Source: Amia ocellicauda (lineage: Eukaryota > Chordata > Actinopteri > Amiiformes > Amiidae). From it: a stretch of 64,000 bases of DNA. This document shows positions 1 through 64,000 of the stretch, piece by piece. The stretch covers positions 1,195,001 to 1,259,000 of the forward strand of contig NC_089853.1 of assembly GCF_036373705.1 (NCBI RefSeq). Direction: 5' to 3'. Numbering within the stretch: position 1 is the first letter of the stretch; every line of letters starts with the position of its first letter. The position numbers and the translations under genes were made by a program. Under the pieces are notes generated by a model. It was not told where the DNA came from. It worked only from the letters and a program-made list of their open reading frames with translations, and searched no databases.

Positions 1-1496
1 AGAACTGCAGAATTAAGAGGAACATCACCCAGCTGGTGAGCAGCGGCTGCCACTCCAGCGTGCCAGTGGAGATCACGTCGTGCGGGGGCTCCTGTGGCAC
101 CTACTCCATGTGAGTCTGAGAAGCGCTGGCGCTGCATTGCTGTGCTTCTTCTGTGTCCTTTACTCAATTGAAAGGTCACAGGTGTTGCAGGTCCATATCT
201 TTTTTAATGTTTGCCCCCCCCCCATCAACCTTAGTGAGCCTGTGCACTCAGACGCACAATAATGGCACACTGGTTATAAGAACATAAGAACATAAGAAAG
301 TGTCCAAATGAGAGGAGACCATTCACCCCATCGTGCTCGTTTGGTGTCCATTAATAACTAAGTGATCCAAGGATCCTATCCAGTCTGTTTTTGAATGTTC
401 CCAAATTGTCTCTTCAGCCACATCGCTGGGGAGTTTGTTCAGATTGTGAGGCCTCTCTGTGTGAAGAACTGTCTCCTGTTTTCTGTCTTGAATGCCTTGA
501 AGCCCAATTTCCATTTGTGTCCCCGGGTGCGTGTGTCCCTGCTGATCTGGAAAAGCTCCTCTGGTTTGATGTAGTCGATGCCTTTCATGATTTTGAAGAC
601 TTGAATCAAGTTCCCACGTAGTATCCTCAGTTCCAAGGTGAAAAGGTTCAGGTCCCTCAGTCTCTCAGTTGGACATTCCCTTCAGACCTGGAATAAGTCT
701 GATTGCTCTCCTCTGAACTGCCTCTAGAGCAGCGATATCTTTCTTGAAGTGTGGAGCCCAGAACTGTCCACAGTATCCAGATGAGCTCTAACTAGTGCAT
801 TGTACAGTCTGAACATCACTGCCCTTGTTCTCAATTCTACACTTTTGACAATATACCCTAACATCCTGTTTGCCTTTTTTATTGCTTCCCCACATTGTTT
901 GGAAGGGGAAAGTGATGAATTATAGTGATGTAATTATAGTGGATATTTTTGTTACCTGCAAGTAATACCTTGCACTTGTCCACATTGAATTTCATCTGCC
1001 AGGTGTCGGCCCACAACTGAATATTATCTAAGTCCCTTTAAATAGCCTGTGCTGCCGAGATTGTATCTGCTGAACCACCTATTTTAGCATCATCTGCAAA
1101 TTTGACTCTAATTTGGTTAGAGATATTCATTATTTTTTCTTCATTATTTATTTTTTAATGATGTTGTACTCCTCCTCACATCTGAGCACCAGAGGACTGG
1201 ACTGCACTGGCCTTGCCCTCAGTGTACACTGGCACTGCTCCCTCCCCAGCACACTCACCCCTCTCTCTCCATCTCCCATGCACAGGTACTCTGCTGAAGC
1301 CAACACCGTGCAGCACTCCTGCTCCTGCTGTCAAGAGATGGCGACCAGCAAGAAGCAGGTGCAGATGATCTGCCCAGATAAAAGCACCTTCACCTACTCC
1401 TACGTCTACATTGAGCAGTGCGGCTGCCAGAAGACCAAATGTGTGGACAGCAGCACCAGCGCCCCATCCTCCAAGGAGCGTAGAAGGCGACGATGA
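1..1496 (+). CDS. Gel-forming mucin-like protein, 3' end (C-terminal cystine knot), partial
   Basis: Two terminal coding exons are visible: 1-109 (codons read from base 3; the gene continues upstream of the window) and 1286-1496, joined across a GTGAGT donor at 110 and a CACAG acceptor ending at 1285. The join restores a Met codon (AT|G). The joined product is a C-terminal cystine-knot (CTCK) domain: motifs SGCHSS, SCGGSCG, the Cys cluster [13 protein letters not shown], and the closing QCGCQKTKC, followed by a Ser-rich and Arg-rich tail ending in five Arg before the TGA. This arrangement is typical of secreted gel-forming mucins (MUC2/MUC5 type) and von Willebrand factor relatives, where CTCK cysteines form disulphide dimers in the ER. 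The match to mucins is closest ([17 protein letters not shown]). I cannot say which mucin it is from the last domain alone. The basic tail after the knot is unusual for secreted mucins. Confidence 0.85.
277..1110 (-). mobile_element. CR1-clade LINE, 5'-truncated 3' end, in mucin intron
   Basis: Read on the minus strand this piece encodes the end of a CR1-type reverse transcriptase: a [10 protein letters not shown]-like motif near 1060-1100, then [17 protein letters not shown] near 960-1020, then [20 protein letters not shown] near 700-760, then [16 protein letters not shown] and [15 protein letters not shown] near 370-620. The 3' end is a short tandem tail (TTCTTATGTTCTTATG on the minus strand) at 277-297, as in CR1 elements, which lack a poly(A) tail. 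It is dead: there are stops in the RT part, and one base is missing near 440, where the frame switches between the two C-terminal blocks. A second 3' end of the same family is at 62581-62672. Confidence 0.9.
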
Positions 1497-2330
1497 ATGA
1501 GAAACGAAAGGACGACCTCGCTACGCTGATTTAAAAACCTTGTATTAAGTTTTTGAGTTCAGTTGTTTTATTTCTATTTAACTTACATACATTAAGCTTT
1601 ATCAGTCTGCTGGTTTTGTGGATTTATGATGGTTCTTTTATATAACAGCTGGGTACTGCTGCTGTATACTATATGTGTTGTTTCTGTTACTTTGTTCATT
1701 TACGTTTCCTAACTTATTTATTCTGTGGTGGAAAGATATTTCTGTTTTTTTTTTCTGGAAGATCTGTTTTTTATTAAAATTGCAAGGCTTTCAAATATAC
1801 AACACCTCTGGAGAAACAGGCCATTTATATAGATTTGATTTGCATAGATGTTTAGAATATGTGCAATTACATCTTTCAATGTGAAAGACTTCCATTTTGT
1901 TTAAAATATGAATTCCATAATCTATGGAAATGACCATACTGACCGAAATGTACCTCTTCCATTATCCTGTAAAGCTCATGAATAAATCTAAGCATTTAGC
2001 ATACCTATATTTACCCCTGTGTCACTGCAAAGAATTCACTGCAAATACACTTACAGACACATCAACACAAACTCCGAAACATGTCAATGGTCCATATTAA
2101 AACAACACGATTACCATTTTGAGATTCATTATGGTAGAAAAACTAAATCCCTGCATTGCTGTTTTTGTTTCTGATTGAGAAGAGTGAATCGGTGAAATGT
2201 ATTTAAACAGTGGAGTCATGGTATATCTTCATTTTCACTGCAATATAGTGAGACGCACTAAAGACTATAAACGAAGATCCTGTTTTTAATCAAGATAGTC
2301 AATTCCACCTATTTAATATTGGAACTTCCG
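1497..2330 (+). other. 3' UTR of the mucin-like gene and AT-rich spacer
   Basis: The AT-rich sequence after the stop fits a 3' untranslated region. A canonical AATAAA lies at 1981-1986, about 485 bases after the stop, and is the best poly(A) signal candidate. No other gene was seen here. Confidence 0.5.
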
Positions 2331-2753
2331 TCTTACTAGAAACAGTGCATTATGGGAGTCACAAAGAGTTCCGGTGGCACTTTTCTCCTTATCTATATAA
2401 TAGAAAACCTGCCTCATTTCATATTCAGAGCTTTCTTTTTAAAACACGAAGCATATGAATTGTATTACAGACAGCCCTTCTTAACACATATGAGTTATTA
2501 TTTCAACTAGGTTTGTGTGGAAGTTCGAATCCGCTTTCGCAGATGTCGCACATGTTTCGAAAATCCTAACTCCGTCGAATACTAATTTGTAGCAAAATAT
2601 TTTTGTCTACCATTGCAACACGCAAATGCATGTAGTAATTCCGATTCGGATGCTGTTTCACAGACAGATGGGATGATGTGATTGTACAGATAGGGCTGTA
2701 ATGCTGTCCCAGCGCACCAGACCAGAGCGATTCCCTGAGCAGCGCGGACCCGC

Positions 2754-3644
2754 CTATGGAGGCTGATCAGTGCCAAAATTATATATATGAAACTAATGAA
2801 TGTATAAATAAATGTTGAAATAAATAAACAAATAAATAGATGAATAAATAAATAGATATATACCTAAAAAACATCATCCATACATCATAATTCGGACCCA
2901 AACAATCCCAGTGATGGTGATGAAGATGAAGATGCAGACTGTCCGCTTTTACAATGTTGCCATAGAAAGTGGTCGGAAGTCAGACGCAGAGCGATGGCGG
3001 ACAGACGTGTTTCAATGGAAGTTAAAACTTAATAGTTTCCATAATGTATTTTGTTTTTATTCGGGAAAATATAGCGAAATCTGCAAGCTCACACAGAATC
3101 TATAGATAAAGGGAGGTGTTAAATTAAGTCCTTTATTTCACTCTATTGCATTAATGTTAGGCTTTATACAATGTATTGTGGAACACATACATATACAGAT
3201 ACAGATAGGAAGGCTATATTCATAGCGTAAGGATTCAGGGTTTAATGTTTATTTCAACATTTATTTTTACATTCATTAGTTTCAACATGTATATATGTAT
3301 TTCCCGTTTGTCTCAATGCGCTTCTACATTTCGTAGCGTCTCTTGTATTTCTTTTTTTTTCGATGTGACAAAACATTGAACTCTGTCAATCAGAGCTGGT
3401 GGGCGGGACCAGTGCGCGTATTGTCCTATCCAGAGCTCATAATCATCTTCATAATCATCTTCATGTTCGTCTTTATAATCATGTTCATAATCATGTTCAT
3501 CTTCATGTTAATAATCATCTTCATGTTCATAATCATGTTAATAATCATCTTCATGTTCATCTTCATGGTCATAATCATCTTCATAATCATCTTCATGTTC
3601 ATAATGACGTTCATCTTAATTTTGGCACTGATCACCCTCCATAG
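2754..3644. repeat. Large imperfect inverted repeat (nested arms)
   Basis: The outer arms 2754-2781 and 3617-3644 are reverse complements with about one mismatch (CTATGGAGG...TGCCAAAATTA). The inner arms 2789-2825 and 3248-3285 are also reverse complements over about 36 bases (ACTAATGAATGT...TGTTGAAATAAA). A GATGAAGATGAAGATG stretch on the left (about 2915-2935) faces the CATCTTCAT-rich minisatellite on the right (3430-3612). The whole looks like a stem of about 0.9 kb with the right arm expanded by tandem repeats. It could be a foldback element or a local inverted duplication; no transposase is visible. Confidence 0.65.
3430..3612. repeat. Minisatellite, (ATAATCATCTTCATGTTC)-type units
   Basis: About 180 bases of irregular tandem units built from ATAATCATCTTCATG, ATAATCATGTTCAT and similar 6- to 18-base pieces. 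Because units are multiples of three or six, long open frames occur on both strands (Met/Ile/Phe-rich or His/Asn-rich). These are by-products of the repeat and not genes. Confidence 0.9.
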
Positions 3645-3784
3645 AGAGGAGCAACTACATGGAATTTAATTATAAACAAAGCATGCTTTTAATAAAAGTT
3701 GTGGGAAATCGCTTTCTACATATTACATGTGTTTATTTTTAGTAATTTTAGTAATTTTGTAGGTGATTGTGCATATGTATATAT

Positions 3785-3847
3785 AGTGTGTATGTGTGCA
3801 TGTGTGTATGTATGTATGTATGTATGTGTGTGTGTGTGTGTGTGTGC
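3785..3847. repeat. (TG)n/(TATG)n microsatellite
   Basis: Alternating TG with embedded TATG tetranucleotides, seen directly. Confidence 0.95.
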
Positions 3848-4188
3848 GTTTCTTACCTAAACATAAACTGGGACATAACATGCTCTTACGGTGCCCCTCC
3901 ATTTGCCTCTTGCTAAATTACGTGTTTTACATCAGTCTGGCACTGTGTTATCTGAGCAGCTGAATTAAAGTGCTCTGCAGGTTAAATTAATATGCACATT
4001 ATATTAAACATGTTACTGTGCAGTAGCAGGTGAATCCTGTGTTGTGTTTCAGTGCTGTATGTTTGGGCTCAAATGGCGGTGGGATCCAGTGATTGTCCAG
4101 CTTTTGGCTGCAGGTCTCTGCACACACAGGGTGTTTAATGAAGTGCTGCTGTTGAAACCGAGACAGTCGATTCCCATCCCATCAGAGA

Positions 4189-5183
4189 TCAAGGCTTCCA
4201 GCCGGAGAGTCTGTTCTTTCCCCTCAACGGCGGCTGGCCCCTGTGGCGCTGGTCAGGCTGCGAGCCACTGGGCTGTTGCGGTCTAGCTTGAGGCCTCCCC
4301 TGCCTCGGCCACGGTCTGTTAGGTTGCTGATGTTCCCACAGACGGTGTTGTGGCGGCCGTCTAGTTTGTTGGAGGTCAGGATATTTGGATGACGACTCTT
4401 TGGCCTTCACTGACTGCTCAATGGAGAGGTCCACCGACTCTCCAAACGTCTGGCCCGGGGTGACGGGAGAATTAAGGAGGACAGACTTCTCTTTGTCTTG
4501 GAGCTTTGCCTGCGTCAGCCACAGATGGCGTCTGGCTGCCACCATAGCTGCGAGAGATCTTGAGTTTCTAGCCCTCCTACGGCGCGTTGCCTCAGTAAAT
4601 GCCGCACAATGCATACAGCTGCCTTCTCCCGTCAGTGCATTCCTGGTGTGCTCCTCTCCTAGGCAACGCACGCACAGATCGTGTCCATCGCCCGAGGGCA
4701 GCTTGCCCTGGCATCCGGAACAGCGATAGAAAGCCCCTTTCGGCTTCATGCCTGTGAGAAGGTCCGTCTCTAGATCGTCCACGTCCAGACCCTCCAAGTA
4801 TATCGACCAAAACCAAACTCCTCCGCTCTGATACTGTCCCCCTCGATGATGAAGTCGAGGTTGTCAACATCGAGATCCAAGAGGTCGACACAGGTGTCCA
4901 GAGGTCGAGAGCGGGTCGACATGAGCTCGTCGAGAGGTCGATGGTTGAGGAATTGATGAGGTAGGTCAATGTCAACAGCAGGGTCGAGGGATCGACGAGG
5001 TTGATTGATGTCGACAGCAGGGTTGAGGGATCGACGAGGTTGATCGATGTCGAGCAGCAGGGGCGAGGGATCGGTGGGGTTGGTCGATGTCGACAAGGTC
5101 GAGGGATCGACAAGCTCGGTGTCGAGAGCTGTTTTCGGCATGTCAAGCGGGTTAAAATCTGCCAACAGAGGTCGAGATCCCAA
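4189..5183 (-). pseudogene. DIRS-type gag, frameshifted
   Basis: The downstream part (4189-4797) encodes a Cys/His cluster of the form CSGCQGKLP...GHDLCVRCLGEEH...CMHC, then a basic stretch and a block reading LQDKEKSVLLNSPVTPG and FGESVDLSIEQSVKAKE. This layout is known from the gag of fish DIRS1-like retrotransposons, where the product is thought to bind RNA in cytoplasmic particles. The N-terminal part (4770-5183) is in another frame, rich in Asp, Pro and Ser/Thr, and meets the first frame near 4770-4800, which implies a frameshift there. The upstream part is partly built from a tandem repeat (see 4960-5125). The C-terminus is Gln/Pro/Arg-rich and ends at a stop with no following pol frame. 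Confidence 0.7.
4960..5125. repeat. Tandem repeat of about 42 bp inside the DIRS gag N-terminus
   Basis: Units of the type GAGGGATCGACGAGGTTGAT and GTCGACAGCAGGGTTGAG recur about four times with decay. On the minus strand they encode repeated DPSTLLSTSINLV or DINQPRRSLNPAV depending on frame. The repeat lies in the gag N-terminal half and is the reason several overlapping ORFs appear here. Confidence 0.8.
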
Positions 5184-5830
5184 GGATAGAGCGGGCGGTA
5201 CAACCGCGGGGAGACTGCTCCGTGGAGTAGTCTCCTTCTCTACCCTCTCCTATCGCCACTCGAATCTGTAAAAAGAATAAAAATGGTACAGTAAAATCGT
5301 GCAGTAGATCTCAGAGGAGGGACCGAAGTGGGCTCCGAGCGACACTCCTACTGCACACTTACCTCCAAGAGAAGCTGAAACGCAAATAATACAAGAGAAA
5401 AGACCGTAGTCTGAGCTCCAAAGAGATAGAGAAAAGAATAATCAAACGATATAATCTGGTGAGGAAAACCTAACTCTGAAGAGTAGGGGAGTGCACTTCT
5501 CAAGCTTCAGGGTCGCAAGCGAAACCGTCAGCACATTCACTGGCAGGTGAAAGAAGAAATGGCAGGGAGTTGTGTCAGGAGAAGACTTTTCACAGACGCC
5601 GGGGGCGGGTCTCTCCTGACAGCAGGGCCCCTATTGGGCAGCTTTGGTACATGTTTTCAATGATTGGCAGGTCAGAAGGCTCTTCCCATTTGGTAATGGC
5701 TGTCTTTCGATTTGAAAGGGAATGCCCATCACTAACAGACATCACTGAGACCGGCGCACCCTGCTCACTGATTGGGTTAGGAAGAACCGTCACCTAGTGG
5801 ACCAATGGAGAGCCATGATCCATGCCTCCC

Positions 5831-6520
5831 TGTAAAGCCCGCCCTCAAGGCAAATCTCGCAAAATGAAAACAAAACATGCATCCACAGAGCCTCAGTTCC
5901 AGTTTTGCTCTCGATTTAAAATCATTTGCTTTCAAGTTTTTTTTTTGCTTTTGATATCATTATTTTTGTTTACAATTCTATACATTTTGCTTTCAATTGT
6001 TTTATTTTTGCTTTATTTGTCTCGGTTACAATCTAGTTATTTGGAATTCGCTAATTTGAGCCATAGGGTCCCACCAGCCTGACGAATTCAAACCCAGTTC
6101 CTTCGCGGCGCAGGCGTAGTTCACACACCGGACCGGTCTCTCGTGGCACAGTCCTAATTAGCGTTTCGATTGTACTTTAAACTTAAAACTTGTATTCAAT
6201 ACATTGATAAAATAAAATAATTAATTAAATAAAATGCACTTTAACCTGAGGTAGACTATAAAAACACACACACCTGCAGTTTTCATTAGGCGAGACTGCT
6301 TAACTGTCTTTAATGGAGAATAAAACTGCATTCAACAGTTGAAACCAGAATGGGCCAAATTAGTATTACTTGTATGACAGTACGCAGGTAAACATCAGTT
6401 ATAAGAGAGAATTGCATGCCTTTACAAATGTAGTATGAAAACATCCAGGCCTTAATTTATTTGAATGTGTCTTACTGGTCAAATATTAAAATGTAGCCTA
6501 GTTTTTATTATGTATTTATA

Positions 6521-6594
<74 letters not shown>

Positions 6595-7150
6595 GATTAT
6601 ATATCACAATTTGAAGTTAGAAAATACTAAATGATGCATTTCTGATTGAATTGGTTATAACATTATTATCATCTTAATTATATATGCATATGTCATACGG
6701 GGCACTAAATTATTATTAATTTACAGACTTCAATTTCTGAATATTTCCTGGTGTCTATCACATGGAATAACACTAAATGTATTAATATTTTAATTATATT
6801 TTATTGTTTTTCTTCTGAATAGCCCACAAAATAAAACAATGAATACTGCTGATATACAAAACAATATTGAAATTTAATGCATTCACCCCAAAACACGATG
6901 TTCCTCAGACTATGGCATGAAAGCCATTATGGATCCTATGTAGCCTAACTTGATTTCTTAAAGTACCAGAATAGTCCAAACCAATTAGCATTTTGTAATT
7001 TTAGACAGCTGTGCACATAAGGATTCCCATATGAAAAACTCATACATTTACTATATATAATATTTATATATTATCATGTTTTGTATTACAATACACACAT
7101 ATAAAGCATACATTATAGGTATGTCTATTTCACATTGGTGAGTGCTAATG
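5831..7150. other. AT-rich intergenic spacer
   Basis: No exon-like sequence was recognised. It holds a long (TA)n tract (about 6525-6592) and T-rich stretches. It separates the DIRS remnant from the CTR9 promoter. Confidence 0.6.
6525..6592. repeat. (TA)n microsatellite
   Basis: About 34 uninterrupted TA units, seen directly. Confidence 0.95.
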
Positions 7151-7328
7151 CCAACGAGTCCTATTTAACAGCGCAACGGCCGGTGAACCGGATGTGCTCA
7201 GTTGGCGTCTTCCGGTGGAGAACGGAAGTAGCGGCGCGGTTTCCAGTGTGCTCCAGTGAAGTCAGAGGAGATCCCGGACAGGACTTGTCTGCGGGATAGG
7301 AGTTTGGACGGACAGACTTGTCGCCAAG
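7150..7328 (+). promoter_or_regulatory. CTR9 promoter and 5' UTR with three ETS-type motifs
   Basis: The GC content rises sharply just before the CTR9 ATG. Within about 45 bases there are three ETS-family core motifs: ACCGGATGT near 7187, CTTCCGG near 7209 (reverse orientation) and CGGAAGT near 7223. Tandem ETS sites near a TATA-less start are typical of housekeeping promoters bound by GABP-like factors. The start site itself cannot be fixed from sequence. Confidence 0.6.
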
Positions 7329-19494
<12,166 letters not shown>

Positions 19495-19848
19495 CCATGA
19501 CAGTGCCAGGAGAAAGCTGACATTTTGTATTTTTACCAAAACAAAACAAAAAACATTTGTTAGAGACTTGACTACTCCCCTTTTATATTTTCCTGCAATA
19601 TTATAAACTTTAGGCAGCCTATGAATTTGGCAGCATTTTCTTTTTAAAAAAAAAAGTTTTTTTTTTAATTGTAGGGGGAGAAAATGAAAAATTATGTATA
19701 TAAGAATTATTGTTTTACAACTCCATCAGTATGCTTTTCTTTTCCTTTAAAGTGCAGGTTTAGGATTATTTGGAAGGATTATAAACGTCTTTTGACTGCA
19801 GAACAAAAGGTGAATGTTGCTCGTCTAAAAGAAAAATAATGTGTACAT

Positions 19849-19854
19849 AATAAA
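19849..19854 (+). promoter_or_regulatory. CTR9 poly(A) signal
   Basis: AATAAA lies 355 bases after the CTR9 stop in AT-rich sequence. It is the best-placed canonical signal before the next gene. Confidence 0.6.
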
Positions 19855-20763
19855 ATGTCATAAAGTAACTGTGTTAAGAGCTTCGTTATGCATGTAAATA
19901 AGTGGTAGGTATTTAGTGTTCAGTATTACTTCTAAATTATTTCTTCACCTAACATATGTGTGGCATCTAAGAATATCAGGCTGGAATGGATTCAGTGTGA
20001 TCTACAATTCTCAGAAAACTACCCTTCAAAGAAAAGACCCTCTTGTTTGACTGCTGCAGCTACTTTTATAACTAAAGGGAGACTGTTAAGGATCTTTATA
20101 ACGGAGAATATAATTACAAGTATTTGATTGATACATGCTTTATGTGATAGAAGAACGACTCTATTATATTCTAATTACCAAGAAATTTGAGACATTTTAT
20201 GAGGCATATATTCAGACTATTCAGGTGTGTAGGAAAACCAAAATGGTCCGCTGTCTCTACGAGTGGTCATTGTTTAAATTAATGTCTACGTTAAGTTAAA
20301 TTAACTTAACTTATCTGATCAAGCGCAAAACACATTACAAATTAACACAAGTCTGAACTACACAAACGCAACTAAAATGCTGACGGGAATGCACCCTATC
20401 CTAATGATGACCCTATCCATGTGGAATATTTTTTACATTTCATTTTGTCAAGTCCTGTGCGAAGGGGCAGTTTGTTTGTTAAAGCTGAACACTGCAGTAT
20501 ATAATTAGACTGAGGCAGTTGGAAATGGCATGATCCCTGGTCAGGTTTCTCAGTGCGTCCAAGGGCTAGGGTTTCTTCTTTTTTCCTCCTTTGATGAAGT
20601 GTCGCGTAACCCATTAATGATTCAGTTGTACTGCCCAGAGCCTCATCCCACTGTGCAGGAGACAGTGGCTCCATAGGGATTCAACTCCCCCGGCCTCTGA
20701 GCTGAGCATTAAAGGAAGCAACTGGCAAAAGTAAGAACACGCAGATCATCTGATCTTGAAAGC

Positions 20764-23700
20764 ATGTCTCTGAAGACCCCTTCACACGGGGACCTGCAGA
20801 TTGTCTGTTCTTCTGTGAAATCCCCTGCACAGGAAAGCGGTACATTATACAAGTCCTTTACACTGAGCAGCAGTAACATCAACGGCAAGTTCTGGACCGG
20901 CAAAGAAGGGCTGGAGGAGAGGGCCAAGGAGCAGGCCGTGGTCTTGGAGGGCGGCAGGGTGTCTCGACTGTGTCGCAAGCCGGTGCGTATGGTGAGGCCT
21001 GTGAGCGCCGTCAGCTCAGCGGGATCCTTCCTCCAGATCAGCCGCTTACAGGGAGAGCTGGTGAGGAAGAGGAAGGTAGGCCAACAAGTACAGCTCTAGA
21101 GATGCGTCGTTTTCATAGTAATCTTCGGTGATCGTTTCTTCTTGTGATTGTTAGTAGATTGGGTGATTGGCTCCACAGGTGAGCAGACAGGTCAATAAAC
21201 TGTTTTGGTCTATCACTACCATCCTGAAATTGCATTTGATGACCTTGCGGACCGATCTGAAGATGGGGTGTTCCCATGATTGAAGTGTAAGTGTCATGTG
21301 CTGTGACATTTTTCTTTGCACAGGAGTGTGAGGATTTGAAACAGCAGAACAGCTACCTGTCCAATGAGATTTACATGGAACGGATAATGATGAGGACAGA
21401 GAGCGAGCTGACGATGAGAAACCTGAGGAATCTCAATCAGGAGCTCCAGGCGCAGGTTAAAGAGGTAATCAGAGGCCCGCACTGGACTGTCTTGATTCCT
21501 GAACAAGCCATAATTTTAAACATTGAACGTTTCTATTTCTGACTGGCAAACGTTATGTTATGCAATTGATGTGTAAAGGGAGAAGCAATGGGTGAACAAC
21601 TGGTTTTATTAGAATAAATATAAGGAACACAAAGGAACATATTTCCAGGTCTCTGCACTAAATTAGTTTGGTGAGGAAGTAAAAAGTTCGGCCTGGACAA
21701 GTTTTTATGTCAATCTTTTGAATTCCCAGTTACATTATTGCAGACATACCTATTTGTGTTGATCTCGCTTTTCCTTTGTGAAACCTGATAGTTGGTTCAT
21801 GTGAAAACAACCCTAATGCATGCAAACATTTAATTTGTGGTAGGCGTTAAGACCAAAGGAAGCCTTTATTGCTGCTTCTTTACTACACAGTAGGGGGCAG
21901 CTTGGCCTGCGAAATAATTTGCAATGGCAGTGTATTGTTTTCTCATGTTAAACCTGGTGAATTCTGTCACCAGAAAATACCAATACGAAGTGACATCAGA
22001 TTGCACCAAAGTATTATTTATATAACTGCATGATTTATGCAAGACAACCTGCAAATCCATGGCAAACATCTACTTCATATTTTAGATTTATATTTGAAGT
22101 TTATAGGAACACCTGAACAAATAATTTCATGCACAAGGATACACCGCAATAAAAGCTGAGGAGGTTACTGGTACTTTTTTGGCAGTTATTTATAGGGCTG
22201 TGATGCGTCCGGGAGCTTTAGCCTAGAATAAACGCCCTCATTACATCAGTGAAGTTCAGTGCCGTGCCAGAGCAGGGAGCACCTGTTTGTATGCACTGCG
22301 CTGTGTGTAATGCCAGGGAGTCATGTGGGTGCTATGCCATGCTCACTGGAGGCCTTCACACACTGAAGGTTTGCTGGGGCGTACAGCACTCAAAGAGAGT
22401 TACTCTACCTGATTTACTGATTTAAAATTTATACAAACACACACACTCACCACCCCCACAGCATGTACCAATCTGTGCCGTGCGCAAATGTCATGCAATA
22501 CCCAGAGGAAGAGTGTGGGGTTAAAAATGGTCTGTGGGAGCCTTTGAATCTGTAGTAGGTTTTCATTTAATTCAGAAGAGCTTTGTTTTTAAATACTTTT
22601 CTTATTTACTATTCTTTAAATCGCTAACCTTCTCGTATCAGCTTGCTAGAGTGAGTAACAATGTAGTAGCACAGTTGGTTCTCCTGAGTGTAAAAATCCC
22701 ACCCACTCCAGGACACACTTTTCCCTGCGCTGGCGTTCTGAATCTGAGGCCTGACTTAATGTTGCACAACAATTAAAGTTTTAACCTCCATAGTAAATAT
22801 TTCCACTGCTTTACTTGATTTTCATTGTTCAGAATCTGTCTGCCATAAAAAGACCTTCTGAGAGCAGTAAGGAGACACAGTAGAAATGACTATATGATCT
22901 CCAGTGTTCAGGGTCCCGTCTACATGCCCCTTTCACCTCCTCCAGCTGAAGCAGAAGCTTCACGGTTGCCAGCAGAGGGCCAGTCTGTCTTCCCGTGCTG
23001 TGGAGGATGCCGACATGGCTAGAGCCGAGGCGGAGAAGGCCCGCGTGCAGGCCGAAGCCCGAGCCAGGGACTCGCAGGAGGAGCTGGAGCAGGCACGGGC
23101 AGAGCAGGGCAGGCTAGCTGAGGAGCTGCAGCAACTGAAGAGACGGGTACACTGAGCACCTACTCCTCTCTCACACACACTCTCTTGCTGCCGTTTAAGT
23201 CGCCTCTCCTCTCTCTCTCTCTCTCTCATGTGTTTCAGTGCTGTCTGTTGCCTAAACACTTTTGACCATAAAATGTATGAACACAATTAAGATGTGGTGA
23301 TAAAAATCTAAACCCAAATGCTTTATATGGTTAAGCTGAAAACCACAATCAACATGAAAACATTCTAGGTTTCTCATAGGAAATGGAAACCATCTTCTCA
23401 GCTACCTTGCAGCACCAGGTTTTCAAACCACAAGCAACATGAATACATTTTCCACACATAATTCTTATTTAAAGGCAAAATGCATAGTCATCATAATGTA
23501 TATAACTTTGCATGTGATGTATGGATAACCTTTTAAAATGCTTTTCCTAGTAACTCTGCCTAGAATGTTTGGCTTCACTAATATATATTTACATTTTATT
23601 TTATTGTATTTGTAGTTCACTGATACTCAGCTTTTGTTAGCTCAAGCAGAGAAGAATTACTTTGAAAGCAAACTGAAATTAGACCGGATTACTGTGGAAA

Positions 23701-26700
23701 GGCAAGTTCTTCTTGAAGAAAACCGAGACTTGGAACATGAGAGGAATGAATTGCGCCACAGATTGAAAGAACTCACTGAGGAGAATCTGAAACTCCGAGA
23801 GAAGTGAGTCAAGATTTTTGGTGGAACAGAAGAGCAATTAAATAATTGGGTTTACTCAAGTATCTAAACAGTATCTATTTCATTCACCCTGCATTTATAT
23901 CATCTCAGATACACTATTGTTGCCTATGAAATATGTTGTGTCCTTGAAAGCAAATTTGTACTTTATCGAGTTATTAGGCTACTCAAAATTACTGAGAGTT
24001 GGGGGTGTTAAAACAAGGCAGAAAACACTGGCCTGCAACCGTGAAATTAAACTGTCCACTTTGATTCTGAGTGTTGGATGAAAAGGCTTCGCTCATACTT
24101 TAGAGTGACAGGTGTAAACCAGCTGTTAGGTGTCAGCTCCATTTCAGGATTACGAATTTGAAAGGATTGAAAATTGAGATTTTATTGAATCATCACAAGT
24201 AATTTAACATTGGATGTCTTATCTTCAGCTTAAGTCAGTTAGTAAAAGATTAATTAATTACATTACCTTTCAATCGTGTCTGTGATCTGATTAAGCCGAG
24301 CAGCAGATAATTACTCTCCTAGTAAAGCCGTAAATGAGTTTCCTGCCATGCAGTGGAGGTCTTGCTGTGTGCATAATAGAAAAAGTGAAAATATATATTC
24401 ACTTATGTCAAATATTAAAATGTCCATTACTACATAGATCCATCTGCTGTCAACAAGCTACATCAGCTTTTCAATTATATTTTAATTTAGCCCTGGGAAC
24501 TTTGTTTCCCAAAATAGGGACACTGTTCAAACCTCAGATTGTTGCAACAATGCTATTGCAAAACCAGAACTTACAACTTCTTTGACACTTGGTAAGGCTG
24601 GGCCTTGTCTGTATAGAGATGTGCTGTAGGAAAGCCCAATTGATCCAATGATAAAGTAATTATCTACAAGGAAATGAATCTTATTAAAATTTGCACAAGC
24701 AAAATGTATTGTTAAACACATTGTCGCAGGAGTCTCTGATCTGCATTGCTTTGTGTGTGTTGGCAACTCCGCTAGGGAGGTGAACTCCAGGCGCCAGGCA
24801 GTGTGTGCGGAGGAGGCGAGGGAGAGATCCGAGAGAGCGCAGCGCGAGGCTGAGCGAGAGAGGAGGCTGGCCGAACATGACGGGCAGGAGAAGAGCGCCG
24901 AGTGTCTGACATGGAGAGAGAAGCACCAGGCCCTGGCAGATATCCTCAAGACCCAAGAGGACTTAAAGTCCCAGAGACAGAATAAAGGAGTATGTCCTCC
25001 ACGTCACCCCTTTAGTATTCATATAATCATATAAACAAACAAACAAACATCTATTTCTGAAGCAAGCAAACAAGAAAGGTCTACACTAGGACTAACAGTC
25101 TGACTTTAGAATACAGGTTTCCATTTTTATATTTGATTACTTTTAATTAGGGTATGGGGAGGCTTTAAATAAATTAAGCAAAAGCAAAATATAAAGAAAA
25201 CACGCACATAGACACACAATAAGACTATCTTTGTGGTTTACATTTTCATCCCTGTTCCCTCTCAGTGTCAAGTGAACATCAAAAGCTATTTCTTGTGTGT
25301 GACAGAGAATGACCAGAAAATTAAGATCCTGAAAAATCAAGACGGGAGTCCAAGGAATTTCATGGTAAGAATTTAGGAGATGAACTGTGAAAAGAAACAG
25401 AGTACATACACCCTGGCATACACTTCCAAATGAAGTGTTTCAAGTCTGTTAATTCCACAGAAAATAGATGTTATGAATTGAAATGGATCAAATGTCATCT
25501 CTTCCACAGGAGGGAGAGCCAGCATATATTTCTACACCTGAAACAGGAAGTGAAGAGCCAGGGAGAAGCACAGAGAGGTAATAGCAGTGATTGATGCCTG
25601 TGATGAGATTGCCAAGAAAGCGCAGGCCTTCCATGAATTGCGTGATACATAAATGAACGTCACACACTGAGGTGTTCTTTGACAACAGAGGGAGATTATA
25701 TAAGGATTCATCCAAAGCTTTATATGGCCATTTCAACATTAAAATGCATCTTTTATAAGTATATTCTCTTGCTATTATTATTATTATTATTATTAGTAGT
25801 AGTAGTAGTAGTAGTAGTAGTAGCAGTAGTAGTAACAGTAGCAGTAATAGTAATCGGTAATTCCTCTGGTTTCTGTGCCACACATACCAAGCAAATGCAA
25901 TAATACAAGTAACTCTTATCCTCTCTGCATTATTTTGCTGCTCAGTGATTTTCCAGCATTATCCTACAGCCCTATATATACTTAATACACATAATGCCTG
26001 TAACTTAGTTATTCCCCTCTGGGGCTCAGCTCTCCTGTTAAATCGCACTTTATACCTAGTTGTCATTGTACAACTTGCATTTACATTGCTAGTACCCGTG
26101 TTGTTTATATTGTTTTCCCTGTGTCCCTTCCCCTGAGCTATTTTCTGACTTCACATCTTGTCTGCAAATCTAGGATGTAGGACTTGTTTTAACTATATAT
26201 TTTCTTATGCACTTTGAACTTGTAATTTGTACTAAATTTGATCTGCAATTTTAGACTGTATTGCACTTTTATAATGCTCTTATGTTTTGTAAGTATGTAT
26301 AAGTGTATTTTGTAAGTATAAGGGATAAGGGCATCTGCTAATAAATAAATTGGAAATGGATTAATGAGATTCACATCCTTAAAAAAAAAAAATAAGCCAA
26401 GGAAATGGGCTTGCCAATAATTTCACATTATTTAATATTTAATTCTCCTCTCCTTGATCTTTAAACCTATACATTTTAATTAAAGCCACTACATTGCCTA
26501 CACCTATTTGCATCTATATAACCTCACTTGAGGCTGTGACCATTAATGGGACAATCAATGTCCTTGTGTAAATGAATGCATACAGCGAACGATTTAAATT
26601 CGGCTTCTCTTGACGCACTGTGATACAGAACATGTAAGTGGATTGTTAGATTATATTAAACTGTGACCTTCAAGAACTGTTGCTAGATTGTACACTGAGT

Positions 26701-27720
26701 GCACTTGGAGACGCGCCGATTGATTGTATTGATATTTTTAGCTATCGTGAGAAGCACTCCAACTCTGAACTGTGTGTTAAAAAGCTTAAACCTCTCCCCT
26801 TTCCTGTTCTGCTCCACATTCACTCGCAGAGAAAATATCTTCAGATACTTTAAATTCTAGTTTTAGTTTTCTCTGTAACTACTTGGTCTTCCAATGCAGT
26901 CAGTGCCACAGACAAACATTTGTGGATTACATACATTTCCCTTTTACACTTTTTAGCCAGAAGTGGCATTTTTCATATCCTTGAACATGTAGTTTGTGAT
27001 TTCAGTTATATAAGGGATCATTTTGGTTCCTTGCACACCAGTGACCATTAAATGTATGCTTGCTTGTATTTGAACCTAGATATTATTGCTAATGCATCTC
27101 TCCAAGCAGTCACAACAGCACCTTTTTTGTTTCTAAACAAACTTTGCTTATGTTCAAACCATAAATCCACTCTTGCCCCATATTTTTTAATAAATATCAA
27201 TGCTCAGTTGATGGAATGTTTTCCTGAAATGTTCAGAAAAGCACTGTGTCAAGCAACCAGAAGCAACTTTCCTTAGAAACAAAAATCAAAACAAAAAACA
27301 TCACCATGGATACTTGAATGAACAGGAAGTTATGCAATTGTTTGAACATTATTTTATTATATCATGCCAAGTATTCCACAAAGGAAAGTATGTAGTACAA
27401 ATGTAAATCTACCAATCTAAAAATGTTTTAAACCTAGACTACCACTGGCAAGTTGAGGTTTTTGCTATAACAAAACCCTTAGAAATAAATCATTTGTGAA
27501 TTAGATCTTTGAAATAACATCAACTCTCAGCCTAACATATATTTCTGTCTTGTTCAGATTCATGTACAGAGTTGCTGCTCCATGTTTAAGTTCTGGAAGA
27601 AACTCGGCACAAGTTCATTTCAGTGAGCTCTCCCCTATAGGAATGCCCCAGACAGTCACGCCACGAAGAAACAGAAAAGTAGTTGAATATTTCTGGCTCC
27701 CAGCAGATGACGACGAATGA
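20764..27720 (+). CDS. Uncharacterised coiled-coil protein, complete 8-exon gene
   Basis: Exons: 20764-21075, 21324-21464, 22946-23146, 23616-23803, 24776-24989, 25266-25364, 25510-25577, 27558-27720. All junctions are GT-AG and phases agree (the exon 7/8 join makes an Arg codon from AG|A). The total is 1386 nt, or 461 residues. The start MSLKTPSHGDLQIVCSS is followed by a basic, Ser-rich head (VSRLCRKPVRMVRPVSA). From about residue 90 to 350 it is a charged heptad-like coiled coil (ECEDLKQQNSYLSNEIYMER, MRNLRNLNQELQAQVKELKQ, a Glu/Ala/Arg-rich exon 3, RLKELTEENLKLREK, SERAQREAERERRLAEHD). The C-terminus is not coiled: VTENDQKIKILKNQDGSPRN, then a final exon ending RKVVEYFWLPADDDE. No catalytic motif, signal peptide or membrane segment is seen. 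I do not recognise the family. The exon structure and clean frame indicate a real conserved gene. It lies between CTR9 (same strand) and EIF4G2 (convergent). A structural or cytoskeletal/centrosomal role would be a guess from the coiled coil. Confidence 0.85.
23208..23227. repeat. (TC)n microsatellite
   Basis: A short CT/TC run in intron 3 of the coiled-coil gene. Confidence 0.9.
25768..25852. repeat. (ATT)n then (AGT)n microsatellite
   Basis: An ATT trinucleotide run changes into AGT/AGC repeats in intron 7 of the coiled-coil gene. Poly-Leu, poly-Val and poly-Ile frames over it are artefacts of the repeat. Confidence 0.95.
25955..26352 (+). mobile_element. L2-type LINE 3' end remnant
   Basis: Low-complexity T-rich 3'-UTR-like sequence ends in GGGATAAGGGCATCTGCTAA followed by TAAATAAAT, the conserved L2 tail of fish LINEs. 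It lies in intron 7 of the coiled-coil gene. The 5' limit is uncertain. Confidence 0.55.
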
Positions 27721-27899
27721 GGCAAAGGTTTACATGATACATCAATCATTATATGTCTACATGCAAATATGATTCCATTTGTATTCCTAATACCCAATAT
27801 TCTGTATAGCTATTGCATGTCATATATACAGGGTATTCCATATAAATCTGTTCTAGTCCACACAGAACATCTTTGTGCTCACCGGATTCAAAACGCACA

Positions 27900-27905
27900 A
27901 ATAAA
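27900..27905 (+). promoter_or_regulatory. Poly(A) signal of the coiled-coil gene
   Basis: AATAAA lies 180 bases after the TGA at 27718-27720 and just before the transposon insertion at 27922, so it would serve the coiled-coil gene if that transposon is a later arrival. Confidence 0.55.
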
Positions 27906-27921
27906 GTGTGACAATGATATA

Positions 27922-29140
27922 CACTCACCTAAAGGATTATTAGGAACACCATACTAATACTGTGTTTGACCCCCTTTCGCCTTCAGAACTGCCTTAATTC
28001 TACGTGGCATTGATTCAACAAGGTGCTGAAAGCATTCTTTAGAAATGTTGGCCCATATTGATAGGATAGCATCTTGCAGTTGATGGAGATTTGTGGGATG
28101 CACATCCAGGGCACGAAGCTCCCGTTCCACCACATCCCAAAGATGCTCTATTGGGTTGAGATCTGGTGACTGTGGGGGCCAGTTTAGTACAGTGAACTCA
28201 TTGTCATGTTCAAGAAACCAATTTGAAATGATTCGACCTTTGTGACATGGTGCATTATCCTGCTGGAAGTAGCCATCAGAGGATGGGTACATGGTGGTCA
28301 TAAAGGGATGGACATGGTCAGAAACAATGCTCAGGTAGGCCGTGGCATTTAAACGATGCCCAATTGGCACTAAGGGGCCTAAAGTGTGCCAAGAAAACAT
28401 CCCCCACACCATTACACCACCACCACCAGCCTGCACAGTGGTAACAAGGCATGATGGATCCATGTTCTCATTCTGTTTACGCCAAATTCTGACTCTACCA
28501 TCTGAATGTCTCAACAGAAATCGACTCATCAGACCAGGCAACATTTTTCCAGTCTTCAACTGTCCAATTTTGGTGAGCTTGTGCAAATTGTAGCCTCTTT
28601 TTCCTATTTGTAGTGGAGATGAGTGGTACCCGGTGGGGTCTTCTGCTGTTGTAGCCCATCCGCCTCAAGGTTGTACGTGTTGTGGCTTCACAAATGCTTT
28701 GCTGCATACCTCGGTTGTAACGAGTGGTTATTTCAGTCAAAGTTGCTCTTCTATCAGCTTGAATCAGTCGGCCCGTTCTCCTCTGACCTCTAGCATCAAC
28801 AAGGCATTTTCACCCACAGGACTGCCGCATACTGGATGTTTTTCCCTTTTCACACCATTCTTTGTAAACCCTAGAAATGGTTGTGCGTGAAAATCCCAGT
28901 AACTGAGCAGATTGTGAAATACTCAGACCGGCCCGTCTGGCACCAACAACCATGCCACGCTCAAAATTGCTTAAATCACCTTTCTTTCCCATTCAGACAT
29001 TCAGTTTGGAGTTCAGGAGATTGTCTTGACCAGGACCACAGCCCTAAATGCATTGAAGCAACTGCCATGTGATTGGTTGGTTAGATAATTGCATTAATGA
29101 GAAATTGAACAGGTGTTCCTAATAATCCTTTAGGTGAGTG
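27922..29140 (-). mobile_element. Tc1/mariner element, DD36E type, copy 1 (defective)
   Basis: It is bounded by TA on both sides (27920-27921 and 29141-29142). Inverted ends read CACTCACCTAAAGGATTATT inward from each side. Length is 1219 bp. The transposase on the minus strand is broken by a stop in place of an Arg codon (CGA to TGA) after residue 60, near 28810, and by a 2-bp deletion at about 28524 relative to the copy at 58682-59902. By eye the two copies differ at about seven other single bases. The intact copy describes the protein. Confidence 0.95.
27954..28992 (-). pseudogene. Tc1-like DD36E transposase, copy 1, stop plus frameshift
   Basis: The N-terminal 60 residues (28992-28810) match the intact copy, then a TGA stop follows. 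The catalytic two thirds (27954-28586) reads in another frame after a 2-bp deletion just past the first catalytic Asp block (WSDES). The second Asp (FQQDNAP) and the Glu (LNPIEHLWD) codons remain. No functional full-length transposase can be made. Confidence 0.95.
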
Positions 29141-29142
29141 TA

Positions 29143-31324
29143 GAACTGACATGTGCAATCCTCTACAAGTTCTCAAAGTAGCTTGTAAAACTTTTCCAAT
29201 TGTTGCTGCTGTAAATTAAGTGAATCTCTCTAGAAGACATAGACCAGCTCAGCAGTTGCACATTTTGAGTTTTGAGCAACATATTGCTTTTGTACAAAAT
29301 ATTTTTATTGATGTGTGCATGAGTGTATTGGGTTTTTGAAAGAAATCATTTACAAGTTGCACAAAGGTTGTGCCTGACTAATGTCTGCAATTTCAGTTAA
29401 TGTGAAAATATTTCAATTAAAATACTGCTCACCAAAAAAACCTGCCTGTTTTTTATCTCCCTAATCCACAAGGTTTATTTTATTCACCCACACCTTAATA
29501 TTCCTATACCATTGTACACACAAGTGTTCACAATAATATACAAGGAAAAGCACTTAAAATTAAAGGACAAAAGTAGGTTTAAGGTTCTACAAATTGCAAA
29601 CATTTTCTAAATATGAATAGAACACACAAGACACTATTTTCATTAAACTCACTTAAGCACTGCATCTATATTATACCTCAGCCATATTTAAAAGTCACTA
29701 TTATCAAATTAAAGTAAGCCAGCACAAAACATGCATGGACTACCTTGCTTCACAGAAGTGAATAGTTCTTTTACCTTGAAGAAAAAAAAAATGCAATGAG
29801 CCCTGTACTCTTAGGACACATGCACAGCTCCAACACATTCACGCTGGACTTCTTAGAAATACAGAAAGTGTTGTAAATGTTTCTTGTATTTTATTTGAAT
29901 TCCACAGCAGTCAAGTTACACATTCCTCTGCAATGGCCATGATTCAATAGGACTAGTAACAGCAGACAAGCCAAGAGTGGATTTTCTGGGGGCAACCCTA
30001 CATTTAGAATCTTAAAAGGTTTACAAAACAATCTTCGCAAGCCTTTTAATACAATAACAGCAGGGGGTTAAGATATATGGTTTCAGTGATACGATCTTAA
30101 CAGTGTTTAACTATACTGAAGGTTAAGCAATAGTGGTACCTAGAACATTTTGCAATATGTTAACCTTGCAAATTAAAAGTGGAGAGAAGGGAAAAAAATA
30201 TATATATATAGATCTCACGTAAGAGAAATTGTTATGTGCAGGGATGGTACAATTTGCCCATATTGATTCCATGATTTTACTTCTCCATGCAGAAGTTTAT
30301 TCACTACCTGCACCCCAAATGCTGCACATCTACCATCAAGGGTACAGGCCTCCAGAGAATGGGATAGGGGCCAGAAGGTGGAAAATTCAAAACCCAATCA
30401 TTTCAATCAGTTAACTTTTTTATTCACCAATTAAAAGTTAAGACAGGTTAAAAATGGTTTGATACACTTTCTAGTGCAATCAAGAGATTACCCATCAGAA
30501 CAGGCAGATTGTTGTTTCAGGAGTCCCTGAACATGCAGTAGGAAGAAAACAAATTCAAGTATCACAATGTTTGACATAGTTAATAAAAAACAGGGCATGT
30601 GAACAAAATTAAAGGTGGCTTAATTTCAGTAAAAGTTCCATTAACCTTGCCATTAAAGGTTCCCATACATCCACATCAAGCACTTTAAGGGCTTAAATTT
30701 AATCTCACAATCAGGTCATATATTGTGCAAGTAAACCAGGTTCATTAAAGACTTGTGCACTTGCCCAGGCGCTTCTCTTAAGTTTCATTTTTATTTTGTG
30801 GTTTTAAATAGGACCAGAAGATATTCAAACCCAGCACATAACAAAGCCCATTACTAGGAGGTAGAAACACAGGCAAATAACTATTAAATGTTATGGCAGC
30901 AAAACCACTGATTACAGTTTAGGATTCTTTGTAACAATAAAGGGATAAGTCAGAATATTGCAACGACTCAAGTATTACACTGAGCAAAGTGCATTTCTAC
31001 AGTGTTGCTATTCAAAAAGCCCATGTAGAAAAATGGCAGCAGAACGGGTCCGCGATACACTGCCACTCTGCAAACAGAAGATGGAATTCCATGCTGCCAA
31101 TATATTTTCTAAAAGGCTTTCTAAAACATAAGATGGTAATACTATGCTTAAGACCTTGCTAAAAAAAAAAAAAGACATGCTTCAGCTTTAAATAATGCGA
31201 AAACTTTACAGCGGAATGAATTTTCGCAGTGGTTAGGTAAAGGGCAGGGAGGGGAAGGTACAAGAAAAAAGTTGCATCATCGTAAGTCGTATATTCTGCT
31301 CTATATAAGGCTTTGGCTGGTTCT
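29143..31324 (-). other. EIF4G2 3' UTR and short convergent spacer
   Basis: About 2 kb of AT-rich, non-coding sequence lies downstream of the EIF4G2 stop (31325-31327). Minus-strand AATAAA candidates occur at about 30420-30425, 29479-29484 and 29474-29479; I cannot tell which is used. No ORF of interest and no recognisable repeat was seen beyond A/T runs. Confidence 0.5.
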
Positions 31325-34300
31325 TCAGTCAGCTTCCTCATCAGACTCTTCCTCCTCTGCGGTTTCCAGCCAGGTCAGCCACTGGTTCACCTGGGAAGGA
31401 CAGGAAAAGCATACATTACGAATGGCGTAGTCCCGGCCCGACTGCCAAGCCCAGTCAGCAGTACAATAATGCCAGGAAAGAAGTGCACATTGTGCAAACC
31501 ATGCGATTTCCCAAGTCAGCAGGGTGGAGCCACTTCATTCAGAGCAGTCGATCCAATCTTAGTGCAGTTATAAAGCAGCCTTGATTTAAATGCAGTTACC
31601 TGGAATAATGCTTTTCCCTTTCCAGGGAACTCTTGTGTAATGTCTTCTTTCCAAGCAAGGAAGGCTTCTTCTTCAATTATCTCCATGTCATAGAAGTTGA
31701 CAAAATAGCGCAGTAACATGCCTGAAATTGAATAAAAGCCAACACACAAAGTTAGTCCAAATTACATGTTACAAGATCATAAGGTTAAATGCTACAGCTG
31801 CACATTTCACACACAAGAGAACTGCAATTGCTTTGCAGTGAAAGGTAGAGAGCAGACTAAGTTTTGGTTTCTACTACAGTTTAAAAGGAGTCATTTGATA
31901 GCATACAAGAATGTGCAGATGCACACACAGATCTGAGATGTCATAGCACTTGCCTTTTGGAAAACCGTTGTTGTTGCAGTGAACCTGCAGTGCGTACAGG
32001 GCGCTGACCTGCAGATCAACGTGATCGTGCAGGAATTTCTGCATCACTGGCTTGAAGGCAAGCAGCAGCTGTTTCTCCTGGTCTAACTGCTCTTTGGAAG
32101 GAGCAGATAATTGGTCATCTCCTTCAGCTATACTCATCTCATGGGAAATATACTGCAAGAAGCTTAAAAAAAAAAAAAAAAAAAAGTTAAGAGGCTGCCC
32201 CAAAATACAAAAAGCAAACTACTTGGTAGGACAGGCACAACAGGTAGTGCATCAACTCCCCACTCACCTGGTCATCAGGATGTTGACAAAGCCCTTATCA
32301 GTGTGGAGCTTGGGCGAAATGTTATCTTTGATCCACTTGTAGATGGCCTGTGGCGAGGGGTCTGCCTTGATCTGCTTCAACAGCTCCTTCTCCAGCTTCA
32401 GAAGTGGGAACAGAAAACTAAGTCCTTTTCCTTCAAGGATTTCCAACATACGATCTTTATTCTGATCAATCTCTGTGTGGGGGGAGACATTCACGATGCA
32501 CAGGTTAGAAGATGCACACTTCAAGTCACACTTGCCAGATGTAAATTTGAGGAGAATTTTAACTGAATGATGGGCTTCAAAGTATATTCCCCAAAAGGTA
32601 AAGCAGAAGTTAAGGAATAAAGATAACTAAATCAGAGCTATAGTTCTTGCTCTGTACATTTCACATTCTTAATACAGAGCAGTGACCAATAGTTATACAA
32701 GCCACACAGCTGTGCTACAAAGGGAGAGGAAGGAGAAAAACTCTCACCAGGCAGCATCTTCTGCATGTTGACCTTGCTTTGCTGGAAAAGTTCAGTGAGC
32801 CATTCTTTATCCTTCATCTTAGCAGTTTGTTGAAGACAGAGCAGGAAAAGGGGAAAATGCGTGCCATTTTCCAGTGGCTGTGCCAGCTCCGCTACATTCA
32901 CAAGCTCGGCAATAATAGCACGGGCTGCAAACTGGGCCAAGTAGGACTTCACAAGAGGGATGTCCACCTCTATTTTGGGACACTGGTCCAACACATTAAG
33001 GAACGCCTAGAAGGAGGGGAAAAAAAAAGTTACACCCTCCCAAAACTGCTTTCCATAAACTGAGTAGAAATTCTATGCCAACAAAATTCACAAAGGCTCA
33101 CGTAGCAGCAGCATGCATGGGACTAATTAGAACAGGAAACAGCCTCAATAAAAACCAACTTTGTTAAAGTGGCAATGATTATTTCTCCTGGAACAGATCC
33201 ATTGATCTAGGTACATGGGAATGTAGAGACCAGCTTACAACATTTACCTGCATGAAGTTCTCCCCAGTGATCAGCCCCTCCGATCTAAGCGAATGGATCA
33301 GAGTGCTGGCGTGCTCTTTGTCATCATCCGAACGGTCCAGTGAACAAATCACGATCTTGCTCAGCATCTCTGGCAGAAAGTGTTTCGGGGCTTTCATCTC
33401 CCTAACACCACTGACGGCATCATTCATATTCTTACTGTTCAGGTAGTCTGTTACAATCACCTCCTTCAGAGAGGGGAAAAGGAGAAATGGGTCAAGTGCA
33501 TTTTCATCCTGCGATGAACATGAAGAGCAATTACACATCACACAGCAGCCATACGTACAGTCATTTTGAGCAGCTCTTCTCTAGCCGGAGGAGGTCTCTT
33601 GCTATTCTTTGCAGGCTTTTCCTGGATTGGAGGTGGGTTGGTTTTGAGGCCAAGTTGAGGTGGCTATGTAAAAAAAAAAAAAATCAAATTGTGACCTACA
33701 AGCACTGTGGAAAGGAGTACATTAAAAATGAAAGGCTTTTAAGAACTCCACACATGCAGGTTTGATAAAGCCTACCTGTCCCAGGGGTGGCGTCTGTGTG
33801 CGAGGTGGCTGTGCACTAGGAGGAATCATAGTTGGTATCTGTGGCTGCAGCTTTGGCACTTGATTTTTATTCAGAAGGAATGACTGAGCCGGTCTCAGGC
33901 TGATCTGAAGACAAAGTGACACATCAGTACATTTACAAAAAAAAAAAATGAATTCAAAGTTGCACCATTATGCCCTCATATCTCATAATCGCAGTCAGCG
34001 GACCCTAGTCACCAGTTGACAGTGGTGAGTCAGCAGGGGCAAGAGAAGAGTAATGGGGGAGCAGGGAGGGGGGAGAAAAGAGGTGAAAGTAGAGAAGACT
34101 GGTACCAGGTTTTTTCCCCTCAGAATAACGCGTCTTTTTATAATCACTGGGCATTACTACACTTTCAGGGTTAGCATTTATTTTGTATAGGACTCCTTTA
34201 CCTCATCTGCATTGAGCTGTCCCTTCTTAATGAACCGTGGTGGCATGTCCTTGGACTGAGCTTGCTGCTGGGATGAATGTCCCTGGTTCTGGTTATGAAA

Positions 34301-37300
34301 ATGCTGATTCTGTCCCTGAAACACAAGCATTTAAAATAATGCAATAGCCACACAATCTAATGCTCATTACATTGCTTAACCCGTTTGCTGCTCATTTTGG
34401 GATGCAAGTTCGCCATCGCAATCCTAGTGCAAGTTTAAGTCAGACCACTGCAGTAGCTCCATGTACCTGGTTTGACTTAAAAGGCTTGCCTCCTATTTCA
34501 AACTGGGACTGTGGGACAGGAACGATGTGTCCACTGTGGCCATTGAAGAGCGGGTTTGAACGATGACGCCCCATCGTGGGAGAAAACCGATCCTGAATAA
34601 CCCCCGGACCGGTACCAATCCCACTACCTGCAAGTCAAAGAACAGGATTAAATTAATGCACGAGTGACCCTTTGCACTCATTAAATATGGCCGTCACCTC
34701 TTAAAACATGCTGCAAGTCTTAAACCGGTGAATACCTGGCATCTGCCCAAACATATCCGCTAATCCACCAAGAGTTTCTCTGTCAAGTTTCAACCTGGGT
34801 GGCATAAAAGGTCCTTCCAGAAAGAAGTCAGTCCTCATTCCTTGAGACATGTGTGCAGGAATAAAAACACCCAAATCCTAAGAGGAGGGAGGAAATACAT
34901 TATATACCTTTTTTTTTTTTGTATTTTAAATAGCATCATGACAAGCTTTAAAAGAGCAACAGTCTGATCCTTTCATACATACTTGCAGTTGTCTACACAC
35001 AAGTAGAAAAGTTTACTTTGAAAAAAAATGTAAATGCATGCAACTCCACAAGATAAACCTCAAAGTAGCTACCATGTGCAATTTAAGCTTAAAGCCTAGC
35101 AACAAATCATAACTACAGCAAGAATCTAACAAAACATTTCAACTAAAGCAAGCAAACAAGCTACTGTATTAGTAAGAAAATACGTACGAAAAGAGTTATG
35201 CTATTCACCTTTACTGCCTCCTGACGAATCTGGTGAATCGTCTTTGGTCCATTATCGATAAAAGCTTTGCGAGGAACCCAATTGTTTTCTCGCAACTCCA
35301 CAGTATCCTACAATGGAAGGCCATGGTCAACCAATGCTTGAAATTTACACCGTATGGATAAGTCATGTTATTCTAGAAAAGGATGAATGTGCAGTCCTTA
35401 CCTGCAGCAGGAAACGAATCCTTGCTGGCAATTCCTTGTTTGTCATTAAGGATCGCATACGGGCAAAGTACTGATCCATTAAAGACTAGAGGGGGGGAGG
35501 GGAAAGTGCAACTGATTAAGATTAAAATGTATAGAAAACATTTGCACAAAAGGTTTTTCTAGAAATGCTAATATAGAAATTTCTGTAACCAAGACATCAT
35601 ACCTTGGCTTTTTCATGATCTAGTCTAGGTCCCACTGTCCTCATTATCTGACAGAGGCACTCCAAATCCTCTCCCATATCCTTAAGTTGGACTCTCTTTT
35701 TCTTTTCCAAAAGCTGAAAGAAAGAAATGTTTCACTATTTGCATGTCAACAAGCTGGCATACTTGTAACTTAACATGCCCATATTCAAGTGCATTGAACC
35801 ACTAACATACTCACTGTTTTGATGCACTTATGAAGGATAGATTCATGGATAAGGTCAAGTTTGCCAAGTTCTCCAATGAATTTGATGTTCCCCAGCATCT
35901 TGATCTTGGCGATGGCACGCTGCTCCTCTTCATCAGCAGTGAGAGGGTTGTCATGTTTGTCGTATACTAGTGTGAAGGTGTGGGGGGGAAAATGTAGTTA
36001 GCAATAGGAATCGAAATGAGGGTGGATGGGAATGGAAAATAACCAAGATGTGTACTCACTTTCAACATTTCTGGTACGGTTTTCAAATTCATCTTGAAGC
36101 TTAGAAATTAAAAGTCTCCTGAAGGTCTACAAATAAATAGTTTAAATTAGTACAGCATCTCAACCTCGATCTGAATTTCTCCCCTGGATGAAATGTGTTT
36201 AAATGCTTGATTTACGTGAACTTGAACAGTACAAATAGAACACTTCTAGATGGAAAGCCCACCCCTTTAACACACAAGGGAGGATAATGTTCTCACCGTG
36301 CTTTGCTTTTGTGCTGTTTGAACGTCTGGTGATGGGCCATCAAAGTTTGGTGCATCTTCTGCCAAGCGCAGACATAGCTGAGCATATAGCGAACTATACT
36401 TGGGCTCTTCAAGGGCTTTGTCTACAATCTGAGGGGGGGGGGGGGGGTGGGTGGAGAAGAATTATTTCCATTAATGGAAAGGGTACATTTAGGGCAACTC
36501 AGATCTCAATTAAACAATGGCAGAATTCACAAGGGATTTGTGTGTAAAATATAGATTTAACTTGAAGTTAATTCCTACAAGAACAATGTGCTCCAAAGCA
36601 TCTCCACCAGAACTCAACTCCAAGCAGGACGAGGTTAAAACCCTTACCAGCAAGATGATTCCTTTTAGGACGAGTTTAGAATCTACGCCCACATTCAGGA
36701 GCTCAAGGCATAGCTTGTCAAACTTCTCTGGGGTGAGCTTATTAAGTATGCTGCAATAAAGGAGACAAATGCATTACTATTGATTTTCTCCCCCCAAACA
36801 ACCTTGTTCCTAATGGACCTGCTGTTCTACAAAAAATAGGCAGAGGCTCCAAATCACACAAATGCATGAGCTGCACCATTTCATTCCCAGATTCAGTACG
36901 AAGCATGGATTAAGCAACAACATAAGGACAGTAACCGACTTTACAGCCATAAAGAAAAGAAATCCAAATTATGGAAAGAGCTTAAAATGCTCCAGGTTTT
37001 ATTTTGTAAAAGTGGTAGCTACACAGTTCTCCAAACCAGAGCGAGTAATTTAGTCCATCTCATGTCAAGTTTAAGGAATCTCTGTAGATTAAGTTGTATA
37101 GCATATGCACAAAACCTCATAGCATTTTGACTAGACATAAGGATTTCAAGACGACATTCCTTGCAGGGGATACATACCCTCTTACTTTCCTAAAGATTGC
37201 ATCGTGTCGTTCTTTCTCGTTTGTGGAGTTGACATCTCGTCTAGTGCTTCGTGAAGGAACCCATCTCTGAACAGGCCCTGGGGTTTTCCCCAGGTACTCG

Positions 37301-38883
37301 CTGAAGGGAAGACAGTCAGATGAGAACAGTATATAGACAAACAGAACATGCTGAACATAACAGTACAACTACTGTATAGCTAAATAAGAACCCTTACAGA
37401 ACAAATGGGTTTTCAATCAAATTGCAAATTAAACTGCTTCCTAGCAAGATTCACCATATATTTAACAAGATTCTTAAACAGGTTTTATAAATCTGTACAC
37501 CTAAGTAAGGAATCAGGATTCCATTTACAATCTACCAACCTTAGGAGTTTAAGGGATTCAGAGTGTTCTTGAATGGATGTGTCCCTTGACATACCTGTTG
37601 CCGACAGTCTTGGGATAGTGCTGAGGTGCACCCCTACCTCCTCCTCCGCCCGAAGAAGCACTGGGGAATGAGAAAAAAAAACAAAAAACAACTTTAAACA
37701 AGAGCAATACATTTTGAAAAGCTGTACATTTTAGGTTTAAGTCCAAGAAGAAAATACCATGACTGATGGATGCATGAAACAAGCAAATTCAGGGAAGGTG
37801 GGGGGGGGGGGGGGTCACGTTAGGAAAGTTAAATAATCCACATTGTGGAAATCTAAATTTATAAACCATTACCTCCCTTAGCATCTACAAATAACTCAAC
37901 ACCAACTGGTATCTTAGACTACATTCAATTGCCCTTGGAGTGGGATTGCCATCCTATCAAATTACACCTCAGATGAATCTGATGGAGGGAAACTGCAATT
38001 GGAAGACACCTGAAGGTCTTTGTTCAGAATTTAACATTAAAAATCAAATCCATGGCCAGGATTATCTGAAAGTTAGACTTACCTGCCTTTGTAGTCAATT
38101 AAGGCATCTAGCTACATTTCTAAATTAGTGTCCATTATAAATGGACAAATAACTTTATACCAGAGTTTGAAATTAGCATCTGATCAAGGGACTATTGCAG
38201 AAATGGTCATTCAATATACCCAATGACATGACCTCAGCGGTCTTCAACGAGCCAATTGTGGTGACCTCACAGGATCCAGTCATGCAGGCACACCAACAAC
38301 CCATTATTTTTGTACAATGGTTTAACTTAAACAGTGGGTTTAATTCACATGAGGAAGTACTGATTTTAACCACACCTTCAAGTCACAAAACATTAAGGGG
38401 TTACAACTCCCTTTTCAAGAGGACTACAGCCTCTATTCTTTGTCTTTCTGCAATACCACTCTCTGCCCCATTTCATGTCATGAAGTTACACAGTCACGCT
38501 TACATGAGAACATGGCTTCAGCTGCATAGCGTGCTGGAGGAAGCCAGACAGCTGCACTGAGCTTTTTCCCCAGTAAGAAATGATTAAAGAATTCAGTCCT
38601 GCCACTTTAATCTGGATTGCCATGAAGCTTTTTGACCACAAGGCCTTGGTAGGCAGTGGATAGATATAGCATTAAGGCACAAACAAAGCTGACATGATTG
38701 GCACCATACTCACATCCTGGTTAAGCTCTAACAGCTGCCTTGAACACTTCACTTACATGGTTACCAGTTGCTTGTACCCAAGCAGATTCGACAACGCTAA
38801 ATAAAGGTTGACTAGTATACATTTAAAGGGACTCGCACAAACCTGAAACGAGAAGCACCCCCTTCTGCAATCACACTCTCCAC
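31325..38883 (-). CDS. eif4g2: Eukaryotic translation initiation factor 4 gamma 2 (DAP5/p97), complete, GTG start
   Basis: Exons in transcript order: 38883-38843, 37660-37595, 37300-37178, 36750-36648, 36428-36297, 36126-36060, 35966-35815, 35713-35603, 35485-35402, 35307-35209, 34877-34736, 34627-34467, 34315-34202, 33904-33776, 33663-33559, 33463-33248, 33006-32748, 32472-32268, 32162-31954, 31721-31600, 31390-31325. The sum is 2706 nt, or 901 residues (human about 907). MIF4G domain: about 70-310 (HDAIFRKVRG, NKLTPEKFDKLCLELLN). MA3: about 540-660 (EMKAPKHFLPEMLSK). W2/eIF5C: about 700-890 (YKWIKDNISPKLH, EDITQEFPGKGKALFQ), then the acidic end EEEESDEEAD. It lacks the eIF4E- and PABP-binding N-terminus of eIF4G1, as DAP5 does. 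The cytoplasmic protein binds eIF4A and eIF3 and drives cap-independent and uORF-linked translation. The start is GTG (GCCGCCAAAGTGG), with no ATG in the exon upstream in frame; mammalian EIF4G2 is known to start at GUG. The intron after exon 19 has a GC donor. Confidence 0.97.
36429..36447 (-). promoter_or_regulatory. Pure-C polypyrimidine tract at an EIF4G2 3' splice site
   Basis: Directly upstream of EIF4G2 exon 5 the minus strand reads a long C run and then CTCAG. The plus strand is a run of about 16 G with a short continuation GGTGGG. The tract replaces the usual U-rich polypyrimidine tract. Confidence 0.8.
37799..37814. repeat. Poly-G run in EIF4G2 intron 1
   Basis: About 16 consecutive G on the plus strand (C in the EIF4G2 transcript). 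No splice site adjoins it. Confidence 0.8.
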
Positions 38884-38950
38884 TTTGGCGGCTTGACAAC
38901 GAAGAATCTTCAAAAGAATAATATTCAAAGGGTGGGGTGGGGAAAACGAG
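38884..38950 (-). other. EIF4G2 5' UTR part of the first coding exon
   Basis: The exon begins after a CTCTCCGCAG acceptor (AG at 38952-38951). The 67 bases before the GTG contain no ATG in frame and no stop in frame, so the reading frame is open upstream of the start to the splice site. This is as expected for a gene using a non-AUG start. Confidence 0.75.
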
Positions 38951-40287
38951 CTGCGGAGAGAGGGAGACACAGGTTACAACTTCATCACAAGCTTATTACG
39001 CACAAAACTACGAAATAAAGAGTAAGTTGAATTCCCCGTGTACTGTCAAGTTACCACTTCCTTCCCACCGATACCACGACTGAGTTACACTGGGTCCGAT
39101 ACAGAACACGGGCGAACAGTTTAGTGTGGATTGATCCCACAATGCACTGCGGAAGATTCAGTGCTTTGCGTTTTCTAAAAAAAAAAAAAAAAAAAAAAAA
39201 CCAAAAAAAACCACCCACCATATATAGTCATTTAACAATTTCATACATGAACTGCTCATTATTTCTGTAATAATGAGGGGGGCAGACAAGAAACAAAACG
39301 ATGGGTGGCGCATGTAGTTCAGCCCTCCAGTGTTGCTCAGGGATGGGATTTAAGATGGAATCCTATTTCAGCGTCGTTTTTAAATTAACTATCGTGTCGA
39401 CTATGACAGACAAGGGTCTGGTTTTCCACAGCAAGGGGAAAAGACGAGCTCAATCCCTGCAGTTCATTTCCACGGATCCCCCAGCTACTCCCCGAGACAA
39501 AGGCCGGCCCGGCCGCTGCGCGCACTGCCGAGCTCGACCGCACACTTTCCTTTGTGCTCGTCGCCAGGCCCCGCCGCACATCCCGGCATAAGGAAATCAG
39601 CCAATCCGCAAAGCGGTGCGGGTAAATCTGTACATTTGTCTATCGTACATACAGTCCGATGGGTCTACAGCAGGTTTGAAATCACCTCGCATTTCGAAAC
39701 AATTGTTTTTTTTTTTGGGGGGGGGGGGTGATGGGGGAGGGAAAAAATAAAGTTAAAAAAAACTCTCAATATAATAATATCCATTCAAGTACAGATTTTT
39801 CTGTTTTACAAATACACCCAGGAGTTGCAGTTTTGCATAGATCTGCACGTTTTCCTCGATGGCAATAAGGATCATGGGGGGTGCAGATTTTCTTGGATAA
39901 AAACGTCTAATATGGCATCAGCCAATGTGTCAGTCGATGGAGATTAACAGTTTATGTACATGATTTTCACTCGTAGAAACATTTTTTAAGCGAACTTTTT
40001 TTTTTTTTAGACAATAGTTTTACGACATGGATGGGATTTTTTTGTAAGCCAACAATATCGAGGAGTGGAGAAGCTGTTCTACTACTTATTGGCCGTAAAA
40101 CGGCGAATAAATACGCTTCGGAGGTACTTTATTTGCTAAATGCCGGTAGAACCGCTCAGGATTAAAAAAACACCCATGTTGTTCCCCCACACGACGCCAT
40201 TTTCTACGATTGCGAAAAGCAAAGAAAGGAGGCAGCAGCCATTTTAGGATCCAGAGCACATACTATAATAAAATGTAATACACGTAC
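38951..40287 (-). other. EIF4G2 5' UTR intron
   Basis: The intron runs between a donor GTACGTG (40287 downwards) and the acceptor at 38952-38951. It holds an A run (about 39178-39200), a T10-G13 junction (about 39706-39729) and two AAAATGGC motifs on the minus strand (about 40197-40204 and 40235-40243) that resemble YY1 sites just downstream of the presumed promoter. No coding exon was seen. Confidence 0.55.
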
Positions 40288-40706
40288 CTTTACCGCGACA
40301 ACTTCAGTTTTCCACGATGGTGTTTTCCAAACAAGAAGAAAAAAAAGAATAGGAATAAAAATGGAGGTTTAGGACGTTTTCTAACCCTAACTCAGAAAAC
40401 AACGCCAATGCGCCCTGCCGCTTTACCGAAGACGAGAATCTACTTGCTGGTGGTCAACGTCATTCGTGAACTCAAATTTTATTAGCGGGGGCAGTCTAAC
40501 TTATTTGCTGTGTACGTAGGGCGTTGCTCGGTGTTTGCTATCGAATCGGGAGAGCGGAACTGTATTAAGGCATTTCCTGAAGACACAATTGGCCAATGAG
40601 AGAGACGAAGAGCAGAATAATGCTAACCGCTAACTTCAGGATTGGTAGACGCGTAGCACAGCCGCAGTGCAGGAGTTGATATTCTGGAAATGCCTTACGG
40701 GGAAAC
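40288..40706. promoter_or_regulatory. EIF4G2 5' UTR exon and likely bidirectional promoter
   Basis: The minus-strand donor AAAG|GTACGTG at 40288/40287 marks the end of a non-coding first exon whose start lies somewhere in 40400-40560. The same interval lies immediately before a plus-strand ATG followed by a consensus donor (40707-40729), a head-to-head layout. There is no TATA box, and the base composition is moderately GC-rich. A short upstream ORF (MTLTTSK) is present on the EIF4G2 strand near 40468 if transcription starts above it. Confidence 0.5.
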
Positions 40707-40729
40707 ATGGCCGTAACCAAGCTTATGCG
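40707..40729 (+). CDS. Candidate first coding exon of an unidentified divergent gene
   Basis: AAACATGG gives a good start context. The reading MAVTKLM plus two bases of an Arg codon ends at a perfect GTAAGT donor (40730). Its position about 150-300 bases from the presumed EIF4G2 start site on the opposite strand is typical of a divergent gene pair. I could not find a matching second exon in the remaining 23 kb, so this may be the start of a gene with a long first intron, or chance. Confidence 0.3.
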
Positions 40730-41889
40730 GTAAGTGGATTACGTAAAGCAGCGCTGATTTGAAACGAGGCCAGCCTACGAGATTGTCGTATGAGTAATTA
40801 TCTTTTTAAGGTGTGACAGCCTGGAGCACCAAAACTCAAATTGTGATTTAAATTGTTTTTTCTCTCTCTCTCTGCCAAATATTTAATTTCCCAACATACC
40901 CACGTTTGTTAATGACGCAACTTCCGAGAACACGGTATGGAAAATTTGGCAGAGACGCATAATGAGCTGTATTTGTTGCTTTTGTTGGGCGTCATTGTAT
41001 TCATATATATAAAATGTATTACCGGCTTAATTCCATAACATTAATTTCACTACTCGTTACATTGATCCGTCTGTCATCTGAAATGCACATACAAATACGA
41101 TGTAATAAAGCGCATTATGATTTAGTATACTAAATTTGGCAGCAGGGAATCTCAAAACAACAGACACAGGGTTGATGGGGATGGAGATTGAACGATAGCC
41201 CATCAGTATTTCAGAGAAATTAGGGACAAAGCTTTAGACATCTGTTTCTCCCAGTTCACTGCCAGTCCTTAAACTTAGTGTCCCACTCCCATCTAGCCAA
41301 TAAACACTTACAGAGTGTAGCTACACATCCTCCAATACAGCCACTCCTGACTAATTGACTTCATTGATTTTGAGAGACTTCCTGTGACAGTACTGGTCCG
41401 TGTTCTGTGTCTCTGCATTTGGTGCTTTAGTTTGGGGCTGATTTCCAAACATTCACTTTTCTCATGGTGTTCTAATAAGGTTGGTTGTTTGAAAGCAGAA
41501 AGGATCACAACAATGTCACTCACTGTACAATTGCTATGGGACATAGGGTTGTAGTAGTAAACTGGTATGTAATTCAATAGGGTTATCTTAAAGCACATGG
41601 TTGTGTAACGTTATACTGTAGCAAAGACACTGGCTTCCCAGGAACACAGAGGTATGTTACACAGAGAATAGCAGCTACAGTTGAGGCATGTCTTGAAAGC
41701 GGATCAATTTCAGAGGTTAATGAAGGCACACTATATAAGAAGACTCGTATGTATAAAAACAACAAAACAATACGTGTGTGTATATGGTGTAGGCTACATC
41801 TGTTTATGATGCAGACATTTCAAATTCTATTGTAAAAACGATTTTCTGATGATAGATTTATGTAATGAAAGCAATGAACAGTGTTTATA
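40730..41889. other. Non-coding stretch, no feature recognised
   Basis: AT-rich sequence with no exon-like frame or known repeat that I can support. A 96-codon minus-strand ORF at 41308-41598 has no recognisable domain. Confidence 0.5.
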
Positions 41890-41891
41890 TA

Positions 41892-42647
41892 CACCGATCA
41901 GCCATAACATTATGACCACCTGCCTAATATTGTGTAGGTCCCCCTTTTGCCACCAAAACAGCCCTGACCCGTCGAGGCATGGACTCCACTAGACCTCTGA
42001 AGGTGTGCTGTGGTATCTGGCACTAAGACATTAGCAGCAGTTCCTTTAAGTCCTGTAAGTTGCGAGGTGGGGCCTCCATGGATCGGACTTGTTTGTCCAG
42101 CACATCCCACAGATGCTCGATTGGATTGAGATCTGGGGAATTTGGAGGCCAAGTCAACACCTTGAACTCACGATTCATCAGACCAGGCCACCTTCTTCCA
42201 TTGCTCCGTGGTCCAGTTCTGATGCTCACATGCCTTCGGAGGTGGACAGGGGTCAGCATGGGCACCCTGACTGGTCTGGGGCTACGCAGCCCCATACGCA
42301 AAAAACTGCGACGCACTGTGTGTTCCGACACCTTTCCATCAGAACCAGCATTCACTTTTTCAGCAATTTGATAGGTACTGACCACTGCAGACCGGGAACA
42401 CCCCACAAGAGCTGCAGTTTTGGAGATGCTCTGACCCAGCCGTCTAGCCATCACGATTTGGCCCTTGTCAAAGTCGCTCAGATCCTTACACTTGCCCATT
42501 TTTCCTGCTTCTAACACATCAAATTTGAGGACAAAATGTTCACTTGCTGCCTAATATATCCCAGCCACTGATAGGCGCCATGATAACGAGATTATCAGTG
42601 TTATTCACTTCACCTGTCAGTGCTCATAATGTTATGGCTGATTGGTG
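41892..42647 (-). mobile_element. Tc1-like element, internally deleted
   Basis: TA flanks (41890-41891, 42648-42649) enclose inverted ends CACCGATCAGCCATAACATT on the left and CACCAATCAGCCATAACATT read from the right. At 756 bp it is well below the roughly 1.2-1.3 kb expected for a full Tc1 element. The minus-strand ORF joins the start of the catalytic domain straight to its end, so a middle piece is missing. Confidence 0.9.
42023..42517 (-). pseudogene. Tc1-like transposase with the catalytic core deleted
   Basis: The N-terminal helix-turn-helix region is intact ([33 protein letters not shown]). The next part is out of frame with the usual order, then [20 protein letters not shown] runs directly into [14 protein letters not shown]. 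In the frame-restored DNA the first Asp block (WSDES) abuts REFKVL at about 42170, so the region with the second catalytic Asp (the QQDNAP block) is gone. It cannot catalyse transposition. Confidence 0.85.
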
Positions 42648-42649
42648 TA

Positions 42650-44899
42650 GTTCAATTATCATTTGAAATAGTAATGCTGCAGTGACTTGAATATGAGGGT
42701 GGGCTTAAGCCCCCGCACCCCTGCCCCTATGACCTAATTCTGTCTCTTTCAAGACATTTTATGATTTATTTCATAGTAGACACATTTTCCCAGGGCGACT
42801 TTCAGTTGTCGCAATACATAAGCTACATATTTTAAAAAGCAAAACAAAAAACATAGTACAATAAGAGCAAGAATATACAATATCCATCAAATAAGAGTTA
42901 AGTCTAACTTGGAGGTAGTACTAAATACAGTGTGTGCTTCAATTTATGGGCAGTTTATGGGTACATCAAGTAAAAGAAGAAAATATATCAATACTTGAAT
43001 CAGGGACACATGCCGTGGCAATCATGCTCAATGACAAATGGTGCAGGTGCAGTTAACAATGAAGACAATGCAAGGATGAATACAGATATAATAAGGATCA
43101 ATAGGGATTGATAGTGGGCAACAGATAAGTGTGAATTAGAAGTGCATTCAAGTTAGGTTGTCAGAGTGTCTAGAATGGGAACGTTAAGTTACTACAGCTG
43201 CCAGAAGGTGTTCAGGGAATGGGCAGTCGAGTGGTATGTTGCTCAACCACTGAGGGCCAAGGCTCTGGACTATAGAAGAACAGGTTTTGCCAGAGCAGGA
43301 AGAGCAAATATTTAGGTAATCTGGGTGTACATTTTATTTCCCTTATAAAAATGTGAAATGGTTGTTTTACACCCAGCCACCTCCACTGGAGGATTTTTAT
43401 TTACAGCCAGCAACATTTTGTTTCCCTTTCAGTTATGTGAGTCCCATCTTTATTAATCTTAACTGCCATGCAGCTATTGTAATGGCCTACATACACTTTA
43501 ACTTTTGTTTAGGTATTTTTATACTAGAAAGATGTTTTTTTTTTAATATTACACTATAAATAACAATACCACAAGAGCTCCCAGTGGTGTTGTAATATAT
43601 CTACTGTTGGTGCTGTTATGGAAAATCATGTAATTGCATATTGAGGTAAATGATAGTGCTCGAAGCATCAAGTGGCAGAGAATAACAGTTTTTAAGATTT
43701 TTAGATTGAAGAATTCTGCCTTATCTCACTGTAAGTAATACTATTCTAGTAGTGTTAGTACATTTATGGATTTGCTTTAAACGGTAGTACTTTAATCATA
43801 ATTAAAAAACGAACTGTATAAGACTTACTCCATACCAGTCATCAAGCCTTTAAAATGTCTTTGTAGTGCTTGGTTATTGTTGTACTCCAAATATATTGAT
43901 TACAGAAATTATGCTATAATTGTGTTTTTGAGGTTTGCACTTCATCTCAATACTTGCAGTTTTAAGAACATTGATGCGGGGGTAAGATCTGTAGTTAAGA
44001 TTCAGTCATCTGTAGTTAACTGCATAATTGCCCTTAATTACACCTCATACTGCAGTTTGAAGTGATGGGTTCTAGAAACCTCTCTGTTTTATTCCCTAGC
44101 ATTGAACCCCATGTATGTTGAATGTATACTATTGTGCTCCTGGGATTAGCATAGATTTGTAGTAGAAAGTATGTATTCTGTTTGTACATGCACATCACTT
44201 AGGGTACAACTTCATCTTGCATTCTTGCAAAAAAAGGAGCTGCAGCCACCCCTCCTCCACTACCCCCACACACCCCTGTACATACTGGTGTTAATGCATC
44301 AATATTTTAAACACCTAATGATATTCTATACAAAATGTGAAATCTGTTCTGGCTCGCTGGGAACAAATTGTTTCCTATTGGTATACCAGTGCTTGAGAAA
44401 TTGTTCGACAACCCATGCTTTTTAACAGATTAGGAAGGACATCTACTTTCCTGCCTTCACTCAAATATGTTGCACAGATTGTGCTGATTTCTGAATGAAC
44501 ATGTAAAGGAATATTACTAAGTACTGAATGTAATGTTACTTCACACTTCATGTTTCAAAGTCTTGTATTGCTTTTAATGTTGCATACTCATTGATAATTA
44601 CTTTAAAGGGAAAATAAATGATTACAGATCTCCAGAGGAATTAAGCTGTTCCTGTGGTTTTTACAACAGTGTTTGTTAAACGACATCAGTGCTAATTTTG
44701 AATTTAATTGTTAGAACAGCTTTTTAACTATTGATCCATAGGAGTGTCAAGGACCAATATCAGTACTGTTTGTTAAAAGTTGGTGCAGGAAGTTTGAATT
44801 ATATATGATGTCTGATTTTGGCATAATGTGTCTTTAAACCACTGTTCTATAATTTCACTCACCACAAGTCAGTAACTCACTTTCCTGTAAAATGACACA
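42650..44899. other. Non-coding AT-rich stretch, possibly repeat-derived
   Basis: The part at about 42760-43330 (GGGCGACTTTCAGTTGTCGC, then CACTGAGGGCCAAGGCTCTG) has the feel of decayed L2 or SINE material but I cannot assign it. The rest shows no exon or repeat that I recognise. Confidence 0.4.
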
Positions 44900-44901
44900 T
44901 A

Positions 44902-46480
44902 CAGTGAGGGAAAAAAGTATTTGATCCCCTGCTGATTTTGTACATTTGCCCACTGACAAAGAAATGATCAGTCTATAATTTTAATGGTAGGTGTATTTTA
45001 ACAGTGAGAGACAGAATAACAACAAAAAAAATCCAGAAAAACACATTTCAAAAAAAGTTATAAATTGATTTGCATGTTAATGAGGGAAATAAGTATTTGA
45101 CCCCTTCGACTTAGTACTTGGTGGCAAAACCCTTGTTGGCAATCACAGAGGTCAGGCGTTTTTTGTAGTTGGCCACCAGGTTTGCACGCATCTCAGAAGG
45201 GATTTTGTCCCACTCCTCTCTGCAGATCCTCTCTTAAGGTTTCGAGGCTGACGTTTGGCAACTCGAACCTTCAACTTCCACCACAGATTTGCTATGGGAT
45301 TAAGGTCTGGAGACTGGCTAGGCCACTCCAGGACTTTAATGTGCTTCTTCTTGAGCCACTCCTTTGTTGCCTTGGCTGTGTGTTTTGGGTCATTGTCATG
45401 CTGGAATACCCATCCACGACCCATTTTCAATGCCCTGGCTGAGGGAAGGAGGTTCTCACTTAAGATTTGACGGTACATGGCCCCGTCCATTGTCCCTTTG
45501 ATGCGGTGCAGTTGTCCTGTCCCCTTAGCAGAAAAACACCCCCAAAGCATAATGTTTCCACCTCCATGTTTGACGGTGGGGATGGTGTTCTTGGGGTCAT
45601 TCCTCCTCCTCCAAACACGGCGAGTTGAGTTGATGCCAAAGAGCTCGATTTTGGTCTCATCAGACCACAACACTTTCACCCAGTTCTCCTCTGAATCATT
45701 CAGATGTTCATTGGCAAACTTCAGACAGGCCTGTACGTGTGCTTTCTTGAGCTGGGGGACCTTGCGGGCGCTGCAGGATTTCAGTCCTTCACGGCGTAGT
45801 GTTACCAATTGTTTTCTTGGTGACTATGGTCCCAGCTGCCTTGAGATCATTAACAAGATCCTCCCATGTAGTTTGGGCTGATTCCTCACCGTTCTCATGA
45901 TCATTGAAACTCCACAAGGTGAGATCTTGCATGGAGCCCCAGACCGAGGGAGACTGACAGTTATTTTGTGTTTCTTCCATTTGCGAATAATTGCACCAAC
46001 TGTTATCACCTTCTCACCAAGCTGCTTGGCGATGGTCTTGTAGCCCATTCCAGCCTTGTGTAGGTCTACAATCTTGTCCCTGACATCCTTGGACAGCTCT
46101 TTGGTCTTGGCCATGGTGGAGAGTTTGGAATCTGATTGATTGATTGCTTCTGTGGACAGGTGTCTTTTATACAGGTAACAATCTGAGACTAGGCGCACTC
46201 CCTTTAAGAGAGTGCTCCTAATCTCAGCTCGTTACCTGTATAAAAGACACCTGGGAGCCAGAAATCTTGCTGATTGATAGGGGATCAAATACTTATTTCC
46301 CTCATTAACATGCAAATCAATTTATAACTTCTTTGAAATGCGTTTTTCTGGATTTTGTTGTTGTTATTCTGTCTCTCACTGTTAAAATACAGCTACCATT
46401 AAAATTATAGACTGATCATTTCTTTGTCAGTGGGCAAACGTACAAAATCAGCAGGGGATCGAATACTTTTTCCCTCACTG
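44902..46480 (-). mobile_element. Tc1-like element, long-TIR family, copy 1
   Basis: TA flanks at 44900-44901 and 46481-46482. The terminal inverted repeats are about 200 bp each (44902-45104 and 46280-46480), beginning CAGTGAGGGAAAAA and ending near TGAGGGAAATAAGTATTTGA. This is the IR/DR layout known from fish Tc1 elements. An inner palindrome (CAGGTGTCTTTTATACAGG and its complement) lies at 46161-46254 beside the right repeat. The transposase inside is decayed. Confidence 0.95.
45152..46114 (-). pseudogene. Tc1-like transposase, frameshifted, catalytic Glu replaced by Ala
   Basis: Start [20 protein letters not shown] at 46114. Helix-turn-helix pieces follow ([15 protein letters not shown]). 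The frame then shifts near 45860 and near 45795, and again by a 7-bp deletion at about 45230 that scrambles the C-terminus. The catalytic part 45152-45808 shows the first Asp ([13 protein letters not shown]), the second Asp ([13 protein letters not shown]) and, 34 residues later, Ala instead of Glu ([12 protein letters not shown]). Intact Tc1 transposases have NPIENLW here. Confidence 0.9.
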
Positions 46481-46482
46481 TA

Positions 46483-48999
46483 AACTTTGTGAAGACAATG
46501 TAAAGCTGCATAAAACATTTCAATTTCAGTGCACATAATATTTCAGTGTTTTTTTGCATTCATTGTACAGACTGTATTTTTGCTCATTAGAAGATTACTT
46601 ATTTATTTAGAATGGCAGTAATATATGAGGATACATTTTGTTGTCGTTTTGCTTTTTGATGGTACTTAAACCAGAATACATACTTACATAAACACGTACA
46701 TATGCATACATACATAGATACATACATATACATAAGACAGACAGATGGCTGTCCATCTGCCCTGAATCACACAGTCTGTACATCTTCATCTGTTAGGCCC
46801 TAAGATTACCACTTCACCCTGGTATGTGTCCTGAGAACAAATCAGAGCCGTCGTGACACCCATAAGGTGATAAAGCACAGAGCTATACAGTGTTTAGCTC
46901 AGAGGACAGCACTTCCCTGGAGTTCACAGAAACAAAGAGGCCATCTGCCTGTGCAGTTCTCAAATATTGACTTAAAACCTCTTCCTGGGGCAACAAATGG
47001 GAGGCAAATCAAAAGAGCTGTGAACAAAGGCCCAGGAAGGAGTGAAATAGTGAATAATCTGCCCCTGATGGCTGTCTTGTTATTTAATTTATTATTTTAA
47101 TTTCCCTGCATATCATTTTGGGAAACAATTATATTAAATGTAGCCTAAAATGTATGGATATGTTTTTTTCTCTGTGTCTGTCTGTCTGTGAACAGTAAAT
47201 CTATATACATTTCAGTTAATTCCCCCCCTTGCATACATCCCTTTGTACACATAACGATTTTCATTAATGAAAAATAATGAATAAATTAAAGGTGTGCATA
47301 TGTCTGCTGTGTCCCCAGTAGAGTGAACAGTGTTTAGTAAAGTTGATTTTAATTTTGTCTGTTTATTGATTGTACATTACTTCACAATGCACAAACACAG
47401 ATGTCCAGTTTCTAGGTCATGTAGAAAGCAGTGGTATTTGTATGTGAATTATCAGACTGTGTATAGTATGACCTTACTTTTCAACTTCTGTTTTCTATGG
47501 TGGTTAGGTTGCTTGGCTGAGACCTGGGAGATTTCAGTTACAATAATTCATATTATGGCCAGGAAACTGAGCAGAAATGCTCCTTTAAAAATAACAGTAT
47601 GGGTTTTTTTCATGTCTTCAGGTGCAGTTAGTACTTTGGTTCATTTGCCCTCGTTATTATGATATAACACTCACTGATTGATTTGCTGAAACTTGCATAG
47701 AATACAGCTCCTGAGGGTGGTATCAACATTGCTTCCTACAGCCTGCATTTGGTATCCCCCATTATCCAAGTACTGAACCAGGCTTAAACCCCCTGTGACT
47801 TTGTAGTATTTTCTTCCGCCAATTCAGAATATTGAAGGCAGTGTTAATATAATGAAAATGCTTTTAAAATATGTTAGCAAAGGTACTAATATTCCTATAA
47901 GTAATTCCTATCAGAATGACAGCCTGTCAATATACTGCCACACATAAAATCAAAGATGTATATATTTGTATCCATCCTTCTATCTGTTTGTATTCCTAGC
48001 GATCTAGCTAGCTATCTGTATTCCTATTTATATATTTGTTTCCCACATACATCTTTACTTGAGAAGTACAAAAGATATTTAATATGTGCCACTAAAGAAA
48101 TGTACTCAATGTAAAACGAGCCTTAATTTTAAAAGCTTTTTACTAAACCCATGGAAAGTCATCTGTGTTGGAGTCTCTTTTAAAGATCAGTTAGGGTAAC
48201 TAAACGGAATAAAAAATATTGTTTAGAGCTTTCATTCATCTGAATACACTGTATAATTTGATGATACCAAGGGTCCTGTTGAAAATACGTGCCAGTAAGA
48301 ACTTCTATTTTAATTAAAATTGTGAGAAAATGTAGGAGCAGCAAGTAACTGTTAGTAGATGCATCATTTATGAGCAATAATGCATCAAATAACTACATTT
48401 ATGTGCAAACCGTTAAAAAGGAAACACATGAGAGAGATTTTTAATTATTGTGTAATTAAAAGGTCTGAAGGTCTTACTGTGATCTGCTCCTAATCTCTTG
48501 ACATGTGGCATGTATTAATGTTTGAGGCGATGCTGTGGGACGCCCAAGCAGTCCAGATCTGAAGAGCTATATTCAGTGGATTTTGAAAATGTTACTGATG
48601 AAGGTAAAGAGACAAATGTTGTACAAAGGTGGTTACTGATGATAAAGAATGACACAGTTGACTGAGGGCCTGCAAAATGAGGGCTAATGATATCATTTTG
48701 AATGTTGTGTGGGTAAGAGCCTTTGAATGTGTATTATGCACTGATTCACATAAGTGTGGATACTTAACATTTATGATTCATTGAAGTTATCTGCCATCTC
48801 AGAATCAGAGAATACAGCCCATAATGTCATTGCTATTTAGACGCAGATGAAATGAAAACTCAAGCCACCTGTTAGTTGCCAAAGAAGGGTATAGTACAGC
48901 AGTTTGCATTCAGTACAAGGAAGTCAAACTAAAAACCTCTGTCAAGTTTTGAAAATGTAAATTGCAGTATTGAACTTGTTTCTTTGATTTGTGCATTCT
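46483..48999. other. Non-coding AT-rich stretch
   Basis: It includes a short ACAT/ATAC-rich tract (about 46670-46735). No exon, RNA gene or dated transposon was recognised. Several short open frames lack codon or domain support. Confidence 0.5.
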
Positions 49000-49002
49000 T
49001 CT

Positions 49003-49077
<75 letters not shown>

Positions 49078-49078
49078 G
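49003..49078. repeat. (TAG)n microsatellite
   Basis: About 25 TAG units. Poly-Leu frames over it are artefacts. Confidence 0.95.
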
Positions 49079-52000
49079 ATAATAGCAGCAGTAGTATTAG
49101 AGTGGTAATATGCCTTTTCCCACAAGAGGGCTCTGTTGTTCAAGGATGAACAGAAAGTGTGCTAAGTACTTCAGAGAGGCTTAAAATATTTTGTAGACTT
49201 CATTTTAAGTGTCTTTAAAAAAGGCTTTTATGGATAGTCAGTGTTTTGTTTTGTTTTTTGAGCAAAGTAGTATTTAATAACAAAATGTAAATCCTTCCTG
49301 AGAACAAAGGAGCCCTGGTGCATCATTTTACTCTTGATTGGATTTTCTTCAGTCTTACTGTTAAATGTAGGGTTTTGGAATAGTTTTAATATGTTTTATA
49401 AGATGTCAGTACATCAGTAAGATACCAATAGATGTATATGGTGTATACATTGTTTAAATAAGACTTTATTTGTTCTTCCATAAATATTGTGATTCTACAT
49501 CGTAATTGTGCATCTGATTGATTGCTTTTAATGAATTCTAAAACATCATGTTTTGAACATAAAAAGTAATTTTCCAACCCCTAAGCTATTCAATATTGTG
49601 TGTTTTTTTTATTTTTTATTTTTATTTATTAATTAATATTGATTTGGTTGGACTCTGTGAAGTATGGTGCTATTATTGTATTGATGTAAACCCTTTAATG
49701 GGACAAAGTAGAGCAGGAGATCACCCATATATTACACAGATGAGAAAATGCTTTTGTTATTTAATGTCTAAGAATCTTCTCAATGTCTTGAGCCAAACAA
49801 AGGTGAATATCGATTGAGCATGCAGGCAGCAAAATTCAAATTTACCTGTCTTACTTTATAGGCAAGAGGGTCAAGGGAAAAAAATCTAAAGTAGCCATGA
49901 AGAAACACAAGATGCATGTGTTAGATTTGTTTGTCCCTATATGAATTGCAATTTCATAGGATATACCAGTGCTTAGCAACCTCCATACGCTGACAGAGAT
50001 AGAATCCCAGTAATCCAATCCTCAAGACACGTAAAAGTCACCACGGCTTTTGCAATAACAGATACTTCTATAAAATGCCAGTGATAGATCTATTGATTTA
50101 ATCTTCCATTTGTGGGCTAAGCACTCTCTTATGTCAACTTGGAAATAATGTAGGAGAAGTCGCAAGAAAAAATGGGACGAAATTGTGAAAGATTTTGTTG
50201 AATTGATAATGATTCAATGTTCTGCTGCAATATGTCACAATGTTTGCCTGAAAAAGTGCTGTGAACAGCATGCATTTAATTTGCATTGGGAAATTGAGTA
50301 CTTATGGATCTTTAGGGATATTAAAAATGAACCTCTGCATTTAGAAAGTGTTTTCCATGTTCCTTAGTTTGCACCGTCATCTTAATATTAAGCAAGTAAA
50401 AACGAAACAAAACAAACAAACAAAAATTAGTTATGAACATCCCAGCACCATCTTAAATTGTAGATATGCATTTAGTTTTAAAAATGTTGTTCAATATCAG
50501 AACTCGCTTTGTGCATTAAACATCAGAGTAAAGCTTGAAGACTTAATTTCAAATCTGTAAATATTGTGATGCCACTGACAGAGATTTACTTATCAAGACT
50601 GTAGAAGAAAAAATAATTCCTGCAGGGCTATGAACTGTAAGAGTCAGTGGCCATTGCCCCCTACTGTGCTCTGATTCAGAAACTCACTTCCTTGATCAAG
50701 GGAGATTCAAATCCGGCAGAACAAAGATTAAACCCTTCTGCACCCAACTGAGACTGAATGTGTAATCAAGATGATATCAGAATGGAATAATGGGAAAGGC
50801 TCTGAACAAGATTCAATGATTATGTCAGATTATGGTCAATTTAATAAATGCCCCCCTGTAGCTAAAGACAATTAATTTTCTGTGCATTGCATGTTTTATT
50901 TTCTGCCTAGTTAATGGACTCTACAGCATGGTTCTCACTAAACATTATGCCTGTCTATGGCTCTGGGTCTGGCCCGATTGTTCTGTGTGAGCCTGAGCCG
51001 CTGATATGCTTTTTGAGAGAGTGTCTCTGGGTATCTTCTCTTGGGGTGATAAATCTGTCTGGACAAATAAACAAAACGACAAAAAAACAGGAAAATACTT
51101 TTGTAGAGGAAGACTTACCCCTCCCGCTTATGTTTAACACAATGAATATGGAGATTGTGGGTTGCTGTCTTTCTCTCTAGATACATTGCTGTGCTTGAGA
51201 GGGCACAGCGCTGTGAAGTGTGTTTTGTCATTTTAATTTGCATCTAAGCACCCACTTCATGTCAATTATTCCACAACTTGTACAAAATACATTTTCACAT
51301 GATGGTCATCAGCTACTGTACCTGTAAATCAATGGGAAAAGCATTATCCTGAATACATGGTACTGTGGAACATTAGTAACTTCTAATAAAACTACTATAC
51401 CGTCCTCACAATAAATGCACATCATTTAGCTGTAATGCAACTGCAAAATATGGTTATGAAATACAAATGTCTGTAAACTTCTAATAAATGTTGCTTTTTG
51501 CCCCATCTTAAATACTTTTTCTTCTTTTTTTCTTCCCTAGAATATATTTTCAATTTCTTAGTTTAGGGAGTTCATACCTTCAGTTTCTTCCTTAGTTTAG
51601 TTTAGTTGTCTTGCATTAATATCTTTCTCACTGAAATACATTTTCAAACACTTTAAGGTGAATGTATATTGAGGTATATTCTGCATTTTGGTGTTAGTGT
51701 GTGTGTCATCCTATATAATATAAAGACATAAAGAAACTGCTAATGGAACACAGAATAATCTGAAGAAATAAAACATTTCAGCCTAGTTACTTTAATAAAG
51801 CCATTTGTTTTCTTACAAGTGAGCCATTGGAACAAATGTGTACAAAAGTTTGTATTAATTTTATGCTAAAGAGTATGCATGTTTTATATCCACTGTCAGA
51901 TTCAAACTAATGAAAATCGTCTGTTTGGAAGGCTTTCCAGAGAGATCTGAGACTCGGTGAGACCTGCTGAGCACTATATCAAAACAGCTTTTCTTTTCTC

Positions 52001-52168
52001 ATTGGAACTGCTGAAACAAAGCCTGTTTCTTTGCGTAGCGTGATGTGTGCCCTGTACCACAATGGCTAAGTATTGGGGCAACATTTCAGGCATTTCAGTG
52101 CTTATGGTGTCATTTAGAGACAAACTAGATTAACCACATCAAGAGAAAACTTGATTAAAATGAAACTG

Positions 52169-52169
<1 letters not shown>
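49079..52169. other. Non-coding AT-rich stretch
   Basis: No exon-like or repeat sequence that I can support was seen in about 3 kb. Confidence 0.5.
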
Positions 52170-52170
<1 letters not shown>

Positions 52171-52254
<84 letters not shown>

Positions 52255-52257
52255 GTT
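52171..52257. repeat. (GT)n-(AT)n-(AC)n compound microsatellite
   Basis: A GT run passes into an AT run and ends in ACACACACA, forming a near-palindromic alternating purine-pyrimidine tract. Confidence 0.95.
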
Positions 52258-53639
52258 TCTATCAGATTATGTTTAAGGCTCTTCTTGGTACAATAATTCC
52301 AGCCTCACCCACAAAGGGAATAACTGATTGTGGAGATATTCTCCCTGGTGAATCAAAAACAGGCCTTTGGCTCTGTGATATACCAACATGTTCCAGAAAT
52401 GAACCAATGGCTGGTGCTCCTATTTTCTGGAAAGCTTGCGCAGCGTATAAGCGAAAGGCCTGTAGTAATAATTAGGTAAAGCTGAGGTAATTCTTACATT
52501 AAAGTCCATGTATACAGACAGATAGCCCCTTACAGCACTAAGTGATTTTTGGGTGAATTGTTTTTTCTCCACTTTAATCACAATATAATTAACATGTAAA
52601 CAGATATAGTTTGTTTGCAACTTCTAAGGACTTCTTTCCAACTAACCAAAGATCAGATCAATTTTCTAAGACAGAAACAGTGCTATTTTGCATATTGAAA
52701 ATCACTGCTCTTTGAATACTCAGAGCAGATTAGGGTGAATATTCTCCCTTCTTCAATGGTTTGTTTATGAACTAATAGTCAGAGTGGGCAATTCTTACAA
52801 ATCCTCATAATGTGAAAGACAGTTCTCTGAACAGATGTAATGCCTGGAGGCATAATGGTAAATCACATGTTTATGCAAGTATGGGCTTCGTTTTGCTCTT
52901 CAGAGGTTTGCCCTTATTTTTCTTTTTAATGAGGCCTCTAGCCAGTTCCACACTTTCTGGATTGGCATTTACTGTAGTCTGCAGAGTCATTCATTAGTGC
53001 ACTTTTATGTAGTGTTTTTATGGACTACCTGAACTGTTTTTCAAGATGTGTCGTGAATTCTTTCAGTTAACTGAAAAAGGTTAAGTATGGCATTGTATAA
53101 TCTCCTGTGTGGGTGTCATGCCAAGACAGGCCGAGTTTCTTCAGCTTTTGTTACAGTTCGTGATGGCGGATGGGAAGCTCTTTCCCATTCCCACCGCTTG
53201 GACAGATCATCAGTCTTTTCCTGAGTAGCCCTTGGTGCATTTTCTTTTCCCTTTAGGACCCTGACCACACTTCCGAACACATTTCCAGCTATGTAGCCCA
53301 CAAGTATCAACATGCTGTGATGACTAATGTGGGCTGCTGCCTTTATGTACAATGACTTTACATCTCCTTTCCAAACTTGTCGGAAGACTTCTGGGCATGT
53401 CTGTTATTGTACTTCAGAAAAGTCAGGTATAAAGTTTACTGTGAACTGCTGGTATGTGGACCCAGAGGAGGTTTTCTTTAATACACAATATCAAAGGAAT
53501 GTTATGAAGAGTGATTATACTGACAATACTTCTCTTCTATGAAATTTAATTTCTTCTCAAGACTCCCCAGATACTCCTCTGTGTGGAACACCATTGATCA
53601 GATTAAAAATAAAGAGGCATTTTTCCAAAATTAAGATGG

Positions 53640-53698
<59 letters not shown>

Positions 53699-54686
53699 TT
53701 ACACTACAAAATATGATCTGTTTCAGCTCACAGTAAGGTTGGATATCAGACCTGTCAGATATATTAAGAAGAGAAATAATGCTATGGAAATTTTACTTGG
53801 AGATTAAATGACCTATAAAGATCATCACCTTTCAGTAAGTGTAAAATAAAACAAGGTGTATCAGTCTTGGCAAGGTGAGGCGAATGTTGCTGACACCTGA
53901 AATATTCCTTGCGTCATACACCTCAGCAAGTCTCAAATACCCTGCCGTGACTTTTATCAGAAGAGCAGAGGGATACAAAACACGTAGCTCCCTCAGTCTG
54001 AGACGAACATGCAAGACACCAGGGGGTCTGCTTACACTGTCACATGCACATTATGCTAAGATTCATTTTATGGATCTTCATTGCAGGGAGCTGAACCCTT
54101 CCTTAGAGCTCTTTATAGTTATCTGAGGCTTAGACAGTTTGGCCCTGCCCTTATCCCTTCTTCAGTCTCCCCTCAGTGCTTTGTCTGTGTTTCCAGTAAA
54201 TATTAATACATTAGCATTTCCTTTTCTAAGGCGCCATAAAACATTTTGTAGTACTAAAATATTTAAAAAGTATTCTAATGCCAGTTCATGTGATTTCACT
54301 GAGGTAAATCTGAAAGTTCCCACTGCTTTCCGTACATTTGACCAGCAATACCAAAAAGCCTCACAAGGGATATGCTTTCCCGAAGAACGCCTGTCTGCAG
54401 AAGATGGAAGATTTATTTTATGTTTTTTGTGTGAAGGGTAAAAAGAATGATATGACTACAGGCCGTGTCAGTATACAGACCCCTGTTGCCTTTTAACTGA
54501 TAATGAGTGGGATTTATTCAGTGCTGGTTTGTTTTGAAGACCATAGATCATTCTCCCTAGGGTGGGAGCGCCTCTCTCTTTCCATTGACTGATGGCTCAA
54601 AGGTTTATCTGTTTATCCAATGTTCATGGAGCTTATTCACAATTCTGTAAAGTCATGAGTTATTTGACAAACACATTTTGAAGATA
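52258..54686. other. Non-coding AT-rich stretch with an (AT)n tract
   Basis: It contains (AT)n at 53643-53691 followed by a T run. Otherwise nothing was recognised; there are short ORFs on both strands without domains. Confidence 0.5.
53643..53691. repeat. (AT)n microsatellite
   Basis: About 24 AT units followed by T10. Confidence 0.95.
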
Positions 54687-54896
54687 TACAGTTGGGGGAA
54701 AAAAGTATTTGATCCCCTGCTGATTTTGTACGTTTGCCCACTAACAAAGGAATGATCAGTCTATAATTTTAATGGTAGGTGTATTTTAACAGTGAGAGAC
54801 AGAATAACAACAACAAAGTCCAGAAAAACGCATTTCAAAAAAGTTACAAATTGATTTGCATGTTAATGAGGGAAATAAGTATTTGACCCCTTCGAC

Positions 54897-56059
54897 TTAG
54901 TACTTGGTGGCAAAACCCTTGTTGGCAATCACAGAGGTCAGGCGTTTTTTGTAGTTGGCCACCAGGTTTGCACACATCTCAGGAGGGATTTTGTCCCACT
55001 CCTCTTTGCAGATCCTCTCCAAGTCATTAAGGTTTCGAGGCTGACGTTTGGCAACTAGAACCTTCAGCTCCCTCCACAGATTTGCTATGGGATTAAGGTC
55101 TGGAGACTGACTAGGCCACTCCAGGACCTTAATGTGCTTCTTCTTGAGCCACTCCTTTGTTGCCTTGGCTGTGTGTTTTGGGTCATTGTCATGCTGGAAT
55201 ACCCATCCACGACCCATTTTCAATGCCCTGGCTGAGGGAAGGAGGTTCTCACCCAAGATTTGACGATACATGGCCCCGTCCATCGTCCCTTTGATGCGGT
55301 GCAGTTGTCCTGTCCCCTTAGCAGAAAAACACCCCCAAAGCATAATGTTTCCACCTCCATGTTTGACGGTGGGGATGGTGTTCTTGGGGTCATTCCTCCT
55401 CCTCCAAACACGGCGAGTTGAGTTGATGCAGCACTGTGTAGTAGTGGTTAGGGCTCTGGACTCGTGACTGGAAGTGGGTTCAAATCCCGGGTGGGCAGTG
55501 CTGTTGTGTCCTTGAGCATGGTACTTCACTTAGATTGCGCCAGTAAAATGCCCAGCTGTATAAATGGGTACAAATGTAAGTCGCCCTGGATAAGAGCATC
55601 TGCTAAATGACAAATAATGTAATGTAATGATGCCAAAGAGCTTGATTTTGCTCTCATCTGACCACAACACTTTCACCCAGTTCTCCTCTGAATCATTCAG
55701 ATGTTCATTGGCAAACTTCAGACGGGCCTGTACATGCGCTTTCTTGAGCAGGGGACCTTGCGGGTGCTGCAGGATTTCAGTCCTTCACGGCGTAGTGTGT
55801 TACCAATTGTTTTCTTGGTGACTATGGTCCCAGCTGCCTTGAGATCATTAACAAGATCCTCCCGTGTAGTTCTGGGCTGATTCCTCACCGTTCTCATGAT
55901 CATTGAAACTCCATGAGGTGAGATCTTGCATGGAGCCCCAGATCGAGGGAGACTGACAGTTATTTTGTGTTGTGTTGGGTCTTGTAGCCCATTCCAGCCT
56001 TGTGTAGGTCTACAATCTTGTCCCTGACATCCTTGGACAGCTCTTTGGTCTTGGCCATG
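54897..56059 (-). pseudogene. Tc1-like transposase, SINE-interrupted, catalytic Glu replaced by Ala
   Basis: The C-terminal two thirds (54897 to about 55423) reads cleanly to the end ([20 protein letters not shown], then [10 protein letters not shown]). The N-terminal part (55634-56059) is separated by the SINE and carries a deletion of about 60 bp near 55970 plus small indels near 55760-55800. As in copy 1, the third catalytic residue is Ala (LNPIANLW) and both Asp residues remain. The C-terminus is intact here, unlike copy 1. Confidence 0.9.
55430..55627 (+). mobile_element. tRNA-derived SINE with L2-type tail, inserted in a Tc1 element
   Basis: The head is tRNA-like: an A-box-like TAGTGGTTAGGGCTC and a B box GGTTCAAATCCC about 35 bases later. 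The body ends with AAGTCGCCCTGGATAAGAGC and ATCTGCTAAATGAC, the tail shared with fish L2 LINEs, followed by an AATGT repeat. TGATGC flanks both sides (55424-55429 and 55628-55633), and the uninterrupted target is visible in the sister element at about 45633-45638. Confidence 0.93.
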
Positions 56060-56418
56060 GTGGAGAGTTTGGAATCTGATTGATTGATTATTTCTGGCTC
56101 CCAGGTGTCTTTTATACAGGTAACGAGCTGAGCTCTCTTAAAGGGAGTGCTCCTAATCTCAGCTCGTTACCTGTATAAAGGACACCTGGGAGCCAGAAAT
56201 CTTGCTGATTGATAGGGGATCAAATACTTATTTCCCTCATTAACATGCAAATCAATTTATAACTTCTTTGAAATGCGTTTTTCTGGATTTTGTTGTTGTT
56301 ATTCTGTCTCTCACTGTTAAAATACACCTACCATTAAAATTATAGACTGATCATTTCTTTGTCAGTGGGCAAACGTACAAAATCAGCAGGGGATCAAATA
56401 TTTTTTTCCCTCACTGTA

Positions 56419-58288
56419 TAGCAAATATTGTTTAGAAAATATGTTTTTCAATTATCCTGTTGTTGAGTTAATCTGAAGACTTGGTCTTAAACAAATGTAT
56501 TCAGGAGTGTCTTTAAACATTTGAAAAACAGGGTCAATCTCCACCTATTTGCTGATAGATATGTTTAACAAGCTAAAAATGCATTTGTCCTATATAGTAG
56601 AAAGGAGATTGTTATTTTGCCTCCCGCTGCCTTATGCTAATCTCTAACACTGTTAGAAATTATGCAGACACAAGAAATTTAAAAGTAACTGTTGCTAAAG
56701 GCATTCATAAGCAGTGTGAAGAGGATTGATTTTTATCTTTTGCAAATTAAATTATACTTTCGTCTTTGGTAATTCTATTTTTAAGCACGTCATGTTCCAG
56801 GTAATTACAACAGGTAATAAATTACTCCAGCCTGAAACAGCTTGTGTTTATTATGTAAGATAAGGCCATGACATCCTAGCCAGAGGCAGCACTGAAATGA
56901 AATCAGTTTAATCAGTGAGGTCTATGGATTATCTTTTCAACATTAGACCTTGCTTGACACTCTGTAAAACATGTTTTTTTCTAAAGACTTTTCATTTCTT
57001 TTCAGTTGGAACAGATTCCCTATAGAGCTGTTTGGGCTGTAAAAAAATCCATCATGCTTTCTTCAGTGCAAAGATGCAAAAAAAATGTAAACCGTTTTCA
57101 GAATCTTTGTGCTGGAACTCAGGAGTTCACGAAAATTACTATTGTGTGTTCACATTCAGGTATGTGGAAAGAAGGAAGAGCCTGCCTTTTACAAAAGATT
57201 ATTGTGCATTTTTGCTACATAACATAAATATTCTTCTTCATCTTATTAGTTTTATCATAATTAATAATACTAGTAATATGTAGAAGAAGAAGATGGATGG
57301 TTGGATTGTTGCTGATATTATAATACAAAGATAACATTTAATGTGGTTGCATGACCATCCTCAATAATAGTAAATCGAAAAGACAGCCAGTGGATTACAA
57401 AAAGGCAATTGTGTGTGGTTATATAACTCATAATTATGCAGAGACTGATTGATGTGTGTTCTTTTAATAACATCATCCTCCCATGTTTTACAAATCTATG
57501 TTGTAAACTATGACACATTATTCTGCTTCAGCTCCAGTCCTCCTATAAAGAATTTATTTAATCAAATTGTATTGACAGTCAGAAACAAACTATCTCACAT
57601 TTGCAGTGTATGTCTGTAGTCCTAGTTCTAATCCAAATGCTCTACTTGTAGAAACGTAATAAATTTGAAGTATGAACGAGTATGAAGTATGAAAGTATGT
57701 GCTACGTACATTTTGTGTGAATAATTACTATAATACATTTCTGGAAATTTCTCTTCCAGGTAAATGAGGAAAGGACAATTTCTCACTGTGGCTCACAGTG
57801 ACTGGATCAGATTTCACTCCCACATCATTCTTGTCAACATAGGAGCTGAAGTAGTTGTGAGATGTTACACAATGTAAAATATATATTTTTATGTCAATAA
57901 CATAAGTGTGTTATGTACATATTGTAAAGTGTGGATTACTTCCTAACTAACCAAATAACGTTGTAGCAACATTGCATTGAAGTGAACACAGAACAATCCA
58001 GTGTGGTGGCAATGTGAATTGAATGTTATCAAAACATTGTAAAATAAAGAGAGAGAAAATATTTGGAAATATCAAAATACAGAGAATATATTGAAAAGGG
58101 TAGTCGTGTCTCCCAACTCACTTCATCCCAGAAGAGATTGTGGAGAGATTTGGGCGCACACTTTGCAATTGTTCCCAATGATCCACACTACTTAGAAATT
58201 TCAAAAATTGTAAATATGTATTTTTTTAAGAAACAAACTTCCAAGCGCACACACAACGCATTTCATCTCAATTGTTTTCAACACCTGT

Positions 58289-58294
<6 letters not shown>
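56419..58294. other. Non-coding AT-rich stretch
   Basis: No exon or repeat was recognised. Short open frames (for example at 57006-57283) lack any domain. Confidence 0.5.

Positions 58295-58341
<47 letters not shown>
58295..58341. repeat. (AT)n microsatellite
   Basis: About 23 AT units. Confidence 0.95.
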
Positions 58342-58345
<4 letters not shown>

Positions 58346-58359
58346 CCATCACCATCAGC

Positions 58360-58660
58360 CTATATCAATTTACTGCTTAATGAAGGCTCCCCAAGATGTT
58401 TCCACTTGCTTTGATCTACAGCTTCTCTAATCCTTGTCACATCTGCACATTTTATTATTTCAGCTTCCCATCTTTTATGTGGTCCTCTTCTAGGTGTTTT
58501 TTCATCTATTGGTATCCATTCATTAGCTTCCTTTGTCTGTCTTTGATCTGTTAATCTTGCAATGTGTCTGGTATATTGCCATTTTAGCATTTTCACTCTT
58601 TCAGTGATGTCACATATCTTTGTTTTTGCTCAATTTAACTTGATTCCCTCTTCTTCCCAG
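58360..58660 (-). mobile_element. RTE-like non-LTR retrotransposon, C-terminal fragment
   Basis: The minus-strand frame reads KMLKWQYTRHIARLTDQRQT, then EWIPIDEKTPRRGPHKRWE, then SKWKHLGEP. This is the typical end of RTE-type LINE reverse-transcriptase proteins (a basic block of the W-x-GH-x-AR, P-x-GKRPRGRP-x-RW kind). One stop occurs upstream at about 58630, so it is a dead fragment. The clade assignment rests on this short block. Confidence 0.65.
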
Positions 58661-58681
58661 TCCAGATCATGAGTATATATA

Positions 58682-59899
58682 CACTCACCTAAAGGATTAT
58701 TAGGAACACCATACTAATACTGTGTTTGACCCCCTTTCACCTTCAGAACTGCCTTAATTCTACGTGGCATTGATTCAACAAGGTGCTGAAAGCATTCTTT
58801 AGAAATGTTGGCCCATATTGATAGGATAGCATCTTGCAGTTGATGGAGATTTGTGGGATGCACATCCAGGGCACGAAGCTCCCGTTCCACCACATCCCAA
58901 AGATGCTCTATTGGGTTGAGATCTGGTGACTGTGGGGGCCAGTTTAGTACAGTGAACTCATTGTCATGTTCAAGAAACCAATTTGAAATGATTCGACCTT
59001 TGTGACATGGTGCATTATCCTGCTGGAAGTAGCCATCAGAGGATGGGTACATGGTGGTCATAAAGGGATGGACATGGTCAGAAACAATGCTCAGGTAGGC
59101 CGTGGCATTTAAACGATGCCCAATTGGCACTAAGGGGCCTAAAGTGTGCCAAGAAAACATCCCCCACACCATTACACCACCACCACCAGCCTGCACAGTG
59201 GTAACAAGGCATGATGGATCCATGTTCTCATTCTGTTTACGCCAAATTCTGACTCTACCATCTGAATGTCTCAACAGAAATCGAGACTCATCAGACCAGG
59301 CAACATTTTTCCAGTCTTCAACTGTCCAATTTTGGTGAGCTTGTGCAAATTGTAGCCTCTTTTTCCTATTTGTAGTGGAGATGAGTGGTACCCGGTGGGG
59401 TCTTCTGCTGTTGTAGCCCATCCGCCTCAAGGTTGTACGTGTTGTGGCTTCACAAATGCTTTGCTGCATACCTCGGTTGTAACGAGTGCTTATTTCAGTC
59501 AAAGTTGCTCTTCTATCAGCTTGAATCAGTCGGCCCATTCTCCTCTGACCTCTAGCATCAACAAGGAATTTTCGCCCACAGGACTGCCGCATACTGGATG
59601 TTTTTCCCTTTTCACACCATTCTTTGTAAACCCTAGAAATGGTTGTGCGTGAAAATCCCAGTAACTGAGCAGATTGTGAAATACTCAGACCGGCCCGTCT
59701 GGCACCAACAACCATGCCACGCTCAAAATTGCTTAAATCACCTTTCTTTCCCATTCAGACATTCAGTTTGGAGTTCAGGAGATTGTCTTGACCAGGACCA
59801 CACCCCTAAATGCATTGAAGCAACTGCCATGTGATTGGTTGATTAGATAATTGCATTAATGAGAAATTGAACAGGTGTTCCTAATAATCCTTTAGGTGA

Positions 59900-59902
<3 letters not shown>
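58682..59902 (-). mobile_element. Tc1/mariner element, DD36E (Incomer-like), copy 2, intact
   Basis: TA flanks (58680-58681, 59903-59904) lie in TA-rich DNA: TATATAT precedes it and a long (TA)n follows, so it landed in or beside a TA microsatellite. Inverted ends CACTCACCTAAAGGATTATT face inward on both sides. Length is 1221 bp. It encodes an unbroken transposase. It differs from copy 1 by only about seven bases and one 2-bp indel by eye. Confidence 0.97.
58714..59754 (-). CDS. Tc1/mariner transposase, DD36E type, uninterrupted
   Basis: 346 residues with no stop or frameshift, the usual length for this superfamily. Residues about 7-60 form the first helix-turn-helix (FERGMVVGARRAGLSISQSA, GFSRTTISRVYKEW), and about 75-120 the second, followed by a basic linker (NSRRPHRVP). 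The catalytic triad is D155 in AWSDESRF, D246 in YFQQDNAPCH and E283 in LNPIEHLWD. Thus 90 residues separate the two Asp and 36 separate the second Asp from Glu. Most Tc1 proteins have 34; DD36E is the spacing reported for the Incomer group. Such enzymes bind the inverted ends, cut and reinsert the element at TA. The start at 59754 follows the right end by about 150 bases. Whether it is transcribed or active is unknown. Confidence 0.95.
   Translation of the reverse strand: MGKKGDLSNFERGMVVGARRAGLSISQSAQLLGFSRTTISRVYKEWCEKGKTSSMRQSCGRKFLVDARGQRRMGRLIQADRRATLTEISTRYNRGMQQSICEATTRTTLRRMGYNSRRPHRVPLISTTNRKKRLQFAQAHQNWTVEDWKNVAWSDESRFLLRHSDGRVRIWRKQNENMDPSCLVTTVQAGGGGVMVWGMFSWHTLGPLVPIGHRLNATAYLSIVSDHVHPFMTTMYPSSDGYFQQDNAPCHKGRIISNWFLEHDNEFTVLNWPPQSPDLNPIEHLWDVVERELRALDVHPTNLHQLQDAILSIWANISKECFQHLVESMPRRIKAVLKVKGGQTQY

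Positions 59903-59904
<2 letters not shown>

Positions 59905-59960
<56 letters not shown>
59905..59960. repeat. (TA)n microsatellite flanking the transposon
   Basis: About 28 TA units directly after the right target TA of the DD36E element. Confidence 0.95.
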
Positions 59961-59964
<4 letters not shown>

Positions 59965-62580
59965 TATAGTAACAATTTGACATGATTAAGAAACTAAATA
60001 TAATGGATAATATAAAGTAAACCATTTAATAAGGTGAAATAATGCCAACACGTGGCTTTCATTAACATTGCATTATTAATGAGTTACAATTATATACTTT
60101 GTACTTGTGTGTCATTGATTCTGTCCTAGCTTTTCACAAAGTCAGAGCTATGACTTTGCAGGCTTAGACTCCTGATGTGTTTATCATATTATACAAACAT
60201 CTCCCTTTTCTTCTTCTTGTCACTGGGACAGCGATCAGTCATGACAGCATATTGACATTAATTATTTCACAGCCAATTCCACTTACATCTATCAAGCCAA
60301 GAGTTTTGGAGAGTGAGGCTTCATCTACATGTTCTCACCATGGCGCATCTCCCAGCCCGACGGCTTCCCGGGAACACAGTCAGCTATACTGTTACGAAGC
60401 AGAACCTATTGATTACAGGAAATAAGTCCAACTGTCAAACTATGAGCTCACATTTCATGGAGCCTTGCTTCAAATCTCATAATAAGGCTAAAAAGTGACA
60501 GTAATAGTATAATTTACATACGCCTGGTTCTTTTGTTTAAAAGGGAAGGGAGGGGAGGGGAGGGGCATGAGTTTGCACAAAAAAAAAAGACATGAAATGC
60601 TGCTCATCAGAGACCCTCTAGACTGGGGGTGTATAAGTGTGAGGTGTTGTCCGTCTTACAGTCTCACAAAAGCCCTGCAGGAAACCTGAGACGAAAGCTC
60701 AGTTTAGCAATCAAAACCTGTTTGAGTTTATGTAATGAGCTTATGAGGATACTGTTTCCCTTGATGAAGAATCAAGAGCTATTAACTGACTCTTTTCTTC
60801 TTCACCTAAAAATATCAGGCTTCAGAGTAAAGGAGATTTGCTTTCTCTCTAGGACGGAGAGGAATAAGTGGTGTGGCTAATAATTGCATGTTCTTTCTGC
60901 CCATTAATCGACAGCTTACATCTTTCATATACTGTCCAGCAGCAATAATAAAGCACTGAGCACTAACAGCTAAGAAATTATAATTAGCCAAATTACTTGT
61001 GGTCCATCTCCTCCAGGCATTGACTCTTCAGAGTTGAGAATTATGGCAATTCAAGGCAGTTCCTTACAGCACCAACAATACATTGACACCACATTAAATA
61101 TACAGGAGGGCAATGTGCATCATAGTTTAAACAGTCCTCATTAGACTTGTACTTTACACTGTTCAAAAGTTTTGAAATATAAGTAGCATGTCTGTTCTTT
61201 TCTGGGGCGATAACAGCTTCAGAAAGCACCAGGTCTCCATGCACGCTAATGCTATTATTATCGACCACAGGAGCACAAAGAACACCGGTTTTGCCATCAC
61301 AGCGCTGACTTCAGCACAAATTTGATGGCTGTAAAGCAGCACTTGTCATTTACAAGTCATTTAACAAGAGCATGATGTCTTGTTAGACCTTAATTGGCTG
61401 ACTTTTTTTTATTACATTATTATTTTCTGTGAAATAAAATGTTCATTTTGAAAAGGTGTAGTTTGTCGAAAAAGAGGTAAAGGATGGTATGAGTAAAGCA
61501 GATGGCTACTAGAAAAAATAATTATGTTTAACACCAGAATCTCTGAATTTGCTCAGAGAGAATTCATGATTTTGATTTGTCAGCCCAATCTAGAATTACC
61601 CACTTAATTTTTATATTAAGATTATATACTCCCAGATGCATTGATATTTGTATGAACTAGGAACATTTAAATTTGAGTAAACACAAGTGACACATTTACA
61701 TAGGAAACGAGTTGAGGGGTGGGATGGAGAGTAAACTTTAATTTTCTGCGGATTTTCTGCTTGAAGGGGCATAAAAAAATACTTTTCGCAAAGCTTTATT
61801 CTGCTAAGGCAAGAACTGATCAAATGACAGTATTATAGACAGGCACCAGTAATGTTGAATCAACTTTCTGGTCCTTAAAAAAATTGAAATTCCTGAGAAT
61901 TTGTCAAAATAAAAAATTAATTGCATGTCATATTGGTTTGAGAACACAGTGAAAAACTGTACATCTTAAGAGTTATTGCACTTTCTGTTGTTAAGCATTA
62001 CTGTGAACATCAAGTGGGAGTTTACGAGGTGAAGAAGATGAATGAAGACAATGAACAAAAGCATCTATCTCTTAATAATCTGAAATGTGAGGTGTTTGAC
62101 ATGGGAAGCATAACACAACGTGGGCTGCCAGACCACTTAGACCAGCTCACTGACATCACACCCAGGGGAATTAAACACTTCATGAAGGGAATGTACAAAA
62201 AAGCCATTGGACTGCATGTGCCAAATGCAAGGCTCTGGCAACAGCAGTGGGACAACAGTGGCTGCCAATTAATATGCCTTCTCTTTACAGAAAAGTAAAG
62301 CCTTGAAATGCCTAACATTACATGTACTATGAGGCAGTTATTAAAATGAAACTGGGAACAAGCTGTAACAACCAGAAAAACAGCTGGGAGTCACTTTTCA
62401 TAAAGTACGATGGGTTTCCATTGACAGCCCTCTCTAGCTTCCAGTTTCCCAGCAGTGAAAGTTAGTTGGCCACCTTAGCAGGTTTGAAAAAACATGTTTT
62501 CTTTAGCCTCCAGATGTAAGTTCTTGATTGTTCTGGTAATTTATTATTTATCCCTTATATATTGGTATATTGGTATATTG
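59961..62580. other. Non-coding stretch with possible conserved elements
   Basis: No repeat or gene was recognised with confidence. The part at about 60880-61400 is of balanced composition with TAATTA-type homeodomain motifs (TATAATTAGCC near 60978) and looks like conserved non-coding DNA. The 94-codon ORF at 62014-62298 has even codon composition but no known domain. Confidence 0.4.
60541..60566 (+). repeat. Purine-rich G-tract repeat (possible G-quadruplex)
   Basis: GGGAAGGGAGGGGAGGGGAG-type sequence gives at least four runs of three or four G with one- or two-base loops on the plus strand. Confidence 0.8.
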
Positions 62581-62672
62581 GATCACTTAGATATTAATGG
62601 ACACCAAACGAGCACGATGGGTCGAATGGCCTCCTCTCGTTTGTAAACTTTCTTATGTTCTTATGTTCTTAT
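62581..62672 (+). mobile_element. CR1-clade LINE, very short 3' end
   Basis: It matches the 3' end of the element at 277-1110 in the opposite orientation: GGACACCAAACGAGCACGAT, then GGCCTCCTCTCGTTTGTAAA, ending in the tail TTATGTTCTTATGTTCTTAT. Only about 90 bases remain. Confidence 0.9.
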
Positions 62673-62752
62673 GGTACATCCAAATGTGGGTGCACTATTT
62701 ATCTTATTTATCTTTCCATTTAATTTGACAAAGCAATCAGGCCGGAGGATAT

Positions 62753-62767
62753 GTATATATGTATGTG

Positions 62768-62825
<58 letters not shown>

Positions 62826-62859
62826 CATAAATATATGTATATATATATATATATATATG
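62753..62859. repeat. (AT)n microsatellite with GTATGTAT interruptions
   Basis: Two long AT runs joined by ACATACATAAATATATGT. Tyr/Ile-rich frames on both strands are artefacts. Confidence 0.95.
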
Positions 62860-64000
62860 TAATATTTATACATGATGAAGAATCGGTTAAAACACACAAC
62901 ACTGCCTTAAAATCAGAGCTAAAGCTAAAGTCTGCTAAGTATCTGAATTAAAGCTAAAATACTTTGAGAAAATAATACTGTTTGTGCAGATTATTTTAGT
63001 GCTGTGTGCGGATAAAGCTCTGCAGCCTTCAGAAAGCAATCCAGAACAATCAATGCACTAGATGCAAATTCTTGTTATTTACAACCTGTTGGAAGTGCAT
63101 TAGTGAGGCATTGTTTTCAGCGAGGCAAGTAATTGACATTTGTGCGATGGCATCAGAGGTTTAAATGTCTTCACAAAAACTTAATCATGAGACGTCTATA
63201 AATTATTCATAATTAGCGTATTAGCAGGCAATTAAAAATCTCTTACTAATGCATTTCTACATTATTTATTTATCATTTCTATTGAATCGGTAATATACCT
63301 TTGTTTCATTAACTATATGGATTCTAGGATGTGGTTAAAAAACATCTTGTTTAATATTTGTATTATTTCACAATGGGCAACTGACAAACAAATGATACAG
63401 TAGCAAAGCCTGAGCAGAATTTAAAGTCAAAATAAATCAGTACAAGATAGTACATAGTATCTGTGCAAAATAATAGAAAACTCCTAGCAACAGCCTTTGG
63501 TTGTGGTGTAAATATATAAAAATAATGTTCTCAGTTTCAGCTGATGAAGCTATAAAGTTTGAAAGCTGTTAGTTTGAAATAAGTGCATAGTAACAATACA
63601 TTATGTAATGTTTGGGTATTGTATTAAGATGACTGTGAGCTGTTTGCCACAATAAACTATGAATGCCTGATTTTCTAGCTCTGTGAATCAAAAAAGGTCT
63701 TTATATAGCAAACTGCCAGCAGAAACCCCATCACTCCAACTCTGAATTAATGGAAGATGTCATTACACACAGAAAAACACATTTCACTACTGCCTCCCAG
63801 GAGAAATTCAAATCTACAGCCTTGTCACGTATTTAAAAAAATGAAAAGAGAAATGATATCAAGAAGAAACTAAAGAGGGATATATTCACAAATATAATAA
63901 GACTCCAGTCAAATTGGAAAATCTGGAAAATGTCACTCTCAACCAGCAGATGGAGCTCGAAGCACTTTCTAAAATGTCTGCCCTGTGTGTTGAAACTCCA
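62860..64000. other. Non-coding stretch, candidate conserved non-coding element
   Basis: The part at about 63080-63300 contains CATAATTAGCGTATTAGCAG and AATTATTCATAATTAGC, clustered homeodomain-type motifs in sequence that lacks repeats. This is the usual look of vertebrate developmental enhancers. No exon was recognised. Confidence 0.35.

Follow-up and report, generated by a model that had tools for sequence, protein, structure and literature searches.

A DD36E/Incomer-type Tc1/mariner element in Amia ocellicauda and the young, high-copy family to which it very probably belongs

The closest described system to the element analysed here is the DD36E/Incomer (IC) family of Tc1/mariner transposons. 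The text of its published description (Sang et al. 2019; PMC6875036) gives elements of about 1.2 kb with a single open reading frame (ORF) of about 346 amino acids, a DD36E motif, terminal inverted repeats (TIRs) of 22-32 bp and TA target duplications, and it names 132 ray-finned fish species among other animal hosts. The same text reports intact and apparently recent copies, measuring 1169-1229 bp, from 33 ray-finned fish species, and considers that the family may be active to this day; Incomer is closest to DD34E/Tc1, from which it was probably derived (PMC6875036).

We analysed a window of 64,000 nucleotides (C4:1195001-1259000 of an assembly of 988,188,214 bp in 385 contigs) holding an intact element of this kind, here called copy A. 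Copy A is a real and exactly placed Tc1/mariner-type element, and it is very probably one member of the DD36E/Incomer family, which would have spread here in one recent burst to about 17,000 copies, or about 2% of the genome. The features of the window are collected in Table 1.

Table 1. Positions of the transposon copies, their parts and a small RNA gene within the window
Feature	Position	Strand	Remarks
Intact DD36E Tc1/mariner element (copy A)	58682..59902	-	1221 bp; transposase on minus strand
TIR, gene's 3' side	58682..58710	+	29 bp
TIR, gene's 5' side	59874..59902	-	29 bp; identical to other end
Transposase ORF	58714..59754	-	346 aa; HTH_23 (11-47), HTH_Tnp_Tc3_2 (71-142), DDE_3 (151-295); D155, D246, E283
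(TA)28.5 microsatellite at insertion point	59903..59959	.	57 bp; other side: 4 TA units, 58674-58681
Second copy (copy B)	27922..29140	-	1219 bp; not intact (stop at codon 61, frame lost at codon 157 through a 2-bp deletion); TA at either end
Further Tc1-type element, a relic	41890-42649		30-bp ends, 93% complementary; transposase internally deleted; longest ORF 164 aa
Older Tc1-type element	44905-46474		inverted arms 122 bp, 96% complementary; longest ORF 218 aa, gene broken
Older Tc1-type element	54693-56413		inverted arms 198 bp, 96% complementary; longest ORF 210 aa, gene broken
SNORD97 snoRNA	33970-34154		65.5 bits, gathering 45

Copy A and its surroundings in the window

An initial annotation, made from the letters of the window, had described an element with matching inverted ends and an unbroken 346-residue transposase carrying D155, D246 and E283. 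Its coordinates and ends proved to be exact, and the frame was verified on the minus strand, with 36 residues between D246 and E283. The arms reach 37 bp when the flanking TA repeat is counted in, and the inner 23 bp of the TIR were matched four times in the window at up to three mismatches, against no match in 100 shuffles. The three Pfam domains of the transposase each score over the curated cut-off. Incomer is also characterised by two HTH motifs, a GRPR-like motif and an NLS; in the stretch between HTH_23 and HTH_Tnp_Tc3_2, searched for a GRPR-like motif, only GRK at residues 60-62 was found. Residues 119-346 align to the catalytic domain of Sleeping Beauty SB100X (5cr4; E 2e-44) with agreement in the triad columns, and a two-residue insertion between the second D and the E, relative to SB100X, turns 34 into 36. 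The triad call rests on this alignment; the alignment with the partial ORFs of the window covers the first D poorly. A chance ORF was also considered and dropped: when the element was shuffled 500 times by mononucleotides, no stretch without a stop exceeded 194 aa, versus 346 aa in copy A.

Copy B had been reported as a sister copy about seven bases and one 2-bp indel away, and we found exactly seven substitutions and a 2-bp deletion between it and copy A. Five of the seven substitutions are inside the ORF and none of these is silent; one of them introduces the codon-61 stop, and a frameshift at codon 157 results from the deletion, so copy B is not a working copy. It has TA at both ends, and its right flank is not a TA repeat. 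Over 1 kb on each side, the flanks of copies A and B have only chance matches of 12-17 bp in common, and the two are therefore separate insertions.

Three other Tc1-type elements are present in the window. Over the last 83 residues, the relic at 41890-42649 has 54% identity with the DD36E protein, which makes it closer than the DD34E-type copies. The elements at 44905-46474 and 54693-56413 belong to the same superfamily as copy A, without its two extra residues (the DD34E-type length), and both have Ala at the place of the E (NPIANLW). To the left of copy A, positions 58342-58632 belong to a dispersed repeat, with 81-85% identity to the 39 further genomic places that were scored, and the minus-strand frame at 58360-58629 resembles the last part of a LINE reverse transcriptase ORF. 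No second near-identical match to 58340-58660 was present among the 40 scored of 3803 candidates, so that a second allele of the site, whether empty or filled, did not appear among them.

As for host genes, weak TPR matches, under the curated cut-offs, lie on the plus strand at 9.7-10.0 and 12.3-12.5 kb, in a region which we take to be CTR9. A minus-strand MA3 match at its cut-off (32.6-33.0 kb) and a MIF4G match under its cut-off (36.5-36.8 kb) mark a region that is presumably EIF4G2, to which we also assign, as an assumption, the exons around SNORD97. Together these features point to a vertebrate host. Copies A and B are both outside the few exons recognised in the window.

Copy number and age of the family

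The initial annotation had proposed a search of the whole genome, and this search returned about 17,000 near-identical copies. The 29-bp TIR was found 34,206 times (17,176 + 17,030) with up to three mismatches, 33,625 times (16,912 + 16,713) with up to one and 29,381 times (14,752 + 14,629) without any, the backward-pattern control giving 0 at each level. Half of the 34,206 ends corresponds to about 17,100 copies and, if all were full length, to about 2.1% of the genome; as ends with up to three mismatches are taken, copies diverged by much over 10% would escape this count. At this density 1.1 copies are expected per 64 kb, so two copies in the window are ordinary for this genome. A central 29-mer was found 16,155 times (7,989 + 8,166) with up to three mismatches and a control of 0, as would be expected if the middle of the gene is retained in most copies and only a minority are deleted internally.

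Of the 34,206 ends, 85.9% match exactly, and no more than one mismatch is present in 98.3%. From the exact fraction, a divergence of 0.52% per site is obtained (-ln(29381/34206)/29). Ends with one mismatch make up 12.4% and those with two or three 1.7%, compared with 13.1% and 1.0% for a Poisson distribution of the same mean. This slight excess of ends with two or three mismatches is hardly an older tail, because a wave at 5-10% divergence would give many such ends.

A positional sample was made up of the copies at the 40 forward exact TIRs that head the list for contig C1 (1.14-2.38 Mb); it requires one exact TIR and covers one stretch. All 40 copies are 0.41-1.47% from copy A, with a median of 0.90% for the 32 of full length (1150-1260 bp), and the right TIR is present in 37. 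A full frame, of 346 aa in eleven copies and 347 aa in one, was found in 12 of the 40; the three copies without a right TIR in range stand outside the ORF and target counts. The 32 full-length copies together with A and B form a set of 34 sequences, with a mean pairwise difference of 1.15% (0.17-2.06%), and the 32 have on average 4.75 private substitutions each, or 0.39%. If 3e-9 to 1e-8 substitutions per site and year are assumed, values of 0.39-0.52% translate into about 0.4-1.7 million years, and with 1e-9 into 4-5 million, so that the age depends on the rate chosen.

A second set was made of the best 40 of 1593 candidates, all of full length and copy A included; the 39 others plus A and B give 41 copies, a set biased to copies like A since only the best 40 were scored. 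Its pairwise statistics exclude copy B (1219 bp). In this selection of the best 40 of 1593 plus B, the frame is intact in 35 of 41, and three copies are mutually identical; going by the counts, they are L009, L010 and L011, on contigs C26, C20 and C5.

The suggestion that the element is young and recently inserted is thus borne out by the 85.9% of exact ends and by the 0.41-1.47% distance of the sampled copies from copy A, and the opposite outcome, a genome holding mostly old and divergent copies, was not what we saw, given the 98.3% of ends with at most one mismatch. The near-identity of the genome copies also supports the suggestion that the family lately was active.

Such a copy number could in principle have been inflated by segmental or assembly duplication instead of transposition. 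Two copies only 147 bp apart (L110 and L111) have variants and a 4-bp deletion in common, so some local duplication or hopping does occur. Duplication as the source of the copy number is very improbable in view of the flanks, which are unrelated not only for copies A and B but also for three copies with a common stop; the other copies read, a subset being compared, adjoin many different sequences, and the stretch to the left of copy A is without a second near-identical match among the 40 places scored, the next best being 85%. We therefore attribute the copy number to a burst of transposition.

Two neighbouring pairs in the sample are unusual in arrangement. L110 and L111 (C1:2237668-2240248) are in opposite orientation and may represent a local hop of a broken copy, a local duplication or conversion. 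In L095 and L096 (C1:1876841-1878645), two forward family TIRs are 587 bp apart with one exact right end listed nearby, and they look as if one copy had been cut by, or had inserted into, another.

Decay, movement in trans and target sites

The private coding changes of the 34 sequences (n=140) comprise 97 missense, 37 silent and 6 stops, where the neutral expectation is 68.6%, 26.9% and 4.5% (chi-square p 0.98). Because these changes match neutrality, the copies decay freely, with no visible selection after insertion. One could propose that the frame of copy A, unbroken over 346 codons, has been held by selection as a transposase gene adopted by the host. The neutral mutation spectrum of the copies speaks against such domestication, as do the thousands of equally young copies, the full frame in 12 of 40 sampled copies and the ends of copy A, which are as perfect as in a mobile copy; we give this explanation a negligible probability and continue to regard copy A as one member of a mobile family.

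Variants present in at least two of the 34 sequences (n=36) are also close to neutral and comprise 25 missense and 9 silent changes, a single stop and one non-coding variant. This suggests that a copy needs no working transposase of its own in order to be copied on, i.e. action in trans, and on this reading of the sequences broken copies are probably still moved by transposase from intact copies. Some of the shared variants may be repeat mutations: in 300 simulated runs, chance recurrence accounted for a mean of 9.7 and a maximum of 17 of the 36, and 10 variants occur in three or more sequences versus 0.4 by chance (maximum 4). The shared stop is at a CpG, its three carriers having unrelated flanks, and the neighbours L110 and L111 have several of the shared variants.

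Codons 339 (Val/Ala) and 89 (Ser/Thr) divide the nearest relatives of copy A into groups. The base giving Ala339 is in the majority in the 34 sequences and the base giving Val is in four, copy A among them; Ala is likewise found in the older 42-kb relic, at the position aligned to codon 339. By this comparison copy A has at least one derived missense change (V339), and so its open frame does not prove a working protein.

TA target sites had been part of the initial annotation, and TA is found on both sides in 37 of the 41 best-match copies, copy B included, and in 33 of 37 sampled copies. The right side of copy A adjoins 57 bp of (TA)n, so that its own TA duplication is not delimitable. Targets in the positional sample are enriched in TA runs: 11 of 37 have at least five TA units and 18 of 37 at least four, compared with 3.3% and 3.8% of the TA sites in the window (n=4,339; binomial p 2e-8 and 3e-16) and with 2.6% and 3.6% of those in the best-match flanks (n=1,294). 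At least five units were also found at 23 of 41 targets in the best-match set, which is biased to copies like A. Runs are commoner in these best matches (23/41; L009-L047, A and B) than in the positional sample (11/37; L078-L117; Fisher p 0.024). Sleeping Beauty is known to prefer TA-rich palindromic sites. A TA run may have grown after insertion.

TA is missing directly at one or both ends in 4 of the 41 best-match copies and in 4 of the 37 sampled ones. These copies (L010, L011, L042, L043, L080, L096, L104 and L105) are only about 0.5% from the source, and several sit in TA/CA/TG repeats, where slippage or non-TA targets are possible.

Around the observed structure, copy number, youth, neutral decay and enrichment in TA runs, the following mechanism is proposed from the anatomy of the element and the known Tc1/mariner pathway. 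The family may have arrived by horizontal transfer. The 346-aa transposase would bind the 29-bp ends through its two helix-turn-helix domains, and the D155/D246/E283 site would cut the element out, cut-and-paste movement being expected from the family. The excised element would then be rejoined at a TA, often in runs of TA, where the inserted copy, free of selection, would decay; broken copies would probably still be moved in trans by the transposase of intact ones. A much more specific scenario goes further and is offered tentatively, since we judge it somewhat doubtful as a whole: a single arrival of Incomer, leading to about 17,000 copies, more than the counts found in the published text, with several thousand open frames (extrapolated from 12 of 40), moved mostly in trans, with TA microsatellites as favoured targets and with transposition continuing in present-day animals. 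Insertions so young should often be polymorphic, which makes current activity directly testable.

Comparison with Incomer and other Tc1/mariner elements

No relatives of the transposase were found in the viral contigs and phage collections. In the genome contigs collection eight stretches matched the peptide pattern, and by tblastn none of them encodes a relative of the transposase; the plasmid collection held only two IS630 transposases, with 22-30% identity to that of copy A. In the literature searched, TIR or peptide stretches of the element were not found printed. Among the DD36E papers listed, the titles and abstract openings, with passages of PMC7731502, name no transposition assay for Incomer, although one may still be in print.

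The label Incomer-like given by the initial annotation agrees with the values in the text of the family description (PMC6875036). Copy A falls inside the published 1169-1229 bp range with its 1221 bp, its ORF has the 346 aa described, its 29-bp identical ends are within the 22-32 bp given for TIRs, the 36 residues between D246 and E283 were confirmed in the columns of the SB100X alignment, and TA is on both sides in 37/41 (39 best matches, A and B) and 33/37 sampled copies. In overall length, in the size of its ORF, in D-E spacing, in the length of its TIRs and in its TA targets, copy A fits DD36E/Incomer, where it can probably be placed.

In the DD34E/Tc1 group the second D and the E are separated by 34 residues, compared with 36 in copy A. 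Sleeping Beauty, of that group, has the catalytic domain family in common with copy A and a D-E spacing two residues shorter. It is conceivable that copy A is a DD34E/Tc1 element in which two residues were gained independently, making it DD36E by spacing and not by descent; its nearest solved relative is indeed Sleeping Beauty SB100X (E 2e-44), and Incomer itself is closest to, and probably from, DD34E/Tc1 (PMC6875036). An independent gain is nevertheless unlikely: copy A also agrees with the published Incomer values in total length, in the size of its ORF, in the length of its TIRs and in its TA targets, and the DD34E-type elements found in this window have the shorter spacing and an identity of only 30-35%. 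Membership of copy A in DD36E/Incomer is thus the preferred assignment.

Both the kind of element and the idea that it was recently active in such hosts are already in print, in the text of PMC6875036, and since the family is already known the element by itself is ordinary. The weight of these results lies in scale and youth, with about 2% of the genome made up of copies that diverge by about half a percent. A burst of this kind is a clean natural experiment on the expansion and death of DNA transposons, and a native active element, if active, could serve as a gene-transfer tool. The family in this genome differs from the Incomer of the published text in copy number: about 17,000 copies here, taken as half of the TIR count, where Esox lucius has 5,418 and Rhinella marina more than 5,000, figures that rest on a different criterion (BLAST hits exceeding 1000 bp and 90% identity; PMC6875036).
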